Assembly (NCBI RefSeq): GCF_016863275.1
Contig: NZ_BOOO01000050.1
Span: 1 to 64,000, forward strand
Reading direction: 5' to 3'
DNA: 64,000 nt
Source: Planotetraspora mira
GTDB taxonomy: Bacteria; Actinomycetota; Actinomycetes; Streptosporangiales; Streptosporangiaceae
The position numbers were made by a program, and so were the translations under genes. The notes below the pieces were generated by a model. That model did no database searches. It saw nothing but the letters and a program-made list of their open reading frames with translations, and had not been told where the DNA came from. Each line of letters starts with the position of its first letter. Position 1 is the first letter of the stretch. This document shows, one piece after another, positions 1 through 64,000 of this stretch.

Positions 1-568
1 TGCGTCCCACCACCCACCACGTCGCCCAGGCCGCGAGCGCCGCCGCCGCCAGGATCGCGGAGCCCGTCAGGAGTTCGAGCATGTTGGAGGCCAGAAGCGG
101 CGGCTGGGCCATGCCGGCGTACATGTAGTGCGGCTGCCCCTGCCAGAGCACCTGCGTCTCCAGTGGAGGGACCCGGACGGCGGTCAGGACGACGCACCCG
201 TCACGCGTGGTGCACTCGGTGCGATGGTCGATCCGATCATGGACCGGGGGCTGGACGGCGCTCAGGCGCGGCCTGCGTGCGGCCGCGGGGCTCGCGGCCA
301 CGATCTTGCCCTGGTCGTCGACGAGCTGGATGAGATCGATCCGGGACCTGCCGGTCCTGATGGTCGCCGGGGACGCGGAGCTGGACTGCAGGGACCCGAT
401 CCACTCGGTGGCGACCCCCTCGGTCTCCTTGAAGATGGTGTTCTCGACCCGGTTGCGGACGCCCAGGTCGGCGCCACCCCCGATGATCATGAAAGCCAGC
501 AGGGAGATGATTCCGGCGACCAGTGTGAAGCGCGCCTGGATCGAGCGGGCGCACAGATGCGGTAACAC
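1..568 (-). CDS. Membrane sensor histidine kinase, N-terminal part (cut by window edge)
   Basis: This is the amino-terminal 189 residues of a two-component sensor kinase; the HAMP and catalytic parts lie beyond the window. The protein starts at a GTG preceded by AGGAGG at a good distance. A first membrane segment lies at about residues 13-33, then an extracytoplasmic domain, then a second membrane segment ending in WWVVGR at the edge. It aligns closely with the kinase at 61706-63079: both share SI.ARFTLV near the start, a cysteine pair (CTTRDGC here) and VRVPPLET..LW.G.PH before the second membrane segment. Codon 2 is the rare TTA. No response regulator gene is adjacent on the visible side. 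The family assignment rests on this alignment, since no catalytic box is visible here. Confidence 0.8.
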   Translation of the reverse strand, partial: MLPHLCARSIQARFTLVAGIISLLAFMIIGGGADLGVRNRVENTIFKETEGVATEWIGSLQSSSASPATIRTGRSRIDLIQLVDDQGKIVAASPAAARRPRLSAVQPPVHDRIDHRTECTTRDGCVVLTAVRVPPLETQVLWQGQPHYMYAGMAQPPLLASNMLELLTGSAILAAAALAAWATWWVVGR

Positions 569-906
569 CGGCTGCCTCCTGTCGTGATCGCTGAATCCGC
601 CGCTCCTTGAAGAGAACGACCAACGGCACCCAGGTTCATGGCGTACAAGATGCCCAGGGCCGAAAAACAGCCACAAAAACGAGGAATGCGTGACCATCGC
701 ATTACCTAAAGCCCTTAAAACTATGAAAATCGTGCAAATGTTGTTCATCGGCCCCGAGGCGTCGCGCCGTCCGATGTGGCTTCTCTCAGGTGAGATGGAG
801 ATCGAGCGAATACTCGCGTGATTGCGAAGGCATCTCGGTGTTGAGGCCTGAATCTGCGAGCGTATGGTGAGTAGGTGACGGATCAGCGAGGAGTCACACC
901 GCCGGG
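569..906. other. Spacer between divergent genes; kinase promoter region
   Basis: This 338-base stretch separates the start of the leftward kinase from the small rightward gene. It holds an AT-rich island at about 700-745, unusual for this genome, which is the likely promoter area for the kinase. A GCGAGGAG ribosome site at 886-893 serves the next gene. I see no further gene, hairpin or repeat. Confidence 0.5.
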
Positions 907-1221
907 GTGCGCACGCCACCGCACCGGGCCGGCGGGCCCGAGACGGGCCGGGCGCGCGTGAACACTCCGCCGGCGCACAACGCGATCTGCCTGGGCGGTC
1001 CCTGTCATGGCGTGCTCACCCACATCGACCAGGACATCGGGGTGCTGGCGGTTCCGGTCCCACGGCGCTCGCCCGACGATCCCGAGGCCGTCGCGTCCTA
1101 CCGGGTGACCCGGGAGCGTGTGCACCACCCGTCCTGCTCCGACCCGTTCATCGCTCTGCACTGGGCGGATCAGCCCGCCCAGGTCTGCCCGTGCGGGTGT
1201 GAACGGTCGCTGCCCCGTTAG
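907..1221 (+). CDS. Small hypothetical protein with four to six cysteines
   Basis: An open frame of 104 residues with strong third-position GC, starting at GTG 907 behind a GAGGAG box about 13 bases upstream. A second possible start is the GTG at 957, which would give a protein of about 88 residues beginning VNTPPAHN. The conserved-looking part is ICLGGPCHGVL, then a run of short polar segments, and the end carries CPCGC. The cysteine and histidine pattern could bind a metal, but I recognise no family. It stands alone between a divergent kinase and a convergent aldo/keto reductase. The antisense frame is also open but has poorer codon positions, so the rightward frame is preferred. Confidence 0.5.
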   Translation: MRTPPHRAGGPETGRARVNTPPAHNAICLGGPCHGVLTHIDQDIGVLAVPVPRRSPDDPEAVASYRVTRERVHHPSCSDPFIALHWADQPAQVCPCGCERSLPR

Positions 1222-1228
1222 GCCGTGT

Positions 1229-2230
1229 TCATTCACGGCCCGCTGACGTGAAGCTCATGTCGGCGTACCGGTCACCGGCCACCTGGGCGGCGAGCGGGTC
1301 GAGCCGCGCCAGTTCGTCGGCGGCGAGGGTGATGAGCGCGCCGCCCGCGTTCTCGATCACCCGGCCACGGCTGCGGGTGCCGGGGATCGGAACCACGGGC
1401 AGACCGAACACGTCCTGCCGCGTGTGCAGCCACGCCAGGGCGATCTGCGCGGGTGTCGCCTCGTGCGCGGCCGCGATCTCACGCAGCGGGGCGAGCAGAT
1501 CGTGGTTGGCACGGTCGTTCCCGCCGGCGAAACGCGGCATCGCGTGGCGGACGTCGCCGGCCTCCAGGCCCTGGAGGGAGGGAACGGCGCCGGTGAGGAC
1601 GCCGCGGCCCAGCGGCGAGTACGGCACCAGCGCGGTCCCGAGCGCGGCGGCGGCGGGGACGACGCCGGTCTCGATGTCCCGGCTGAACAGCGACCATTCG
1701 GACTGCACTGCCGCGATCGGGTGAATGGAATGCGCCGCCCGCAGTTCGTCGGCCGTGACCTCGCTGAGGCCCAGATGCAGCACCTTGCCGGCCGTGACGA
1801 GTTCCGCCATGACGCCGGCGGTCTCCTCGATCGGCACGCTCACGTCGCGCCGGTGCATGTAGTAGAGGTCGATGTGATCCACGCCCAGCCGCCGCAGGCT
1901 GCGCTCGGCGGCGGCGCGGATGTAGGCCGGATCGTTGAAGATCCCCGGCTTCTCGTTGTCCAGGCCGAACTTGGTGGCGATCGTCACGTCATCGCGGTGA
2001 GCGGCGAGGAATGGGGCGAGGAACTCCTCGTTGGCGCCGTTGCCGTACGCGTCGGCCGTGTCGAACAAGGTGATCCCGAGGCTGAGGGCCTGTTCCAGCG
2101 TGGCCCGGGCCTCGGACGCGTCGGTGCGGCCGTAGTAGGCGGTGTTGATGCCCATGGCGCCGAAACCCTGCCGTCCCACCATCGGGCCGCCGGCGCAGAG
2201 CCGAACCTTGTCGAGAGTGAATTCGTTCAT
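1229..2230 (-). CDS. Aldo/keto reductase
   Basis: NADPH-dependent aldo/keto reductase of 333 residues, a cytoplasmic TIM-barrel enzyme that reduces carbonyl groups. The sequence shows GFGAMGINTAYYG near the start, the catalytic Asp-Tyr region FDTADAYGNGANEE, Lys in TIATKFG, the family signature RRLGVDHIDLYYMHR with the catalytic His, and VQSEWSLF and PYSPLGRG toward the C terminus. The ATG at 2230 (MNEFTLDK) is chosen because it follows a G-rich ribosome site. An upstream in-frame start at 2281 would add 17 residues lying in the promoter. It is divergent from the HTH regulator at 2332, a frequent arrangement in actinomycetes in which the regulator controls the reductase. The natural substrate cannot be told. 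Confidence 0.9.
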   Translation of the reverse strand: MNEFTLDKVRLCAGGPMVGRQGFGAMGINTAYYGRTDASEARATLEQALSLGITLFDTADAYGNGANEEFLAPFLAAHRDDVTIATKFGLDNEKPGIFNDPAYIRAAAERSLRRLGVDHIDLYYMHRRDVSVPIEETAGVMAELVTAGKVLHLGLSEVTADELRAAHSIHPIAAVQSEWSLFSRDIETGVVPAAAALGTALVPYSPLGRGVLTGAVPSLQGLEAGDVRHAMPRFAGGNDRANHDLLAPLREIAAAHEATPAQIALAWLHTRQDVFGLPVVPIPGTRSRGRVIENAGGALITLAADELARLDPLAAQVAGDRYADMSFTSAGRE

Positions 2231-2331
2231 GCCCCCAAGCTGCCGCCGGCCGGCGCCGGCAGCCAGGGTCACGTTCAACATAGGCCTGGCAGAACCACTC
2301 CGGCCGCGGGAATCGCGCCTAGACTCGACGG

Positions 2332-3198
2332 ATGAATGCCCAGCTCAGCGACTTCCTTCGGTCGCGGCGCGCCCGCCTCAGTCCCCAGGACGTCGGTCTC
2401 GCCGGTTACGGCAGGCGCCGCGTCCCCGGCCTGCGCCGCGAAGAGGTCGCCCAACTGGCCGGCGTCAGCACCGACTACTACATCCGCCTGGAACAGGGAC
2501 GCGGCCGGCAGGTGTCCGACGCGGTGCTCGACGCGGTCAGCCGGGCGCTGCGCCTGGACCCCACGGAGCACGCCTACCTGCACGATCTCGCGCGGCCGCA
2601 CCGCGCCACCGGACGCGGCAGGCAGCCCATCCGCCGCAGTGTGCGGCATCTGCTGGAGAGCATGCGCGACACACCCGCGATCGTCGTCGACTACCGGATG
2701 GTCATCGTGACCGCGAACACGCTCGGCGTCGCCGTGTTCGGCCTCACCGACGACCTTCGTTCCCGCGACCGGGCCCGTCAGTTCTTCCTCGACCCGGAGT
2801 CCCGCACGTTCTTCCCGGACTGGGCGGCCGACGCCGAATCCGTCGCCGCCGAGTTGCGCCTGCAGGCGGCCAGGCACCCCGGCGACCAGTGGCTCACCGC
2901 GCTGATCGGCGAGCTGTGCATCAAGAGCGCGGAGTTCCGCACCCTGTGGGCGGATCACGAGGTCAGGGAGAAGACGCAGGGCCTCAAACGCATCAACCAC
3001 CCGACCGTCGGCGAACTCGTCTTCACCTATGAACGGCTCGCGCTGGCCGACGACGACGAGCAGACCCTGATCGCCTACACGGCCGAGCCCGGCTCCCCGA
3101 CCGCGGAGCGTCTGGCCGTGCTGGCCAGCTGGACCGCGGCCCAGGACGCGGGCGCGGAAGCCGAATGGCGGAAGGACAACGACACGGCGGCGTACTGA
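2332..3198 (+). CDS. HTH transcriptional regulator with MmyB-like ligand-binding domain
   Basis: DNA-binding regulator of 288 residues. Residues 1-75 hold an XRE-type helix-turn-helix with the hallmark sequence VPGLRREEVAQLAGVSTDYYIRLEQ, followed by a domain of about 180 residues of the MmyB-like ligand-binding type (AIVVDYRMVIVTANTLG and the later RTLWADHEV). Such regulators in actinomycetes usually sit divergent to a reductase, as here with the aldo/keto reductase 101 bases away, and probably sense a small hydrophobic ligand. The 3' end overlaps the end of the convergent FAD protein gene by 124 bases. Confidence 0.88.
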   Translation: MNAQLSDFLRSRRARLSPQDVGLAGYGRRRVPGLRREEVAQLAGVSTDYYIRLEQGRGRQVSDAVLDAVSRALRLDPTEHAYLHDLARPHRATGRGRQPIRRSVRHLLESMRDTPAIVVDYRMVIVTANTLGVAVFGLTDDLRSRDRARQFFLDPESRTFFPDWAADAESVAAELRLQAARHPGDQWLTALIGELCIKSAEFRTLWADHEVREKTQGLKRINHPTVGELVFTYERLALADDDEQTLIAYTAEPGSPTAERLAVLASWTAAQDAGAEAEWRKDNDTAAY

Positions 3199-4601
3199 CC
3201 GGCGTCCGTGCGCCGCCCGCTCCTGATCGCCGTGATGAGGCGGGGAGCCAGGCCGGCGGCCTGCGTGCGGATCTCCGGGATCGCCGTGGTCTCGTACCGG
3301 GTGCCACGCAGCGTCGGACCCAGGGTGAAGATCCTTTCGCTGGGCCGCCCTCCGGCGTCCAGAACCGCGCCGGCGTCGTCGGCGTCCAGGCCCAGCCCCA
3401 GCGGATCCGGCCGGCCGAGACCGGCGGCGAAGAGGCCGGACAGGAAGGGATCGCGGGTCACGTCGGAGGAGGGGCCCGTGCCGTTGACCACCCATCCGAC
3501 GCGGAGGTCGCGGGGCGTCCCGTCCTCGTCGACGTGGGCGATCACCTCGCCGTCGGCGGCCGTGGTCCCGGCGAGGCGGCCGCGGACGACCTCCAGGCGG
3601 CCCGTCATCCGCAGCCGGGCGATGAGGGAGGCGGTGGAAGGAGGGATGCGGTGCCGGTGGACCTCCCAGTAACGGGCCACCAGGCCGAGGAAGCGGCGGC
3701 GGTCGTCGAGGCCGAGCCGTCCCCACAACGCGGGGACATGCGGGCGAAGGCCGTCGATCACCGCGTGCCAGTCGCCGTCGCCTGACTTGACGGCGGCCCG
3801 TACGGCGGCCAGCAGATCGGCGAGCCGCGTCGCGTCGTCGGGTATCGACATCGGGATGGGCGGGCCGGCGGGACATCGATGGGCCCGGGGGAGCAGGCCG
3901 TGCCGGGACAGGGCGTACACCTTCGTGCCCGGCCGTGACCGGGTCACGGTGATCGCCACATCGATCATGGTCAGGCCGGTTCCCACCACCAGGACCGGAG
4001 CCCCGTCCCCGATCCCGGTGAGCGCGCCCGGCGCCCAGGGATCGCCGACGTAACGGGCCTGGACGTCCCGCACCACCTGGGACAGGGGCGCGGGCCTGGA
4101 GTTCCCTGTGGCCAGGACGACGGCGTCGGCGTCGATCCGCCCGCCACCGGACAGGTGGACCACGGGGGCGGCGGAAGGGAACGACCGCGTGATGGCGGAG
4201 ACCTCCGCGGTCACGCGCGTCACGTGGGCGCCGTGGGACGCCTGGCTCTCGGCGGCGGCCAGGACATCGCGCAGATAGCGTCCGTAGACCATGCGGGGCA
4301 GGAAGTCGGAGCCCGCGACGTCCAGTCCGTTCCGCCGCGCCCACCTCAGGAGATGGCCGGGGTCGTCGGCGATCGCGCTCATCTTGTCCGCGCAGGCGTT
4401 GAGGAGGTGACCGGGGTCGTCTGTCGCGTAGGCCTGCCCCAGCCCGTGACGCCCGTACCGGTCGACCAGCACCACCCGCATCGGCGTGCGGGAGGACACC
4501 GCCTGGCGAAGCAGGTGCACCGCGGCGAGGGTGCCGCTCGCACCGCCTCCCACGATCGCGACCACGGGGAGACGGCCCTGAGTAGTTGAGGAATCCACCA
4601 C
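3075..4601 (-). CDS. FAD/NAD(P)-binding oxidoreductase-like protein
   Basis: Protein of 508 residues with an N-terminal dinucleotide-binding fold: VAIVGGGASGTLAA at about residues 14-27, then an acidic end to strand 2 (VLVDRYGR). A second nucleotide motif is VLVVGTGLTMIDVA and the ATG-type turn is VVLATGNSRP. This pattern fits the FAD-NAD(P)-binding family PF13454, whose members are flavin-dependent oxidoreductases of mostly unknown substrate. The last 30 or so residues are low in family character and lie in the stretch that overlaps the convergent regulator gene, so the stop may have drifted outward. Neighbours give no pathway. Start: ATG giving MVDSSTTQ; the next gene upstream is divergent. 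Confidence 0.8.
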   Translation of the reverse strand: MVDSSTTQGRLPVVAIVGGGASGTLAAVHLLRQAVSSRTPMRVVLVDRYGRHGLGQAYATDDPGHLLNACADKMSAIADDPGHLLRWARRNGLDVAGSDFLPRMVYGRYLRDVLAAAESQASHGAHVTRVTAEVSAITRSFPSAAPVVHLSGGGRIDADAVVLATGNSRPAPLSQVVRDVQARYVGDPWAPGALTGIGDGAPVLVVGTGLTMIDVAITVTRSRPGTKVYALSRHGLLPRAHRCPAGPPIPMSIPDDATRLADLLAAVRAAVKSGDGDWHAVIDGLRPHVPALWGRLGLDDRRRFLGLVARYWEVHRHRIPPSTASLIARLRMTGRLEVVRGRLAGTTAADGEVIAHVDEDGTPRDLRVGWVVNGTGPSSDVTRDPFLSGLFAAGLGRPDPLGLGLDADDAGAVLDAGGRPSERIFTLGPTLRGTRYETTAIPEIRTQAAGLAPRLITAIRSGRRTDAGQYAAVSLSFRHSASAPASWAAVQLASTARRSAVGEPGSAV

Positions 4602-4852
4602 ACGTCCACAGTAACCCTCAATTCCTATGGGCTAAATAGGTAATTGCTGTGAGGTGCGGAAAGCTTTGACGGAGCGATCCCCGCGAGCAGAGATCGTCTT
4701 GCGGGACACGGCGCCCAAAGGGGGCAACGCCGCACCCAGGTAATGCCACACCCAGGCAAAACGCACCCTGGTGGTGCCGGGCCGCGCGGATGAACATGGG
4801 GGTACGGCCACTGGTGTGAAGACACCAGGGCGTCGATCGGGGAGACAGCCAG

Positions 4853-5104
4853 ATGTATCTGTACGGAATCGCGACCGGCGAGGAGGAAGCTCTCTTCCTC
4901 CTCCTCACTGTCCTGTTCTGGGTGGCCGTCGTCGGCGGCGTCGGGGCGGCGCTCCGGTTCAAGGCCAGAGGCCGCCGGGCGAGGACTCCCGAGGACGTCC
5001 TCTTCCAGAGGTTCGTCGCCGGAGAGATCGACGATGACGAGTACCGCCACGATCGGGAAGTCCTCCGCGGCGTGCCCCATCTCTGCGGCCGCGACGGCTC
5101 GTGA
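4853..5104 (+). CDS. Small membrane protein with SHOCT-like C terminus
   Basis: Protein of 83 residues. One membrane helix at about residues 15-36 (LFLLLTVLFWVAVVGGVG) is followed by a basic stretch and then a SHOCT-type short C-terminal motif, TPEDVLFQRFVAGEIDDDEYRHDREVL. SHOCT tails are short oligomerisation modules found on many actinomycete membrane proteins. A GGGGAGA ribosome site precedes the ATG. It is alone between divergent and convergent neighbours; the spacer upstream carries near-repeats of CACCCAGG at about 4732-4770 that I cannot interpret. Confidence 0.8.
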   Translation: MYLYGIATGEEEALFLLLTVLFWVAVVGGVGAALRFKARGRRARTPEDVLFQRFVAGEIDDDEYRHDREVLRGVPHLCGRDGS

Positions 5105-5125
5105 CCCGCGACGCGGGCCGTGTCG

Positions 5126-5773
5126 TCACTCGGGCCAGGGCGAGTTCTTGATGATCTCGACGAAGTCGCCGCGGGTGAACCCGGGAACGAAGTGCTGGAG
5201 GACGTCCGCCTTCACGTTTCCGAAGGTGGTCTCCGGCCTGGGAGCGATGCCCTCGGTGAACGCCTCGAGGATGCGCCGCTTGAACTGCGGCCGCGGATGC
5301 AGCGCGACGATCTCGGCCCGGCTGCCCTCGGGGATGTCCGCATAGCCGATTCCCAGGACGTCGTACTCCACACCGGCGGTGACCAGGGCGACCTCCGGCT
5401 CCATGTACTCGGGGATGCCGGGCGTGGTGTGCAGCGCGATCGACGTCCACACCCGCCGGATGCTGTCCTCGGGGACGCCGCGGCTCTGGAGGAAGCGACG
5501 GGCCTCGTCGGCGCCGTCCACCTCGAAACGGCGTCCACTCCCGCGGAACTCCTCGCCGAGACCCAGGTCGTGGAACATCGCCCCGATGTAGAGGAGTTCC
5601 GGGTCGAAGCTCAGCCTCCGGTTGTGGCCCTGCAGACTGCCGAACCAGTAGACGCGGCGGGAGTGGTGGTAGATCAGGTCGCCGGCGGCGTCGCGTACGA
5701 ACTCGGTCGCCTCGGCGGCAAGCCTGGTGTCCGGGACGGTCACTCCGGCGACGGCGTGCTCCTGAACCTTCAT
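5126..5773 (-). CDS. HD-domain hydrolase, cyanamide hydratase-like
   Basis: Protein of 215 residues with a metal-dependent HD phosphohydrolase fold. Visible metal ligands are His in YHHSRRVYWFG, the HD pair in GAMFHDLGLG, and a later His in SIALHTTPGI. This spacing, with RLSFDPELLYIGAMFHD, resembles the cyanamide hydratase (DDI2/DDI3-type) branch of HD proteins. That reaction (cyanamide to urea) is a family-based suggestion only. The ATG at 5773 follows AGGAG by eight bases; an upstream GTG at 5830 in the same frame is rejected because it lies inside the promoter. It is divergent from a GlxA-type regulator, which may control it. Confidence 0.8.
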   Translation of the reverse strand: MKVQEHAVAGVTVPDTRLAAEATEFVRDAAGDLIYHHSRRVYWFGSLQGHNRRLSFDPELLYIGAMFHDLGLGEEFRGSGRRFEVDGADEARRFLQSRGVPEDSIRRVWTSIALHTTPGIPEYMEPEVALVTAGVEYDVLGIGYADIPEGSRAEIVALHPRPQFKRRILEAFTEGIAPRPETTFGNVKADVLQHFVPGFTRGDFVEIIKNSPWPE

Positions 5774-5934
5774 GGTCGAACTCCTGCTCTGGAGAGGAAG
5801 GCCGTGTCCGGCCTCGGTCCATGTCTCCACCCTGCCGGTCGGCCGGAGACCCCGGCCATGTCTTCCGGGACCGAAACCCCACAGATAGGGACACGACCTC
5901 AGGAGGGGGCGGAGCCCCGCCGTACCCTGGGGAA

Positions 5935-6927
5935 ATGCACGACCGACTCGCCGATCGCCCCCCGCACCGGGTGATCGTCTTCGCCTTCGACGGGGTGCGG
6001 CTGATGGACGTCGCCGCGCCGCTGGAGGTCTTCGCCACCGCTTCCGGAGGCGCCCGCGCGTACACCGTCGAGGTCTGCACCCCCGACGGGCGGGACGTCA
6101 CCACCTCCACCGGCCTGCGCATATCGGCGGACCTTCCGTCCGCGCGCGTGGATCACGCGGACACGCTCGTGGTTCCCGGTCCGGCCGACCTCGGCACGCT
6201 CGAGGAGCGTCCCGTCCTCGTCGAACAGGTGAGGCTGCTGGCCGGCAGGGCTCAGCGGGTGGCGGCGGTCTGCACGGGGGCGTTCGCTCTCGCGGCGGCC
6301 GGCCTGCTCCGGGGCCGCCGCGCCACGACGCACTGGGAGCACGCCGCGGACCTCGCCCGGCGTCATCCGGACACCACCGTCACCCCGGACGCCATCTTCG
6401 TGCAGGACGGGCCGATCCTCACCTCGGCGGGAGTCACGGCGGGAATCGACGTGTGCCTGGCCCTGGTGGAGCAGGACCAAGGGCCGGAGGTGGCCCGCAG
6501 GGTCGCGCGTGACCTGGTCGTCTTCCTTCAGCGGCCCGGGGGTCAGTCGCAGTTCTCCGTCGCCTCCCGCACCTCCGCGACGGGCCACCCGATCCTGCGC
6601 CCGCTCCTGGACGCCATCGCGGCCGACCCGGCGGCCGACCACAGCCCGCGCGCCCTGGCGAGGAACGCCGGAGTGAGCCCCCGCCACCTGTCCCGGCTGT
6701 TCCGGGAGCAGGCGGACACGACCCCCGCGGCCTACGTGGAGACCATGCGCCTGGAGGCCGCCCGGATCATGCTGGAGCGCGGCGAGAGTGTGACCGCCAC
6801 GGCCCGGCGCAGCGGGCTGGGCAGCGACGAGACCCTGCGACGGGTCTTCGCGCGCCACCTGAGCACCACTCCGTCGGCGTACGCGGCCCGCTTCCGCACG
6901 ACCGGTACGGCGCACGCCGGTGTCTGA
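5935..6927 (+). CDS. GlxA-family transcriptional regulator (DJ-1/PfpI plus AraC HTH)
   Basis: Regulator of 330 residues. The N-terminal half is a DJ-1/PfpI class I amidotransferase-like domain, with the nucleophile elbow region AAVCTGAFALAAAGLL. The C-terminal 100 residues are an AraC-type double helix-turn-helix (SPRHLSRLFREQADTTPAAY and RSGLGSDETLRRVFARH). In this family the amidotransferase domain senses a ligand rather than acting as an enzyme. ATG 5935 (MHDRLADR) is preferred over an upstream in-frame ATG at 5821, whose extra 38 residues look non-coding. The 161-base spacer shared with the HD-domain gene suggests it controls that gene. Confidence 0.87.
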   Translation: MHDRLADRPPHRVIVFAFDGVRLMDVAAPLEVFATASGGARAYTVEVCTPDGRDVTTSTGLRISADLPSARVDHADTLVVPGPADLGTLEERPVLVEQVRLLAGRAQRVAAVCTGAFALAAAGLLRGRRATTHWEHAADLARRHPDTTVTPDAIFVQDGPILTSAGVTAGIDVCLALVEQDQGPEVARRVARDLVVFLQRPGGQSQFSVASRTSATGHPILRPLLDAIAADPAADHSPRALARNAGVSPRHLSRLFREQADTTPAAYVETMRLEAARIMLERGESVTATARRSGLGSDETLRRVFARHLSTTPSAYAARFRTTGTAHAGV

Positions 6928-6936
6928 TCGGCCTGA

Positions 6937-8442
6937 TCATCGCCCGGACGGACCGGCCGCTTCGCTGACGAACAGACGGATGACGTACCCGTGGACACGG
7001 GTCCGGGCCTCCTGGCGGTAGTCGGCACGCAGCAGTCGGAGCTTGGCCAGATCCTGCGGAGTGCTCAGGCGGGAGTCCTTGATGCGGGAGCGCTGGATCG
7101 CCCATACGCGCGGCACGCCGTCCAGCGCGGCCGCGACCTCGCTCGCCGGGATCTCCTGCGAGATCAGGGCACCCGTCTGGGCGGCGGTTCGGGTCAAGGC
7201 GACCTCGCGGACCGCGGTGAAGTCCTCCGGGTACGCGTCGGCGACGATGCGCCGGCCCATCGGCAGGAACAGGACGGCGTCACCGGGCCGGGCGCCCTCC
7301 CGGATGACGCGCGCCGCGCCTGCCGGGTCGTCGTTGCGGCTGGCGATCCGGCGGACGTCGGCCTGGGACGGGAGGGCCAGGACGGCGGTGGTGCCCAGCA
7401 GCGCGCACGCGACGACGACGCCGGGAGCGTTCCACCTGCTCAGCCGTCCGACGGCCGCGAGTCCCGCGCCGGCCAGCCACGCCACCCCGACGACTGAGTA
7501 GAGGACGTAGCGGTCCTGGTAGAAGGGCCTGACCTGGGAGACCGCGAGCAACGCCGCCGGTGGGAGGACCGCCATGGGAGCGGCCAGGGCGAGCAGGGAT
7601 GGCCGCGCAGTCATCGGTGCGGCGTCTTCCGCGGGGCGGCGCGGCAGGAAGGCGAGGACGACCAGACCGGCTGTGATCACGAGCGGGGCCCCGGTCCCGG
7701 CGAAGCGGGTGACCAGGTCTCCCGCGGACTCCCAGCCGGGCCTCGTGAGCCAGCCGACCTGTCCCCGCTGCTCGCTGCTCACCCAGGCGAGCGGGGCGGC
7801 GGGCACCAGGCCGGCGGCGCAGGCGAGCGCCCACCGGCCCAGCGCCGCCCTGCCTGTCCGGCTCACGAGGAGCGTCACGGCATGGGCGGGGAGAGCGAAC
7901 ACGGCGAAGACGTTGAGCAGGCACCCGACGGCGACGGCCGCGCCGTACAGTGCCCACCAGCGCGGGCGCCGCGGTTCGGACGCCGCCTTCGCCAGGAAGA
8001 GGGTGGCCAGGACGACGGCCGCGGTGACCATCGCGTAAGACCGTCCCTCCTGGGCGTAGTAGCTGACCACCGGGGTCGTGGCGTAGACCAGGCCGGCGAG
8101 CAGGCCCGTCCAGGACGAGGCCGTGTGCGCCGCGACGGCGGCCACGCCGGCCGCGGCGACGCCCGTGGCCAGCACGGACGGGACCCGCAGCACGATCTCT
8201 CCGAGTTCGGGGCCGCTCACCAGGGCGAGGAGTGGATGGAGCAGCAGGTAATAGAGCCCATGGACCGCGTCGATATGGCCCAGCGTGTCCCAGAGGGCAG
8301 GCAGCGACCGGCGCGCCACGGTGAACGACGTCGCCTCGTCATGCCACATCGACCCGCGGTCGACTCCCCAGATGCCCGCACCCAGCGCGACGACCGCCGG
8401 GATGACGACGGCCGGCCGTCCCCGCAACGCGTCGATGCTCAC
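6937..8442 (-). CDS. Integral membrane glycosyltransferase, GT39/ArnT-like
   Basis: Polytopic membrane protein of 501 residues with about ten to twelve helices. Near the N terminus, after the first helix, is WGVDRGSMWHDEATSF; the Asp-Glu pair (D35, E36) matches the catalytic acid pair in the first extracytoplasmic loop of polyprenyl-phosphate-sugar-dependent GT39/GT83 enzymes. The C terminus is a soluble extracytoplasmic domain of about 130 residues. Such enzymes transfer mannose or arabinose from a lipid carrier onto proteins, lipids or cell wall on the outer membrane face. Acceptor and sugar are unknown. It is convergent with the GlxA gene (9 bases apart) and alone in its orientation. Confidence 0.82.
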   Translation of the reverse strand: MSIDALRGRPAVVIPAVVALGAGIWGVDRGSMWHDEATSFTVARRSLPALWDTLGHIDAVHGLYYLLLHPLLALVSGPELGEIVLRVPSVLATGVAAAGVAAVAAHTASSWTGLLAGLVYATTPVVSYYAQEGRSYAMVTAAVVLATLFLAKAASEPRRPRWWALYGAAVAVGCLLNVFAVFALPAHAVTLLVSRTGRAALGRWALACAAGLVPAAPLAWVSSEQRGQVGWLTRPGWESAGDLVTRFAGTGAPLVITAGLVVLAFLPRRPAEDAAPMTARPSLLALAAPMAVLPPAALLAVSQVRPFYQDRYVLYSVVGVAWLAGAGLAAVGRLSRWNAPGVVVACALLGTTAVLALPSQADVRRIASRNDDPAGAARVIREGARPGDAVLFLPMGRRIVADAYPEDFTAVREVALTRTAAQTGALISQEIPASEVAAALDGVPRVWAIQRSRIKDSRLSTPQDLAKLRLLRADYRQEARTRVHGYVIRLFVSEAAGPSGR

Positions 8443-8674
8443 GAACCCCCCGATCCGAGCGCGGCCCCCGGCAGGCGAGGACCCCCCTCCGCCTGGACAC
8501 GCCTCGTACGGCTCAGGCGGGTCCCCTCACCTGCCGCGGGACCGTGTCCGCCTCCCATCGTGCGCCGCGCCGGCCCCGCGCATGGCCTGTTCTCTTGGAC
8601 GTCGTGAAGTCCGTGCGGGTCAGGAGACCGGGATGACGCACTTCGCCCCCGAACGTCCCGGCGATTGACCGGAT

Positions 8675-8687
8675 AGACAGACTGTCT
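8675..8687. promoter_or_regulatory. Perfect palindrome, TetR-type operator left without a regulator
   Basis: AGACAG-A-CTGTCT is a perfect six-base inverted repeat around one base. It lies just before the decayed hydrolase fragment at 8695-8832. TetR-type operators of this form commonly precede such genes. No TetR gene is now adjacent, so the site looks like a relic. Confidence 0.5.
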
Positions 8688-8694
8688 GGTGTGA

Positions 8695-8832
8695 TCAGGC
8701 CGCCCGGCCCGGTACGCCGAGGCGGAGGGCATCCGCTTCGCCTGCCACCGGTTCGGCACGGAGACCGGCGTCCCGCCGATACTGGTCCAAGACCTCGATG
8801 TGGCCGTGCGGGATGAGACCGTCGCCGTGTGA
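8695..8832 (+). pseudogene. Remnant of alpha/beta hydrolase N terminus
   Basis: In one frame, opened only by a stop codon at 8692-8694, the sequence reads RYAEAEGIRFACHRFGTETG and then VPPILVQDLD before degenerating and ending at TGA 8830. The first part matches the usual start of actinomycete alpha/beta hydrolases (YA...G.RFAYRRFG...GVPLLFLQ). There is no start codon, no nucleophile elbow and no catalytic His, so this is a fragment of about 40 codons. Together with the orphan operator just upstream it marks a lost TetR-hydrolase pair. Confidence 0.55.
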
Positions 8833-8871
8833 TCGATCGAGGCCGAATAGATTCCGACCGAGGAGGACCAT

Positions 8872-9255
8872 ATGACCAGCAAAGACGTCAGAGTGCCCGG
8901 CCCGGATCATCCGATCACCGTCGAGCCCAGCACCGATGAGATCGTCGTCTCCGTCGGCGGGCGGGTGGTCGCCTCCACGCGCGGCGCGCTGATCCTGCGC
9001 GAGGCGTCCTACCCTCCGGTCCACTACATCCCGGTCGAGGACGTCGACTTCGAGTTGCTGGAACGCACCGGCCACACGACCTACTGCCCCTACAAGGGCG
9101 AGTGCGGCTACTACAGCATCCCCTCCGGCGGGGAGAAGGCGGTCAACGCCGTGTGGCGCTACGAGGATCCCTATCCCGCGGTGGCCGCGATCAAGGACCA
9201 TGTCGCCTTCTACCCGGATCGGGTCGACGAGATCACCGTTCGCGCCGCCGCCTGA
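8872..9255 (+). CDS. DUF427 domain protein
   Basis: Protein of 127 residues that is essentially one DUF427 domain: PDHPITVEPSTDEIVVSVGGR, the central SYPPVHYIPVEDVDFELLERT and the signature TYCPYKGECGYYSI, ending near AFYPDRVDEITV. DUF427 proteins are small beta-rich proteins of unsettled function, common in actinomycetes. The ATG follows GAGGAGGA by a few bases. A strong hairpin at 9266-9297 closes the gene. Confidence 0.9.
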   Translation: MTSKDVRVPGPDHPITVEPSTDEIVVSVGGRVVASTRGALILREASYPPVHYIPVEDVDFELLERTGHTTYCPYKGECGYYSIPSGGEKAVNAVWRYEDPYPAVAAIKDHVAFYPDRVDEITVRAAA

Positions 9256-9265
9256 CCTCTCACCT

Positions 9266-9297
9266 GTGCCCAGGCGGGCGCGACGCCGCCTGGGCAC
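9266..9297. terminator. Bidirectional hairpin between convergent genes
   Basis: A perfect 12-base stem (GTGCCCAGGCGG and its complement) with an eight-base loop lies between the DUF427 stop at 9255 and the convergent sigma factor stop at 9313. No T tract follows, as is usual in GC-rich actinomycetes. Confidence 0.8.
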
Positions 9298-9312
9298 GTT
9301 CAGGATCGGTGT

Positions 9313-10194
9313 TCAGCGGATCCGGGTGAGCTTGTCGGGGTTGGTGACCGTGTAGATGTCGCGGACCTGGTCGCCCTCCGGGGTCAGGTCGACGACGAGG
9401 ACGGCGAAGGGCGCGTCGTCCACGAACACCACCGCGGAATGGTCGCCGTTGACCCGCCGGTAGCGGATGTCCAGCCCCTCGAACGGGTGGGCGGTGCGGG
9501 CGACGAGCAGCCGGGCGACCTTGTCACGGCCGTGGACGGGCCGCGGGCCCGCCGCCGTCGCCTTGCCTCCGCCGTCGGTCCACAGGGTCACCTCGGGAGC
9601 CAGGATCTCCAGCAGTGCGTCCAGGTCGCCGCCGAACGCGGCGGCGACGAACCGCTCGGTCACGCGCTGCTGCGTGCGGGAGTCGACCTCGTAGCGGGGA
9701 CGCCGGGCCTGGACGTGCTCGCGAGCGCGGTGCGCGAGCTGGCGGACCGCGGACGGGCTGCGGCCGAGCATGCCGGCGATCTCGGTATGGGCGTAGCCGA
9801 ACACCTCGTGCAGGACGAACACCGCCCGCTCCAGCGGGGTCAGGGTCTCCAGGACCACCAGGAGCGCCATCGACACCGACTCCGACCGCAGCGCGTCGTC
9901 GGCGGCGTCGCCCGAGGCGACGAGCGGCTCCGGCAGCCACTGCCCGACATAGGTCTCGCGGCGCCGGGTGAGGACGGTCTGGCGGGCCAGAGCCTGGTTC
10001 ACCGCGATCCGAACCAGATAGGCGCGCGGGTTGCCGATCCGGTCAGGGTCTCTGGACGCCCACGACAACCAGGTCTCCTGCAGCACGTCCTCGGTGTCGG
10101 CGACGCTGCCGAGCATGTTGTAGACGATGGAGAACAGCAGCTCACGATGGTCGGCGAACACGCGTGTCGCGCCGTCCTGCGAGGTGTCGGGCAT
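9313..10194 (-). CDS. sigJ: SigJ-like ECF RNA polymerase sigma factor
   Basis: Extracytoplasmic-function sigma factor of 293 residues. Region 2 lies at about residues 10-75 (RELLFSIVYNMLGSVADTEDVLQETWLSW), region 4 at about 115-165 (LTPLERAVFVLHEVFGYAHTEIAGMLGRS), and a SnoaL-like C-terminal domain at about 180-293 (FVAAAFGGDLDALLEILAPEVTLW). This sigma-plus-SnoaL architecture is typical of the SigJ (ECF41-like) group; the tail modulates promoter opening instead of a separate anti-sigma factor. ATG 10194 follows GAGGAG by seven bases; an upstream in-frame start at 10236 lies in the promoter. It is divergent from a three-gene operon, and both promoters share one motif, implying autoregulation and joint control. 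Confidence 0.88.
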   Translation of the reverse strand: MPDTSQDGATRVFADHRELLFSIVYNMLGSVADTEDVLQETWLSWASRDPDRIGNPRAYLVRIAVNQALARQTVLTRRRETYVGQWLPEPLVASGDAADDALRSESVSMALLVVLETLTPLERAVFVLHEVFGYAHTEIAGMLGRSPSAVRQLAHRAREHVQARRPRYEVDSRTQQRVTERFVAAAFGGDLDALLEILAPEVTLWTDGGGKATAAGPRPVHGRDKVARLLVARTAHPFEGLDIRYRRVNGDHSAVVFVDDAPFAVLVVDLTPEGDQVRDIYTVTNPDKLTRIR

Positions 10195-10226
10195 CGCGGT
10201 CTCCTCAGTGGTGCGGATGCCTCCTA

Positions 10227-10257
10227 AGAGAGGCACGGGCGGTCCCGGTGTGACATC
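10227..10257 (-). promoter_or_regulatory. Predicted SigJ-type promoter of the sigma factor gene
   Basis: On the leftward strand GATGTCACA (-35 core GTCACA at 10249-10254) is followed after exactly 16 bases by CTCTCT (10227-10232). The same two boxes with identical spacing occur on the other strand in front of the dehalogenase operon. The -35 core equals the GTCACA reported for mycobacterial SigJ, from memory of that literature; the -10 box differs from the reported one. It lies 32 bases upstream of the chosen start. Confidence 0.65.
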
Positions 10258-10329
10258 CGCCCGCGAATTGTGACCCGGATCTCATCCAGAACGCTGAGCC
10301 GTGCACGTCTCGACGACTTTTCGGACGCC

Positions 10330-10360
10330 GATGTCACACTCCGGCTGTCCAAGGCTCTCT
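10330..10360 (+). promoter_or_regulatory. Predicted SigJ-type promoter of the dehalogenase operon
   Basis: GATGTCACA (-35 core GTCACA at 10333-10338), then 16 bases, then CTCTCT at 10355-10360. It copies the motif in front of the divergent sigma factor gene, which argues that this operon is the direct target of that sigma factor. The leader to the ATG at 10422 would be about 55 bases. Confidence 0.65.
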
Positions 10361-10421
10361 CAGGATGCGACCCGCTCGCCGCGGACGATGCGGCGGGCCG
10401 ATCAGGAGAGCGAGACAAATC

Positions 10422-11435
10422 ATGACGGTGAACACATCGGACGGCAGTGCCGGCGCGTCCGCGGCGACATCGCGGCGCATGGACGTGCTGCGGACCCCGG
10501 ACGCGCGGTTCGAGGACCTGCCCGGCTATCCGTTCGAGCCGCATTACGTCGAGATCGACGCCGGCGACGCCGCAGGCACCCGGCTGCGCGTGCACTATCT
10601 GGACGAGCGCCCGGGCGATCCGGCGGAAGACTCCGGCGAGACGATCCTGTTGTTGCACGGAGAACCGACGTGGAGCTACCTCTACCGGAACGTCATACCG
10701 CCGCTCGTGGCGGCGGGACACCGCTGCGTCGCCCCCGACCTCATCGGGTTCGGCCGTTCCGACAAACCCGCGTCCCCCTTCGCGTACACCTACCAGAGCC
10801 ACGTCGACTGGCTGCGGGAGACCCTTTTCGACCGGCTCGACCTGCGGGACATCACGATGGTGTGCCACGACTGGGGCGGCCTGCTGGGGCTGCGCCTGCT
10901 GGCCGAGCACCCGGACCGGTTCCGCCGCGTGGTGGCGACCAACACCGTCCTCCACACGGGTGACCAGGGGGACATGGGCCCGTTCTACGTCCAGTGGCTG
11001 CAGTTCAGCCAGCGTGCCCACCCGTTCGAGCCGGGAGCGGTCGTCGAAAGGGGGACCGTCACCGATATCGACCCCGCGGTGCGCGCCGCGTATGACGCGC
11101 CCTTCCCCAGCGAGGACCACCTGCAGGGCGTCCGCCGCTTCCCCCTGCTCATCCCCATCTCGCCCGACGACGAGGCCGCCCCGGCGAACCGCAAGGCGTG
11201 GGAGGTGCTGGAAACCCTGCGGACACCGTTCCTGTGCGCGTTCAGCGACCGCGACCACGTCCTCGGCCAGGCCCACAAGCCGATGCGCGAGCGCATTCCC
11301 GGCGCGCAGGGGCGTCCGCACACCACCGTGACCGGCGCCGGCCACTTCGTCCAGGAGGACCAGGGGCCTCGGCTCGCCGCCGTCATCGACGACTTCATCC
11401 GCACGACCCGTCCCAGCGAAGGAGCATCGGCATGA
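10422..11435 (+). CDS. Haloalkane dehalogenase-like alpha/beta hydrolase
   Basis: Cytoplasmic alpha/beta hydrolase of 337 residues. LLHGEPTWSYLYR (about residues 77-89) is the oxyanion and first halide-binding motif. VCHDWGG places the nucleophile Asp at residue 150, where a serine would stand in an esterase. FSDRDHVLG offers the second acid and GAGHFVQED the catalytic His. These match haloalkane dehalogenases, which hydrolyse carbon-halogen bonds to alcohols; in soil actinomycetes the real substrate is often unknown. An AGGAGAG box lies about a dozen bases before the ATG. It is first of three genes, and its TGA overlaps the next ATG. Confidence 0.85.
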   Translation: MTVNTSDGSAGASAATSRRMDVLRTPDARFEDLPGYPFEPHYVEIDAGDAAGTRLRVHYLDERPGDPAEDSGETILLLHGEPTWSYLYRNVIPPLVAAGHRCVAPDLIGFGRSDKPASPFAYTYQSHVDWLRETLFDRLDLRDITMVCHDWGGLLGLRLLAEHPDRFRRVVATNTVLHTGDQGDMGPFYVQWLQFSQRAHPFEPGAVVERGTVTDIDPAVRAAYDAPFPSEDHLQGVRRFPLLIPISPDDEAAPANRKAWEVLETLRTPFLCAFSDRDHVLGQAHKPMRERIPGAQGRPHTTVTGAGHFVQEDQGPRLAAVIDDFIRTTRPSEGASA

Positions 11436-12298
11436 CCGTTCTCGTCACCGGAGCCACCGGCACCGTCGGCCGCCAGGTGGTCCGCCACCTGCTCGCATCC
11501 GGGCAGAAGGTACGGGCGCTGACCCGTCACCCCGCCACCGCCCGTCTTCCCGAAGGCGTGGAGGTGGTCGCCGGCGACCTCGCCGACGCCGCCACGCTGG
11601 AGCCCGCCTTCGACGGCGTCGCCGCCGCCCACCTGATCAATTTCGGCAGGGGATACCGGCCCCTGGGGAACGGGCAGGAGATCGTGGACCTCGCCCTGCG
11701 GGCCGGAGTCCGCGGCGTCACCGTCCTCGGTGGCTGGGAGACGGGCAGCCTGGAGCCCGCCGTACAGGCCAGTGCACTGAACTGGACCCTCCTGCGGCCG
11801 GTGGAGTTCATGGCCAACACGCTGACCGACTGGGGCGAGCCGCTGCGGAGCACCGGCGTCGTCCGCGAGCCGTACGGCGACAGGAAGAGCCCCCCGGTCC
11901 ACGAGTCCGACATCGGCGCGGTGGCCGCTGCGGCGCTAACCCAGGACGGCCACTCGGGGCAGGCGTACCACCTCACCGGGCCGGAGGTGGTGACTCCTCG
12001 CGACAAGGTCCGCATGCTCGCCGAGGCGACCGGCCGCGACCTGAGATTCGAGGAGCTCACGCCCGACCAGACGCGGCAGGAGTGGGTCGCGGAGGGCGGG
12101 CGGCCCGAGCGGCTCCTCTTCCAGGCGTTCCCTCCCGGGCTGGGCGACGCGGAGCTCGTGGAGACGCTCCTCCGGCTGTACGGCACGCCCAACGAACTCG
12201 GCACCACCGTCACCGGCGTCGTGGAGAAGGTCACCGGCCGCCCGGCGCTCACGTTCGCCGAGTGGGCGGCCGAGCACGCGGACGCGTTCCGGCCCTGA
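11432..12298 (+). CDS. NmrA-like NAD(P)-binding protein
   Basis: Atypical short-chain dehydrogenase of 288 residues. The N terminus has the dinucleotide motif VTGATGTVGRQVVRHLL, then the strand-2 end VRALTRHP and GDLADAATLEPAF; the middle holds TLLRPVEFMANTL. There is no Tyr-x3-Lys pair, which places it with the NmrA/HSCARG group of redox-sensing or quinone-reductase-like proteins. Its ATG overlaps the stop of the dehalogenase gene (ATGA), so translation is coupled. It probably works in the stress response governed by the divergent sigma factor. Confidence 0.85.
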   Translation: MTVLVTGATGTVGRQVVRHLLASGQKVRALTRHPATARLPEGVEVVAGDLADAATLEPAFDGVAAAHLINFGRGYRPLGNGQEIVDLALRAGVRGVTVLGGWETGSLEPAVQASALNWTLLRPVEFMANTLTDWGEPLRSTGVVREPYGDRKSPPVHESDIGAVAAAALTQDGHSGQAYHLTGPEVVTPRDKVRMLAEATGRDLRFEELTPDQTRQEWVAEGGRPERLLFQAFPPGLGDAELVETLLRLYGTPNELGTTVTGVVEKVTGRPALTFAEWAAEHADAFRP

Positions 12299-12333
12299 CC
12301 CGTAGAACATCCCCGAGTAGATCGGAAGGTCTC

Positions 12334-12930
12334 ATGAACACCTCATCGAAGCCAGGCTCCGCCCAGCCGAGCCGCTTCGCTCCGGGTGACATGGTCGCCC
12401 CGCGCGAGCTGACGTCGATCCGGTCGGAGCGGGTACTCCTGCCCGACCCCGGGTCCCTCGTCCACCTGCAGTTCCGGCGCTACGCAGGGTGCCCCATCTG
12501 CAACGTCCACCTCCGGACCGTGGCCCGGCGACACGACGAGATCGCCGCCGCGGGCATCCGCGAGATCGCGGTGTTCCACTCTCCCACGGAGGACATGCTG
12601 CCTCACCAGGGCGAGCTCCCCTTCGCCGCGGTCGCGGACCCGGACAAGAAGCTGTACGCCGAGTTCGGTGTGGAAGCGTCCCCGCGGGCCGTCCTGCACC
12701 CGCGGGCCTGGACCGCCCCGCTGAAGCCGCGAACCTACTCCGTCGTGATCCGCGGCATACGCGCCGGCGGGACGCCGTTCTCGACCGGGGGGCAGACCGT
12801 CCTCGGCCTGCCGGCGGACTTCCTCATCGGCCCCGACGGACGGGTTCGGGCCGTCAAGTACGGCAGGCACGCCGGTGACCAGTGGTCGGTCGACGAGCTC
12901 CTGCGTCTGGCAGGACAGTGCTCAAACTGA
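12334..12930 (+). CDS. Peroxiredoxin-like (AhpC/TSA family) protein
   Basis: Thioredoxin-fold protein of 198 residues. RRYAGCPICNVHLR (about residues 49-62) carries a CPIC motif in the peroxidatic-cysteine region of the AhpC/TSA superfamily, followed by AVFHSPTEDMLPHQGELPF and a late LPADFLIGPDGRVRAVKYG. This is the peroxiredoxin-like subfamily in which the usual PxxxTxxC is replaced by CxxC. A GGAAGG site precedes the ATG, 36 bases after the NmrA-like gene, so it is the last gene of the sigma-controlled operon and points to thiol or peroxide detoxification. Confidence 0.85.
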   Translation: MNTSSKPGSAQPSRFAPGDMVAPRELTSIRSERVLLPDPGSLVHLQFRRYAGCPICNVHLRTVARRHDEIAAAGIREIAVFHSPTEDMLPHQGELPFAAVADPDKKLYAEFGVEASPRAVLHPRAWTAPLKPRTYSVVIRGIRAGGTPFSTGGQTVLGLPADFLIGPDGRVRAVKYGRHAGDQWSVDELLRLAGQCSN

Positions 12931-12989
12931 CCAAGTGGGCGGCGCAAGGCGGGGCGTGGCCCTGATATCCGGCATCTTCCGGGAGGAGC

Positions 12990-13994
12990 TCACCCGGCGG
13001 TGAGGCCCAACTCCGCGAAGACGGCCCGATGGTCGGTGGCGGGGACGGTGTGAACGCTGAAATCCCTGACGGCCACGCCGGAGCTCACCATGACGTGATC
13101 GAGCGTCACGGTGGGGATGCCGAAGCCGTTGAAGTGCCACGGCTGGTACGGCCAGGTGGTCGTGAGGCCGTTCCCTGTGACCTCGGCGGCGTCGGAGTAC
13201 CCCTCGTCCAGCAGATGGCGGACCCGCGCGTGGTCGAGGGTGGCGTTGAAGTCGCCGGCCAGGACGCGTCTCGATCCGGCGGGTGAGGGGAGCGCCGCCA
13301 GGCCGTCCGCCCAGCACTGGTACCTGTCCTGGTAGCGCGGCGCGCAGGGGTGCACGGACACGATCTCGACCGGTTTCCCGTCAGGCGCGGTCCCGATGGC
13401 CCGCGCCTGCCCGAAGCCGCCGATGTCGATGGCCTGGCCCGGTGTGACGGGGAACCGGGTGTAGATCCCGGAACCGCCGGTGCCGGGCCGCGAGCGATCC
13501 ACCTTGTACGGCAGAAGCGTGCCGATCCCGGCCTCGTCCAGCCCGGCGGCGGCGGCCGGGGTCAGCTCCTGCAGGGTCAGCACATCGGGACGGAGACTCC
13601 GTACGAGATCGACCAGGGCGGACGGGGGCACCGCGCCGATCATCAGGTTGGAGGAGAGGATTCGCAGCGACGGCCCGCCTCCGTCCACGTCCGACGCCGT
13701 CGCCCGGGGCAGCACGCAGGCCGCGAGCACAGCGGTGACGACGAGGCTCGCGGCCAGGGCCGTCCACCGGCGCGAGACCAGCGCGACGATCGGTGCGACG
13801 GCCGACGCCAGTGCGACGTAAGGCGTGAAGCCGACGAGTTGCACCCAGCGGAAGTGCACGTCCGCGGGGATCGATCGGAGCACGGCCCAGATGGCGAACG
13901 GCGCCACCGTCAGCCAGGCGAGCACGCTCACCCGACGCCTCGGGCGGAGCTCAGAGCCGACCGGCGAGCCGTCCTGCTGTGCGACCACTGTCAC
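12990..13994 (-). CDS. Membrane-anchored endonuclease/exonuclease/phosphatase family protein
   Basis: Protein of 334 residues. The N-terminal 100 residues hold about three membrane helices (VLAWLTVAPFAIWAVL, VALASAVAPIVALVS, LAASLVVTAVLAACVL). The remainder is an EEP fold facing outward: LRILSSNLMIG, the metal-binding Glu in LTLQELTP, VSVHPCAP, GDFNATLDH and the final catalytic SDH-like motif VPATDHRAVFAEL. Such extracellular EEP proteins act as phosphodiesterases or nucleases. Start is GTG with a GGGGAG site. It is monocistronic and divergent neighbours give no clue to the substrate. Confidence 0.85.
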   Translation of the reverse strand: MTVVAQQDGSPVGSELRPRRRVSVLAWLTVAPFAIWAVLRSIPADVHFRWVQLVGFTPYVALASAVAPIVALVSRRWTALAASLVVTAVLAACVLPRATASDVDGGGPSLRILSSNLMIGAVPPSALVDLVRSLRPDVLTLQELTPAAAAGLDEAGIGTLLPYKVDRSRPGTGGSGIYTRFPVTPGQAIDIGGFGQARAIGTAPDGKPVEIVSVHPCAPRYQDRYQCWADGLAALPSPAGSRRVLAGDFNATLDHARVRHLLDEGYSDAAEVTGNGLTTTWPYQPWHFNGFGIPTVTLDHVMVSSGVAVRDFSVHTVPATDHRAVFAELGLTAG

Positions 13995-14046
13995 CCGGGA
14001 CTCCCCATCGGCTCGATCATGCTCGGCTGGGCAATCCTAGGGTGGT

Positions 14047-14436
14047 TCAGGTCGCGGCGGTCTCGCGATCGTGGCGCTCGCGGGCGGCCCGGATGTCGTC
14101 GCGGTGCGCGTTGGCCCACTCGTCCAGCGCGGTGAGCGGGCCCAGCAACGTCCGGCCGAGTTCGGTCAGCTCGTAGTCGACGCGTGGCGGCACGCTCGCG
14201 TGCACCGTCCGGCTGACCAGCCCGTCGCGGGCGAGCGCACGCAGAGTGTGCGTGAGCATGCGCTGGCTGATGCCCTCGATGGCGCGGCTCAGCTCGCTGA
14301 AGCGGTGCGTGCGCTGCCCGAGGAGCACCACGATCAGCACGCTCCACTTGTCGCCGACCCGGTCGAGGACGTCGCGGATGGGGCAGTCGTCCGTCAGCTG
14401 GATGGTGACAGGCACATCCGTGTGCGTGGGTGACAT
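14047..14436 (-). CDS. HxlR-family transcriptional regulator
   Basis: Winged-helix regulator of 129 residues: CPIRDVLDRVGDKWSVLIVVLLG is the HxlR signature with the redox-relevant Cys near residue 18, then RFSELSRAIEGISQRMLTHTLR (recognition helix) and the wing region VHASVPPRVDYELTELG. Cysteine-containing HxlR proteins often sense electrophiles or oxidants. It is divergent from a small Cys peptide gene and a DsbA-type oxidoreductase, and the spacer holds a long inverted repeat (14461-14499), so it very likely represses that pair and itself. Confidence 0.9.
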   Translation of the reverse strand: MSPTHTDVPVTIQLTDDCPIRDVLDRVGDKWSVLIVVLLGQRTHRFSELSRAIEGISQRMLTHTLRALARDGLVSRTVHASVPPRVDYELTELGRTLLGPLTALDEWANAHRDDIRAARERHDRETAAT

Positions 14437-14460
14437 GGAAGTGCCTCCTTACGATCGCCG

Positions 14461-14499
14461 TTATTGTGACTCATGATGGTGTTACACACAATAAGTAAC
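14461..14499. promoter_or_regulatory. Inverted repeats, likely HxlR operator
   Basis: TTATTGTG at 14461-14468 is mirrored perfectly by CACAATAA at 14487-14494. A second pair, GTTAC (14481-14485) and GTAAC (14495-14499), overlaps it. The site fills the spacer between the HxlR gene and the DsbA operon. Confidence 0.7.
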
Positions 14500-14511
14500 C
14501 AGGAGGGCTCG

Positions 14512-14685
14512 ATGAGCGCACCCGCCTCGCAGGAGGCTCCGCGACCGGAGGTCCCCGCCGCCGAGACGTCTCCCGAGACGTCCGATGGGGCGCGGCCACT
14601 CACGCGGCCGGTGTCGCACGCGCCGGGGCTGGTGGTGCTGGGCGCCGGGGACGCCGAGGCGTGCTCGGACGGAACCTGCTGGTGA
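14512..14685 (+). CDS. Small peptide with C-terminal CxxxxC, leader of DsbA operon
   Basis: A 57-residue product starting at ATG behind a strong AGGAGG. Residues 1-35 are Pro/Glu/Ala/Thr-rich and disordered-looking. The end reads VVLGAGDAEACSDGTCW, with two cysteines four residues apart just before a terminal Trp. Its stop (TGA 14683-14685) lies 14 bases before the chosen start of the DsbA-like gene and overlaps a possible GTG at 14682, so the two are cotranscribed and probably coupled. I know of no assigned function. A substrate, resolving partner or redox sensor for the oxidoreductase is conceivable, but that is inference. Confidence 0.7.
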   Translation: MSAPASQEAPRPEVPAAETSPETSDGARPLTRPVSHAPGLVVLGAGDAEACSDGTCW

Positions 14686-14699
14686 GCGAGGAGAGATCA

Positions 14700-15350
14700 G
14701 TGCGGGTCGAAGTGTGGTCCGATGTCGTGTGCCCGTGGTGCTACATCGGCAAGCGGCGGCTGGAGCGGGCGCTCGAGGGGTTCGAGCATGCCGGCGACGT
14801 CGAGGTGGAGTGGCGCAGTTTCCAGCTGGATCCGTCGCACCCCAAGGGCGTCAGGCAGCCGGTCTACAAGGCCCTCGCCGAGAAGATGGGCGGTTCGACG
14901 GCGCAGATCCGCGCGATGACCGACCGGGTGAAGGCGCTGGCGGCGGAGGAGGGGCTCGAGTACGACTTCGAGCACTCCATCTCGGTCAACACGTTCGACG
15001 CCCACCGCCTGACCCATCTGGCGAAGGCGCACGGCCTGGGCGCGGAGACGCACGAGCGGCTCATGCGGGCCCAGCTCATCGAGGGTGAGACGCTCGACGA
15101 TGTGGACACGCTCGTCCGGCTGGCCGCCGAGGTGGGCGTCCCCGCCGATGAGGCGCGGCGGGTGCTGGAGGGAGACGACTACACCCGGGACGTCGAGGAG
15201 GACATCCGCGAGGCCCGGATGCTCGGCGCGAACGGTGTGCCGTTCTTCGTGCTCGACCGCGCGTACGGCGTCTCGGGGGCCCAGCCCGTCGAGATGTTCC
15301 TGTCCGCGCTCCGCACGGCCTACGAACACGAGGACACCCCGGCCCGCTGA
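14700..15350 (+). CDS. DsbA-family (FrnE-like) oxidoreductase
   Basis: Cytoplasmic thioredoxin-fold protein of 216 residues. The active site is VVCPWCYIGKRRLE with Cys11 and Cys14, typical of FrnE/HCCA isomerase-like DsbA proteins. Other family marks are WRSFQLDP near residue 45, NTFDAHRLTHLA near 98 and NGVPFFVLDRAYGVSGAQP near 180. Start is GTG 14700 after GAGGAG; the GTG at 14682 would add six residues. No signal peptide is present, so it acts in the cytosol, probably in disulfide or polyketide-quinone chemistry. It is the second gene of an HxlR-controlled unit with the small Cys peptide. Confidence 0.9.
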   Translation: MRVEVWSDVVCPWCYIGKRRLERALEGFEHAGDVEVEWRSFQLDPSHPKGVRQPVYKALAEKMGGSTAQIRAMTDRVKALAAEEGLEYDFEHSISVNTFDAHRLTHLAKAHGLGAETHERLMRAQLIEGETLDDVDTLVRLAAEVGVPADEARRVLEGDDYTRDVEEDIREARMLGANGVPFFVLDRAYGVSGAQPVEMFLSALRTAYEHEDTPAR

Positions 15351-15377
15351 CGACGTCCCGGGCCTCGCGAAGCCGGG

Positions 15378-15401
15378 GCGGCGGCCGTGTGAGGCCGCCG
15401 C
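15378..15401 (+). terminator. Hairpin after the DsbA-like gene
   Basis: A nine-base perfect stem (GCGGCGGCC with GGCCGCCGC) and six-base loop, 28 bases after the stop codon, with no T tract. Confidence 0.55.
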
Positions 15402-15429
15402 ACCGGCCACGAGACATGGTCGTGGGCGG

Positions 15430-15474
15430 CGTCCCGCGTCCCGGCGTCCCGCGTCCCGGCGTCCCGCGTCCCGG
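15430..15474. repeat. Three perfect tandem copies of a 15-base unit
   Basis: The unit CGTCCCGCGTCCCGG is repeated three times without change. It lies in the spacer between the DsbA-like gene and a convergent hypothetical gene. Likely a slippage-generated minisatellite. Confidence 0.85.
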
Positions 15475-15506
15475 GGCTGACGGGCATGGCCGGGCGCCGA
15501 GGCGAA

Positions 15507-16190
15507 TCACAGTTCCGCGTCGCCTGTCGGGAGCCTGCCGTCCCAGCCCGGTGCCAGGCGGAGCCGCTCCGTGAAGTCCGTCAGGTCGTTCGGGTAGTCG
15601 ATCCCCAGACGACGCCAGAAGTCGGTGAACACCCAGGGGACCTCGCGGTCGAACGAGTCGTCGGCGACCGCCTTGCCCCCACCCGCGGTGGCGTATCCAT
15701 CGTCGTCGAGCACGATGTGGACGAGGTACGGCGCCACATCGTCCACCGGGCGCCCGACCGCCTCGGAGACGATGGAGGGATCGCCGGCCCATTCACGGGC
15801 GAGCCTGGACACCTCGGCGGGGTCGTCGGTGAAGTAGTCGGGCATCGACGCGAACCGATCCAGCACCTGTCCGTCGCGGAACAGGGTGTGGCTCCAGTAG
15901 TCGCCGTCGTGGATCCGCACCGTGCTCGCCAGGACTCCCAAAGCACCGGAGATGAATTCGGCCGCTGGAACGTCAGAGAAGTACTGGGGCCATGCCACCA
16001 CGACCCACCCGTTCACGGATCGGAAGACGAGCACGTCGTCCCCTTCCGCATCGTCGCCTTCGATCCGATTCGCGTGCGTGCCGTACTTTTCGAAGAACTG
16101 CCGGACGGTGTCCAGCACTCGGTCGGGATGATCGCTTCTGAACGCTGAGACTGCTAAGAACTCGCCCACACCGATGCCCGTCCTCTTCAT
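15507..16190 (-). CDS. Hypothetical protein, 227 residues
   Basis: Soluble, acidic protein starting at ATG 16190 (MKRTGIGVGEF). I recognise no family. It has a regular alternation of hydrophobic strands and helices (DVLVFRSVNGWVVVAWPQYF, YLVHIVLDDDGYATAGGGK), many aromatic and acidic residues and no cysteine. The composition recalls small immunity-type or SUKH-like proteins, but there is no motif to back this. Codon 12 is the rare TTA. It stands alone: convergent with the DsbA unit and 104 bases downstream of the flavin monooxygenase in the same direction. Confidence 0.7.
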   Translation of the reverse strand: MKRTGIGVGEFLAVSAFRSDHPDRVLDTVRQFFEKYGTHANRIEGDDAEGDDVLVFRSVNGWVVVAWPQYFSDVPAAEFISGALGVLASTVRIHDGDYWSHTLFRDGQVLDRFASMPDYFTDDPAEVSRLAREWAGDPSIVSEAVGRPVDDVAPYLVHIVLDDDGYATAGGGKAVADDSFDREVPWVFTDFWRRLGIDYPNDLTDFTERLRLAPGWDGRLPTGDAEL

Positions 16191-16294
16191 GTCCTCGCGG
16201 ATCTCGTCACAGGGATGGTGCTGGAGACACGTGGTGGCCGCAGGGTCATGTGGGCGTTCGATGTTTTTCTGTGACGTTCCGCGGTCTCGATCGC

Positions 16295-17488
16295 TCAGTA
16301 GTCCCTGATGGTGATCGCGGTCGCGGCCTTGCGGATCGGCTCGGTGACCCGCTTGATCATGCGATCCTTGCCCGGCAGGTGCGGCATGAGCCGCAACATC
16401 CCCATCTGGAACCGGATCTGGCCCGCCGACTTCAGCACCATCCCCTTGAGGTTGTTCGCGGCGAGCTTCTGGTTCTCCTCGACGAAGGGCCGCATGTCGT
16501 TCTCGTAGGCGGCGAACCCGGCCGCGTGGTCTCCGGCCGCGGCGGCGAGGGAGCCGGCCAGGATGTAGGCGCCGACCAGGCTGAGGCTCGTGCCCTGTCC
16601 CGACGCGGGGGAGGGGCCGTAGGCGGCGTCGCCGACGAGGACCACCCGGCCCGACGACCAGCGGTCCATGCGCACCTGGCTCATCGAGTCGAAGTAGAAG
16701 TCCGGCGAGTCCCACATGGAGTCGAGCAGGCGCGGGACGTCCCATCCCTGGTCGGCGAAGGTCTTGGCCAGGAGCTTCTTCTGCTCGGTGACGTCCCTGC
16801 GGTCATAGGGGTCGGCCGGCGAGGTGAACAGGAACATCGCCTTGGCGTCGGTGCTCTGCCGCGTGCTGTACATCCCGACGCTCCGGCCCGGGGCCGGGTG
16901 CATCATCTCGGTGCGGTCGAGGCCGAGGTGGTTCGGGACCGTGAAGATCGAGATGTGGTGACCGAGGTCGTGGATGAACCGGGACTCCTCGCCGAAGGCC
17001 AGCGCGCGCACGTTGGAGTGCAGGCCGTCGGCGCCCACGACGAGGTCGAACGTCCGCGCCGGGCCGTTCTCGAACGTGACGTGCACGCCGTCCGGCCGCT
17101 CCTCCAGGGCGGTGATGGAGTCGCCGAAGATGTACTCCACGTCGTCCTTGGTGGCCTCGTGGAGGATCTCGGCCAGGTCGCCACGCATGACCTCGACGTC
17201 GTCGCCCTCCCTGCCGCCGAACAACTGGGCGCTCATGGTCGCCATCTGCTTGCCGTTCACGTCGACGAAGCGCGCGACCTGCATGTCCGTGCTGCGCCGC
17301 CGCACTTCTTCGAGTAATCCCATGCGGCCGACGACGTCGAGGGCCGCGCCCCGGATGTCGATCTTGTAGCCGCCCTCCCTCAATGAGGGCGCGCGCTCCA
17401 CCACCGTGGGGGTGAAGCCGTGCTCGCGGAGCCAGAAGGCGAGGGTGGGGCCGGCGACGCTCGCGCCGGAGATCAGAACGTTTGTCAT
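16295..17488 (-). CDS. FAD-dependent monooxygenase (TetX/PHBH-like)
   Basis: Class A flavoprotein monooxygenase of 397 residues. NVLISGASVAGPTLAFWLREHG (start) is the FAD-binding Rossmann motif, LVVGADGLHSNVR (about residue 150) is the DG motif contacting FAD and NADPH, and RVVLVGDAAYGPSPASGQGTSLSLVGAYIL (about 280-310) is the GD motif with the flavin ribityl site. Such enzymes hydroxylate aromatic or polyketide compounds, including tetracyclines. It is divergent from a TetR gene 78 bases away, which likely represses it in the absence of its substrate. Codon 58 is TTA. Confidence 0.9.
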   Translation of the reverse strand: MTNVLISGASVAGPTLAFWLREHGFTPTVVERAPSLREGGYKIDIRGAALDVVGRMGLLEEVRRRSTDMQVARFVDVNGKQMATMSAQLFGGREGDDVEVMRGDLAEILHEATKDDVEYIFGDSITALEERPDGVHVTFENGPARTFDLVVGADGLHSNVRALAFGEESRFIHDLGHHISIFTVPNHLGLDRTEMMHPAPGRSVGMYSTRQSTDAKAMFLFTSPADPYDRRDVTEQKKLLAKTFADQGWDVPRLLDSMWDSPDFYFDSMSQVRMDRWSSGRVVLVGDAAYGPSPASGQGTSLSLVGAYILAGSLAAAAGDHAAGFAAYENDMRPFVEENQKLAANNLKGMVLKSAGQIRFQMGMLRLMPHLPGKDRMIKRVTEPIRKAATAITIRDY

Positions 17489-17517
17489 GTCTCCGACTGT
17501 ACAAACGTCTCAGAAAT

Positions 17518-17553
17518 TTGTCTAGGACAATTGTTCAAGACATCTGTTCAAGA
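17518..17553. promoter_or_regulatory. Likely TetR operator between monooxygenase and regulator
   Basis: TTGTC-TAG-GACAA (17518-17530) is a perfect inverted repeat, followed by two direct copies of GTTCAAGA (17533-17540 and 17546-17553, 13-base period). The site lies in the divergent promoter region. Confidence 0.6.
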
Positions 17554-17566
17554 AGGCGCTAGGCTG

Positions 17567-18154
17567 ATGACCATGGGAAATCGGGAAGATCTGCTCGCCG
17601 GAGCCCGCCGGTGCCTGATGGAGAAGGGGTACGCGGGCACCACCGCCCGTGACATCTCGGCGGCCTCGGGCACCAGCCTCGCGTCGATCGGCTATCACTT
17701 CGGGTCGACGAAGGCCCTGCTGAACGCGGCCCTCTTCGAGGCGATGGAGGAGTGGGGGAGCGAACTCGAGCACGCTCTCGCCGGAGGGGCGTCGTCTGGA
17801 ACGACGCCCATGCAGCGGTTCGAGGAGACGTGGGCGCGGATCATCGAGTCCTTCGCCAGGCTCAGACCCCTGTGGGCCATCCAGTTCGAGCTCATCGCCC
17901 AGATGGAGCGCATGCCCGAGTTGCGGGAGGCCTTCGCGTCCGCCAACCGGCAGGCCCGGCTGGGGCTGGCGGCCCTCTTCGACGGCCTGGACCCGGTCGC
18001 GGACGAGAAGAAGGCGCTGGCCGTCGGCGCGTTCCACCAGGCGCTGCTCGGCGGCATGGCGGCACAGTGGCTCGTCGATCCCGAGGGCGCGCCCTCGGCC
18101 CAGGACCTCGTCGAGGCGGTGCGCACGATCACGGCCGGTCTCGCGCAGGCCTGA
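17567..18154 (+). CDS. TetR-family regulator
   Basis: Repressor of 195 residues. The N-terminal HTH is ARRCLMEKGYAGTTARDISAASGTSLASIGYHFGSTKALLN (residues 10-50), with the family-typical tyrosine-histidine-phenylalanine turn. The ligand domain ends with GGMAAQWLVDPEGAPSAQDLVEAV. Two ATGs (17567 and 17573) are possible starts. Its place next to the monooxygenase gene, with a palindrome between, suggests that it controls that enzyme and itself. Confidence 0.9.
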   Translation: MTMGNREDLLAGARRCLMEKGYAGTTARDISAASGTSLASIGYHFGSTKALLNAALFEAMEEWGSELEHALAGGASSGTTPMQRFEETWARIIESFARLRPLWAIQFELIAQMERMPELREAFASANRQARLGLAALFDGLDPVADEKKALAVGAFHQALLGGMAAQWLVDPEGAPSAQDLVEAVRTITAGLAQA

Positions 18155-18259
18155 TCGGCCCTTGCTCGACGACTTTGGGCGGAAATTTCGTCGTGGTTCA
18201 TCGCATGTTCCGTTTGCCTGCGGAGGATCGGGCGACATCCCCTGAACACGAGGAGTGCG

Positions 18260-19591
18260 ATGCGCCCCCTGACCGGACTGACCGCACTGGCCCCCGCCGC
18301 GCTGTCGATCTGTGTGCTCGCCGCCCCCCTTCCGGCGGCGGCGACGGATCTGCCAACGGTGCGCCCACGGGTCGAGACCCCCGCGCTGTACGACGACGAG
18401 GCGGGCGGCAACGCCAACGGGGACGACCCGGCGATCTGGGTCCACCCCACCTCGGCGGAGGCCAGCGTGGTCGCCACCACCGCCAAGGAGGGCGGCCTGT
18501 ACGTCTACGACCTGGGCGGCAGGCAACTCCAGCACCTTCCCGCGCCGGCCGCGCCCGGTGAGGACGACGAGCCGGGACGGCTGAACAACGTGGACGTCGT
18601 CTACGGCCGCCCCTCCGCCGGTGGGCGGTCGGACCTCCTCGTCGCCTCCGATCGCGGCTCCGACAAGCTGCGCGTCTACCGCGTCGATCCGGCGAAGGCG
18701 GCGCGTGGCCAGGCACCGCTCACCGATGTCACCGACCCCGCCGCGCCGTTCGTCTTCAACAAGACGCAGGCGGAGGTGAACGACGCCGAGACGGTCTACG
18801 GTCTCGCGACCTGGAAGCGGGCCTCGGGGACGTACGTCGTGGTCAGCCGGCGACACACCACGCGGCTCGCACTGCTGAAGCTCACCGACGCGCCTCACGG
18901 GAAGGTCGGGTACACGCTGGTCCGCACCATCGACCTGCCGTCGAGCTTCGCCCTGCCGAATGGCAGCCGCTGGACCCCGTGCGACGAGCCGGGGGTCGGA
19001 CCACAGGTCGAGGGCATGGTCGTCGACCCGCAGACGGGCACGCTCTACGCGGCCCAGGAGGACGTCGGCATCTGGCGCATTCCCGCGGACCTCACCGGCC
19101 GGCCGGCGCTGATCGACCGCGTCCGCGAGTACGGCGTGCCGGCCACCTACGACGCGGACACGGAGGAGTGCGCACCCGGAACCGACCCCGGCTTCGGCGG
19201 GCGCCATCTGTCCGCGGACGCGGAGGGCCTGACCGTCTACTACGGCAAGAACGGCAGGGGCTACCTGATCGCCTCCAGCCAGGGCGACGACACGTTCGCC
19301 GTCTACGGCAGGAGCGGCGGGAACGACTACATCGGCTCGTTCCGGGTCGGCGACCACGGCGGCGTCGACGGGGTGCAGGCGAGCGACGGCGCGATGGTGG
19401 TCAACGTGCCGCTCGGCCGGAGGTTCCCCAAGGGCCTGTTCGTGACCCACGACGGGGCCAACACCCCCGCGGCGCTCGATCCCGACGGGGAGGTTCGGGA
19501 GAACACCGACTTCAAGTACGTGAAGTGGGACGACATCGCCCGCGGCCTCGATCTGGACGTGGACACCAGGAGCGGCGACCCTCGCGGCTGA
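18260..19591 (+). CDS. Secreted beta-propeller phytase
   Basis: Secreted protein of 443 residues. A signal peptide covers about residues 1-28 (hydrophobic core LTALAPAALSICVLAAPLPAAA, ending before TDLP). The mature part has the marks of calcium-dependent beta-propeller phytase (3-phytase): GGNANGDDPAIWVHPTS near 45-60, RLNNVDVVYG, KTQAEVNDAETVYGLATW, GPQVEGMVVDPQTGTLYAAQED and SADAEGLTVYYG. The enzyme releases phosphate from phytate outside the cell. A GAGGAG site precedes the ATG. It is monocistronic and closed by a shared hairpin with the convergent ROK gene. Confidence 0.92.
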   Translation: MRPLTGLTALAPAALSICVLAAPLPAAATDLPTVRPRVETPALYDDEAGGNANGDDPAIWVHPTSAEASVVATTAKEGGLYVYDLGGRQLQHLPAPAAPGEDDEPGRLNNVDVVYGRPSAGGRSDLLVASDRGSDKLRVYRVDPAKAARGQAPLTDVTDPAAPFVFNKTQAEVNDAETVYGLATWKRASGTYVVVSRRHTTRLALLKLTDAPHGKVGYTLVRTIDLPSSFALPNGSRWTPCDEPGVGPQVEGMVVDPQTGTLYAAQEDVGIWRIPADLTGRPALIDRVREYGVPATYDADTEECAPGTDPGFGGRHLSADAEGLTVYYGKNGRGYLIASSQGDDTFAVYGRSGGNDYIGSFRVGDHGGVDGVQASDGAMVVNVPLGRRFPKGLFVTHDGANTPAALDPDGEVRENTDFKYVKWDDIARGLDLDVDTRSGDPRG

Positions 19592-19602
19592 CGCCGCTCC
19601 TG

Positions 19603-19638
19603 CCCGGACGGCCGCTCACGCGTGTGCGGCCGTCCGGG
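19603..19638. terminator. Bidirectional hairpin between phytase and ROK genes
   Basis: A perfect 13-base stem (CCCGGACGGCCGC at 19603-19615, complement at 19626-19638) around a ten-base loop. It contains the stop codon of the leftward gene. Confidence 0.75.
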
Positions 19639-20716
19639 GTGAGGTGAGCGGGCCGTACTCCTCGTTGAGCACCTCCATCGCGGCACCGGCGGCGATCACG
19701 TCGGTGCCGAGCGAGGACGTCGTGACCTCGGCGGTGAGCCAGTCGACGCGGGGCACCTCGGCGCGGACGGCCGCCAGCGCCGCGCCCAGGTAGGCGTCGG
19801 CGTGGGGGAGCAGGTCCGCACCGGCGAGCACCACGTGGTCGACGTCGATCGCCTGCAGCAGGTTGACGACGCCGACGGCCAGGACGCGGGCGGCCGCGTC
19901 GACGTCTCCGCGTGCGCGGGCCTGGTCATGCACGATCTCCAGGCAGCCGCGCCGACCGCACACGCACCGCGGACCGTCGAGCTGGACGACCATGTGACCG
20001 AACTCGCCGGCGTTCGTGTGCGCGCCCCGATAGGCGCTGCCGCCGAGCCACAGGCCGGAACCGATGCCGGACTCGACCATGATCAATACGGCGTCGCGGA
20101 ACGTCGTGCCGCGGCGCCACGCCTCGGCCGTGACGCCCGCCGTGACGTCCTTGTCCAGCAGGACCGGCATCCCGAGGCGCTCGGCGGCCAGGTCGCGGAG
20201 CGGCACATCGTGCCAGTGCCGCAGCCGGTGCGCGTCGCGGACGACGCCTTCCGCGTGGTCCAGCGGGCCGACCATGCCGATTCCGACGCCGACGAGGCGA
20301 CCTGCCCTGCATCCGTCGGCCAGTGTCGCGACGCCTTCCGCGAGGGCGTCGAGCAGGTGCTGCGGGGTGAAGTCCTCGGGCAGGGGGGTGACGATCGTCC
20401 GCAGCACCTCACCGACCAGGTCGGTCAGGACGAGCCGGAGCGTGCGGCGGGCGACGTGCGCGCCGATGGCGTAGCGGCTGGTCGGGATCAGGCGGTAGAC
20501 GGTGGTCGGCTTGCCGACACCTGTGCGCCGCACGCCGTCCGGCTCCACGAGACCGGCCGCGAGGAGGCGCGCGACCACCTTGGAGACCGCCTGCGGCGTG
20601 AGGCCCGTGCCGGCGGCGATCGTCGCGCGGTCGAACACGCCGGAACGGCGGGCGATGGCGACCACCAGCGCGTCGTTGTAGTCGCGCAGGTAGTCCAGGT
20701 CGGCTGCCTTCTCCAC
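19616..20716 (-). CDS. ROK-family transcriptional repressor
   Basis: Protein of 366 residues. An N-terminal winged HTH (about residues 10-65: FDRATIAAGTGLTPQAVSKVVARLLAAGLV) precedes a sugar-kinase-like ROK domain, with VGVGIGMVGPLD, GTTFRDAVLIMVESGIGSGLWLGG, the catalytic-type HTNAGEFGHMVVQL and the zinc-binding CVCGRRGCLE. ROK repressors sense sugars or sugar phosphates. Start is GTG 20716. It is divergent from an MFS transporter, with a palindrome between them, so it probably controls that transporter. Confidence 0.9.
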   Translation of the reverse strand: MEKAADLDYLRDYNDALVVAIARRSGVFDRATIAAGTGLTPQAVSKVVARLLAAGLVEPDGVRRTGVGKPTTVYRLIPTSRYAIGAHVARRTLRLVLTDLVGEVLRTIVTPLPEDFTPQHLLDALAEGVATLADGCRAGRLVGVGIGMVGPLDHAEGVVRDAHRLRHWHDVPLRDLAAERLGMPVLLDKDVTAGVTAEAWRRGTTFRDAVLIMVESGIGSGLWLGGSAYRGAHTNAGEFGHMVVQLDGPRCVCGRRGCLEIVHDQARARGDVDAAARVLAVGVVNLLQAIDVDHVVLAGADLLPHADAYLGAALAAVRAEVPRVDWLTAEVTTSSLGTDVIAAGAAMEVLNEEYGPLTSPRTAAHA

Positions 20717-20732
20717 CCTGCCAGGGTATTAC

Positions 20733-20745
20733 GCAACAGCGTTGC
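20733..20745. promoter_or_regulatory. Palindrome, likely ROK operator
   Basis: GCAAC-AGC-GTTGC is a perfect five-base inverted repeat in the ROK/MFS divergent spacer. It starts 17 bases upstream of the ROK start codon. Confidence 0.6.
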
Positions 20746-20834
20746 TATTCTAGAGGCGCACTGACCACGAGCGCCTCAGCCGCCCTCCGACGACGCGAGG
20801 CGGGGTAGTGCTCCACCGATCACGAAGGTTTCGC

Positions 20835-22091
20835 ATGAGCCCCCTCACCCCGTCGCAGCGCTGGTCCGCGCTCCTCGCGCTCGCCCTTGGCGGCTTCGCC
20901 ATCGGCCTGACGGAGTTCGTCGCGATGGGCCTGCTGCCGGACATCGCGCGGAGCCTGCTGCCCACGCTCTACGCGCGGTCCACGTCTCAGGCCGTCGCGC
21001 ACGCCGGCTGGATGATCAGCGTGTACGCGCTGGGCGTCGTCATCGGCGCCCCGCTGTTCGCGGCCCTCACCGCGCGCCTGCCGCGCAAGAAGATCCTGCT
21101 CGGCCTTCTGGTGATCTTCATCGTGGGCACCGCGGCCTCGGCGGCCGCCCCGACGTTCGGGCTCGTGCTGGCCGCCCGGTTCGTGGCCGCGCTGCCGCAC
21201 GGGGCCTATTTCGGCGCGGCGGGACTGGTCGCCGCCTCGATCATGGGCCCGGGCAGCCACGGCAAGGGCTTCGCGGTCTCGCTCGGCGGCCTGACCGTGG
21301 CCAACGTCGTCGGCGTGCCCGCGATCACCCACATCGGCCAGACGGCCGGATGGCGGGTCGCCTACCTCATCATCGCCGTCATCTTCGCGCTCACGCTGTT
21401 CGCCGTGCTGGCGACGGTGCCGTCGGTCGCCGCCCACCCGAACGGGTCGGCCCGCAGCGAGTTGCGCGCCTTCCGCGCGCCGCAGGTCTGGCTCGTCGCG
21501 GGCATCGCGTCGATCGGCTTCGGCGGCTTCTTCGCGATCGACAGTTACATCGCACCGGTGACCACCCATGTCGCGGGCCTGTCGGCGTCGACGGTCCCCT
21601 GGGTCCTCGTCGCGGTCGGCCTCGGGATGACCATCGGCAACGCCGCGGGCGGCTGGGCGTCGGACCGCGACCTGCGCCGGGCCATGCTCACCGGTTTCCT
21701 CGCCTTCATCGTCTCCATGGTCGTGTTCGCGCTCGTCGCGCACTGGCCGGCCGGGCTGTTCCTCGGCGCCTTCCTGGTCGGCGCCGCGAGCCTGTTCCTC
21801 GGCCCCGCCATGCAGTCCCGCCTGATCCAGGTGGCCCCCGGCGCGCAGATGATGGGCGCGGCCGTCAACCAGTCCGCGATGAACATCGCCAACAGCCTCG
21901 GCGCGCTGCTGGGCGGAGTGGTGATCGCGGGCGGCCTCGGCTATGTCGCTCCCAGCTGGGTCGGCGTCGGTCTCGGCCTCACCGGGTTCGCGCTCGCGGG
22001 CGTCAGCTTCGCGCTGGAGTCGTCCGCCAGGCGGGCGACGACGGCGACGGGGGAGACGACGCCGCTCCCGGAGCCCACGAAGGGCCGCTGA
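20835..22091 (+). CDS. MFS transporter, AraJ/sugar-efflux type
   Basis: Twelve-helix major facilitator of 418 residues. The opening ALGGFAIGLTEFVAMGLLPDIARSL and the loop ALTARLPRKKILLGLLV are typical of the AraJ/SotB/YdhP efflux group. The second half starts around the APQVWLVAGIASIGFGGFFAIDSYI helix. The ATG at 20835 follows GAAGG. It is divergent from a ROK repressor, which makes a sugar or sugar-derivative export role plausible. Confidence 0.88.
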   Translation: MSPLTPSQRWSALLALALGGFAIGLTEFVAMGLLPDIARSLLPTLYARSTSQAVAHAGWMISVYALGVVIGAPLFAALTARLPRKKILLGLLVIFIVGTAASAAAPTFGLVLAARFVAALPHGAYFGAAGLVAASIMGPGSHGKGFAVSLGGLTVANVVGVPAITHIGQTAGWRVAYLIIAVIFALTLFAVLATVPSVAAHPNGSARSELRAFRAPQVWLVAGIASIGFGGFFAIDSYIAPVTTHVAGLSASTVPWVLVAVGLGMTIGNAAGGWASDRDLRRAMLTGFLAFIVSMVVFALVAHWPAGLFLGAFLVGAASLFLGPAMQSRLIQVAPGAQMMGAAVNQSAMNIANSLGALLGGVVIAGGLGYVAPSWVGVGLGLTGFALAGVSFALESSARRATTATGETTPLPEPTKGR

Positions 22092-22354
22092 TCCGCCGTA
22101 CGCCGGCCGACATGGCCCGCGGCTGGCCGTCCACTCGTCGCGCAGGAGACCGGAGCTGGAATCTCGCACGGCTTCCATGAGAAACGAAAAGGCCGAGACT
22201 GCATGAGCGATCGGCACGGCCGCTGAACAGATCCCTTCGGCCGGCGGCGCGAACGCCGAATGGAGGCAGGCGAGCGTCGCACGGGAGATGCGCGGACACG
22301 GAACGGGGACGGGTTCCCGCGCGGCCTGACCATTGAGGGCGGCGGCCGGTCCGG

Positions 22355-23293
22355 TCAGGCGGTCGTGGCGTCTCCCGCAGCGCGGCGTCCGAGTTCCGCC
22401 TCGACCGCCTCGACCGACTCGGTGTCCTTGTCGCGGTGGTACTCGCGCCAGGAGTAGGCGATCGCGGCGGCCCAGACGGCCGCGATGCCGATGTAGGCGG
22501 CGGCCTGTACGCCGCCGGGGGCGTCGATCAGGTCGCTGCGCAGCAGGGTGCGGACGTTGGTCAGGATGATGACACCGCCCACGGCCGATCCGAGGATCCG
22601 CGGCGGGATGTGGCGGACCAGCCAGGCCGCGATCGGCGCGGCGATCACGCCGCCGAGCAGCAGCACGCCGACCCAGGCGAAGTCGATGTTCTCCGAGCCG
22701 ATGCCGAAGAAGAATCCGACGCTGGCGGCGATGGCGATCAGGAACTCGCTGGCGTCGATCGATCCGATCACCTTGCGGGGCGCGAGCCGCCCGCTCGCCA
22801 GGATGGCCGGGGTGCCGACCGGCCCCCAGCCACCGCCGCCGGTGGCGTCGATGAATCCGGCGACCAGGCCGAGAGGGGCGAGGAAACGCCTGCGCAGCGG
22901 CTTGCCCAGGTTCCCGCGGGGCAGCCCGAACGTGGTGAAGCGGATGAGGACGTACAGGCCGAGGGCGAGCAGGATGATCGACATGATCGGCGCCGCCACC
23001 TCGGTGGACAGGCTGGACAGGAACGTCGCGCCCGCGAAGGCGCCGGCTGCTCCCGGCACGCCGATCCTGGCGACGACCTTCCAGTCGATGTTGCCGAAAC
23101 GCCAGTGGGAGACACCTGAGGCGAGGGTGGTGCCGATCTCCGCCAGATGGACGGTGGCCGAGGCCGCGGCCGCGTTGGTCCCGATGGCGAGCAGGAGCGT
23201 GGTCGAGGTGACTCCGTACGCCATGCCGAGGGCGCCGTCGACGAGCTGGGCGGCGAAACCCACCAGTCCGAGCAGAATGAGCGAACGCACCAC
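22355..23293 (-). CDS. TauE/SafE-family sulfite or organosulfur exporter
   Basis: Polytopic membrane protein of 312 residues with about eight helices. The N-terminal signature QLVDGALGMAYGVTSTTLLL and the mirrored central FIDATGGGGWGPVGTPAIL are the two TauE/SafE repeats. Members move sulfite, sulfoacetate or related anions. Start is a GTG doublet behind GGAAGGGG. The 5' spacer (23294-23345) is AT-rich and serves as promoter. No sulfur-metabolism gene is adjacent. Confidence 0.88.
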   Translation of the reverse strand: MVRSLILLGLVGFAAQLVDGALGMAYGVTSTTLLLAIGTNAAAASATVHLAEIGTTLASGVSHWRFGNIDWKVVARIGVPGAAGAFAGATFLSSLSTEVAAPIMSIILLALGLYVLIRFTTFGLPRGNLGKPLRRRFLAPLGLVAGFIDATGGGGWGPVGTPAILASGRLAPRKVIGSIDASEFLIAIAASVGFFFGIGSENIDFAWVGVLLLGGVIAAPIAAWLVRHIPPRILGSAVGGVIILTNVRTLLRSDLIDAPGGVQAAAYIGIAAVWAAAIAYSWREYHRDKDTESVEAVEAELGRRAAGDATTA

Positions 23294-23522
23294 ATCCCCT
23301 TCCCACTATCTCAATCGTCAGAGTAGGAATTATCGTTAATTGCACCCTTCGTATCCGTCAAGTCACGTTTCGGATTTCTTGGGAAAGGGCTGGTCGGGCC
23401 TGATGCGCCGTTGATGGGCCACCGTTCCCCGAGCCGGTGGCTTCACACGGGGAGTTCTCCTGAGCCCCCGGGATCCCGCGTCGCCTTCTCGCCGGGACCG
23501 TGAGGTGGCTCCGTGAGCGTGT

Positions 23523-23552
23523 GTCCCGGCCGGGTGGATCCCCGGCCGGGAC
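23523..23552 (-). terminator. Hairpin after the esterase gene
   Basis: A perfect 12-base stem (GTCCCGGCCGGG and complement) with a six-base loop, 11 bases beyond the stop codon of the leftward esterase gene. Confidence 0.75.
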
Positions 23553-23563
23553 GTCCTACGGCT

Positions 23564-24823
23564 TCAGCACTCGCTGTCGGCGAGGACCCAGTAGTTCGGG
23601 CCTGTCTGCTTGAGCGCGTGGACGGTGAAGGTGTTCCACAGGCCCATGGCGTCGTTGGAGCCGTTGGCGAAGGTGTTGCCGCCGGACTGGTGTGCCCGGC
23701 CGGCGGTGGTGTGGGCGTAGTTGCTGGCCCGGACGCAGACCGCGGGCCCGGTCGGCGTGGGCGTGGGCGTCGGCGTGGGGGTGGGGGTGGGGGTCGGGGT
23801 GGGAGTGGCCGTCGGCGGCGGGGTGGGCTGGGTTCCGCCGTCCAGGCCGAAGAACCGCGCGTCGTGGTAGGCCGAGCAGATGGTGTCGAGGAAGTACGCC
23901 GCCGTGGCTCCGCACTGGTCGGGGGCGCCGCCCGGGTCGACCGGCAGGCCGTGGCCCATCCCGGCGATCTCGTACAGCCGGACGGCGTCGTCGCCGTACA
24001 CCTTCAGTGAGGTGCCGCCGGTCAGCGACTGGGTGGAGGTGGGAGTCTGCGAGACGCCGCGCACGTTCGTCCACTGATCGCGCAACTGCGTGCCGTTGGC
24101 GGGGGTGACCGTGTAGTCCGACTGGCCCTGCCAGATGGCGACGCGCGGATAGGGGCCCGAGTAGCCGGAGTAGGCGCCCCGCACCAGGTCGCCCCACTGC
24201 TGCGGGGTCCTGCTCGTGGCGCTGTACTGGCAACTGGACGCCTGGATCAGGCTGGAGGCGCAGCGGTAGGCCAGCCCGGACCCGATCGATCCGCCGGCGA
24301 AGACGTCCGGGTAGGCGGCCAGCATGACCGCCGTCATCGCCCCGCCGGCCGACAGGCCGCTGACGAAGATCCGCGAGGGGTCGCTTCCGTAGTTGGCGAC
24401 CGCGTAGGCGACCATGGAGCGGATGGAGGCGGCCTCGCCCTGGCCCCGGGTGGTGTCGCCGGTCTCGAACCAGTTGAAGCAACTCGACGAGTTGTTGGCG
24501 CTGCTGGTCTGCGGCACCACGAGGGCGAAGCCCCACTGGTCGGCGTACTTGCGCCAGCCCGAGTTGGCGAAGTAGCCGGAGGCGTTCTGGGTGCACCCGT
24601 GCAGCAGCACCACGAGCGGGCGGCCGGTAGCGAGGCCGTCGGGGCGGTAGCCGTACATCGCGAGGTTGCCGGGGTTGCCGCCGAAGGAGCTGACCTGAAC
24701 CAGCGACGCCGCCCTCGCGGGGGTCGCGTTCAGGGCCGTGCAGAGCAGGCCGGACAGTCCGAGGAGGACGGCCAGCAGAGTGAGGACCGCTCGTGACGGT
24801 CGCGCTGGGAGGGGTGTCGCCAT
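23564..24823 (-). CDS. Secreted PHB-depolymerase-family esterase with PT linker
   Basis: Secreted protein of 419 residues. A signal peptide covers about residues 1-38 (LTLLAVLLGLSGLLCTALNATPARA). The catalytic domain has LVVLLHGCTQN (oxyanion region), the nucleophile elbow FVSGLSAGGAM with Ser158, an Asp near WQGQSDYTVTP and a His in GMGHGLPVDPGG. A Thr-Pro linker (about 330-360) leads to a C-terminal module of about 60 residues with two cysteines and a terminal Cys. This matches extracellular poly(3-hydroxybutyrate) depolymerase or feruloyl-esterase-like LpqC-type enzymes. ATG 24823 follows AAGGAG. Confidence 0.88.
   Translation of the reverse strand: MATPLPARPSRAVLTLLAVLLGLSGLLCTALNATPARAASLVQVSSFGGNPGNLAMYGYRPDGLATGRPLVVLLHGCTQNASGYFANSGWRKYADQWGFALVVPQTSSANNSSSCFNWFETGDTTRGQGEAASIRSMVAYAVANYGSDPSRIFVSGLSAGGAMTAVMLAAYPDVFAGGSIGSGLAYRCASSLIQASSCQYSATSRTPQQWGDLVRGAYSGYSGPYPRVAIWQGQSDYTVTPANGTQLRDQWTNVRGVSQTPTSTQSLTGGTSLKVYGDDAVRLYEIAGMGHGLPVDPGGAPDQCGATAAYFLDTICSAYHDARFFGLDGGTQPTPPPTATPTPTPTPTPTPTPTPTPTGPAVCVRASNYAHTTAGRAHQSGGNTFANGSNDAMGLWNTFTVHALKQTGPNYWVLADSEC
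23751..23832. repeat. Low-complexity Thr-Pro linker coding repeat
   Basis: About 80 bases of near-perfect six-base repeats (GGCGTG/GGGGTG) that encode the Thr-Pro linker of the esterase. Such tracts vary in length by slippage. Confidence 0.8.
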
Positions 24824-25080
24824 GGGGGGCTCCTTGTGACCTGGATCACTGGTCCTTTCAGCGCACGGTAGAGCTCGGGAAATTGTTCCGACATGTTCGC
24901 GAAACACACTTTTCGCCGCGATGTCATGGTTCTGACTGGCGTGCCCGCCCTCCGTGAACGGCAAGACATGACGCTTTCGTGAACCTCCCGTGGGGGTGGC
25001 CACGGGTGCGGCCGGGTACCGGCTCTGACACTGCGAGCCGGTCGCACCGTCGCGTGCGACCGGCGACGACGAAGGTTTCC

Positions 25081-25968
25081 ATGATCAGTACAGTGCTCAT
25101 CGGTCTCGCGGCGGCTTGTCTGCTCGGACTGGGCTTCGTGGCTCAGCAGCACGCCGCCTACGACGAGCCGCTCGGCGAGATGTTGCGCCTGCACCTGCTC
25201 CTCGACCTCATCCGCAAGCCCCTCTGGTTGTGCGGGGTCGGAGCGATGGTGGGCGGCCAGATCCTCGGCGCACTGGTCCTGCAACGGGCCGACATCGCGC
25301 GGGTGGAGCCGCTCCTGGCGACCAACCTCATCTTCGCGCTCGGCGCCGCGGCCGTCGTCTACAAGGAGCGCCTGGGCTGGGTGGAATGGCTGGGCGCGGT
25401 GCTGGTCAGCGGAGGGGTGGCCGTCTTCCTGGCCTTCGGGCAGCCGCACGGCGGCGACGCGCCGGCGCCCGGGTCCCCCGTCTGGCTCACCGTGCTGATC
25501 GTCCTGATGGCGGCGGCGGCGCTGGTCATGGCCGCGCTCCGGGTCGACCTGCAGACCAAGGCGATGTTGCTGGCCGCCGCGGCGGGCATGTTGTACGGCC
25601 TCCAGGACGCCCTGACCCGCGGTTCGCTGCTCACGCTCGCGCAGGGGCCGCACGCCCTGGCGGTCACGTGGCAGCCGTACATGGTCGCGGTGGTCGCCGT
25701 GGTGGGCATCCTGCTCAACCAGAGCGCGTTCGACGCCGCGCCACTGCGGATCTCCCTGCCGGCCACGACCGCAGCCGAACCGATCACCGGGATCGTGCTC
25801 GGGGTCGTGATCTTCAGCGAGCACCTGCGCGTCGATCCCGGCGCGCTGGCGGGGGAGATTCTCGGCCTGATCGCACTCGTCGCGGGCATCGTCGTCCTCG
25901 GCCGGTCGCCGTTCCTGGCCAAGTCGGAGCGGAGCCCGGTCGAGAGCCCCGACCCCGAATGCCGATGA
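25081..25968 (+). CDS. DMT-family (EamA/NIPA-like) permease
   Basis: Ten-helix membrane protein of 295 residues in two EamA-like halves: LIGLAAACLLGLGFVAQQHA and the first repeat end RLGWVEWLGAVLVSGGVAVFLAF, then the second repeat ending PITGIVLGVVIFSEHLRVDPGALAGEILGLIALVAGI. Drug/metabolite transporters of this type export metabolites or carry divalent cations. The start is ATG 25081 (MISTVLIG), where a membrane segment begins at once. It is convergent with the catalase gene 36 bases away. Confidence 0.85.
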   Translation: MISTVLIGLAAACLLGLGFVAQQHAAYDEPLGEMLRLHLLLDLIRKPLWLCGVGAMVGGQILGALVLQRADIARVEPLLATNLIFALGAAAVVYKERLGWVEWLGAVLVSGGVAVFLAFGQPHGGDAPAPGSPVWLTVLIVLMAAAALVMAALRVDLQTKAMLLAAAAGMLYGLQDALTRGSLLTLAQGPHALAVTWQPYMVAVVAVVGILLNQSAFDAAPLRISLPATTAAEPITGIVLGVVIFSEHLRVDPGALAGEILGLIALVAGIVVLGRSPFLAKSERSPVESPDPECR

Positions 25969-26004
25969 CCGCTGTCAGCCGTTCCCTCGCGAGCGTGTCC
26001 GGGG

Positions 26005-28047
26005 TCAGGCGGCGACCGAGTCCACGTCCCTGTCGAAGGTGCGGTGCTCGGCGATCGCTGCCGCGAACGCCGCCGTGAACTCGTCTCGGGTGGTCTCCGA
26101 GCCGATGACGCCCTGGCGGCCGGGCAACGCGGCGGCCTCCAGCAAGGCCTCGCCGCCCGGGAGGGCGCCGATGGCCTTGCCGTGCTTGAAGGCCTCGCGG
26201 ACGAAGTGCACCGCGTGGCCGTTCTCGCTGAGATCCCCGTCGCCGACGAGCAGGACGGCGTCGTACAGCACGGAGGACACCGCGCTGAGCTGTCTGTCCA
26301 CGGTGACCGAGCCGACCTGTCCCTCGTGGGGCGCGACGATCTCGCAGACCGCACCCTTCTCCTCCAACGCCGCCCGGACCTGGCCCGCCCGGGCCAGGTC
26401 GGCGCCGTCGGCCACCAGGAACGCGATCTTGCGGGTGGCGATCGAGTCGCGCGGAGCGTTGGCCTGACTGAGCGCCGGGGACGTCCTCCCGTGGTTGGGC
26501 GTGGTCACGGCGGGGGCGGGCATGCCGAGCCCCTCGGCGACCTGCCTGGCCAGGTCGCCGTCGACGTTGGCCAGCCGCTGGACGACCTGCTCCTTGATGT
26601 ACCGGCGCTCCACGTGCCCGAGTTCGAACAGGAACGCCTCGACGATGTGCCGTCTCTCCCAGCCGGACATGCTGTTCCAGAAGAGGGTCGCCTGGCTGTA
26701 GTGATCATCGAAGCTGGGGCTGCGCTTGCGGATCTTGGCGCCGTCCACGCGTTCCTGGTAGTGCCGGTAAACGCCCTCCATGTCCCCGCTCAGGACACCG
26801 GACATCGGGCAGCCGCCGCTGATGGAGTTGGGCGCGTAGCTGGTCCTGCCCCGGTGGATGATCCGCTGGTTGTAGCCGTCGCGCTGGTCGTTGTGCACGG
26901 GGGCGACCGGCCGGTTGACCGGGATCTGCGCGAAGTTGGGCCCGCCCAGGCGGATGAGCTGGGTGTCCAGGTAGGAGAAGTTCCTGGCCTGCAGCAGGGG
27001 GTCGTTGGTGAAGTCGATCCCCGGCACGACGTTGGCGGTGTGGAACGCCACCTGCTCGGTCTCGGCGAAGAAGTTGTCCGGGTTCCGGTCGAGGACCATC
27101 CGGCCGACCACCCGGACCGGCACGATCTCCTCAGGGATGATCTTCGTGGCGTCGAGCAGGTCGAAGTCGAAACCGTGCTCGTCCTCCTCGGGGACGAGTT
27201 GCAGGCCGAGCTCCCATTCGGGGAACGCGCCGCGCTCGATGGCCTCCCACAGGTCCCGCCTGTTGAAGTCGGGATCGTTGCCCTGGATGCGCAGCACCTC
27301 GTCCCAGACGAGGGAATGGGTGCCGAGCACGGGACGCCAGTGGAACTTGACGAATGTTCCCCGCCCGTCGGCGTTGACCAGGCGGAACGTGTGCACGCCG
27401 AAGCCCTGCATCATGCGGAAGCTACGGGGGATCGCCCGATCGGACATCAGCCACATGACCATGTGCGTGATCTCCGGCTGGAGTTGCACGAAGTCCCAGA
27501 ACGTGTCGTGCGCCGACTGGGCCTGGGGGATCTCGTTGTGCGGCTCGGGCTTGACCGCGTGCACGAAGTCGGGGAACTTGATGCCGTCCTGGATGAAGAA
27601 GACCGGCATGTTGTTGCCGACCAGATCGTAGTTGCCCTGGCGGGTGTAGAACTTCGTGGCGAACCCGCGCACGTCACGGACGGTGTCGGCGGAGCCGCGC
27701 GACCCGGCCACCGTGGAGAAGCGGACGAAGACCGGCGTGCGCAGCGACGTGTCGCACAGGAAGTCGGCGGCGGTGAACTCGGCGAGCGACTCGTAGAGCT
27801 GGAAGTACCCGTACGCGCCGGCCCCCCGCGCGTGGACGACGCGTTCCGGGATGCGCTCGTGGTCGAACCGGGTGATCTTCTCGCGGAAGTGGAAGTCCTC
27901 CAGGAGCGTCGGGCCGCGTTCGCCCGCCGCCAGCGAGTTGTCGGTGTCGTCGACCCGCACGCCCTGGTCGGTGGTCAGACGGCTGCCCTCGGAATCGACC
28001 CGGTACCTGTCCAGTTGCCGCTGCTTCTCGTCATTGCCGTCGGCCAC
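26005..28047 (-). CDS. katE: Large-subunit catalase (KatE/HPII type)
   Basis: Heme catalase of 680 residues, the long clade-2 form. The distal His is in RVVHARGAGAYGYF (H72), the distal Asn in LVGNNMPVFFIQDG, and the proximal heme-ligand Tyr in ARNFSYLDTQLIRLGG. Residues beyond about 535 form the extra flavodoxin/DJ-1-like C-terminal domain (KIAFLVADGADLARAGQVRAALEEKG) found only in large catalases. It degrades hydrogen peroxide in the cytoplasm. Start is GTG behind GAGGGGGA. It is monocistronic; the next gene in the same direction is 115 bases upstream. Confidence 0.95.
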   Translation of the reverse strand: MADGNDEKQRQLDRYRVDSEGSRLTTDQGVRVDDTDNSLAAGERGPTLLEDFHFREKITRFDHERIPERVVHARGAGAYGYFQLYESLAEFTAADFLCDTSLRTPVFVRFSTVAGSRGSADTVRDVRGFATKFYTRQGNYDLVGNNMPVFFIQDGIKFPDFVHAVKPEPHNEIPQAQSAHDTFWDFVQLQPEITHMVMWLMSDRAIPRSFRMMQGFGVHTFRLVNADGRGTFVKFHWRPVLGTHSLVWDEVLRIQGNDPDFNRRDLWEAIERGAFPEWELGLQLVPEEDEHGFDFDLLDATKIIPEEIVPVRVVGRMVLDRNPDNFFAETEQVAFHTANVVPGIDFTNDPLLQARNFSYLDTQLIRLGGPNFAQIPVNRPVAPVHNDQRDGYNQRIIHRGRTSYAPNSISGGCPMSGVLSGDMEGVYRHYQERVDGAKIRKRSPSFDDHYSQATLFWNSMSGWERRHIVEAFLFELGHVERRYIKEQVVQRLANVDGDLARQVAEGLGMPAPAVTTPNHGRTSPALSQANAPRDSIATRKIAFLVADGADLARAGQVRAALEEKGAVCEIVAPHEGQVGSVTVDRQLSAVSSVLYDAVLLVGDGDLSENGHAVHFVREAFKHGKAIGALPGGEALLEAAALPGRQGVIGSETTRDEFTAAFAAAIAEHRTFDRDVDSVAA

Positions 28048-28162
28048 GGGATCCCCCTCAGAGTCGAGCTCTCCTAGGCACCCGTACCCCGCCCGACCTC
28101 GGAAAACGGCGGGGAGCGATCCATGGCGGGGTAATTTGGGTCCTCGATCCCGGGGGCGGGTC

Positions 28163-28513
28163 CTACTCCTCGTCCAGCCGGACGGCCTGCCCGATGTAGT
28201 TCCGCAGGGCGTCGGCGTTCACCGCGTCCGCTTTCTTGATCTTGACGTGCCTCGTGGTCTTGCCGGAGCCCTCCAGCAGGCCGAACTCGTCGTCGAACTC
28301 CGCGCCCCTGGCGAAGGCGAAGGTGATGTGCGTCTTGCTCGGGCTGATGATCGCCAGGAGTTTCCTCCCCTGCCACGCGGGGGAGCCCCGGCTGATCACC
28401 TCTTCCGCGCCGGGAGCGTTCTCCTTCATGAGCTCGCGGAGCGTGCCGACGATGCTCTGGTGTTCGGGCAGGACCCTGGTCCTGACGAACTCGTCGACGG
28501 CTTCGTTGGGCAT
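28163..28513 (-). CDS. DUF1801 domain protein
   Basis: Protein of 116 residues made of one DUF1801 (YdhG-like, iron-chaperone-like fold) domain: EFVRTRVLPEHQSIVGTLRELM, VISRGSPAWQGRKLLAIISPSKTHITFAFARG and a late KTTRHVKIKKADAV. The fold resembles frataxin-like proteins, but function is unproven. GGAGG precedes the ATG. It lies between the MFS gene and the catalase, in the same direction as the latter. Confidence 0.85.
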   Translation of the reverse strand: MPNEAVDEFVRTRVLPEHQSIVGTLRELMKENAPGAEEVISRGSPAWQGRKLLAIISPSKTHITFAFARGAEFDDEFGLLEGSGKTTRHVKIKKADAVNADALRNYIGQAVRLDEE

Positions 28514-28589
28514 GGGTGGGACCTCCGTTGCTTGCCGATGAGAGTCACTTGATCACGATGTGGTGAGGAGGCGCAACGCGTTCGCCGGG

Positions 28590-30035
28590 TTACGGAACAG
28601 AACTGCGCGCGGGCGAGGAGGCCCCGGGGCCGGCCCCGGCCAGGGCGTGCCGGGGGAGGAGGAGGCTCAGCGGGCAGGACAGCGCCGCCAGCCCCGCGGC
28701 GAGCAGCAGGCTGTGGGCGCTCGCGTCGGCGTAGTGCGCGGGCTGGTACCCGTGTTCCGGAGTCAGCAGGCCGAAGAACAGGGCGCCGAGTGCCGCGACG
28801 CCGACGGCGGAGCCGAGCTGAAGGGTGGTGTTGACCAGCCCGGACGCCGACCCGGCGTGGTCGGTGGGGACGCCGGACAGGGTGATCGTCACGAGGGTGG
28901 CCGACACCAGGGCCAGCCCCAGGCCGGCGAGGACCAGGCTGGGAGCGAGGTGCCAGGCCTCCAGGGCGTCGCCCGCCCCGCCGACGACGAGGATCATCCC
29001 GAGGATGCCCGCGGCCTCCACCACCGCGCCGGCGGTGACCACCGTACGGCCGAGCCGGGGGACCAGACGTGCCGCGGCGCCGGAACCGGCGATGACACCG
29101 AGGGCGAACGGCAGGAAGGCCAGCCCCGTTCGCAGGGCGCCGAAGCCCAGTCCCGCCTGCAGGTGGAGTGTCAGGACGAAGAAGTAGCCGGTGGATGCGA
29201 AGAAGACCAGCGCGACCAGCAGTCCGGCGATCACCGGGCGCGAACGGAACAGTCGCGGGTCGACCAGAGGGGAGGCGCCGGCGCGGCCTCGGCGTCCCTC
29301 GTGCACCCAGAACAGGGCCAGTAGGGGAACCGACGCCGCCATGGCGAGGAAGGTCCAGATCGGCCAGCCGAGCTCACGCCCCTGAATGAGGGGGTAGACG
29401 AGGGCGAGGAGTCCCAGGGTGACGAGCACCGTGCCGAGCGGGTCGAGCCGTGGCCGCCGGTGCGCCCTTGACTCCGTCATGAGGACGGCGGACCCAGCGA
29501 GTGCGAGCACGCCGACGGGCACGTTGATCAGGAAGATGGACCGCCATCCCCAGCCGAAGAGGTCGGCCTCGGTGAGCAGGCCTCCCAGCAGCGGACCACT
29601 GACCCCGCCGAGCGCGAGCACCATGCCGTACAGGCCGAAGGCCCTGGGGCGTTCCGCCTGGCGGAAACCGACCTGGATGGCCGTGAGGAGCTGCGGAATC
29701 ATGATCGCCGCAGCCGTGCCCTGCACCGCACGGGCGGCCACCAGCATGCCCGGCCCCGCCGCCAGGCCGGACAGGGCGGACGCGGCGGTGAAGCCCGCGA
29801 TGCCGGTCAGGAACATGGTCTTGCGGCCGTAGACGTCGCCGAGCCTGCCGCCGGTGATCAGGGCGAGGGCGAAGGCCAGGGTGTATCCGGCGGCGACCCA
29901 CTGCAGGGCGGCGTCGCTCGCGCCGAGATCCCGCTGGATCGAGGGGAGCGCGACGGTGACGATCGTGGTGTCCAGCAGGTCCATGTACGCGGCGATGAGC
30001 ATGACCGCCAACGCCGGCCAGCGCCTGGAGTCCAT
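28590..30035 (-). CDS. DHA2-family MFS multidrug transporter (EmrB/QacA type)
   Basis: Fourteen-helix drug:proton antiporter of 481 residues. Diagnostic segments are MLIAAYMDLLDTTIVTVALPSIQRDLG (motif D1), GGRLGDVYGRKTMFL (motif A) and ALGGVSGPLLGGLL (motif C). It likely exports lipophilic drugs. The ATG follows TGAGGA. It is divergent from a MarR regulator whose operator sits in the spacer, so expression is probably induced by a MarR ligand. Confidence 0.9.
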   Translation of the reverse strand: MDSRRWPALAVMLIAAYMDLLDTTIVTVALPSIQRDLGASDAALQWVAAGYTLAFALALITGGRLGDVYGRKTMFLTGIAGFTAASALSGLAAGPGMLVAARAVQGTAAAIMIPQLLTAIQVGFRQAERPRAFGLYGMVLALGGVSGPLLGGLLTEADLFGWGWRSIFLINVPVGVLALAGSAVLMTESRAHRRPRLDPLGTVLVTLGLLALVYPLIQGRELGWPIWTFLAMAASVPLLALFWVHEGRRGRAGASPLVDPRLFRSRPVIAGLLVALVFFASTGYFFVLTLHLQAGLGFGALRTGLAFLPFALGVIAGSGAAARLVPRLGRTVVTAGAVVEAAGILGMILVVGGAGDALEAWHLAPSLVLAGLGLALVSATLVTITLSGVPTDHAGSASGLVNTTLQLGSAVGVAALGALFFGLLTPEHGYQPAHYADASAHSLLLAAGLAALSCPLSLLLPRHALAGAGPGASSPARSSVP

Positions 30036-30066
30036 ACCATATCCTCACTGCTCGAAGAGATTTAGC

Positions 30067-30078
30067 TTAGTGAACTAA
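30067..30078. promoter_or_regulatory. Palindrome, likely MarR operator
   Basis: TTAGT-GA-ACTAA is a perfect inverted repeat inside an AT-rich tract shared by the divergent MFS and MarR genes. The outer TTTAG and CTAAA add a wider symmetry. Confidence 0.65.
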
Positions 30079-30108
30079 ACTTCTTAGCAAGGTAAGGGGA
30101 TTTGCGTG

Positions 30109-30594
30109 ATGGTGTCAACGCCGGGGCGTGACGCGGTGCTGCGCGACGTCCACGAGGGGCTGCGGTCGTTCACGGCCTACGCGGTGCTCCTCAGTCATGC
30201 GGTGGCCGAACGGCTCGGCCTGAGCGCCACCGACTCGCGCTGCGTCGACCTCCTGGACAGGCACGGCCCGATCACCGCCGGCCGGCTGGCCGAGCTGACC
30301 GGCCTGACCACCGGTGCGGTGACGGGGATCGTCGACCGCCTGGAGCGTGCTCACTTCGTGCGGAGGGAAAAGGACCCCGCCGACCGGCGCCGCGTCATCC
30401 TCCGGCTCGTGCCGGAGCGCGAGAGCGAGGCCTTCGCCGACCTCGCGCCCATGACCGGGCGGGTGGACGAGATCCTCGCCCGCTACGACGACAGGGAACT
30501 GGCCGCGATCGCCGACTTCCTCAGGCGGTCGGGGACGGGGACCGCCGAGGAGATCGCGCGGTTGCGCGAGGGGAATGGAAAATCTACAACGTAA
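30109..30594 (+). CDS. MarR-family regulator
   Basis: Winged-helix regulator of 161 residues: GLSATDSRCVDLLDRHGPITAGRLAELTGLTTGAVTGIVDRLERAHFVRREKDPADRRRVILRL carries the recognition helix and the wing with the conserved DxRxxxxxL. An in-frame GTG three bases upstream (30106) could also start it; AAGGGGA precedes both. It is divergent from the DHA2 pump and most likely represses it. Confidence 0.9.
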   Translation: MVSTPGRDAVLRDVHEGLRSFTAYAVLLSHAVAERLGLSATDSRCVDLLDRHGPITAGRLAELTGLTTGAVTGIVDRLERAHFVRREKDPADRRRVILRLVPERESEAFADLAPMTGRVDEILARYDDRELAAIADFLRRSGTGTAEEIARLREGNGKSTT

Positions 30595-30750
30595 AGGCGA
30601 GCGCATCGGCCGCAGCCCGTCTCCGCGCGGCCTCCGACGGCGCCGGTTCAGCCGCTCGCGCGCTCGCAGCGGACCACGGTCAGCCAGGACCCGGCGGGCT
30701 GCACGGCCTGAGCCCCCGTCAGCGGTGGCGGGGCAGCTTGACGACGGCGG

Positions 30751-32415
30751 TCACGCGGGATCTCCTTCCAGGGCGGATACGGCGTCGTCGTCGGGCACGG
30801 CCGGGGCGGGTGCGGGGAGCGTGAAGCGGATGCGCGTGCCGTCCGTGTAGTCCGTGTCGATCCAGATCCGACCGCCGTGGAACTCGACGATCTTCTTGCA
30901 GAGGGCGAGGCCGATCCCGGTGCCGCCGTAGGCCTCTCTGGTGTGCAGGCGCTGGAAGATGATGAAGACCTTCTCGGTGAACGCCGCGCCGATGCCGATT
31001 CCGTTGTCGGTGACGCTCAGCCGCCACAGACCCGAGTCCGGCTCTTCGGCGCAGTCGACGCGGACGACCGGCGCACGGTCGGGACTGCGGAACTTGATGG
31101 AGTTGCCGATGAGGTTCTGCCACAACATGGTCAGCAGGCTCGGATCGCCGACGATCTCGGGCAGGCGTTCCGGGCGTTCGACCCGGCCGTCCGACTCCTC
31201 GATCCCGCCGGCCAGGTTGGCCAGCGCCGTGTTCAGGGAGTCGTCGAGGGCGACCCGCACGCGCGCGTCGTTGAGGCGGCCGACGCGGGAGAAGGTGAGC
31301 AGGTCGTTGATCAGGACCTGCATGCGCTTGGCGCCGTCCACGGCGAAGGAGATGTAGGTCATCCCGCGCTCGTCCAGCTTGTCCGCGTAGCGTCGTTCCA
31401 GCATCTGGCAGAACGACGCGACCTTGCGCAGGGGTTCCTGCAGGTCGTGGGAGGCCACGTAGGCGAACTGCTCCAGTTCGGCGTTGGAGCGGCGCAGTTC
31501 GACGGTCTGGGCGTCCAGGTGGGCCGTCTGCTCGGTGAGCGCCGCCCGCTGTTCCTGCGATTCGTGCAGCGCCTCGACGATTCGCCGGCGCATGAGTTCG
31601 ACGTCGTGGGCCACGTCGCGAAGGTCGGCCGGGCCCTGGGCGGGGATGTGGTGGCCGAAGTCGCCCCAGGCCACCTTCCGCGACGCGGCGCGCAGAGCAC
31701 GCAGGGGCCGGCCCACGGAAAGGTGGAACAGGACGGCGAAGGCCAGGCCCGTCAGGACGAACAGGCCGAGCATCGCGATGAACGCCCAGTCGCGCAGGTT
31801 CCGCATCCGCACGAGGTCGGCCCGGGCGTGCGCCCGGGTCTGGTCGAAGTGATCGGTCTGGGCCTGGAACAGGGTGCGGATGCGGTCGAAGGCGCGTTTG
31901 CCCGCGTCCAGTTGCGCGTCGTCGGGATGACCGCCCGCCTGTACGGCGGCGATGTTCGGCGCCGCGTACGTACGGCGCCATTCCGCGCCCGCCTCACGTA
32001 TGGCGGTGAGATCCGCGACCAGGTCCGGCCGACCGCCGACCAGTGCGGTTATCTGCGCCGCCTCGTCCCGCTCTGTGGCCACTCCCTCGGTATAGGGCTC
32101 GAGGAAGGCCGGCTGGCCGGTCAGGAGGAACCCGCGCACACCGGTCTCCTGGTCGATCAGCGCGTTCTGCAGCCGGGCGGCCGAGGTGCGGGCGGGAGCG
32201 ATGCGGTCCACCAACTCGTCGGACACGCTTGCGGTCTGATTGAGCAGCCAGGCGCCGATTCCCGCGCAGATCAGCACGAGAACGGTCATGACGCTCAGCA
32301 GGACATAGACCTGCGCCTGAGTGGTGAGCCGGTGCCGCCCGCGGCCGGGGTCGTCGGGAGGCACCCGCACCGCGTCCGGCCGGTCCAGCGGTCCGATGTC
32401 GGCGCTCCCGTGCAT
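30751..32415 (-). CDS. CHASE3-domain sensor histidine kinase
   Basis: Membrane kinase of 554 residues. Helix 1 lies at about residues 33-57 (VYVLLSVMTVLVLICAGIGAWLL), then a CHASE3 extracytoplasmic domain (LIDQETGVRGFLLTGQPAFLEPY), helix 2 (AFIAMLGLFVLTGLAFAVLF), a HAMP-like linker (GRPLRALRAASRKVAWGDF) and a coiled coil. The phosphoacceptor box is YVASHDLQEPLRKV, and the ATPase has an N box (NLIGNSIKF), DNGIGIG, FIIFQRLHT and YGGTGIGLAL. This is the phytochrome-like kinase type. ATG 32415 (MHGSADIG) starts it. These kinases are usually next to a response regulator; none is adjacent here. Confidence 0.9.
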   Translation of the reverse strand: MHGSADIGPLDRPDAVRVPPDDPGRGRHRLTTQAQVYVLLSVMTVLVLICAGIGAWLLNQTASVSDELVDRIAPARTSAARLQNALIDQETGVRGFLLTGQPAFLEPYTEGVATERDEAAQITALVGGRPDLVADLTAIREAGAEWRRTYAAPNIAAVQAGGHPDDAQLDAGKRAFDRIRTLFQAQTDHFDQTRAHARADLVRMRNLRDWAFIAMLGLFVLTGLAFAVLFHLSVGRPLRALRAASRKVAWGDFGHHIPAQGPADLRDVAHDVELMRRRIVEALHESQEQRAALTEQTAHLDAQTVELRRSNAELEQFAYVASHDLQEPLRKVASFCQMLERRYADKLDERGMTYISFAVDGAKRMQVLINDLLTFSRVGRLNDARVRVALDDSLNTALANLAGGIEESDGRVERPERLPEIVGDPSLLTMLWQNLIGNSIKFRSPDRAPVVRVDCAEEPDSGLWRLSVTDNGIGIGAAFTEKVFIIFQRLHTREAYGGTGIGLALCKKIVEFHGGRIWIDTDYTDGTRIRFTLPAPAPAVPDDDAVSALEGDPA

Positions 32416-32553
32416 GGGGGCAAAGATATCCGCACCCCGGACTCGTACAACCCGCTCCGTCCGCCGGAGTGCGGGGCGAGGGTTGACCGGGTCGCGATGA
32501 TCGCGGAGGCTGCCCCCTGGACCATTACGTCCCCAGACCTTTGAGGAGCTTTC

Positions 32554-33117
32554 ATGGCGCACATCCCCCTGGGCAACGATCTGCCGGGAATCACCAGCCT
32601 GTTCCGCTACCGGCCGGAGACCGCGCGTCCGCTGAGCGAGCTGGCCGAGGTGCTGCTACGTGGTGAGAGCCCGCTGTCCCGCGGGGAGCGGGAGCTGATC
32701 GCGGCATACGTGTCCGCACAGAACGACTGCCGGTACTGCTACTCCTCGCACGCGGCCTTCGCCGCCGCGCAACTGCCGGAAGGGACGGAGCCGGTCGAGC
32801 AGGTATGCGCCGACCCGTCGTCCGCGTCGATCTCGGCCAAGATGAAGGCGCTGCTGGAGATCGCCGCCGTGGTGCGGGAGAGCGGGAAGTCCGTCTCGGA
32901 CAAGCACGTGGCCGCGGCCCGCGCGGAAGGGGCCACAGACGTCGAGATCCACGACGTGGTGCTGATCGCGGCCGCCTTCTGCATGTTCAACCGCTACGTG
33001 GACGGCCTGGCCGCGTTCACCCCCGATGACCCGGCCGCCTACGAGCTCATGGCCGAACGGGTCGTCCGGTTCGGCTACCTGAGCTCGCTGGGCGGTCCGG
33101 CGGCAGGGCCGGCCTGA
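32554..33117 (+). CDS. Carboxymuconolactone decarboxylase/AhpD-like peroxidase
   Basis: Helical protein of 187 residues. SRGERELIAAYVSAQNDCRYCYSSHAAFAAA (about 47-77) contains the CxxC...H active site of AhpD-type alkylhydroperoxidases, which pass electrons to peroxidases. The second half (GATDVEIHDVVLIAAAFCMFNRYVDGLA) is the usual dimer-forming part. The ATG is preceded by GAGGAGC. It is monocistronic, with a convergent VOC gene after a hairpin. Confidence 0.88.
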   Translation: MAHIPLGNDLPGITSLFRYRPETARPLSELAEVLLRGESPLSRGERELIAAYVSAQNDCRYCYSSHAAFAAAQLPEGTEPVEQVCADPSSASISAKMKALLEIAAVVRESGKSVSDKHVAAARAEGATDVEIHDVVLIAAAFCMFNRYVDGLAAFTPDDPAAYELMAERVVRFGYLSSLGGPAAGPA

Positions 33118-33120
33118 CGA

Positions 33121-33152
33121 TTCGAACGTGGCGGCGCGGCGGCCCGTTCGAA
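33121..33152. terminator. Inverted repeat between convergent genes
   Basis: TTCGAACG (33121-33128) and CGTTCGAA (33145-33152) pair perfectly around 16 bases, four bases after the AhpD-like stop and just before the convergent VOC stop. Confidence 0.55.
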
Positions 33153-33159
33153 GTCGTGC

Positions 33160-33561
33160 TCAGTAGGACTGCAACTCGATCAGGACGCCCTCGGGGTCGC
33201 GGACGTGGGCGGTGCGGAGGTTCGGCCCCCACTGCGGGCGGTCGGCGGCGTCGGCGGCCGGCTTCGCGTCGTGGCGGAGGCAGAGGGCCAGCGCGGCATC
33301 CACGTCGTCGACCCGGCAGACGAACATCACGCCGTCCCGCGTGGGAGAGCCGGCGGCGGCGAGGTCTCCCACAGCCGCCGCCATCGCGTCGGCGTCGAAC
33401 AGGGACAGCAGGCCCTGCCCGTCGACGTCCCAGCCGGCGTACGGCCCCGCAGGGCCGCCCCTCGTCAACGTGGCGCCGACCAGTCGCGGCAGGACGGCGT
33501 CGTAGAACTCGAAGCACTCGGCGAAGCGGGTCACGAGCAGGCGGGGGTGCAGGGCGTCCAT
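33160..33561 (-). CDS. VOC-family (glyoxalase/dioxygenase fold) protein
   Basis: Protein of 133 residues with a vicinal-oxygen-chelate fold: HPRLLVTRFAECFEFYDAVLPRLVG at the start, DVDGQGLLSLFD in the middle, and the C-terminal AHVRDPEGVLIELQSY with the metal-ligand Glu. The precise reaction is unknown. It is divergent from a MarR gene; a palindrome in the spacer suggests joint control. Confidence 0.87.
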   Translation of the reverse strand: MDALHPRLLVTRFAECFEFYDAVLPRLVGATLTRGGPAGPYAGWDVDGQGLLSLFDADAMAAAVGDLAAAGSPTRDGVMFVCRVDDVDAALALCLRHDAKPAADAADRPQWGPNLRTAHVRDPEGVLIELQSY

Positions 33562-33595
33562 GAGGCTCCTCCAAATAGTAGGTGTGAACCCACTA

Positions 33596-33609
33596 TAGGG
33601 CTCGCCCTA
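33596..33609. promoter_or_regulatory. Palindrome, likely MarR operator
   Basis: TAGGGC-TC-GCCCTA is a perfect six-base inverted repeat 11 bases before the MarR start. A further half-site copy (AATAGGG at 33611-33617) follows. Confidence 0.65.
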
Positions 33610-33619
33610 CAATAGGGTC

Positions 33620-34078
33620 ATGGTGACGTCTGATGGCGCGCCGCCCAGCCTGCTCGGCCTGAGCACCTACCTGCTGTCCCTGACAGGCAAGGCCGCACGC
33701 GGCAGGCTGGCGGATCGACTGGCCGAGCGCGGGCTCCGCCTTTGGCACATGGCGGTGCTGGCCGCGCTGGCCGACTTCGGCCCGCACGTCCAGCGGGCGC
33801 TGGCGAATCGCCTGTCCTTGGACCCGAGTGACGTGGCGAAGGTGGTGGACGAGTTGGCCGTGGCCGGTCATGTCGATCGCGTCCGCGATGCCGCCGACCG
33901 ACGCCGCGTCGCGGTCAGCCTCACTCCCGCGGGCCGTGCCCTACTGGCCGAGCTGGACGCGGAGGCTCGAAGGGTTCAAGACGAGCTCCTGGCGCCGCTG
34001 AGCCAGGCCGAGCGGACGGAACTGCAGGAGATGCTGCGCAAGGTCTACGCCCGGATCCACTCCCAGACCGCGGGGTGA
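33620..34078 (+). CDS. MarR-family regulator
   Basis: Winged-helix regulator of 152 residues: RLWHMAVLAALADFGPHVQRALANRLSLDPSDVAKVVDELAVAGHVDRVRDAADRRRVAVSLTPAGRALL. The DAADRRR wing and the helix before it are canonical. It is divergent from the VOC gene with a palindrome between them, and its stop is four bases from the end of the convergent DUF4916 gene. Confidence 0.9.
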   Translation: MVTSDGAPPSLLGLSTYLLSLTGKAARGRLADRLAERGLRLWHMAVLAALADFGPHVQRALANRLSLDPSDVAKVVDELAVAGHVDRVRDAADRRRVAVSLTPAGRALLAELDAEARRVQDELLAPLSQAERTELQEMLRKVYARIHSQTAG

Positions 34079-34082
34079 GGAG

Positions 34083-34619
34083 TCAGGACAGGCAGCTGAC
34101 GTGTGCCAGGGCCTGCTTCAGCAGGACGCCCTGGCCGCCGGTCATCTCCTGCTGCACGACCGGCGACGCGGCCTCCTCCGGCGTGAACCAGACCAGGTCG
34201 AGAGCGTCCTGCCGGGGACGGCAGTCGCCCGCGACGGGGACGACGTACACGAGTGACACGGCGTGCTGCCGGGGGTCGTGGTACGGCGTGACGCCCTGGG
34301 TCGGGAAGTATTCGGCGATGGTGAACGGCTGGGGCGAGGCGGGGATGCGGGGGAGCGCCGTGGGGCCGAGGTCCTTCTCCAGGTGGCGCATGAGGGCGTC
34401 GCGCACACGCTCGTGGTGGAGGACGCGCCCGGACACGAGCGCACGGCTGACCGTTCCGTCCGATCCGATGCGGAGCAGCAGGCCGACATGCGTCACCACG
34501 CCCGTGTCGTCGACCCGCACGGGCACCGCGTCGACGTAGAGGATCGGCATCCGCGCGCGGGTCGACTCGAGCTCGTCGGGACTGAGCCAGCCGGGCGTGG
34601 TTTCGGTCATTTCGGTCAT
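34083..34619 (-). CDS. DUF4916/NUDIX-fold protein with degenerate Nudix box
   Basis: Protein of 178 residues. The middle reads ALVSGRVLHHERVRDALMRHLEKDLG, which keeps G-x5-E-x7-R of the Nudix box but replaces the metal-binding REUxEE by RHLEKD, so classic Nudix hydrolysis is doubtful. The flanks (MPILYVDAVPVRVDD, SLVYVVPVAG, DALDLVWFTPEEA) fit DUF4916 proteins of actinomycetes. Two ATGs are possible starts (34619 and 34610). It is convergent with the MarR gene. Confidence 0.8.
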   Translation of the reverse strand: MTEMTETTPGWLSPDELESTRARMPILYVDAVPVRVDDTGVVTHVGLLLRIGSDGTVSRALVSGRVLHHERVRDALMRHLEKDLGPTALPRIPASPQPFTIAEYFPTQGVTPYHDPRQHAVSLVYVVPVAGDCRPRQDALDLVWFTPEEAASPVVQQEMTGGQGVLLKQALAHVSCLS

Positions 34620-34784
34620 TGATCGATGGTACCCGGCCTCCCGCGCTTGACTCCGGCATTGCCGGAACGCGCAGCGCGCGTGGCATTCCCGGCGCGTCCT
34701 GTGGCGAAGCCTTTGAGGGCGGCGGCGGGGGATGGTGGCTGGCGGTAACGACAACGCGGCCACACAGAGGGGATCGTGGAACCT

Positions 34785-34818
34785 GGATACAGTATCCGGG
34801 TAGTTGTATACGGTATTC
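34785..34818. promoter_or_regulatory. Two operator-like sites upstream of a kinase gene
   Basis: GGATACAGTATCC (34785-34797) is a perfect palindrome and GTATACGGTATTC (34806-34818) matches it at 10 of 13 positions. Their centres are 21 bases apart, two helical turns. The pattern resembles GntR-type operators. No GntR gene lies in the window beside it. Confidence 0.6.
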
Positions 34819-34836
34819 GCCGGAAGGGAGCGCGCC

Positions 34837-36249
34837 GTGACCAGTAAGTCCCTTGGAAGCGGCCGGCTGCGGAGGGTGTTGCGCCACCTGCGCCCGCAGT
34901 CGATCCGCGGACGTCTCACCGCGCTGGTCACACTCCTCGCGGTGCTCCTCCTGCTTCCCGCGGGCGCGGCTGAGGGCGCCGTCGGGCGCCAGGCCATCGG
35001 AGACGCACTCTGGCTGGAAGTCCGGGAACAGGCCGACCTCACAGCGGCGGCCGACAGGCTTCACGAGCTGGGCGACCCCGTCGTCCCGCACGTCGCCGGC
35101 GTCGATCTGGTCCAGGTCGTCGCGCCGAACCACCGCGTCATCGACGCCTCGAAGGACGCCCTGGGGATGCCGCCGCTGAGCTCGGCCTGGCCGAAGCCGG
35201 GCGATCCGGAGGAGGACGTGCAGACCTGCACCTCGAGGCATCTGGGCTGCGTCCGTCTGTCCGCGCTCCGGGTCCAGGGCGCGGCGAACTCGCCGGTGGT
35301 CTACGCGGGCCGGCTCGCGGCCGGTATGACCTCGACCGGGATCTTCGGCCGGCTCTTCGGCGTCCAGGACGCGGCGCTGGTCCTGTTGGCCGCCTGGGCT
35401 ACCTGGAAGATCACCGGCCGCACGCTGAAGCCGGTCCGGGCCATTCGCAACGACCTCGCCGCCATCAACGGCAACGACCTGAGCAGCCGGGTGCCCGAGC
35501 CTCCGGGCCGGGACGAGATCGCCCGTCTCGCCAGGACCGTCAACGCCACGCTGGGCCGGATCGAGGACGCCAAGCTGCACATGGACGCCGTCCTCGCCCG
35601 GCAGCGCCAGTTCGTCGCCGACGCCTCACACGAGCTGCGCACCCCTCTCGCGGGCCTGCGTGCGGAGCTGGAGATCGGGCAGTTGCATCCGGACGACACC
35701 GACCTGAACACCCTGCTCGACAGCGCGCTGGTGGACGTCGACCGGCTGGAGGCGATCATCACCGACCTGCTCCTCCTGGCCAGGGTGGGAACCGCCGGGG
35801 CCGCCGACAAGACTCAGCTGAACCTCAGCGAACTGGTCCGGGGTGAGGTCTCCGGCAGGCTCGACCGCCTGCCGATCCGGCTGCGGATCGACCCGGGCGT
35901 TCCCGTCACCGCCGTGACCGTCCAGATCGCCCGTGTGCTGAAGAACCTGCTCGACAACGCTCAGCGGCACACCAGGAGCCTGGTCGAGGTCAGCGTGCGG
36001 CGCAACGGGCCTTTCGCCGAACTGGCCGTCGACGACGACGGAGCCGGCATCCCCGAGCCCGACAGGGAGCGCGTCTTCGAGCGCTTCACCCGGCTGGACA
36101 CGGCCCGCAGCCGTGACCACGGCGGCACCGGCCTGGGGTTGGCGATCGCCCGCGAGATCGCGCACGCCCATCAGGGCACCCTGGAGGCGGTGGAGTCGCC
36201 CAGCGGCGGCGCCCGGTTCCTGCTCCGGCTGCCTCTCGCCGGGGCATAG
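34837..36249 (+). CDS. Membrane sensor histidine kinase
   Basis: Two-component kinase of 470 residues starting at GTG behind GGAAGGGAG. Order: membrane helix 1 (about 24-42, TALVTLLAVLLLLPAGA), extracytoplasmic domain with a cysteine pair (CTSRHLGC), helix 2 (DAALVLLAAWATW), HAMP (GRTLKPVRAIRNDLAAI), phosphoacceptor box FVADASHELRTPLAGLRAE, N box LKNLLDNAQRHT, G boxes DDDGAGIPE and GGTGLGLAIAREI. It belongs to the same family as the kinases at 1-568 and 61706-63079 but is more diverged in the sensor. No response regulator is adjacent. Two palindromic sites precede it, so its transcription is probably controlled by a distant regulator. Confidence 0.9.
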   Translation: MTSKSLGSGRLRRVLRHLRPQSIRGRLTALVTLLAVLLLLPAGAAEGAVGRQAIGDALWLEVREQADLTAAADRLHELGDPVVPHVAGVDLVQVVAPNHRVIDASKDALGMPPLSSAWPKPGDPEEDVQTCTSRHLGCVRLSALRVQGAANSPVVYAGRLAAGMTSTGIFGRLFGVQDAALVLLAAWATWKITGRTLKPVRAIRNDLAAINGNDLSSRVPEPPGRDEIARLARTVNATLGRIEDAKLHMDAVLARQRQFVADASHELRTPLAGLRAELEIGQLHPDDTDLNTLLDSALVDVDRLEAIITDLLLLARVGTAGAADKTQLNLSELVRGEVSGRLDRLPIRLRIDPGVPVTAVTVQIARVLKNLLDNAQRHTRSLVEVSVRRNGPFAELAVDDDGAGIPEPDRERVFERFTRLDTARSRDHGGTGLGLAIAREIAHAHQGTLEAVESPSGGARFLLRLPLAGA

Positions 36250-36276
36250 GCCCGCATCTCACAGCCGGGCGGCGTC

Positions 36277-37767
36277 TCAGCCCAGGCGGATGACGTTCCA
36301 CGACACCGGGGGCAACAACACGCGCAGAGGGTCGTGCTCGATGTCCGGGTTGGGGCGGGGCGCGATCCGGCCGGGGGCGTCGGCGGTGTTGCGGGCGTAG
36401 ACGTCGGGATCGGTCAGGGTGGTGGCCTCGACAATCCGGGCGTCGCCGAGAGCCCGGGCGTCGATGACGAGGGAGAGCGGCCGGTCGGTCGACCGGTTGA
36501 CCGCGAATAGGGTCGTGCCCTCTTCGGAGTGGGTGGCGACCGCGTGGAGCAGCGGCACCTCGCCGTACTCGGCCGTCTCGTACAGCGGTGAGACCGGTTC
36601 GACCCGCAGCACGTCGCCCGCCGCGTACCGGGACGCCTGGGCGAACGGATGGAAGGTGGTCTGCCGCCACGCCCGCCCGCCCGGCTCGGTCATGATGGGC
36701 GCGATGACGTTGACCAACTGGGCCAGCGAGGCTGCGGTCACCCGGTCACTGTTGCGCAGCAGGGTGATCAGCAGGCCGCCGAGGGCCACCGCGTCCGCCA
36801 GGTGATAGTGGTCCTCCAGCAGCGGCGGAGCGATCGGCCAGTCCTCCGGCGGCCCGGCCGACTGGAACCGGCTGAGGTACCAGACGTTCCACTCGTCGAA
36901 CGAGACGTCGATCCTCTTGCGGGATCTGAGCCTCGCCCCGACGTGGTCGGCAGTGGCGACGACCGAGGAGATGAAGTACTCCATGTCGGTCGAGCAGGCC
37001 AGGAAGCTCCCCAGGTCCCCCTTCTTCTCCTCGTAGTAGGCGTGGCAGGAGATGTAGTCGACGACGTCGTAGGCCTCCTCCAGCACGGTGGCCTCCCAGG
37101 CGCCGAAGGTCGGCATGGAGGACCCGGAGCTGCCGCAGGCGACGAGCTCCAGGCCGGGGTCGACCATGCGCATGGCGCGGGCGGTCTCGGCGGCGAGCCT
37201 GCCGTATTCGCGGGCCGTCTTGTGGCCCGTCTGCCAGGGGCCGTCCATCTCGTTGCCGAGGCACCAGATCCTGATGCCGTGCGGCTCCGCCGTCCCGTTG
37301 GCGACGCGACGGTCGGACAGCGCCGTGCCCCCGGGGTGGTTGCAGTACTCCAGTAGGTCGAGGGCCTCGGCGATGCCGCGGGTGCCGAGGTTGACCGCCA
37401 TCATCGGCTCGACCCCGGCCTTACGGCACCAGCGCACGAACTCGTCGACGCCGACCTCGTTCGTCTCGGTGCTGTGCCAGGCCAGGTCGAGCCGTCGCGG
37501 CCGCCCGGAGATCGGCCCGACACCGTCCTCCCAGCGATATCCGGAGACGAAGTTGCCCCCCGGGTAGCGGACCGTGGAAACGCCGAGCTCCCTGGTGAGG
37601 GAGAGGACGTCGCGGCGGAAGCCGTCTTCGTCGGCGGTCGGATGGGACGGCTCGTAGACGCCGGTGTAGACGCAGCGGCCGAGATGCTCGACGAACGTGC
37701 CGAAGGTGCGACGCCGTACCGGTGCCACCAGGAACGCGGGGTCGATCGTGAGATGTGCCTCGTGCAC
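36277..37767 (-). CDS. GH51 alpha-L-arabinofuranosidase
   Basis: Cytoplasmic glycoside hydrolase of 496 residues. The acid/base Glu is E173 in WCLGNEMDGPW and the nucleophile is E292 in VSFDEWNVWYL; RYPGGNFVSGYRWEDGVGP (about 67-85) is the family's substrate loop. No signal peptide is present, so it acts on short arabino-oligosaccharides taken up by the cell. The gene follows a TetR gene by 33 bases in the same direction, an unusual partner; no sugar transporter is next to it. Confidence 0.93.
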   Translation of the reverse strand: MHEAHLTIDPAFLVAPVRRRTFGTFVEHLGRCVYTGVYEPSHPTADEDGFRRDVLSLTRELGVSTVRYPGGNFVSGYRWEDGVGPISGRPRRLDLAWHSTETNEVGVDEFVRWCRKAGVEPMMAVNLGTRGIAEALDLLEYCNHPGGTALSDRRVANGTAEPHGIRIWCLGNEMDGPWQTGHKTAREYGRLAAETARAMRMVDPGLELVACGSSGSSMPTFGAWEATVLEEAYDVVDYISCHAYYEEKKGDLGSFLACSTDMEYFISSVVATADHVGARLRSRKRIDVSFDEWNVWYLSRFQSAGPPEDWPIAPPLLEDHYHLADAVALGGLLITLLRNSDRVTAASLAQLVNVIAPIMTEPGGRAWRQTTFHPFAQASRYAAGDVLRVEPVSPLYETAEYGEVPLLHAVATHSEEGTTLFAVNRSTDRPLSLVIDARALGDARIVEATTLTDPDVYARNTADAPGRIAPRPNPDIEHDPLRVLLPPVSWNVIRLG

Positions 37768-37800
37768 GGTGAGACTCCTCTGTGGGGGGACGCGGAGGGT

Positions 37801-38457
37801 TCAGCGGGGCGGATAGTCGCCGAGGCCGTCGCGGAGCCGGTCGAAGACCCGGCGGACGTCGTCGTGGTGGGCCCGCTCGACCGCCTCGTCGTCGTCGCCC
37901 GCGGCCACCCGCTCACGCAGCCGGCGGTACAGCGCACGCTGCGCGCCGATCAGGGTCGAGGCGACGATCGACGGGATGGGATCGTCGGGATCCGCGCCGG
38001 CCTCGGCCGCCACGGCCTCCGCGAGAGTGCTCACGAGATGAGCGTTGACCTCGTACATCTTCCGCTGCAACGACGGGTTGGCGTTCACCAGGTCGAAGAA
38101 CCCGCGGGGGTGCGCCTGGTCCCGCCGGATGCCCGCCACGAGCCGGGTCTGCGACAGGCACAACTGCCGGAAGGAGTCGAGGATCGAGACGCCGGGAGCC
38201 CGCTCCCTGACGGCGGCCAGTGACATGGCCTCACGTTCCTCCGCCCGGTAGAAGACCAGGTCCTCTTTCGTGGGGAAGTGGTTGAACACCGTCTTCTTCG
38301 ACACCTGTGCGACCGCGGCGATCTCGTCGACCGTCACGTCGTCGAAGCCCCGGGCACGAAAGAGCGAGGCGGCGGTGTCGGCGATGAGCTGACGCGTCTG
38401 GCTCTTCTTCATCTCACGCAGCCCGCCCGGTCGCATGGGCACAGCGTAGCGGTTCAT
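37801..38457 (-). CDS. TetR-family regulator of the DrrAB-type exporter
   Basis: Repressor of 218 residues: TRQLIADTAASLFRARGFDDVTVDEIAAVAQVSKKTVFNHFPTKEDLVF is a classic TetR HTH. Start choices are ATG 38457 (GGGAG upstream), 38436 or 38412; the first has the best ribosome site. It is divergent from the ABC exporter genes 67 bases away, with near-repeats in the spacer, so it likely governs drug-inducible export. The arabinofuranosidase gene follows 33 bases downstream and may be cotranscribed. Confidence 0.9.
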   Translation of the reverse strand: MNRYAVPMRPGGLREMKKSQTRQLIADTAASLFRARGFDDVTVDEIAAVAQVSKKTVFNHFPTKEDLVFYRAEEREAMSLAAVRERAPGVSILDSFRQLCLSQTRLVAGIRRDQAHPRGFFDLVNANPSLQRKMYEVNAHLVSTLAEAVAAEAGADPDDPIPSIVASTLIGAQRALYRRLRERVAAGDDDEAVERAHHDDVRRVFDRLRDGLGDYPPR

Positions 38458-38474
38458 ACCTTGCTCCCGATTTG

Positions 38475-38504
38475 ACTACACTAAGAGCATTATTACACTT
38501 GGAG
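38475..38504. promoter_or_regulatory. Direct repeat in TetR/ABC divergent promoter
   Basis: ACTACACTAAGAG (38475-38487) recurs as ATTACACTTGGAG (38492-38504), 10 of 13 positions identical with a 17-base period. The tract is AT-rich and lies between the TetR and ABC genes. Operator or promoter role is inferred. Confidence 0.45.
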
Positions 38505-38524
38505 TACTTAAATCAGGAGATCAC

Positions 38525-39511
38525 ATGACACAACCGGCGGTCGCCACGACCCGCCTGACCAAGCGCTACGGCGATTTCGACGCGGTGCGGGGCATCGACC
38601 TGACCGTCGAGAGCGGCGAGACGTTCGGCTTCCTCGGCCCGAACGGCGCAGGGAAGTCCACGACCATCAGCATGTTGTGCACCCTCGTGACCCCGACGGG
38701 AGGAACCGCGAGCGTCGCCGGGCACGACATCGTGCGGGAGCGCGACGAGGTGCGCCGCAACATCGGGCTGGTCTTCCAGGACACCACCCTGGACGGCTAT
38801 CTCACCGCCGAGCAGAACCTCCGGCTGCACGCCGGTCTGTACGGCGTGCCGAAGAGCGAACTCGAGGCCCGGCTCCGGCAGGTGCTCGACATGGTCGGCC
38901 TGTGGGACCGGCGCGCGAGCAAGGTGAACACGTTCTCCGGTGGAATGAAACGGCGGCTGGAGATCGGCCGCGGCCTGCTCCACTCGCCCCGCGTGTTGTT
39001 CCTCGACGAGCCGACCGTCGGCCTCGACCCCCAGACGCGCAGCTCCATCTGGGCCTACATCCGCGAGCTCAAGCAGGCCGAGGAGATCACGATCTTCCTG
39101 ACGACCCACTACATGGACGAGGCCGAGAACTGCGACCGGATCGCGATCATGGATCACGGTCAGATCATCGCCCTCGACACCCCCGAGGCGCTGAAGGCGG
39201 GCGTGGGCAAGGACCGCGTCCGGATCGAAACCGACGACAACGACAAGGCGATCGCCGTCCTGGCCGAGCGGTTCGGGCTGGAGGCGACCGCGTCCGAGGG
39301 CGCCGTCACCTTCTTCGTGGAGCAGGGCGAGAAGTTCGTCCCCACGCTCTTCGGGGAGTTCCCCCTGTCGATCCGGGCCGTCAACGTCGCCCGACCGAGC
39401 CTCGACGACGTGTTCATGTCCTACACGGGCAAGACCATGCGTGACGCGGAGGCGACCGCCGGCCAGCGTGGCCGGGACACCATGGCGAAGTTCCGAGGAG
39501 TGCGTCGATGA
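38525..39511 (+). CDS. ABC exporter ATP-binding subunit, DrrA family
   Basis: ATPase of 328 residues. Walker A is GPNGAGKST (residues 38-46), the Q loop follows in LVFQDTTLDGYLTAEQNL, the signature is FSGGMKRRLEIGRGLL, Walker B is RVLFLDEPTVGLDPQTR and the H switch is FLTTHYMDEAE. The C-terminal 90 residues are the DrrA-type extension (RIETDDNDKAIAVLAERFGLE). It powers the permease encoded next. ATG 38525 follows AGGAGA. The next gene overlaps it by four bases (ATGA). Confidence 0.93.
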   Translation: MTQPAVATTRLTKRYGDFDAVRGIDLTVESGETFGFLGPNGAGKSTTISMLCTLVTPTGGTASVAGHDIVRERDEVRRNIGLVFQDTTLDGYLTAEQNLRLHAGLYGVPKSELEARLRQVLDMVGLWDRRASKVNTFSGGMKRRLEIGRGLLHSPRVLFLDEPTVGLDPQTRSSIWAYIRELKQAEEITIFLTTHYMDEAENCDRIAIMDHGQIIALDTPEALKAGVGKDRVRIETDDNDKAIAVLAERFGLEATASEGAVTFFVEQGEKFVPTLFGEFPLSIRAVNVARPSLDDVFMSYTGKTMRDAEATAGQRGRDTMAKFRGVRR

Positions 39512-40374
39512 CCGCCGTCCAGACCGCGCCGGTGTCGCGGATCCGGGTTCCCCGCCGCAGCTTCGCCGGTGAGCTGCGCGCCATCAAGATCGTCTGGCAG
39601 CGGGAGCTCATCCGGTTCTTCAGCGACCGGCTGCGTATCCTCACCTCGCTGGTGCAGCCGTTCCTGTTCCTGTTCGTCCTGGGCACCGGCCTGTCGCAGC
39701 TGACGTCCGGCGGCACGGGCGGCCTCAGCCTGCGTACGTTCCTCTACCCGGGCATCCTCGCCATGGCCGTGCTGTTCACCGCGATGGCCTCCGCCGCCTC
39801 GATCGTCTGGGACCGCGAGTTCGGCTTCCTGCGCGAGATGCTGGTCGCGCCGGTCCGCCGCAGCTCGATCGTCATCGGCAAGTGCGCGGGCGGCGCCACC
39901 GTCGCCGCCTTCCAGGGCGTCATCGTCATCTGCATCGCCGGCCTGGTCGGCGTGCCGTACGCGCCGGGGCTCGTGCTCGGCGTGTTCGGCATCCAGTTGC
40001 TGCTGGCGTTCACCATCACGGCCTTCGGGGTCATGATGTCCGCCCGGATCAAGCAGATGCAGTCGTTCATGGCGCTCACGCAGATGCTGATCCTCCCGCT
40101 GTACTTCCTGTCCGGCGCCGTCTTCCCGGCGTCGAACCTGCCCGGGTGGCTGACCGTGCTCAACCGCATCGACCCGCTCGCCTACGCGGTGGACCCCATC
40201 AGGCGGATCGTGTTCTCCCACCTGACGCTGGATCCCGCCGTACGGCAGCGGCTCGACGCGGGCATGACCTGGGGGAGCTGGCGGGTGCCCACCCTGCTCG
40301 AGGTCGGCGTCGTGGCGGCCATCGGGGCCGTCCTGCTGGCGATCGCGATCGCGGAGTTCAGCAAGACGGACTGA
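39508..40374 (+). CDS. ABC-2 type permease, DrrB-like
   Basis: Membrane subunit of 288 residues with six helices: LTSLVQPFLFLFVLGTGLSQL, FLYPGILAMAVLFTAMASAASIVWDREFGFLREMLVAPVRRSSIVIGK (the ABC-2 signature loop), and later LAFTITAFGVMMSARI and QMLILPLYFLSGAVFPASNLP. With the ATPase encoded just upstream (4-base overlap) it forms an exporter of lipophilic compounds, antibiotics or lipids. After its stop the same frame stays codon-like for about 27 codons. Confidence 0.93.
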   Translation: MTAVQTAPVSRIRVPRRSFAGELRAIKIVWQRELIRFFSDRLRILTSLVQPFLFLFVLGTGLSQLTSGGTGGLSLRTFLYPGILAMAVLFTAMASAASIVWDREFGFLREMLVAPVRRSSIVIGKCAGGATVAAFQGVIVICIAGLVGVPYAPGLVLGVFGIQLLLAFTITAFGVMMSARIKQMQSFMALTQMLILPLYFLSGAVFPASNLPGWLTVLNRIDPLAYAVDPIRRIVFSHLTLDPAVRQRLDAGMTWGSWRVPTLLEVGVVAAIGAVLLAIAIAEFSKTD

Positions 40375-40506
40375 GCGGGCCAGGTCTCCGCCGAGCACGC
40401 GGAGGCGGAGGTCGACGACGACGCCCTCGCGGCCTACCTCGACGAGACGGACGAGACAAGGGATCGACATGTGCGCAATCACGGGCTGGGTGTCGTTCGA
40501 GCGTGA
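40375..40506 (+). other. Codon-like tail after drrB, possible gene remnant or readthrough
   Basis: Directly after the permease stop (TGA 40372-40374) the same frame stays open for 43 codons to TGA 40504. Its first 27 codons all end in G or C, as in real genes here, reading AGQVSAEHAEAEVDDDALAA and then YLDETDET. There is no start codon in it. The last 35 bases overlap the start of asnB in another frame. It could be the tail of a deleted gene or a lost C-terminal extension. Confidence 0.35.
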
Positions 40507-42307
40507 CCTGGGGGAGGCGCTGCCCACGCTCGAGGCGATGACCCTGACCATGGCCCGCCGGGGGCCGGACGACCACGGGACCTGGGTGGCCGGGCACGCG
40601 GCTCTCGGCCACCGCCGTCTCGCGATCATCGACCTGCCCGGCGGACGGCAGCCGATGAGCGTGCGCACCCCCGAGGGCGACGTCGCGCTCGTCTACTCCG
40701 GCGAGACGTACAACTTCGCCGAGTTGCGGCGCGAGCTCCTGCGGCGCGGTCACACGCTGCGCACGACGTCCGACACCGAGGTGGTGCTGCACGGCTACCT
40801 GGAGTGGGGCGAGGCGGTGGCGGAGCACCTGAACGGCATGTTCGCCTTCGCGATCTGGGACGGCCGGCGGGACACGCTGGTGATGGTCCGCGACCGCATG
40901 GGGGTCAAGCCGCTCTTCTACCACCCGACATCCGACGGGGTGCTGTTCGGTTCCGAACCCAAGGCCATCCTCGCCAACCCGCTCGCCGAGACGGCCGTCG
41001 GGCTCGACGGGCTCAGGGAGATGTTCGCCTTCGTCAGGACGCCCGGTCTCGCGATCTGGAAGGGCATGCGCGAGGTCGAGCCGGGGACCGTCGTCAGCGT
41101 CGGCCGCGACGGGATCCGCGTCGACAGGTACTGGTCCCTAAGGACGGCGCCCCACACCGACGACCGGGAGACGACGGTCGCCCGGGTCCGCGACCTGCTC
41201 GAGGACATCGTCGGCCGCCAGCTCGTCGCCGACGTGCCGCGCTGCACGCTCCTGTCCGGCGGGCTGGACTCCTCGGCCCTGACGGCGATCGCCGCCCGGC
41301 GATTGTCGGGCACGGGGGAGAGGCTGCGCAGCTTCGCGGTCGACTTCGCCGGGCAGGAGGAGAACTTCGTCGCCACCGCGCACCGCGCCACACGCGACGC
41401 CCCTTACGTGCACGACGTCGCCGAGCTGTCCGGCACCGACCACGAGGACATCGTGCTCGGCTCCGCCGCTCTCGCCGATCCCGGGACGCGGGCCGACGTC
41501 ATCCGCGCCCGGGACGCCCCCGTCGGGCTGGGGGACATGGACGCCTCCCTCCATCTGCTGTTCTCCGCCGTCCGCCGCCACTCGACGGTCGCGCTGTCGG
41601 GGGAGTCCGCCGACGAGGTGTTCGGCGGATACCGGCAGTTCTTCGATCCCAAGGTCAGGCAGGCGGACACCTTCCCCTGGCTGGCGTCCTTCGCGGGCGG
41701 CTCACGGCCGCGCACCTTCCTCGACCCCGGCCTGAGCCGCGCGCTCGACCTCGGCCGCTACATCGGGGACGCGTACGGCACGGCCGTCGCCGGGGTCGGG
41801 CGGCTGGACGGCGAGAGCGACCTCGAGCACCGGATGCGCCGGATCTCCTACCTCTACCTCACCCGGTTCGTCCGCGTCCTGCTGGACCGCAAGGACCGCG
41901 CCAGCATGGCCGTGGGCCTCGAGGTGCGGGTGCCGTTCTGCGACCACCGGCTCGTGGAGTACGTCTACAACGTCCCCTGGGCGCTCAAGTCGTACGACGG
42001 GCGCGAGAAGAGCCTCCTGCGCGGCGCGACCGCCGACCTGCTGCCGCAGTCGGTGGTGGACAGGACGAAGAGCCCCTATCCGTCCACGCAGGATCCGGCG
42101 TACACGGCCACGATGCGCGGCAACGCGCGCGACCTGCTCGCCGACCCGGCCGACCCGGTGTTCGGGCTCATCGACCGCGACGGCCTGCGCCGCGCCGTCG
42201 ACGCGAAGGACCCGCGGGTCGTGCCTCTCGCCCGCCGCCTGTTCGAGCGCGCCCTCGACCTGTCCCTCTGGCTCCGGATGTACCGGCCGGTCATCACGAC
42301 GTCGTAG
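40469..42307 (+). CDS. asnB: Asparagine synthase (glutamine-hydrolysing)
   Basis: Two-domain amidotransferase of 612 residues. The N-terminal class II glutaminase domain begins MCAITGW, with Cys2 as nucleophile after Met removal, and carries RRGPDDHG and LGHRRLAIIDL. The synthetase half has the PP-loop CTLLSGGLDSSALTA, LSGESADEVFGGY and the C-terminal RVPFCDHRLVEYVYNVPW. It makes asparagine from aspartate, ATP and glutamine, or could amidate another acid. It lies 94 bases behind the drrAB-like pair in the same direction and may be cotranscribed. It closes at a strong hairpin. Confidence 0.92.
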   Translation: MCAITGWVSFERDLGEALPTLEAMTLTMARRGPDDHGTWVAGHAALGHRRLAIIDLPGGRQPMSVRTPEGDVALVYSGETYNFAELRRELLRRGHTLRTTSDTEVVLHGYLEWGEAVAEHLNGMFAFAIWDGRRDTLVMVRDRMGVKPLFYHPTSDGVLFGSEPKAILANPLAETAVGLDGLREMFAFVRTPGLAIWKGMREVEPGTVVSVGRDGIRVDRYWSLRTAPHTDDRETTVARVRDLLEDIVGRQLVADVPRCTLLSGGLDSSALTAIAARRLSGTGERLRSFAVDFAGQEENFVATAHRATRDAPYVHDVAELSGTDHEDIVLGSAALADPGTRADVIRARDAPVGLGDMDASLHLLFSAVRRHSTVALSGESADEVFGGYRQFFDPKVRQADTFPWLASFAGGSRPRTFLDPGLSRALDLGRYIGDAYGTAVAGVGRLDGESDLEHRMRRISYLYLTRFVRVLLDRKDRASMAVGLEVRVPFCDHRLVEYVYNVPWALKSYDGREKSLLRGATADLLPQSVVDRTKSPYPSTQDPAYTATMRGNARDLLADPADPVFGLIDRDGLRRAVDAKDPRVVPLARRLFERALDLSLWLRMYRPVITTS

Positions 42308-42323
42308 GGCACGGAGACGACGA

Positions 42324-42353
42324 GGCCCCCGCACTCGACGGAGTGCGGGGGCC
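42324..42353. terminator. Bidirectional hairpin between asnB and the NlpC gene
   Basis: A perfect 13-base stem (GGCCCCCGCACTC and complement) with the four-base loop GACG, lying between two convergent stop codons. Confidence 0.85.
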
Positions 42354-42371
42354 CGATCGTTCGCGGAGAGG

Positions 42372-44072
42372 TTACGCGAGGCGGTAGGCGACCATGAAGG
42401 TCTCGGTCGGGAACGTCGTCTCCCGCAGGGGGATGATCGTCCGCGGAGCCTCGATGATCGTGATCGTCGAGCCGCTCACCTTCGAGACGATCACCGTGTG
42501 GGAGGGCCTGTTGTGCTCGTCGGGGCGGCTGAGGATCAGGTCGCCCGGCTGCAGGTCGGAGACCCGGTGAATGGTGTAGGCGAAGATGGACGGCCGGTGG
42601 TCGTACATGTTGTAGGTCGTCACGGGACCGATGTCGACGCCGGTCCCCTGGTAGAAGGCCCAGCGCATGAGCCCGGAGCAGTCGAAGCCGATCCGCTTGT
42701 CCGCGGCGCACGCGCCCGTGGCGTCGTAGCCGTTGATGCCGTCGCAGTACCCCCGGGTCGGGCCCGGGTGGGCGCCGTGGCCGCCGCCCCACGCGTACAG
42801 CGGGTGGTTGGTGATCTCGGCGCGGGCGGCCGCGATCGCCGCGTTGACCTTCTCCTGGTGAGTGGAGGACGGCGGAGCCGGTGAGCCGGGGTCCCAGCCG
42901 GACGGGTCGCCGCCGGCGGGCGGAGGCGTGTTGTCGCAACGCGGCAGGCCGGCGACGAAGCCGTCCGTGCCCGTCTTGACGTAGTAGTCGGCGACCCAGA
43001 GCCCGTCGGTGGTCTTGTCCCAGATGGCCGAGCCGCCGTAGGTGAACTCACCGTACGCCTGGCACGTGATCGTCACCGTGCTGCCCGACGGGTACTTGTC
43101 CGGGTAGGCGTGGTTGCTGAGGCTCTTGGCCGTACGGCCGTCGAGGGTGGCCGTCACGACGTACGAGTGACCGCCGGTGGAGCCGCCCCCGGAGGTGCAG
43201 CGGGGCAGGGCGGGGGAGAAGCCGCTGTAGCCGGTCTTGACATAGAAGTCGGGGAGCCACCAGCCGTCGGCGGTGAGGTCCCAGATCGTGCTGCCGTAGG
43301 CGGCGGGGCCGCTGTCCTGGCAGCTGATCTCGACGTACTGGCCCTCGAAGTACCGGTCGACGGAGGCGTGGTTGTTGACGTCCTTGACGCTGCGGCCGTC
43401 GAGCGTTGCCGTCACCGGGAACGAGTGCGGGCCGGTCGCGGGCGGGTCGACCTCGTCGCCGCCGCAACGCGGAAGCTGCGGGGTGGGGCCGCTGTAGCCG
43501 GTCTTGACGTAGAAGTCGGGGACCCACAGGTTGTCGTCGGTGAGGTCCCACAGGTTGCTGCCGTACGCGTCGGGGCCCGTGGTCTGGCAGGTGATCCAGA
43601 CGACGCTGCCGCTCAGGTACTTGTTCACATACGCGTGGTTGTTGACGTCACGCTCGGTGCGCCCGTCGAGGGTGGCCGAGACGGTGTACGGCCGGCCGGT
43701 GCCGCTGCCCGGCGTGTTGCCGTTGACGCAGCGGGGCACCTCGTCGGTGAAGCCCGAGTGCCCGGTCTTCACGTAGAAGTCGGGGACCCAGAGGCTGTCG
43801 GAGGTGCGGTCCCAGACCGTGCTCCCGTAGGCGTCGGGCCCACTGTCCTGGCAGGTGACCGTGATGGTGCTGCCGTTCGCGTACTTGTTGGGGTACGCGT
43901 GGTTGTTCAGGTCCTTGGCCGTGCGCCCGTCCAGGGTCGCGGTGACCGTGTAGGAGTGCGACCCGACGGCGGCCTCGGCCGCGCCGGGCGCCACGAACAG
44001 CGCGACGAACAACGTCGCCGCGCCGACCAGCGGTGCGCATAATTTGCGCAGCCGCGAAGGTCCAGACTTCAA
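42372..44072 (-). CDS. Secreted four-repeat SH3-like NlpC/P60 hydrolase
   Basis: Exported protein of 566 residues. The start is best read as TTG 44072, because AAAGGA lies six bases upstream; a GTG at 44087 is the alternative. A signal peptide covers about 1-35. Four SH3-like repeats of 85-95 residues follow, each with TLDGRT..D.NNHA, a paired ITCQ...YGS..WD, VPDFYVKTG and a closing PRC, so each repeat holds two cysteines. A Pro/Gly linker leads to an NlpC/P60 domain: RIGFDCSGLMRWAFYQGTG (catalytic Cys) and RPSHTVIVSK (catalytic His). It likely cuts peptidoglycan peptides. Codon 11 is TTA. Confidence 0.88.
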   Translation of the reverse strand: MKSGPSRLRKLCAPLVGAATLFVALFVAPGAAEAAVGSHSYTVTATLDGRTAKDLNNHAYPNKYANGSTITVTCQDSGPDAYGSTVWDRTSDSLWVPDFYVKTGHSGFTDEVPRCVNGNTPGSGTGRPYTVSATLDGRTERDVNNHAYVNKYLSGSVVWITCQTTGPDAYGSNLWDLTDDNLWVPDFYVKTGYSGPTPQLPRCGGDEVDPPATGPHSFPVTATLDGRSVKDVNNHASVDRYFEGQYVEISCQDSGPAAYGSTIWDLTADGWWLPDFYVKTGYSGFSPALPRCTSGGGSTGGHSYVVTATLDGRTAKSLSNHAYPDKYPSGSTVTITCQAYGEFTYGGSAIWDKTTDGLWVADYYVKTGTDGFVAGLPRCDNTPPPAGGDPSGWDPGSPAPPSSTHQEKVNAAIAAARAEITNHPLYAWGGGHGAHPGPTRGYCDGINGYDATGACAADKRIGFDCSGLMRWAFYQGTGVDIGPVTTYNMYDHRPSIFAYTIHRVSDLQPGDLILSRPDEHNRPSHTVIVSKVSGSTITIIEAPRTIIPLRETTFPTETFMVAYRLA

Positions 44073-44192
44073 GGGGGGTCCTTTCACAAGAGCGGCGTCA
44101 GCCGCGGAGAACGTCGCCCGCTTGGGAGCGGGCGTGCTCGTGGGAGGCGCCGGCGGCCGCGATGGGGAACCGTCCGGCGCCGGAGGCCCTCG

Positions 44193-44612
44193 TCAGCAGC
44201 GCTCGCTCGTCTTGGCGCTCGCCCCGTCGGGGATCCAGCCGATGGCCTGCGTGCACACCGACAGCGTGTTGGTGCCGAGTGACCAGATCTCGGTCGTGTG
44301 GGTCCTGCACTGGGTGCCGTTCAGGGTGCTGTTTCCGGGCGTGCCGACGGCGACGCACGCGTCCCACGTGCTGTGCGTGCTCCGGTAGCCCTCCCACACG
44401 TAGAGGTAGGCCCAGTTCTTCCCGCACCCCTTGAACTGCTTCACCGACGCGAAGGTCGTGCCGCCCGAGGTGATGTAGGCGGTCGAACCGATCTGCGTGG
44501 TCCCGCTGCATCCCGGAGCCGATTCCGCGTGGGCGGTCCCCGAGATCCCGGCGACCGCCGGAGCGCACAGCAGCGCGATGATCGCGCCCTTCGCGAAACG
44601 TCCTGCCTTCAA
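44193..44612 (-). CDS. Small secreted six-cysteine protein
   Basis: Exported protein of 139 residues if read from TTG 44612, which has GAAAGG eight bases upstream; an in-frame start at 44663 would lengthen it by 17. The signal peptide covers about 1-29 (AIIALLCAPAVAGISGTAHA). The mature part has six cysteines (GCSG, GCGK, ACVA, QCRT, VCTQ and a final ERC) and many Thr, Ser and Trp. This fits a disulfide-bonded extracellular domain; I recognise no family. The leader and the first codons (TTGAAG..GG after AAAGG) resemble those of the NlpC gene 120 bases downstream, suggesting related control or a duplicated 5' end. Confidence 0.75.
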   Translation of the reverse strand: MKAGRFAKGAIIALLCAPAVAGISGTAHAESAPGCSGTTQIGSTAYITSGGTTFASVKQFKGCGKNWAYLYVWEGYRSTHSTWDACVAVGTPGNSTLNGTQCRTHTTEIWSLGTNTLSVCTQAIGWIPDGASAKTSERC

Positions 44613-44740
44613 AGGTGCCGCCTTTCTGGCGATGGACTCCCCGGCCGTCTGTCGGCCGGTCAAGGGTCGGAGTCATCATGGGCGGCGATCTTCGTTGTCA
44701 GGTAGCGCGTCTTACAGGTTCTGACATGCTCTGACACCCG

Positions 44741-45937
44741 TCATTGCGCGACGTTGACGACGAAGTAGACCGGGCGTGAGCCGGGGAGGAACGGGCGGTC
44801 CTCCCCGTCGACCATCTTCCAGCCGACCCAGCAGGAGCCAGGAGTGTCGGGGGCCATGACCGTCACGCTGATGCGCACGTGCGTGCCCGGCTTCGTGTCC
44901 GGAATCGGAACCTTGCTCGGCGTGGAGCACGTCCCGTTGTCGGCGGGCAGCGCGACGCGCTCAAGAAAGCGGCCGTGCCACGGGACGGTCCCGATATTGG
45001 CGATCTCCCAGGTCTTCGTGAACTGCTGCCCGGGCTCCACGACGGTGCCGTCGGGAATCGTGACGTCGGCCACGAACAGGCTCTGGTCGCCCTTTATCCG
45101 GGGAACCGTCAACTCCGGTGTCGCGGCCGCCGGTGTCGTCGACGGTGTCGCCGGTGCCGTCGCCCATGTCGTCGTCGGCTGCGGACTCGATTTGGCGCGA
45201 ATCGGTGTCCTCTGGCCGTGCCACGGCTGCAGATAGGCCACGGTGCCGGCGGCGGCCACCGCCGTGCATCCCGCCAGGATCAGCGCCGCGCGCCGGTGCC
45301 GCCTTCGCGTGGGGACCGGATCGGCCGCGGTCGCGTCCGCGGTCGCGGCCGGCGGTGCGCCGGATCCCCGTTCGCCGATGGGGACTGCCGGAGTGCCCGT
45401 CAGGAGGTCCGGGGCGGCTTCTCGGGTGTCGGCCTGCGGCACGTCCGAGCCCCCGTGCCCGTGTGGTCCCGCGGCGCCCCCGTGGCTGTGCGGCCCGTCC
45501 GCCGGAACCTCCGGATCGCCTCCCTGGCCGTGCGGCTCGTCAGAAAGGTCATCGCTCTCGTCCGCGGTGCCGTCCGGCGTGCTCTCCGGCTTGTGCGAGG
45601 GCGTCTCCGGCTCATCGGCCGCCGTCCGTGGCTCGGGCGTGGCCGTTTCGGGTGTGCGTGGTTCGGGCGTGGCCGTTTCGGGCTCGCCCAGTGCCTCGCG
45701 CCACCGCGTCCGCCAGTCGTCGACGTCTCCGCCGCACGCCTCGACGAACGCCTCCGTGGTCAGCCAACTGGGGAAACGCGTCCCCTTGGCCGCCTCGTGC
45801 AGCGTCGCGTGGCTGACGGTGCGCGACTTGGCGGCCATCACCCGGAACGACGGGTTCCCCGCCTCCGCACGCAGCCCCCGCAGTTCCTTGGCGAAGCGCT
45901 CCTGACGTTCCCGCTTGCCTGACACCGCATCATGCAC
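44741..45937 (-). CDS. HTH-transmembrane-NBR1-Ig-like domain protein
   Basis: Protein of 398 residues. Residues 1-85 are the conserved actinomycete HTH-like N terminus (RERQERFAKELRGLRAEAGNPSFRVMAAKS and the later FVEACGGDVDDWRTRW). A disordered Glu/Pro/His-rich stretch follows, with two copies of TATPEPRT. One membrane helix (about 220-240, AALILAGCTAVAAAGTVAYL) leads to an extracytoplasmic NBR1-Ig (FW) domain ending the protein: VTIPDGTVVEPGQQFTKTWEIANIGTVPW...PGTHVRISVTVMAPDTPGSCWVGWKMVDGEDRPFLP. The FW domain is best known from eukaryotic autophagy receptors; in actinomycetes its role is unknown. It may link an outside signal to DNA or cytoplasmic partners. Confidence 0.87.
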   Translation of the reverse strand: MHDAVSGKRERQERFAKELRGLRAEAGNPSFRVMAAKSRTVSHATLHEAAKGTRFPSWLTTEAFVEACGGDVDDWRTRWREALGEPETATPEPRTPETATPEPRTAADEPETPSHKPESTPDGTADESDDLSDEPHGQGGDPEVPADGPHSHGGAAGPHGHGGSDVPQADTREAAPDLLTGTPAVPIGERGSGAPPAATADATAADPVPTRRRHRRAALILAGCTAVAAAGTVAYLQPWHGQRTPIRAKSSPQPTTTWATAPATPSTTPAAATPELTVPRIKGDQSLFVADVTIPDGTVVEPGQQFTKTWEIANIGTVPWHGRFLERVALPADNGTCSTPSKVPIPDTKPGTHVRISVTVMAPDTPGSCWVGWKMVDGEDRPFLPGSRPVYFVVNVAQ

Positions 45938-46296
45938 AGCGGCCTCCGTCCTGGCTGTCCGATCACAAGTGTTCCGCGACCGCCGAGAATCTAGCCCCTG
46001 CCTTTTAAGCGATCAAACCGGCTTGAAAGGGCCGTGTCAGAGGTCGTGTCGATCATGCCGGACGCGTCCGCAGGGCCGTGCACCGGGGCCGATTCCGCCA
46101 ACGGTGTAAGGCTCAGTCGATCGAGCGGCCGTTCCGCTCCGCCGCCTCTTCACGCCGATCGCCGCCCACTGGTGCCCGCACGGCCGGGAGGTCTTCCTGA
46201 CTCGTCTGTCAGACCGCCGGAGGTTCACGGGAGACATCGCGACGCGACTCGGCGATGGCACGGGATGGTGTGGCGACGGGGCCCTATCGTTGACGC
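45938..46296. other. Spacer upstream of valS
   Basis: 359 bases between divergent genes. The part near 45960-46030 is less GC-rich and probably holds promoters. I searched it for a T-box (specifier hairpin plus a TGG-containing antiterminator) because valS follows, and did not find one. No gene or repeat is seen. Confidence 0.5.
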
Positions 46297-48810
46297 ATGA
46301 CCGAACAGCGACGGCTCCACGCCTCCATGCCCGAGAAACCGACTCTCGACGGCCTGGAGTCGGTATGGGTAGCCCGCTGGGAGGCCGAGGGGACCTACCG
46401 GTTCGACCGGTCGAAGCCGCGCGAACAGGTCTACTCGATCGACACCCCGCCGCCCACCGTGTCCGGCTCGCTGCACGTGGGCCACGTGTTCTCCTTCACT
46501 CATACCGACCTCATGGCCCGCTACCAGCGGATGAACGGCAAGTCGGTCTTCTATCCGATCGGGTGGGACGACAACGGCCTGCCCACCGAGCGCCGCGTCC
46601 AGAACGTCTACGGCGTGCGGTGTGACCCGTCGCTTCTCTACGACCCGGACTTCGTGCCGCCGGAGAAGCCGGGCAAGCGCGACGTGTCGATCTCGCGGCG
46701 CAACTTCGTGGAGCTCTGCCACAAGCTGACCGCCATCGACGAGCAGGCGTTCGAGGCGGTCTGGCGGCGGGTCGGCCTGTCGGTCGACTGGTCGCTGCTC
46801 TACACGACGATCAGCGACGAGGCGCGGGCCGTCTCGCAGCGGGCCTTCCTGCGGAACTTGGTCCGGGGCGAGGCCTACCTGGCCGAGGCTCCCACGTTGT
46901 GGGACGTGACGTTCCGTACGGCCGTCGCCCAGGCCGAGCTGGAGGACAGGGAATGGCCGGGCGCCTTCCACCGCGTCTCCTTCCGCGGAGACCGGGGGCC
47001 CGTCTGGATCGAGACGACCCGACCCGAGCTGATCCCCGCCTGTGTGGCACTGGTCGCGCATCCCGACGACGAGCGTTACCGGCCGCTGTTCGGCACGAGT
47101 GTGCGCACCCCGTTGTTCGACGTGGAGGTGCCGGTCCTCGCCCATCGCCTGGCCGAGCGGGACAAGGGTTCGGGCATCGCGATGATCTGCACGTTCGGCG
47201 ACGTCACCGACGTCACCTGGTGGCGGGAGCTGGGGCTGCCGACCCGCCCGGTCATCGGGTGGGACGGCAGGCTGCTCGCGGACCCGCCCGCGGGCGTGGC
47301 GGCCGAGCCGTACAAGGAACTGGCGGGCAAGACCGTGCACAGCGCGCGCGAGCGGATCGTGGAACTGCTGCGCGAGTCCGGCGACCTCGACGGCGAGCCG
47401 CGGCCGGTGTCCCGCCCGGTCAAGTTCTACGAGCGCGGAGACAAGCCGCTGGAGATCGTGACCACCCGGCAGTGGTACATCCGCAACGGCGGGCGGGACG
47501 CGGGCCTGCGGGAGCGGATGCTGGACCGGGGGCGCGAGCTGTCCTGGCATCCGCGGCACATGCGCGTGCGCTACGAGAACTGGGTCGAAGGTCTCGCGGG
47601 AGACTGGCTGATCTCCCGGCAGCGGTTCTTCGGCGTGCCGTTCCCGGTGTGGTACCGGCTCGACGCCGCCGGAGAGCCGGTTTACGACGAGCCGATCACT
47701 CCCCCGGAGGGGACGTTGCCGGTGGATCCCACCTCGGACGTGCCGCCCGGCTACAGGGAGGACCAGCGCGGAGTGCCCGGCGGGTTCATGGCCGACCCCG
47801 ACGTGATGGACACCTGGGCCACCTCGTCGCTGACACCGCAGATCGCGGGCCGCTGGGAGACCGACGGGGATCTGTTCGGACGGGTCTTCCCCGCCGACCT
47901 GCGCCCGCAGTCGCACGAGATCATCCGGACGTGGCTCTTCGCGACGGTGGTCAGGTCGGACCTGGAGTTCGGCGGCCTGCCCTGGAGCGACGTCGCGATC
48001 TCCGGGTGGATCCTCGACCCCGACCGCAAGAAGATGTCGAAATCCAAGGGCAACGTCGTCACCCCGATGGACCTGCTGGAGCAGCACGGCTCGGACGCGG
48101 TGCGCTACTGGGCGGCCAACGGCCGTTACGGCGTGGACACCGCCTTCGACGCCGGGCAGCTCAAGATCGGCAGGCGGCTGGCGATCAAGATCCTGAACGC
48201 GTCGAGGTTCGTGCTCGGGCTGGGCGACGGCGACGGGGAGATCACGGAGCCGGTCGACCTGTCCATGCTGGCGCAACTGGCGGATGTCGTGCGCGAGGCG
48301 ACGGACGCCTTCGAGGCCTACGACCACACCCGCGCGATCGAGGTGGTCGAGCGCTTCTTCTGGATGTTCTGCGACGACTACCTGGAACTGGTGAAGGGAC
48401 GGGCGTACGGCGGGGCCGACGCTCCGGCCGCGTCGGCCCGCGCGGCCCTGCGGCAGGCGCTCGACACGTTGTTGCGGTTGTTCGCCCCGTTCATGCCGTT
48501 CGTCACCGAGGAGGTCTGGTCGTGGTGGCGTGAGGGCTCCGTCCACCGCGCGCCGTGGCCGGCGCCGGAGCGCGGCGCGGGCGACCCCGCCGTGTTGTCG
48601 GCGGCGGGGGAGGTGCTCAGGCACGTGCGCAAGGCGAAGTCCGAGGCGAAGGTGTCGATGCGCGCCGAGGTCTCCGGCGTGACCGTCAGCGGGCGTGGGG
48701 CCGGTCTCGTCCGTCTGGGCGAGCAGGACGTGCGCGCCGCCGGCAACATCGGGGATCTCGTCCTGGCCGAGAACGGCGGAGACCTCGCGATCGAGGTCGT
48801 CCTGGCCTGA
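46297..48810 (+). CDS. valS: Valyl-tRNA synthetase, archaeal-type
   Basis: Class I synthetase of 837 residues. The HIGH-type motif is PPTVSGSLHVGHVFSF, the editing domain spans about 200-340 (with TTRPELIPACVALVAHP), and the KMSKS loop is DRKKMSKSKGNVVTPMD. The C-terminal helical anticodon domain ends without the long coiled coil of usual bacterial ValRS. The segment PIGWDDNGLPTERRVQN replaces the bacterial GxDHAGIATQ, so this belongs to the archaeal-like ValRS branch that some actinomycetes carry. It charges tRNA-Val. Whether the genome also has a standard bacterial valS cannot be told from the window. Confidence 0.93.
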   Translation: MTEQRRLHASMPEKPTLDGLESVWVARWEAEGTYRFDRSKPREQVYSIDTPPPTVSGSLHVGHVFSFTHTDLMARYQRMNGKSVFYPIGWDDNGLPTERRVQNVYGVRCDPSLLYDPDFVPPEKPGKRDVSISRRNFVELCHKLTAIDEQAFEAVWRRVGLSVDWSLLYTTISDEARAVSQRAFLRNLVRGEAYLAEAPTLWDVTFRTAVAQAELEDREWPGAFHRVSFRGDRGPVWIETTRPELIPACVALVAHPDDERYRPLFGTSVRTPLFDVEVPVLAHRLAERDKGSGIAMICTFGDVTDVTWWRELGLPTRPVIGWDGRLLADPPAGVAAEPYKELAGKTVHSARERIVELLRESGDLDGEPRPVSRPVKFYERGDKPLEIVTTRQWYIRNGGRDAGLRERMLDRGRELSWHPRHMRVRYENWVEGLAGDWLISRQRFFGVPFPVWYRLDAAGEPVYDEPITPPEGTLPVDPTSDVPPGYREDQRGVPGGFMADPDVMDTWATSSLTPQIAGRWETDGDLFGRVFPADLRPQSHEIIRTWLFATVVRSDLEFGGLPWSDVAISGWILDPDRKKMSKSKGNVVTPMDLLEQHGSDAVRYWAANGRYGVDTAFDAGQLKIGRRLAIKILNASRFVLGLGDGDGEITEPVDLSMLAQLADVVREATDAFEAYDHTRAIEVVERFFWMFCDDYLELVKGRAYGGADAPAASARAALRQALDTLLRLFAPFMPFVTEEVWSWWREGSVHRAPWPAPERGAGDPAVLSAAGEVLRHVRKAKSEAKVSMRAEVSGVTVSGRGAGLVRLGEQDVRAAGNIGDLVLAENGGDLAIEVVLA

Positions 48811-48858
48811 GCCGGAGGAAGGCGCCGGTCCATCGGCTTCCCGCCCCGGATGAACGAG

Positions 48859-48888
48859 TGAGGGGCCCGGCTCATGCCGGGCCCCTCA
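48859..48888. terminator. Strong hairpin between valS and the MFS gene
   Basis: A perfect 13-base stem (TGAGGGGCCCGGC and complement) with loop TCAT, 49 bases after the valS stop and before a convergent transporter gene. Confidence 0.85.
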
Positions 48889-48890
48889 GT

Positions 48891-48924
48891 TCTATGTCCT
48901 GTACGGCTCTATGTCCTGTACGGC
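48891..48924. repeat. Perfect tandem duplication of a 17-base unit
   Basis: TCTATGTCCTGTACGGC occurs twice in direct succession right after the terminator stem. A recent duplication in non-coding DNA. Confidence 0.85.
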
Positions 48925-48943
48925 CGGGCCGTACGGAACATGG

Positions 48944-50464
48944 TCAGTGCGCCATCACCGGGACCGTCGACGAGTCCTGCTGGCCGTCCTCGCTCGAGGA
49001 CGACACGACGGTGGCGCCCTGGCGCCCGGTGTTGATGAAGGTGGCGGCGATGATCGCCGACACCAGCAGGATGCCCACGGCCCACCAGATCGCGGTGGCG
49101 TACCCGTGCACCGCGGCCTCGTTGGCGAAGCCGACCTTGCCGAGGGTGGCCGCCTGGGCGCCGTGGGAGGCGACCCAACTGGTCACGGCGCTCGCGGCGA
49201 TGGTGTTGAGCAGAGCGGTGCCGATGGCGCCGCCGACCTGCTGCGAGGTGTTCACCATCGCGGAGGCGACGCCCGAGTCGCGCGGCTGGACGCCGTACGT
49301 CGCGAGGCTCATCGCTGGCATGAACGCCGTGCCCATGCCGAGGCCGAGCAGGATCTGTGCGGGCAGCACCAGGCCCGCGTAGGAGCTGTCGGTCTGCATC
49401 TGGGTCAGGATCAGCATGCCGATCGCGGCGGTCAGGAAGCCCGGCGCCATCAGCAGGCGCGGCGGCACCCGGGTCATGAGGCGTGCGCCGATCTGCGTCG
49501 AACCGGTGATCATTCCGGCGATCATCGGCAGGAAGGCGAAGCCCGTCTGGACGGGCGAGTACCCCTTGACGACCTGCAGGTAGTAGGTCAGGAAGAGGAA
49601 CAGGCCGAACATCGCGATGATGGCCAGGCCGAGCGACAGGTAGACGCCGCCGCGGTTGCGGTCGGTCACCACACGCAGCGGCAGGAGCGGAGACCGCACC
49701 TTGCCCTCGACCAGCGCGAACGCGGCGAGCAGCACGACGGCCCCGACGAACAGGCCGATGGTCACGCCCGCGGTCCAGCCGTCGGTCTCCGCGCGGGTGA
49801 AGCCGTAGACCAGGGAGACGAGACCGAGGGTCGCCAGGATGACGCCGGGGATGTCCAGGCCGTTGCTGTTGCGGCTGCCCGCAGGCTCGCGGATGACGAG
49901 GACCGCGCCGGTGGCGGCGACGGCCGCGAACGGGATGTTGACGAAGAACGTCCAGCGCCAATCGAGGTACTCGGTCAGGAAGCCGCCGAGGATCAGACCG
50001 AGGGCGCCGCCGCCGCCGGCGATGGCACCGTAGATGCCGAACGCCTTCGCGCGCTCCCTCACCTCGGTGAACGTGACCGCGAGCAGCGAAAGCGCGGCCG
50101 GTGCGAGCAACGCGCCGAACGCACCTTGCAGCGCGCGGGCGCCGAGCAGCATCGCCTCGTTGGCCGCGGCGCCCCCGATGGCCGAGGCGGTGGCGAAACC
50201 GATGAGACCGATGGTGAAGGCGCGCTTGCGTCCCCACAGGTCGGAGATGCGGCCGCCGAAGAGCAGCAGCCCGCCGAATGCCAGGGCGTAGGCCGTGATG
50301 ACCCACTGGCGGTTGGTGTCGGAGATGCCGAGATCGACCTGGGCGGAGGGCAACGCGATGTTCACGATGGTTCCGTCGAGAACGACCATCAGCTGGGCTA
50401 TGGCGATGAACGCAAGGGCTTTCCAGCGCCGCGGGTCCGGCTGGACCTGGGCCGTTTCAGGCAT
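48944..50464 (-). CDS. DHA2-family MFS multidrug transporter
   Basis: Fourteen-helix antiporter of 506 residues. Motif D1 is IAQLMVVLDGTIVNIALPSAQVDLG, motif A is GGRISDLWGRKRAFTIG and motif C is GGGGALGLILGGFL. It exports drugs or dyes. ATG 50464 (MPETAQVQ) is preferred to a TTG at 50512 that would add 16 residues without a ribosome site. It lies 86 bases downstream of a TetR gene in the same direction, so regulator and pump form one operon. Confidence 0.88.
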   Translation of the reverse strand: MPETAQVQPDPRRWKALAFIAIAQLMVVLDGTIVNIALPSAQVDLGISDTNRQWVITAYALAFGGLLLFGGRISDLWGRKRAFTIGLIGFATASAIGGAAANEAMLLGARALQGAFGALLAPAALSLLAVTFTEVRERAKAFGIYGAIAGGGGALGLILGGFLTEYLDWRWTFFVNIPFAAVAATGAVLVIREPAGSRNSNGLDIPGVILATLGLVSLVYGFTRAETDGWTAGVTIGLFVGAVVLLAAFALVEGKVRSPLLPLRVVTDRNRGGVYLSLGLAIIAMFGLFLFLTYYLQVVKGYSPVQTGFAFLPMIAGMITGSTQIGARLMTRVPPRLLMAPGFLTAAIGMLILTQMQTDSSYAGLVLPAQILLGLGMGTAFMPAMSLATYGVQPRDSGVASAMVNTSQQVGGAIGTALLNTIAASAVTSWVASHGAQAATLGKVGFANEAAVHGYATAIWWAVGILLVSAIIAATFINTGRQGATVVSSSSEDGQQDSSTVPVMAH

Positions 50465-50550
50465 GGAGATACTCACTAACGATGTAAGAAAGGCGAAATT
50501 GCAGGTGGACAACAGATGAGGGACGAAGAGCTGAAGGGTGGTCGGCGTGG

Positions 50551-51204
50551 TCAGTTCTGGCCGCGAAGGTCCTCGAACGTCGCGGCCGCGCCGGGCAGGG
50601 GGGATCGCGCCGGAGCGCGGAGCCCGTCGAGGAAAAGCTCGAGGTGACGATCGATGAACCGGCCGAGGTTCAGGCAGCCGGTGCCGGGCAGTGGGCGGGT
50701 GAGCTGCGGCAGCGCGATCAGGACGTCTCCGGGGCCGACGTCGGGGCGTAGCACCCCTGCGTCGCGTGCCCGGTCCATGATGCTCTGCACCGCCTGTTCG
50801 AGACGATCACGTTTGTCCGTGAACTCCGTCGGCATCGGCGGGCAGACATCGGACAGGATCGGGCACAGAGCCCCGATCCGCTCGTCGGCCGCGCCGTGGA
50901 CGAAGCGCCGCAGCGCCTCGAACGCGTCGGGCTCGTCCGTGAGCGCCGACTCCGCCAGCTTCACGATTCGGTTCATGACCTCCAGGGTCACCTGACGGAT
51001 CAGTTCCGTGCGATCGGCGAAGTGCCGGTAGATGGTGGCGTTCCCCACCCCGGCCCGCCGCGCGATCTCATCGAGGGTCACGTCCGCGCCGAACTCCACG
51101 AACGCCTCACGTGCGGCTGCCACGATCCGCTCCCGATTGCGCGACGCGTCCGCCCGCAGCCGGGGAGCACCGCTCCGCTCGACGGTCGTGCTCGCGGCAC
51201 CCAC
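50551..51204 (-). CDS. TetR-family regulator of the adjacent MFS pump
   Basis: Repressor of 217 residues: NRERIVAAAREAFVEFGADVTLDEIARRAGVGNATIYRHFADRTELI is the HTH, and the C-terminal half matches the AcrR/YcdC-like ligand domain with CPILSDVCPP. It is first in an operon with the DHA2 pump, so it probably represses both. The spacer upstream (51205-51431) is AT-rich and holds TGTA and TACA half-sites 20 bases apart, but no clean palindrome. Confidence 0.9.
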   Translation of the reverse strand: MGAASTTVERSGAPRLRADASRNRERIVAAAREAFVEFGADVTLDEIARRAGVGNATIYRHFADRTELIRQVTLEVMNRIVKLAESALTDEPDAFEALRRFVHGAADERIGALCPILSDVCPPMPTEFTDKRDRLEQAVQSIMDRARDAGVLRPDVGPGDVLIALPQLTRPLPGTGCLNLGRFIDRHLELFLDGLRAPARSPLPGAAATFEDLRGQN

Positions 51205-51431
51205 GGCGACCCTCCGTTACCTCTTGTATGGACTTTCGTCATCTGTCGTACATAAGTGGGGAAGTTCTCCCCGTTTCTGTGACGTACGTGCAAACAGGGA
51301 GACCGTCCCCGGTTATTTCGTGAGGCCGTTATGAGCTGTGTCACACGCATCACCGAACGAAAAAACTGTCTTGACGATTCAAGTTGTCGGTGGGAAGGTG
51401 ATGTCACACCACGAGAGACGGGAAACCTGAC

Positions 51432-51980
51432 ATGCGCAAGATCATCGCTGGGTTCTTCATTTCGCTGGACGGCGTCGTCGAGGCGCCTGACCAGTGGCAC
51501 TTCCCCTACTTCGACGATGACATGGGCGCGGCCATCGGCGCCCAGATGGAGGAGTCGGACGCGCTCCTCATGGGGCGGGTCATGTACCAGGAATGGGCCG
51601 CCTACTGGCCCGGCAAGACCGCCGAGGACGACCCGTTCGCCGGATACATCAACACCATCGGCAAGTACGTCGTCTCGAACACGCTCGAGTCCGCCGACTG
51701 GGAGAACACCACGCTGCTCCGCGGCGACCTCGTCGAGCAGATCACCGAGCTGAAGAACCGGCCGGGCAAGAACATCAGCATGAGCGGCAGCACCACGCTC
51801 GTCCGATCGCTCCTCCGCCACGGCCTGCTCGACGAACTGCGTCTCCTGGTCCACCCGATCGCCGTCGGCAAGGGGCAGCGGCTGTTCGAGGAGGGGCAGC
51901 AGATCCCGCTGAAGCTCACCTCTTCGACGACCTTCAAGACCGGTGTGCTCTCCCTGATCTACGAGCCCGCGGAGAAGTGA
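51432..51980 (+). CDS. RibD C-terminal/dihydrofolate-reductase-like protein
   Basis: Protein of 182 residues of the RibD-C (DHFR-like) group: MRKIIAGFFISLDGVVEAPDQWHFPYFDDDMG at the start, ALLMGRVMYQEWAAYWP, YVVSNTLES and the nucleotide-binding ISMSGSTTLVRSLLRHGLLDELRLLVHPIAVGKGQRLFEE. It likely uses NADPH in the cytoplasm on an unknown pterin- or other carbonyl-type substrate. No neighbours are cotranscribed. Confidence 0.9.
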   Translation: MRKIIAGFFISLDGVVEAPDQWHFPYFDDDMGAAIGAQMEESDALLMGRVMYQEWAAYWPGKTAEDDPFAGYINTIGKYVVSNTLESADWENTTLLRGDLVEQITELKNRPGKNISMSGSTTLVRSLLRHGLLDELRLLVHPIAVGKGQRLFEEGQQIPLKLTSSTTFKTGVLSLIYEPAEK

Positions 51981-52011
51981 TCGGCGCGGGCGTCCTCCGG
52001 CAGGCGGTTCG

Positions 52012-52947
52012 CTACTCGAACGGGTCCCACGCCGTGGCGTACCGCAGGAGCGAACGCGCGAGGTCCTCATGCCGGGCGATCCACATGTCGTCGAAGAGGA
52101 ACCACTGCTGGTGCCCGAAGAAGCCGCTCAGGTGGATCGACAACTGCGCCAGGTGCTCGTCGCTGCGCATGAGCGTGCGGCCCGGATCCCGGCCGGAGAA
52201 CACGCCGGGGTCCGCCAACTGCGCGAGTGCGAAGCGGTGCGCCTCGCCGTGCTCGCCGTACAGCTCGGCCGGCCTGTCCTCGAAGGAGGGCCACACGTTG
52301 CGTCGTTCGAGCGCGGGGCCGAGGTCGTCGTCTTCAGGGGCGACCAGGGCGCGGAGTTCCAGCAGCTCGACCGGCCACCTCTTCAGGTCGTCGGTCGTGG
52401 TGCGAAGGTGCGCCGCCAGTCCGGGCAGGCGGATGCCGGGGAAGGTGAACGGCGGCTCCTGGCAGATGCTGTCGCCGTCGTAGAAGGTCAGCAGGACGGC
52501 ATGCGTGGCGCCGGCGCCCGGCACTTCGGCGGCGTCGGACGGCAGCGGCCAATCGTGCAGCATGTACGCCACCTCGCCGGTGCGGGTGTCGTCGAAGAAG
52601 AAGTACGGCAACGTGACCTCGTCGTCGTCGGTCAGCACCCGCACGCTGTGTGCGTCGACACGCAACTCGCCCTCGAAGTAGAGATGCTCCTGGAGGAGGT
52701 CGCGCAGTTCCTGCCAGGACTCCGGCGCGGCGAGGCCGTGTTCGCGGGCCCGATCGAAGATCGTGTGCAGACCGTACACGTCACCGCCGAGCTCCGCCCC
52801 GAGCCAGGTGCCGACAGCCTGGTTCTGGCCGGTCACCACTTCGGCCCACCCACGGCGAAACCAGCCGAGCACGGTGGCGTCGGGCAGCCGGCGGACCCTC
52901 TTGCTGAGCGGGCCTTCGTAGGGGGTGCGGTAGACGAAGAAGATCAT
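52012..52947 (-). CDS. Hypothetical protein, 311 residues
   Basis: Soluble protein starting at ATG 52947 (MIFFVYRTPYEGPLSK). I recognise no family. The first 60 residues (FFVYRTPYEGPLSKRVRRLPDATVLGWFRRGW) and several acidic strands (DDDEVTLPYFFFDDTRTGEVAYML) look globular and aromatic-rich. The C terminus (HLSGFFGHQQWFLFDDMWIARHEDLARSLLRYATAWDPF) is helical. Strong codon bias supports it as a gene. It is convergent with the RibD-C gene and lies downstream of a P-loop kinase in the same direction. Confidence 0.75.
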   Translation of the reverse strand: MIFFVYRTPYEGPLSKRVRRLPDATVLGWFRRGWAEVVTGQNQAVGTWLGAELGGDVYGLHTIFDRAREHGLAAPESWQELRDLLQEHLYFEGELRVDAHSVRVLTDDDEVTLPYFFFDDTRTGEVAYMLHDWPLPSDAAEVPGAGATHAVLLTFYDGDSICQEPPFTFPGIRLPGLAAHLRTTTDDLKRWPVELLELRALVAPEDDDLGPALERRNVWPSFEDRPAELYGEHGEAHRFALAQLADPGVFSGRDPGRTLMRSDEHLAQLSIHLSGFFGHQQWFLFDDMWIARHEDLARSLLRYATAWDPFE

Positions 52948-53027
52948 GCGCTGAACCTGCCAGACGCCCCCGACAAAACCCGGCCGGCGGGAGAGTCGGT
53001 GTGGAAAGGCCCTGGGCGACGGCGCCC

Positions 53028-53543
53028 CTACGTCGTGGCCGTCGGCCGGTGGGCCGCGAGGACCCGGGCGAGGTTCTCGGACAGGGGCCGCGCCGAGTCG
53101 ACCACCATGGCCTGTTCGGGCCAGGGCGTCCAATCGCCCCGCCGTCGCTGTACGGAGTCCCAGGTCGGCTCCGGAATGGCCAGCCCGCGATCGCGTGTTT
53201 CCAGGCGCTCCCGGTGCAGTCGTGCGTCGGAGCACACGCATTCGACGACGCCCAGCGGCACGTCGTTCCTGGCGGCGATCTCGCGCCAGGCGTCCCGCGC
53301 CTCATCGGCGTCGTTCACGGCGTCCGCCACCACCGCCTGGCCGAGGGCGAGGTGGTCATCGGCCATGCGCTGGGCCACGCCGTACGCGGCCAGGCCGGTG
53401 GTGAACCCTCGTGGCAATCCGGCGGCCAGCAGGGCCGACTCGATCGGGTCCACGGAGAACACCGCCGCGGGAAGCGCGCGGCCGAGTGCTTGCGCCAGTG
53501 TGCTCTTGCCTGTTCCCGGCAACCCGGACAGCAGGATCATCAT
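53028..53543 (-). CDS. P-loop AAA/kinase-like ATPase
   Basis: Protein of 171 residues. The N terminus is a Walker A, MMILLSGLPGTGKSTLAQAL, with a later acidic patch VVADAVNDADEARDAWREIAARN and a lid-like RERLETRDRG. This fits small-molecule kinases of the gluconate/chloramphenicol-phosphotransferase type (AAA_33). The phosphate acceptor is unknown. ATG 53543 is used; the frame continues upstream without a better start. It is divergent from a sigma factor gene 168 bases away. Confidence 0.82.
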   Translation of the reverse strand: MMILLSGLPGTGKSTLAQALGRALPAAVFSVDPIESALLAAGLPRGFTTGLAAYGVAQRMADDHLALGQAVVADAVNDADEARDAWREIAARNDVPLGVVECVCSDARLHRERLETRDRGLAIPEPTWDSVQRRRGDWTPWPEQAMVVDSARPLSENLARVLAAHRPTATT

Positions 53544-53711
53544 CAGCACATCCTGCCCGAGAGGCGGCGATCCCGTCCGGCGGGCGGAACTGTCGATCCG
53601 GGCACAGGCCGTTCGTATGGACAGTGAGAGGCGGGCCCCGCCGATGTCCGGGAGGATCACATCCGATGGAAGCGGGGTCGTCCAGGGGGACAAGGAGGAC
53701 TGACATCCGCC

Positions 53712-54935
53712 ATGGCGCATCCGTCCACCTCGGAGATCGACGGCGTGTTCCGCCGGGAGTACGGCCGGGCGGTGGCCGTGCTGGTCCGTGCCTTCGGCGA
53801 CATCGACGTCGCCGAGGAGGCCGTCCAGGACGCCTTCACCACGGCGGTGCAACGCTGGCCCTCCGACGGCCCGCCTCCCAGCCCGGCGGGGTGGATCATC
53901 ACCACCGCGCGGAACAGGGCGATCGACCGCCTGCGGCGTGAGGCGTCCCGCGAGGACCGGCACGCACAGGCGGCCCTGCTGCACGCCAGGAACGAACCGG
54001 CCGAGGAGGGGCCCGTGCACGACGACCGGCTGCGTCTGATCTTCACCTGCTGTCACCCCGCGCTCGCCCCGGCCTCCCAGGTGGCGCTGACGCTGCGACT
54101 CCTGGGCGGGCTGACCACCGCCGAGATCGCCGGGGCCTTCCTGGTGCCCGAGCCGACCATGGCCCAGCGGCTGGTCCGGGCCAAGGGCAAGATCCGTGAC
54201 GCGCGCATCCCGTATCGGGTCCCGAGGGAGGCCGACCTCCCCGGGCGGCTCCAGGCCGTGCTCGCCGTGATCTACCTGATCTTCAACGAGGGTTACACGG
54301 CCAGTTCCGGCGATCGTCTGGTCCGTGAGGACCTCTGCGCCGAGGCCGTGCGGCTGGGACGGCTCCTGGCCGAACTCATGCCCGACGAGCCGGAGGCCAT
54401 GGGGCTCCTCGCGCTGATGTTGCTCGTCGAGTCCCGCCGCCACGCCCGCACCACTGTGGCCGGCGATCTCGTCCTGCTGGCCGATCAGGACCGCGGCCGG
54501 TGGGACAGCGACCTCGTCGCCGAGGGACAGGACCTCGTCCGCCGGTGCCTCCGCCGGGACAGGCCCGGGCCGTACCAGATCCAGGCGGCGATCAACGCCG
54601 TCCACAGCGACGCGGACACCGCGTCCGCCACCGACTGGCGGCAGATCCTCGAGTTGTACGACCTGCTCCTGACGGTCGCCCCGACCCCGGTCGTGGCTCT
54701 CAACCGCGCGGTCGCCGTGGCCGAGGTGGACGGCCCGGAGCCGGCGCTCGCCCTCGTGGACGGTCTTGATCTGGACGCGTATCACCTGTTCCACGCCGTA
54801 CGCGCCGACCTGCTCCGGCGCCTGGGTCGCGCCGCGGAGGCGGTGCGGGCCTACGAGGCGGCGATCGCCCGCGCGGACAACGCCGCGGAGCGCGCCTTCC
54901 TGATCCGCCGCCGCGACGCGATCACCCGGATGTGA
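53712..54935 (+). CDS. ECF42-type sigma factor with DUF6596/TPR-like tail
   Basis: Sigma factor of 407 residues. Region 2 is [38 protein letters not shown], with [18 protein letters not shown]; region 4 is [44 protein letters not shown]. The long C-terminal half (about 180-407) is the helical, TPR-like extension of the ECF42/SigI group ([44 protein letters not shown]). AAGGAGG is about 13 bases before the ATG. ECF42 genes are usually beside a YCII/DGPF protein gene; none is adjacent here. Its end overlaps the convergent TetR gene by 14 bases. Confidence 0.9.
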
Positions 54936-55515
54936 GGAAGAGCCGGTCGAGGTGGTAGTCGACCGTCGCGACCACCTCCTCCGGGGAGAGGTGGCCGATC
55001 AGGGCGGGGTTCACCAGCCCCTGGGCCATCGTGTACAGGATCACCGCCTCGATCCCCGCGTCGAGGTCCGCGCGCACCTGGCCGAGTTCCTGCGCGGCGC
55101 GGATCTGCTCGGCATAGAAGCCGATGACGTACGGCAGGGCCTGGCGGAGCAGATCCGCCGGTTCGTCGGCGACGACTGATCGGGCCAGAAAGGCGAGGCC
55201 GATGCGGGCCTCCGAACGGCGTTCGTCGTCGAGCGGGAGGAGTTCCAGGATCGCGGCCCGCAGAAACGCCCGCGGCGACGGCGCATCCATGGCGGTGGCC
55301 ACTCGTTCGCCGATCCTGGCGTTCAGCTGGATCATGGCGAACATGAGCATCTGGTCCTTGGTGGCGAAATAGTGCTGGACCATGCCCATCGACACCCCTG
55401 CCTCCGCCGCGACCTCCCGCAGGCTCACCGCGTCCAGCCCCTCCCTGGACGCGATGCGGAGCAGGGCGTCGGCGATGTGCCGCCGCCGCGCCTCGTGATC
55501 GACGATCTTGGGCAT
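54922..55515 (-). CDS. TetR-family regulator
   Basis: Repressor of 197 residues starting at ATG 55515 ([13 protein letters not shown]): [47 protein letters not shown] is a BetI-like HTH. The C-terminal part matches the BetI-type ligand domain. A longer frame upstream is part of the promoter. It is divergent from the glycosyltransferase gene at 55643, with a large palindrome between. Confidence 0.9.
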
Positions 55516-55562
55516 CTCCGGTCTTTCCAATGCAGTCGTATTGATTCCCCGGTTGGCGCACT

Positions 55563-55584
55563 TTACGATGCGAGTGCATTGTAA
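55563..55584. promoter_or_regulatory. Palindrome, likely TetR operator
   Basis: TTACGATGC (55563-55571), GAGT, GCATTGTAA (55576-55584) is an inverted repeat with eight of nine pairs. A further CAATGCA at 55528-55534 mirrors TGCATTG at 55575-55581. Confidence 0.65.
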
Positions 55585-55642
55585 TCGCCCCGAGAGGACG
55601 AACCATGCCCATCGTTCACCTGTGCACCAGAGATCAGTCCAC

Positions 55643-56872
55643 ATGCGGGTGCTGATCATCGGGCTCGGCACCCGTGGCGACGTCGCACCTTACACCGGCC
55701 TGGGAGCCCGCCTCCGCGACGCGGGCCATGAGGTCGCGATCGCCGCACACCAGCCCTACGGCCACCTGGTGACCGCCTCCGGCCTGGAATTCCGCGCCAT
55801 TCCCGGAGATCCGATTCCGCTCCTTCCCGTGGCGGTCGGCGGGGCGAAGGTCGCGCCGGTGGCCAAAGCCAGGATGTTCGCCGACTACGGCAGGAAATCG
55901 GCCGACGGGATCGTCCAGGCCGCGGAGCGGGGCGCCGACGTGCTGCTCCTGAATGCGCCGGCGTCCGCCGGTTACCACGTGGCCGAGGCCATGAGTCTCC
56001 CCAGCATCGGGGTCCATCTGCAGCCGATAGAGCCGACGGGAGACTTTCCGCCGGTCATGGGCGCCTTCCCCCGTTCGCTCGGCCGGTGGGGCAACCGGGC
56101 CGCCGCCCGATTGCTGTTCACCGTCCCGTCTCCCGCGCACGCGGGCTCCGCCAAGGACCTGCGGGCCCGGCTCGGCCTTCCCGCGACGACCTCCAGGGAG
56201 GTCTACCGGCGCCGCGAGACCACCCGATGGCCGGTCTTCCACGGATACAGCGCCAGCGTGCTCCCTCGTCCGGCGGACTGGCGGGAGGGACTGGAAGTGG
56301 CCGGCTACTGGTGGCCCGAGCGCACACCTGGCTGGCGGCCCCCGGCGAAACTGCTCGATTTCCTGGAGTCGGGCCCGCCCCCGGTGTTCGTCGGATTCGG
56401 CAGTATGGCCTCCGCGAACCTCGACCGGCACACCGAAATCGCGCTGGCAGCGCTGCGGCGGGCGCGGCTGCGAGGCGTGTTGCAGACCGGGCCCGCGGGC
56501 ATGGCGGCGGAGGGCGACGACGTGCTGGGCGTCGAGGACGTGCCGCACGACTGGTTGTTCCCGCGGATGGCCGCGGTGGTCCACCATGCGGGAAGCGGGA
56601 CCACGGCGGCCGGAATCCGCGCGGGTGTTCCCGCCGTGGGCCTGCCCGCCGTAGCCGACCAGCGTCTGTGGGCCTCGCGGCTGGCCACGCTGGGTGTGGG
56701 TCCTGGTGCGATTCCGTTCCGGAGCCTGTCGGCCGGCCGGCTGGCCGCCGCCCTCGGCGCCGCCGTGTCCGACCAGACCTATCGGCGCAGGGCCGCCGAG
56801 CTCGCCGGTCGTGTCGACGCGGAGGACGGCGCCCTGGCGGTCGTCGAGGCCGTGGGCAGGTTGGCCGGCTGA
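55643..56872 (+). CDS. GT1-family glycosyltransferase (UGT/MGT type)
   Basis: Cytoplasmic glycosyltransferase of 409 residues. The N-terminal acceptor domain opens MRVLIIGLGTRGDVAPYTGLGARLRDAGHEV, with TRGDV typical of the antibiotic/sterol glycosyltransferase group. The donor domain holds PPPVFVGFGSMAS and the signature VVHHAGSGTTAAGIRAGVPAVGLPAVADQRLWA, which binds the nucleotide sugar. Enzymes of this kind glycosylate macrolides, glycopeptides or other small molecules, including incoming drugs for self-protection. The ATG at 55643 is chosen because the motif starts at once; the ribosome site is weak. The divergent TetR is the likely regulator. Confidence 0.9.
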   Translation: MRVLIIGLGTRGDVAPYTGLGARLRDAGHEVAIAAHQPYGHLVTASGLEFRAIPGDPIPLLPVAVGGAKVAPVAKARMFADYGRKSADGIVQAAERGADVLLLNAPASAGYHVAEAMSLPSIGVHLQPIEPTGDFPPVMGAFPRSLGRWGNRAAARLLFTVPSPAHAGSAKDLRARLGLPATTSREVYRRRETTRWPVFHGYSASVLPRPADWREGLEVAGYWWPERTPGWRPPAKLLDFLESGPPPVFVGFGSMASANLDRHTEIALAALRRARLRGVLQTGPAGMAAEGDDVLGVEDVPHDWLFPRMAAVVHHAGSGTTAAGIRAGVPAVGLPAVADQRLWASRLATLGVGPGAIPFRSLSAGRLAAALGAAVSDQTYRRRAAELAGRVDAEDGALAVVEAVGRLAG

Positions 56873-56954
56873 CGTGGCCCGAGTCATCCGGCCGGCCGGG
56901 CGTAATGTGGGGAGGTGGCCCCGGACGTCCGGATAGTGCTCAACGGGGGGTGTC

Positions 56955-57194
56955 ATGGCCACCTATGAATTCCTGTGCCCGGCCTGCGGGCCGTTCGACG
57001 TGGTCCTGCCGATGGGGACCGCGTCGGCGCATCGGGAGTGCCCGTGGTGTGGCGCGGGTGCCCGCCGGGTCTACTCCACCCCCCGCCTGTCCCGGCTGGC
57101 CCCGGCATTGACCGGCGCGCTGGCGCGGGAGGAGCGGAGCCGGGACGAGCCCGAGGTCGTCGCGGGCGTGCCGCGGCGCGGGCGGCGCCGCTGA
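56955..57194 (+). CDS. fmdB: FmdB-family zinc-ribbon protein
   Basis: Small protein of 79 residues: ATYEFLCPACGPFDVVLPMG and HRECPWCGAGARRVYSTP supply two CxxC pairs for a zinc ribbon. The basic tail ends in RRGRRR. FmdB proteins were first described as regulators beside formamidase genes. Here it stands 110 bases upstream of the formamidase gene in the same direction, which supports the name and a regulatory or accessory role. Confidence 0.87.
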   Translation: MATYEFLCPACGPFDVVLPMGTASAHRECPWCGAGARRVYSTPRLSRLAPALTGALAREERSRDEPEVVAGVPRRGRRR

Positions 57195-57304
57195 CGGCCG
57201 CATGAACCGGGCACCCGGGCTCGCGTGGAAGACCGGCCGGTGACCGGTACGGAAACGGGTGCGAAGCCGCGCGCGGAGGCGAGGCGTCGACGAAGGAGGC
57301 CGCC

Positions 57305-58552
57305 ATGCCTGAGGTCGTGTTCCAGGTGGACCAGACACGCTCCATGCGGGATCAGGTGGTGCCCGGCCACAACAGGTGGCATCCGGACATCCCCGCGGTC
57401 GTGACCGTACGGCCGGGCGAGGAGTTCCGGGTGGAGTGCAGGGACTGGACCGACGCCCAGATCGGCGACAACGACTCCGCGAACGACGTCCGGGACATCG
57501 ATCTGACGCTCCCGCACATGCTCAGCGGGCCGATCGCGATCGAGGGGGCGCAACCCGGCGACCTGCTGGTCGTCGACATCCTCGACCTCGGTCCGGTCCC
57601 GCAGCAGGCGGGCGAGATCGCGGGACAGGGATGGGGCTACACGGGGATCTTCCCCAAGGTCAACGGAGGAGGCTTCCTCACCGATCATTTCCCCGACGCC
57701 TACAAGGCGATCTGGGACTTCCACGGACAGCAGGCGACCTCCCGGCACCTGCCGGGCGTCCGGTTCACGGGGATCACCCATCCCGGCCTGTTCGGCACGG
57801 CGCCCTCGCCAGACCTGCTCGCGACCTGGAACCGGCGGGAACAGGCGCTGATCGACACCGATCCCGGCCGCGTCCCGGCGCTGGGCCTGCCGCCGGAGCC
57901 ACGCAACGCCGTCACCGGTACGGCCACCGGCGCCGTGGCGGCCCGCATCGCGGCGGAGGGCGCCCGTACGGTCCCACCCCGGGAGAACGGCGGGAACCAG
58001 GACATCAAGAACTTCACCCGGGGCGCGAGGGTCTTCTGCCCCGTGTTCGTCGAGGGCGCCAAGCTGTCGGTGGGGGATCTTCACTTCAGTCAGGGCGACG
58101 GCGAGATCACCTTCTGCGGCGCGATCGAGATGGGCGGGTTCATCGACTTCCACGTCGACCTCATCAAGGGCGGCATGGAGAAGTACGGCGTGACGACCAA
58201 CCCGATCTTCCTTCCGGGCAATGTGGAGCCGCGTTATTCGGAGTTCCTGTCGTTCATCGGGATCTCGGTGGACCACGAGAGGGACACCAACCACTATCTC
58301 GACGCGACCCTGGCGTACCGCCGGGCCTGCATCAACGCGATCGAGTACCTGAAGAAGTGGGGCTACACGGGTGAGCAGGCGTACCTGCTCCTCGGGTCGG
58401 CGCCGATCGAGGGCCGGATCAGCGGGATCGTCGACATCCCGAACGCCTGCTGCTCCCTCTACATACCGACGGCGATCTTCGACTTCGACGTGCGTCCCAC
58501 GGCGGCGGGTCCCACCAGGGCGGACCGCGGCCGGTGCGCGGTCACCTCCTGA
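57305..58552 (+). CDS. fmdA: Formamidase (acetamidase/formamidase family)
   Basis: Enzyme of 415 residues of the FmdA_AmdA family, which hydrolyses formamide to formate and ammonia, or acetamide. It shows PEVVFQVDQTRSMRDQVVPGHNRWHPDIP, GPIAIEGAQPGDLLVVDI, RFTGITHPGLFGTAPS, GGNQDIKNFTRGARVFCPVFVEGAKLSVGDLHFSQGDGEITFCGAIEMGG and the late CCSLYIPTAIFDFDV. An AGGAGG site precedes the ATG. Together with the zinc-ribbon gene it forms a nitrogen-scavenging unit. Its end overlaps the convergent thiolase-like gene by 11 bases. Confidence 0.93.
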   Translation: MPEVVFQVDQTRSMRDQVVPGHNRWHPDIPAVVTVRPGEEFRVECRDWTDAQIGDNDSANDVRDIDLTLPHMLSGPIAIEGAQPGDLLVVDILDLGPVPQQAGEIAGQGWGYTGIFPKVNGGGFLTDHFPDAYKAIWDFHGQQATSRHLPGVRFTGITHPGLFGTAPSPDLLATWNRREQALIDTDPGRVPALGLPPEPRNAVTGTATGAVAARIAAEGARTVPPRENGGNQDIKNFTRGARVFCPVFVEGAKLSVGDLHFSQGDGEITFCGAIEMGGFIDFHVDLIKGGMEKYGVTTNPIFLPGNVEPRYSEFLSFIGISVDHERDTNHYLDATLAYRRACINAIEYLKKWGYTGEQAYLLLGSAPIEGRISGIVDIPNACCSLYIPTAIFDFDVRPTAAGPTRADRGRCAVTS

Positions 58553-60119
58553 GCCTGTCCATCCGGGCGTCGCCGGTGGTGACGCGGTTGACCGCGTCGA
58601 AGGAGCGGACGTAGACCCGGTGGCCGATCGGCTCGCCGGTGCTCAGCAGGTCGAGCATGGCGGTGTCGGAGTCCTCGGTTCTGGCGAGGAAGCGGCGGCC
58701 GTCCGCCTCGAGGCGTCCGACGACGATGCCGACGCGGTCGCCTTCACGCCGATGCCTGACGGTGTAGGTCTCGATCGTGCCCCACCCGTCGGCCTGGACG
58801 GCCTGCTCCACCCCGGGCCAGGCGTCGATCTCGGCCTGCAGGGCCGCGCTGCGGTCGGGCCGCCACTCACCGGGCGTGGTGGAGTAGACGCCGGCGGAGT
58901 ACTTGCTCAGCATCCCGCCGTTGGCGCCGACCAGTCCGTACGACCCCGGAGCCGAGCGCAGCCGCTGGACGGTCTCGGCGATGGCGTGCATCGAGTAGTC
59001 GTTCCCCGCTCCGCCGAAGAACGGCAGGCCGCCGGTGACGGTCAGGCCCCTCGGGTCGTCGGCGGCCAGGCCCAGGCCGTCGCAGATGTTGGAGACCGCG
59101 ATGGGGAAACAGCTGTAGAGGTCGATGGTGAGCAGGCCGGCCACGCCGATGCCCGCCACCTCCAGCGCGTGCCGGACCGCCATGATCGACGCGGGGCCGG
59201 TGCCGAGGTCGGCACGGTCCAGCAGGTCACGGTCGCGCAGGTCGGCGTGCCCGCGCAGGAAGACCCATCGGTCCTCCGGGACGCCGAGCCGCCGCGCCGC
59301 GGCCACCGACATGAGCAGGACGGCGGCCGCCTGGTTGACCTTCTCCCTGGCCACCACATAACGCGTGTACGGCTCGGCGATCATCCGGTTCCGCTCGGTC
59401 GGGGTGACGAGTTCGGCGGCCGTGCGCTCGGTCGGGGCGGCGGCGTGCGGGTTGGCGGCGGCGACCTTGGTGAACGGGGCGAACAGCGCGCCCATCCCGG
59501 CCGCGTACTCCTCGCGACTCTGCTTCAGCCGCGCGCGGCGCGCGTTGTCGAACAGGGCGTACTGGCTGGGGGCGCCCGTCAGTCCGTGGGCCGCCTGGAA
59601 CCGGGAGACCATCCCCTCGAGCCCGTAGCCGCGGTCCTCCAGATCGCCCTCGACGGTCTCGGAGAAGTCGGGCCGATCGGGCGCGCCGGCGAAGTGCCGG
59701 ACCGTGGAGATCGCCTCGGCGCCGAAGACCAGCGCGACCTCACAGGAGCCGGCGGCGATCGTCGCGGCGAGTTCGTTGACCAGGTGTTGCGGTCCCTGGC
59801 CGCCCGACACCTCGAGGATCGCCCGTGCGGGGTCGGCGCCCACCCTGCGGGCGACCGAGCGGGGGAAGTTCGTGGACCTCCCGAGCGGGGCCGTCGCACC
59901 CGGCGCGGAGGTCTCGAACTGCCGGACACCCGCCACGGTGCCGACCATCGCGGCCGCCGCCGACGGATCCGCGCCCGTGTCCCCGAGCGCCTCACGCGCC
60001 GCGGCGGCCGCGAGGTCGACGGCGGAGAGCCGCCGGTAACCGGGCTCGCCCAGACGCTCCGACCACTGACCGACACCGACCACGACCGGGGTGCGGGGGT
60101 CGAGGTCCCGGACGGCCAT
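58542..60119 (-). CDS. Thiolase-like protein type 1 (TLP1) with extra C-terminal domain
   Basis: Protein of 525 residues with a thiolase fold. Marks are DPRTPVVVGVGQWSERLGE near the start, EVSGGQGPQHLVNELAATIAAG at the place where biosynthetic thiolases have the nucleophile Cys, DLYSCFPIAVSNI and GANGGMLSKYSAGVYST. The Cys is replaced by Ser/Gly, as in the TLP1 group known from mycobacteria, so condensation is unlikely; acyl-CoA binding remains possible. Residues from about 445 form the extra TLP1 C-terminal domain (GTIETYTVRHRREGDRVGIVVGRLEADG). ATG 60119 follows TTGGAG. Confidence 0.87.
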   Translation of the reverse strand: MAVRDLDPRTPVVVGVGQWSERLGEPGYRRLSAVDLAAAAAREALGDTGADPSAAAAMVGTVAGVRQFETSAPGATAPLGRSTNFPRSVARRVGADPARAILEVSGGQGPQHLVNELAATIAAGSCEVALVFGAEAISTVRHFAGAPDRPDFSETVEGDLEDRGYGLEGMVSRFQAAHGLTGAPSQYALFDNARRARLKQSREEYAAGMGALFAPFTKVAAANPHAAAPTERTAAELVTPTERNRMIAEPYTRYVVAREKVNQAAAVLLMSVAAARRLGVPEDRWVFLRGHADLRDRDLLDRADLGTGPASIMAVRHALEVAGIGVAGLLTIDLYSCFPIAVSNICDGLGLAADDPRGLTVTGGLPFFGGAGNDYSMHAIAETVQRLRSAPGSYGLVGANGGMLSKYSAGVYSTTPGEWRPDRSAALQAEIDAWPGVEQAVQADGWGTIETYTVRHRREGDRVGIVVGRLEADGRRFLARTEDSDTAMLDLLSTGEPIGHRVYVRSFDAVNRVTTGDARMDRLRR

Positions 60120-60787
60120 ATGAGCTCCAAGGGGGGTGCGGTGACGTAGGGGCGGCCTCAACTTATAGACGGAATTCGCCCCTGAACAAGCATGTTGGGT
60201 TGCTATTTCCGGCATGTGGTCCATCGCCGGATCGGATGTCTTCCGCCGGCGTCCCGGGTGGCGCTTTGTACGCCCCCCGCCGTCGGCCGGAGAGCACACC
60301 CGCCCGGTGTGCAGGACGGTGCCCGATGTCGTCGGGGCAGGCGCTCAGTGAGTCGGGTGATCTGGAGGGGGCGCCTGAGGCCGTTTTCCATTCTCACGGA
60401 ATCGTGAACGGATTCCGTGAGAATCGAAAATCAACATTGTGGGGGCCACCTGCCCGAGCAGGGGTGCGCAGCCCGGCCGACTGCAGGGGGTAACTGAATG
60501 TGACGGCGCGAAGCAGTGAATTGTCCATTAGTGTCAGCAAACTCGCGACATGCGGTGCGTCAAAACGCTATTAATTAATTCGAGGGCAATGTGCTCGTAT
60601 TCCGTGCGTATTCGCGTGCCAATGAGGAAGAGGCTCGTCGGCAGCGCGGAGGCACGTGCGTCGATGGAGTATCCCTCGAAGCGGCATGGGACGCGCCAAC
60701 TCGACTGGACGTGCGCGGACGTACCTGTCAACCATGGATTTCTACCCGTATCGCCGCGCACGAAGGCGATTCGGGGGAGGAGGCGCT
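60120..60787. other. Long spacer, low in GC toward its right end
   Basis: A 668-base stretch between divergent genes. The left part is the thiolase-like promoter. A perfect inverted repeat stands at 60390-60424. The right part (about 60500-60620) is AT-rich, including CTATTAATTAATTC near 60568-60581, and is the likely promoter of the repeat protein gene. An open frame of 56 codons from ATG 60325 to TAA 60491 spans the inverted repeat but has mixed third positions, so I do not call it a gene. Confidence 0.6.
60390..60424. repeat. Isolated perfect 14-base inverted repeat
   Basis: ATTCTCACGGAATC (60390-60403) and its exact complement (60411-60424) surround a seven-base loop, GTGAACG. Within it TCACG-GAAT-CGTGA is a second, smaller palindrome. 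It is not placed directly after any gene, so a simple terminator role is not obvious. Confidence 0.7.
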
Positions 60788-61309
60788 ATGCACGGAAAAC
60801 GCGTCACGGTGCCGCTCGGTACGGCACTGCTCGGGGCGGCCTTACTTTTCGGGTCCGGCCAGGTCTCAAATGCCTCGACCGGCCAGGTCCAGGCGAACGC
60901 GACAATGCTCAGCGCAACAGAGTACGCAATGGCGACGGGCACTCTCCGAAAGGAACCGCCGCCCGGTCCCCGTGAGCGCGAGCGCATGCGCGAGCGCCAC
61001 ATGCGTGAGCACATGCGTGAGCGCCACATGCGCGAGCACATGCGCGACCGTCACGACCGCGAAATGCGTGACCGCATGCGCGACCGCCACATGCGTGAGC
61101 GGTACCACCGCGACATGCGCGACCGCTACGACCGCGACATGCGCGACCGTACGCGCCACGAGCGCATGCGTGACCGCCACATGCGTCACGACATGGGCAT
61201 TCCTCAGCGCCAGAGTCAGGCCCAGGCCCAGAGCCAGTCCCAGAAGGGGGCGGGCGCGGGCCAGAACCAGAGTCAGAGCCAGAGCCAGAGCCAGGGGCAG
61301 GAGGACTAG
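60788..61309 (+). CDS. Exported Met/Arg/His-rich repeat protein
   Basis: Protein of 173 residues starting at ATG behind GGAGGAGG. A signal peptide covers about residues 1-30 (TVPLGTALLGAALLFGSG), and codon 19 inside it is TTA. Residues 62-136 are an extreme repeat block built on RDRHMRE/RDRYDRDM units; by my count its 75 residues are 29 Arg, 20 Asp/Glu, 13 Met, 10 His, two Tyr and one Thr. Residues 141-173 are a Gln/Ser tail (QSQSQSQSQ). There is no Cys. I know of no such family. Regular Met and His spacing hints at copper or silver binding; the alternating charges suggest a single long helix. The hairpin at 61398 closes it. Confidence 0.75.
   Translation: MHGKRVTVPLGTALLGAALLFGSGQVSNASTGQVQANATMLSATEYAMATGTLRKEPPPGPRERERMRERHMREHMRERHMREHMRDRHDREMRDRMRDRHMRERYHRDMRDRYDRDMRDRTRHERMRDRHMRHDMGIPQRQSQAQAQSQSQKGAGAGQNQSQSQSQSQGQED
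60971..61195. repeat. Degenerate tandem repeat around ATGCG units
   Basis: DNA repeat that encodes the Met/Arg/His block. The core GCCACATGCGTGAGC-like unit and the shorter GACATGCGCGACC-like unit alternate with drift. All six frames stay open across it, an effect of the repeat, but only the frame of the exported protein has a signal peptide and ribosome site. Confidence 0.8.
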
Positions 61310-61397
61310 AACCGTCCGATCCAACGGACGGCAGGTCATGTGAACCCTTGTGGGGCCATGGCCGATCCGAGCCGAGCAGGCCCCCAGGGATGCGGTC

Positions 61398-61431
61398 GAT
61401 GCCTCCGTCCTCAGCCGAGGGCGGAGGCATC
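61398..61431 (+). terminator. Long hairpin after the repeat protein gene
   Basis: GATGCCTCCG (61398-61407) pairs with CGGAGGCATC (61422-61431), and an inner CCTC-AGCC-GAGG continues the stem past single bulged bases. It lies 88 bases after the stop codon. Confidence 0.65.
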
Positions 61432-61589
61432 ACCGTTGCGCCGCTCGGGAGATCACTTCTCCAGGCATCCAGGCAAGGTGCCGCTCACCTCGCCGAACTC
61501 CTCGAGGATGCTCTAGAGCCCGTCCAGGCGTCCGTCCTCGGCGAGCACGAGTGCCAGCAGGCCGGGAAACCGCGCGGTTATGCGGACAA

Positions 61590-61688
61590 GCCGCCGGTGC
61601 GACCGTGATCCACCAGGACGACCTGCGGGGCAGGCCCGATCACGTGGTGATGGCCGACCCGGAGGGTAACGAGTTCTGCCTGCTCTGA
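61590..61688 (+). pseudogene. C-terminal remnant of a VOC-family protein
   Basis: The last 32 codons before TGA 61686 read AAGATVIHQDDLRGRPDHVV followed by MADPEGNEFCLL. This is the typical end of glyoxalase/VOC proteins, with the metal-ligand Glu in DPEGNEFC. Upstream the frame loses family character and no start or ribosome site fits, so the N-terminal three quarters are missing or frameshifted. It lies just before the convergent kinase gene. Confidence 0.6.
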
Positions 61689-61705
61689 CACGGCTGGAGA
61701 GCCGG

Positions 61706-63079
61706 TCACGTGTGCATGGGCGCCCGGTCCGCCTCCAGGAGCGGCAGTCGGAGGACGAAGCGGGCGCCTCTCGGCGAGTCCTCGATGCCGAGGGTGCCGT
61801 GGTGGGCGCTGACGATGTCGCGGCAGATGGCCAGGCCGAGGCCGCTGCCTCCCGGGTCGCGCCGGCGGCCGTCGTCCAGGCGGACGAACGGTTCGAAGAC
61901 CCGCTCCCGATCTTTGAGCGCGATGCCCGCCCCGTCGTCGGTCACGTTCACCACGGCGTACCCGCCCGCGCCCACCGCGGTCACCTCCACGCGTGTCTCG
62001 GCGTGCCGGCACGCGTTCACCAGGAGGTTGTTCATCACGCCGATGATCTGGATCCGGTTGCCGAGGACCATCAGGTCACCGGTGGTGTACGTGCGCACCG
62101 GGGGACCGTTCGCCTGGCCGGCGGCCTCCTCGGCCACCAGGGCGCCGAGGTCGATCGGCACGTGCGGAGCCGGGACGACGGTGCGGAGCCGGGCGAGGAC
62201 CAGGATGTCGTTGATGATCGCGTGCATGCGCTTCGTGGTCGACAGGGCCGCCGCGACGGTCTCCCGCAGATCCACCTCGTCGGGGTAGAGCACGGCCTCC
62301 TCGAGCCGTGTATACAGGCCGGAGACCGGGGATCGGAGCTCGTGGGAGACGACGGACGCGAACTGGCGCTGCTGGTTCACCGCCTCCTCCAGCCGGGCGA
62401 GGGTCCGGTTGGTCGTGCGGGCCAACTGGGCGATCTCGTCGCGGCCGGGAGGCTGGGGGAGACGCAGGCTCAGGTCGCCCACCGTGATCTCGGCCGTTCT
62501 GGCACGGATCTCCGCCACGGGGCGCAGCGTGCGGCCGACCACCCACCAGGCCACCCACGCCGCGAAGGCGGACATCAAAGTGATGCCGAGACCGGTGAGC
62601 CACTCCAGGCGGTGTCCCGAGAGGATCGGCGGCTGGACCATCCCCGCGTAGACGAAGTGAGGCTCTCCCGACCAGAGCACGGTCGTCTCCAGAGGCGGGA
62701 CCCGGACGACGGTGAACACGACGCACCGGGCCGGGGTGCACGCGGTTCCGTGCTGGATTCGATCCTCCTCCGGAGGCAGGAGCCTGCTCATCGGCACATG
62801 GCCCGCGGCCTTGCTGGCCGCCAGCACCCGGCTGTGGGAGTCGGTGAACTGGAGGAGGTCGATGCGGGTCGTCGTGACCGGTTGCGGCGCGCTGTAGGGC
62901 TCCCAGTCGATCCAGGTGGTGGCGAGGCGCTGGGAGTCGGCGTAGATGCCGTCCTGGATCCTGGTCCGGACCGCGAAGTCCAGGCCGACGCCGATCGCGG
63001 TGAAGACGATCACGGACAGGATCGCGGTCACCAGCGTGAAGCGCGCCCGAATCGAGTATGGGCGTAACTGCACCGGCAT
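61706..63079 (-). CDS. Membrane sensor histidine kinase (paralogue of the kinase at 1-568)
   Basis: Kinase of 457 residues starting at ATG 63079 behind GGAGGAAGGG. Order: membrane helix 1 (about 14-34, FTLVTAILSVIVFTAIGVG), extracytoplasmic domain with the Cys pair CTPARC followed by VRVPPLETTVLWSGEPHFVYAGM, helix 2 (GLGITLMSAFAAWVAWWVVG), HAMP (GRTLRPVAEIRARTAEI), phosphoacceptor box FASVVSHELRSPVSGL, N box MNNLLVNACRHAE, DDGAGIALKDRERVFEPF and GGSGLGLAICRDI. Codon 5 is TTA. No response regulator is adjacent. Its sensor domain is nearly interchangeable with that of the truncated kinase at the other end of the window. Confidence 0.92.
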   Translation of the reverse strand: MPVQLRPYSIRARFTLVTAILSVIVFTAIGVGLDFAVRTRIQDGIYADSQRLATTWIDWEPYSAPQPVTTTRIDLLQFTDSHSRVLAASKAAGHVPMSRLLPPEEDRIQHGTACTPARCVVFTVVRVPPLETTVLWSGEPHFVYAGMVQPPILSGHRLEWLTGLGITLMSAFAAWVAWWVVGRTLRPVAEIRARTAEITVGDLSLRLPQPPGRDEIAQLARTTNRTLARLEEAVNQQRQFASVVSHELRSPVSGLYTRLEEAVLYPDEVDLRETVAAALSTTKRMHAIINDILVLARLRTVVPAPHVPIDLGALVAEEAAGQANGPPVRTYTTGDLMVLGNRIQIIGVMNNLLVNACRHAETRVEVTAVGAGGYAVVNVTDDGAGIALKDRERVFEPFVRLDDGRRRDPGGSGLGLAICRDIVSAHHGTLGIEDSPRGARFVLRLPLLEADRAPMHT

Positions 63080-63298
63080 CCCTTCCTCCCCGGGCGTCTC
63101 CTCCTTTGAAACTTCATCCATATATGTCCTTTTCAGACCTTACGTTAGATCCATCCGCCGCACCTGACCTGGGACTCCAAATCTTGGAATGGCCGCCCCC
63201 TCGTTACTCCTGATGCCGCCCGGGTACGCACCGCCCGAGAGGCCCGACCGAGAAGCCCGGTCCGCGAGATCGAGGGCCGCCTGCCGGGAGGTCCGTGA

Positions 63299-64000
63299 AT
63301 GGACTGGTTGTGGCACGCGCTGGCGCTCGCCGGAGCCATGGGGTGGGAGATCCTCTGGGCGTTGATCCTCGGGTTCGTCCTGTCGGCGGTCGTCCAGGCC
63401 GTGGTGCGCCGTCAGGCCGTCACGGCCCTGCTGGGTGACGACTCGCCGAGGGCGCTCGCGGCCGCGAGCGGGCTGGGGGTGGCCTCCTCGTCGTGCTCCT
63501 ACGCGGCGGTGGCGCTCGCGCGGTCGCTGTTCCGCAAGGGGGCGAGCTTCACCGCCGCCATGGCCTTCGAGATCGCCTCGACCAACCTCGTTCTCGAACT
63601 GGGCATTCTGCTGGCGTTGCTGCTGGGGTGGCAGTTCACACTGGCGGAGTTCGTCGGCGGCCCGATCATGATCGTGCTCATCGCGGTGCTCTACCGGATC
63701 CTCCTGCGCAGGCGCCTGGTCGCCGACGCGCTCCGGCAGTCGGAAAAGGGACTGGCCGGGTCGATGGAGGGGCACGCCGCGATGGACATGTCGGTGGCGG
63801 GCGGAGGATCGTTCCTGCGGCGGCTCACCTCGGCGAAGGGCCGCACCGCGATCTCGCACATCTTCGTCATGGAATGGGCCGCGATCTGGCGCGACATCGT
63901 CGTCGGACTGCTCATCACCGGTGCCCTCGCGGCGTGGGTTCCCATGGAGTTCTGGAAGAACTTCTTCCTCACCGGAGATCCGCTCCTGGCGGTGCTGTGG
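63299..64000 (+). CDS. Permease (ArsP_1/DUF318-like), cut by window edge
   Basis: The first 234 residues of a polytopic membrane protein, starting at ATG 63299 with GGGAGG seven bases upstream. It shows the family's opening GWEILWALILGFVLSAVVQAVV, the loop GVASSSCSYAAVALARSLFRKGASFTAAMAFEIASTNLVLELGI with a conserved-looking Cys, and GHAAMDM in a cytoplasmic loop. This matches the predicted permease family PF03773 (ArsP_1), whose members include organoarsenical exporters. The substrate here is unknown. The C terminus lies beyond the window. Confidence 0.85.
   Translation, partial: MDWLWHALALAGAMGWEILWALILGFVLSAVVQAVVRRQAVTALLGDDSPRALAAASGLGVASSSCSYAAVALARSLFRKGASFTAAMAFEIASTNLVLELGILLALLLGWQFTLAEFVGGPIMIVLIAVLYRILLRRRLVADALRQSEKGLAGSMEGHAAMDMSVAGGGSFLRRLTSAKGRTAISHIFVMEWAAIWRDIVVGLLITGALAAWVPMEFWKNFFLTGDPLLAVLW

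Follow-up and report, generated by a model that had tools for sequence, protein, structure and literature searches.

A putative promoter-leader-signal cassette with varied low-complexity bodies in Planotetraspora and related Streptosporangiaceae

A Met/Arg/His-rich gene of Planotetraspora mira (60788–61309) appears to be one member of a scattered gene set of one bacterial family of soil actinomycetes, in which a constant delivery cassette is joined to interchangeable low-complexity bodies that may act as coat or matrix polyelectrolytes. This picture as a whole is put forward tentatively. What the sequences themselves show is the cassette, how diverse the bodies are, selection on the gene, members of opposite charge in every Planotetraspora genome, and TTA codons.

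The window gene and its ortholog

The window is a stretch of 64,000 nucleotides at the start of a contig of the 9.03 Mb P. mira genome. The gene at 60788–61309 is confirmed as an ORF of 173 amino acids, a signal-peptide protein without cysteine (Table 1). Residues 62–136 consist of 29 Arg, 20 Asp/Glu, 13 Met, 10 His, 2 Tyr and 1 Thr. The 37 C-terminal residues form a tail rich in Gln and Ser (14 and 7, respectively), ending in GQED, where no sorting signal with a hydrophobic segment is visible by eye. A Gln/Ser-rich tail is also present in L014 of genome G002. Cleavage of signal peptides follows an AxA-type rule; the end of the signal peptide was set by eye. The first-pass annotation, made from the letters alone, had given the ORF, its length, the residue counts, the tail, the lack of Cys and the TTA codon correctly, and the ribosome site it called good is in place. 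Its view of the protein as exported agrees with a crude hydropathy test, which the protein passes. Where it described a terminator hairpin, an inverted repeat lies 3' of the stop, but there is no T-run, and a terminator scan does not report it, giving as the sole site 60827, within the coding region.

Table 1. Features of the window gene and its upstream region.
Feature	Position	Strand	Evidence and remarks
CTGGACG box, putative -35	60705..60711	+	pattern match; T2, G4 and A5 identical in 68 of 68 members compared (the 69th, L151, left out as placed out of register)
ACCATGG box, putative -10	60731..60737	+	19 nt after first box
Possible 5' leader hairpin, CCCG.ATCGCC..GGCGAT.CGGG	60745..60775	+	z=-3.36; directly 5' of ribosome site
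Ribosome-binding site, GGAGGAGG	60776..60783	+	sequence; 4 bases 5' of ATG
Signal peptide, MHGKRVTVPLGTALLGAALLFGSGQVSNA	60788..60874	+	alignment, hydropathy; like paralogues in kind
Ser/Thr/Ala-rich linker, ending in PPPGP	60875..60970	+	alignment; all 13 genus proteins keep P59 and P61
Arg/Asp/Glu/Met/His body, predicted single alpha-helix	60971..61195	+	composition, model, periodicity
Gln/Ser/Gly tail	61196..61306	+	composition
7-bp inverted repeat CCGTCCG/CGGACGG, 3' of stop	61312..61331	+	sequence; no T-run

An ortholog of 181 amino acids occurs in Planotetraspora silvatica NBRC 100141 (locus L005/L016), and published work places the two species close to each other (PMC11431748). Over 169 shared codons the genes differ by 14 synonymous and 10 non-synonymous changes (dS 0.14, dN 0.026, dN/dS 0.18, with 0.18 also for the body alone), and the gaps in the DNA alignment, of 27, 12, 3 and 6 bases, are all multiples of three. 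A purifying dN/dS together with gaps that keep the frame argues against a noise ORF, and at the level of sequence this is a real gene under purifying selection. The comparison of synonymous and non-synonymous change that the first-pass annotation had suggested thus bears out its view that the gene is not noise, and the frame-breaking indels that would have spoken against it are not found in this pair.

The gene itself is present in two of five Planotetraspora genomes, while its gene family is present in all five, so that the absence from sister strains raised earlier as a possible objection applies to the gene in three genomes and not to the family. By protein search, those three (G001, G002 and G004) hold paralogues but no ortholog. 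The thiolase and histidine-kinase genes on either side lie about 0.6 kb apart in G001, with no such gene between them; in G002 the gap is about 2.1 kb and contains other ORFs, none matching it, and in G004 no thiolase was found beside the histidine kinase. Judged from these genomes, the gene arose recently or has been lost often. In the window, the histidine kinase (61706–63121) adjoins an ArsP_1-type permease gene (63299–64000) that runs past the window end, and a 267-bp tandem repeat (1.9 copies, 74% matches) is found at 43106–43596.

In the best of five AlphaFold2 models, built on a shallow alignment of 13, residues 61–135 form one helix, with pLDDT 84–90 in most blocks up to residue 130. 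Outside the helix confidence is low, and mean pLDDT is 64 for this model and 56–57.5 for the others. The body contains 24 opposite-charge pairs at i+4, where 1000 shuffles average 14.8 and reach 24 at most, and fewer than shuffled at i+3 (11 vs 15.2). Single alpha-helix (ER/K) domains are marked by opposite charges at i+4 and a long helix; both are seen in the window body as modelled, in line with the charged single helix that had been proposed. Unlike ER/K domains, it has Met or His every 4–5 residues, Arg in place of Lys, and a predicted secreted location, and most sister bodies (Gly-His, poly-Gly, TRPV) differ from ER/K in composition. A ladder of Met and His metal ligands, also proposed for this helix, did not hold up. 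At 100 degrees per residue the vector strength is R=0.26 for Met (p=0.35) and R=0.10 for His (p=0.90), so that neither lines up on one helix face. Met recurs in the body at 84 degrees (4.3 residues) and not at 100, and so forms no face on the helix. Most paralogues lose Met, which is mostly replaced by Phe, His/Tyr, Gly-His, Lys or Ser/Glu.

As the first-pass annotation had stated, the protein falls into no known family: the best Pfam match is DUF3837 at 13.6 bits (cut-off 25), and there were no matches in NCBIfam at E<=0.1 or in the PDB at E<=0.01. From the other 68 members, nine were scanned in Pfam and eight in NCBIfam (together with L032), all under cut-off, among them L133 against TIGR02271 (18.5 bits, cut-off 49.75). 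One open-access library, with subscription journals mostly outside it, yielded no paper on secreted low-complexity proteins of the Streptosporangi group, or on a conserved signal peptide with a hypervariable body in actinobacteria. On family searches with 10 of 69 members and this thin literature search, the gene set appears to be new.

The cassette and its spread

The DNA upstream of the paralogues has the consensus CTRGACG-N19-ACSATGG, followed by a leader up to the ATG. The second box is looser than the first; both are fully matched in 35 of 69 members, and the spacing is 20 nt in seven. The promoter region claimed earlier for the window gene is based here on these boxes being conserved; a sigma-70 consensus scan at the gene found no promoter. 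The putative leader hairpin rests on fold energies, since no covariation is seen, and the energies are mixed. Among 50 distinct leader cores, after removal of 11 repeats and of 8 leaders in which no second box was recognised, 42 fold better than the shuffle mean and 8 do not, with a mean z of -1.31. Twelve longer folds, of 65–74 nt, are unremarkable (z -1.67 to +1.09). An RNAalifold consensus of 17 leaders has 4 pairs, none with a compensatory change, and Rfam, run on the window at gathering threshold, gave 0 matches. The hairpin sequence may alternatively be a DNA operator.

Protein searches find two further members in the window genome (E 2.8e-10 and 2.5e-8; the match L004, with E 0.2, is not counted) and two or three such genes in each of the five genus genomes, one P. 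silvatica gene accounting for two of the matches. These paralogues agree in the signal peptide and in a junction rich in Pro, beyond which they continue with Phe-Arg repeats, with His-Arg repeats, or with His and a Gln/Ser tail. The exact two-box pattern occurs at 19 sites in the five genus genomes (0 in the reversed control), and a signal-peptide gene lies downstream of every one. New bodies found 3' of box sites (acidic Ser/Glu/Gln, TRPV-type repeats, KKKD/GKW and GHGHGH) follow the same signal peptide, with the pattern MxGKRLs..LGaxLL. Outside the genus there were 40 exact sites vs 24 in the reversed control; these were set aside as mostly chance, readable ones often lying inside ORFs or lacking such a gene.

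A sequence-only model (R1) was built from 30 leaders. At a relaxed threshold, the five genus genomes give 22 matches with E<=5e-7, and the next is at 0.046, a gap that places the set at 4–5 genes per Planotetraspora genome, with no regulator and no enzyme among them. Searches at the level of family, order and class were run in Infernal with stricter filters. Across 341 genomes of the family, 69 match at E<=0.01 (20 of 68 genera). Membership was read for matches at E<=1.8e-4, where 69 of 70 precede a gene read as a member. The members come from seven genera (g1, g4, g27, g33, g34, g59 and g65), and the single miss is L152 of g30. Training leaders make up 30 of these 70 matches; the other 40 comprise 39 members, 32 of them with a signal peptide. 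Start codons were picked by eye, and for L125, L137 and L153 the first ORF was another frame (L125 also has a 70-aa alternative). L029, L030, L032, L033 and L035 were inspected and excluded from the count. In the order sample 36 of 249 match at E<=0.001, none outside the family, and in the class sample 7 of 296 at E<=1e-4, namely six of Streptosporangiaceae and G484, where the site falls within a 496-aa ORF.

A signal-peptide-like start is present in 62 of the 69 members, all of which pass a crude test (a hydrophobic stretch, preceding K/R and a small-x-Ala site), while seven members of g4 fail its hydropathy part. At these loci (L114, L115, L116, L118, L125, L129 and L151) the boxes and leader are kept without a signal peptide, and the products are 35–43 aa long with 14–43% Arg, several being Arg/Tyr. 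By eye, ORF lists around ten loci reveal no neighbour common to different body kinds; the TRPV loci L199 and L202 have similar neighbours to each other. A similar signal peptide precedes a compact body with 2–4 Cys and GYxxG-like motifs in L032, L033 and L035 (g6) and in L081 (g27), the last with a box site 177 nt 5' of the start.

Bodies, TTA codons and charge

By eye, the 69 bodies fall into 14 kinds: RHM (2), RF (5), HR (5), H+Q (1), poly-H (1), RHE (1), GH (4), poly-G (2), acidic (9), Lys (3), Cys-rich (7), Gly-Gln (4), TRPV (18) and Arg-rich without signal peptide (7). Built from leader and signal-peptide DNA, a midpoint-rooted tree of 51 rows (leaving out the seven signal-less and 11 of the 18 TRPV rows) joins unlike bodies. 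One clade holds GH, RHE and Lys bodies (98/98, its inner order weak); the D body groups with the Phe-Arg B bodies (100/98), Gly-Gln with two acidic members (97/91), and Cys-rich with TRPV (92/84, under the starred level). Support at the deepest fork is weak (66/88). As unlike bodies are joined in the cassette tree, the cassette has probably stayed constant while the bodies behind it were replaced or remade; that cassettes converged is less likely. The Cys-rich members are cationic exported mini-proteins under the same leader (L131:540-800 in G003, L140:1158-1418 in G002, L138, L142, L143, L147 and L149), with six or seven Cys, e.g. CTNRCTNHRKFRCCPKCKRVPGKC; L131 and L142 gave no Pfam match. 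The TRPV bodies are modelled poorly (mean pLDDT 44.6). By description they may resemble planctomycete YTV-domain cell-wall proteins, exported and with short Thr/Val-rich repeats, but they have one Cys and are not Cys-rich. YTV genes are reported to be confined to Planctomycetales (PMC8567305).

Net charge of the mature part was taken as K+R minus D+E, with a crude cleavage rule and His not counted. The values are +9, +13, +8 and -17 in G000; +10, +10, -1 and -18 in G001; +12, +11, +10, +8 and -20 in G002; +9, +12, +8, +9 and -13 in G003; and +12, +9, -2 and -14 in G004. Within Planotetraspora, the genus in which this pairing was seen, each of the five genomes thus combines one acidic member (-13 to -20) with basic members numbering two to four (+8 to +13). 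The 18 TRPV members range from -3 to +17 over 206–359 residues.

In Streptomyces, TTA codons make genes dependent on the developmental tRNA bldA. The window gene carries an in-frame TTA near its start (60842–60844, residue 19), conserved at residue 19 in the P. silvatica ortholog. Among the 69 members, 27 have a TTA, exactly one each and always within the signal peptide, between residues 6 and 19. It stands at residue 19 in A (2/2), at 10 in B and D (6/6), at 8 or 9 in TRPV (17/18) and at 6 or 8 in Cys-rich members (2/7). The remaining kinds have none, and TTA is absent from 42 members, among them every acidic, HR, GH, Lys and poly-G body. The background is 5 TTA in 1455 Leu codons, spread over five genes, for 34 window genes picked by GC3. 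Because the members of a subfamily are related, the codons amount to about five placements and not 27 events. A bldA-type dependence may be inferred for the TTA-bearing members, and the earlier suggestion that the window gene is controlled is supported.

Possible roles of the gene set

The best fit, held tentatively, is to coat or matrix proteins, because one cassette carries bodies of either charge and, in several subfamilies, a development-type codon. The cassette genes would come on jointly at some stage of development, translation of the TTA-bearing members being UUA-dependent, and the proteins would be secreted without an anchor. Binding each other and anionic wall polymers as bulk polyelectrolytes, they would give hyphae, sporangia or spores a cohesive coat or matrix, in which the window protein's basic RHM helix would pair with an acidic ES/EQ member expressed from the same kind of promoter. 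A precedent is SspA of the sporangium-forming Actinoplanes missouriensis, a secreted, predicted disordered spore protein reported to be needed for the strength of the sporangium (PMC13293333). Judged by description, the two proteins are alike in being small, exported by Sec and predicted to be disordered in the mature part, and in coming from actinomycetes that form sporangia; a sortase sorting signal is present in SspA, whereas the window protein ends in its Gln/Ser tail. Several features count against a coat. The Cys-rich members look like folded mini-proteins and, like the Gly-Gln ones, are not obvious matrix proteins; the seven signal-less g4 members mean that export is not universal; and the TRPV net charge is low for the length, too weak for a simple polyelectrolyte role. 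TTA is lacking in most members, acidic pairs have dN/dS near 1, and the window gene is absent from three of five species.

Other readings explain parts of the set. One unlikely reading, though several bodies favour it, is that secreted His/Met-rich proteins bind metals (copper, silver, zinc or nickel) on the cell surface: HR, GH and poly-H members are 20–35% His, Met and His number 13 and 10 in the window body and 15 and 11 in that of the ortholog, and REHM/RERHM motifs occur in HR paralogues from two genomes without the window gene, G001 and G002. Met and His nevertheless lie off any one helix face, and Phe-Arg, Lys-rich and acidic members under the same cassette hold just 1–5 His each. A constant leader with a variable body also recalls prochlorosin precursors, conotoxins and frog skin peptides, in which the leader is constant and the cargo changes, and the Arg-rich bodies and the cationic minis with 6–7 Cys would suit antimicrobial or interference peptides evolving in an arms race. 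Here the cargo is mostly long and of low complexity, the signal is of Sec type and the upstream DNA is conserved; the cassette also precedes acidic bodies, near-neutral Gly-His bodies and poly-Gly bodies, and the window pair is under purifying selection, which makes this reading rather improbable. The signal-less, Arg-rich g4 products would fit binding to nucleic acids or polyphosphate, intracellular for members that lack a signal peptide, but with a signal-peptide-like start in 62 of 69 members, and acidic members unable to act on phosphate polymers, we give Arg-rich phosphate-polymer binders a slim chance as a general account. Equally slim is the chance that the bodies are function-poor tracts expanding behind an active secretion cassette. 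They change fast between genera, and dN/dS is 1.05 and 1.01 for the acidic pairs and 0.50 and 0.53 for a B pair and a C pair; against this stand the low dN/dS and frame-keeping gaps of the window pair and the values of 0.22 and 0.28 for B and C pairs from the same two genomes.

The coat or matrix reading can be narrowed to a more specific and more doubtful form, in which a promoter-leader-signal cassette, copied across the genome, would have been fitted one after another with unrelated polymers of opposite charge, whose joint developmental release would form an extracellular matrix by complex coacervation. Histidine-rich squid beak proteins are reported to serve as phase-separation models (PMC6884462). 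With its constant control and export cassette and freely exchanged bodies, the set offers a testable case for the birth and replacement of secreted low-complexity proteins in bacteria, and the list of 4–5 genes per Planotetraspora genome allows one to ask whether co-secreted proteins of opposite charge form an extracellular condensate.
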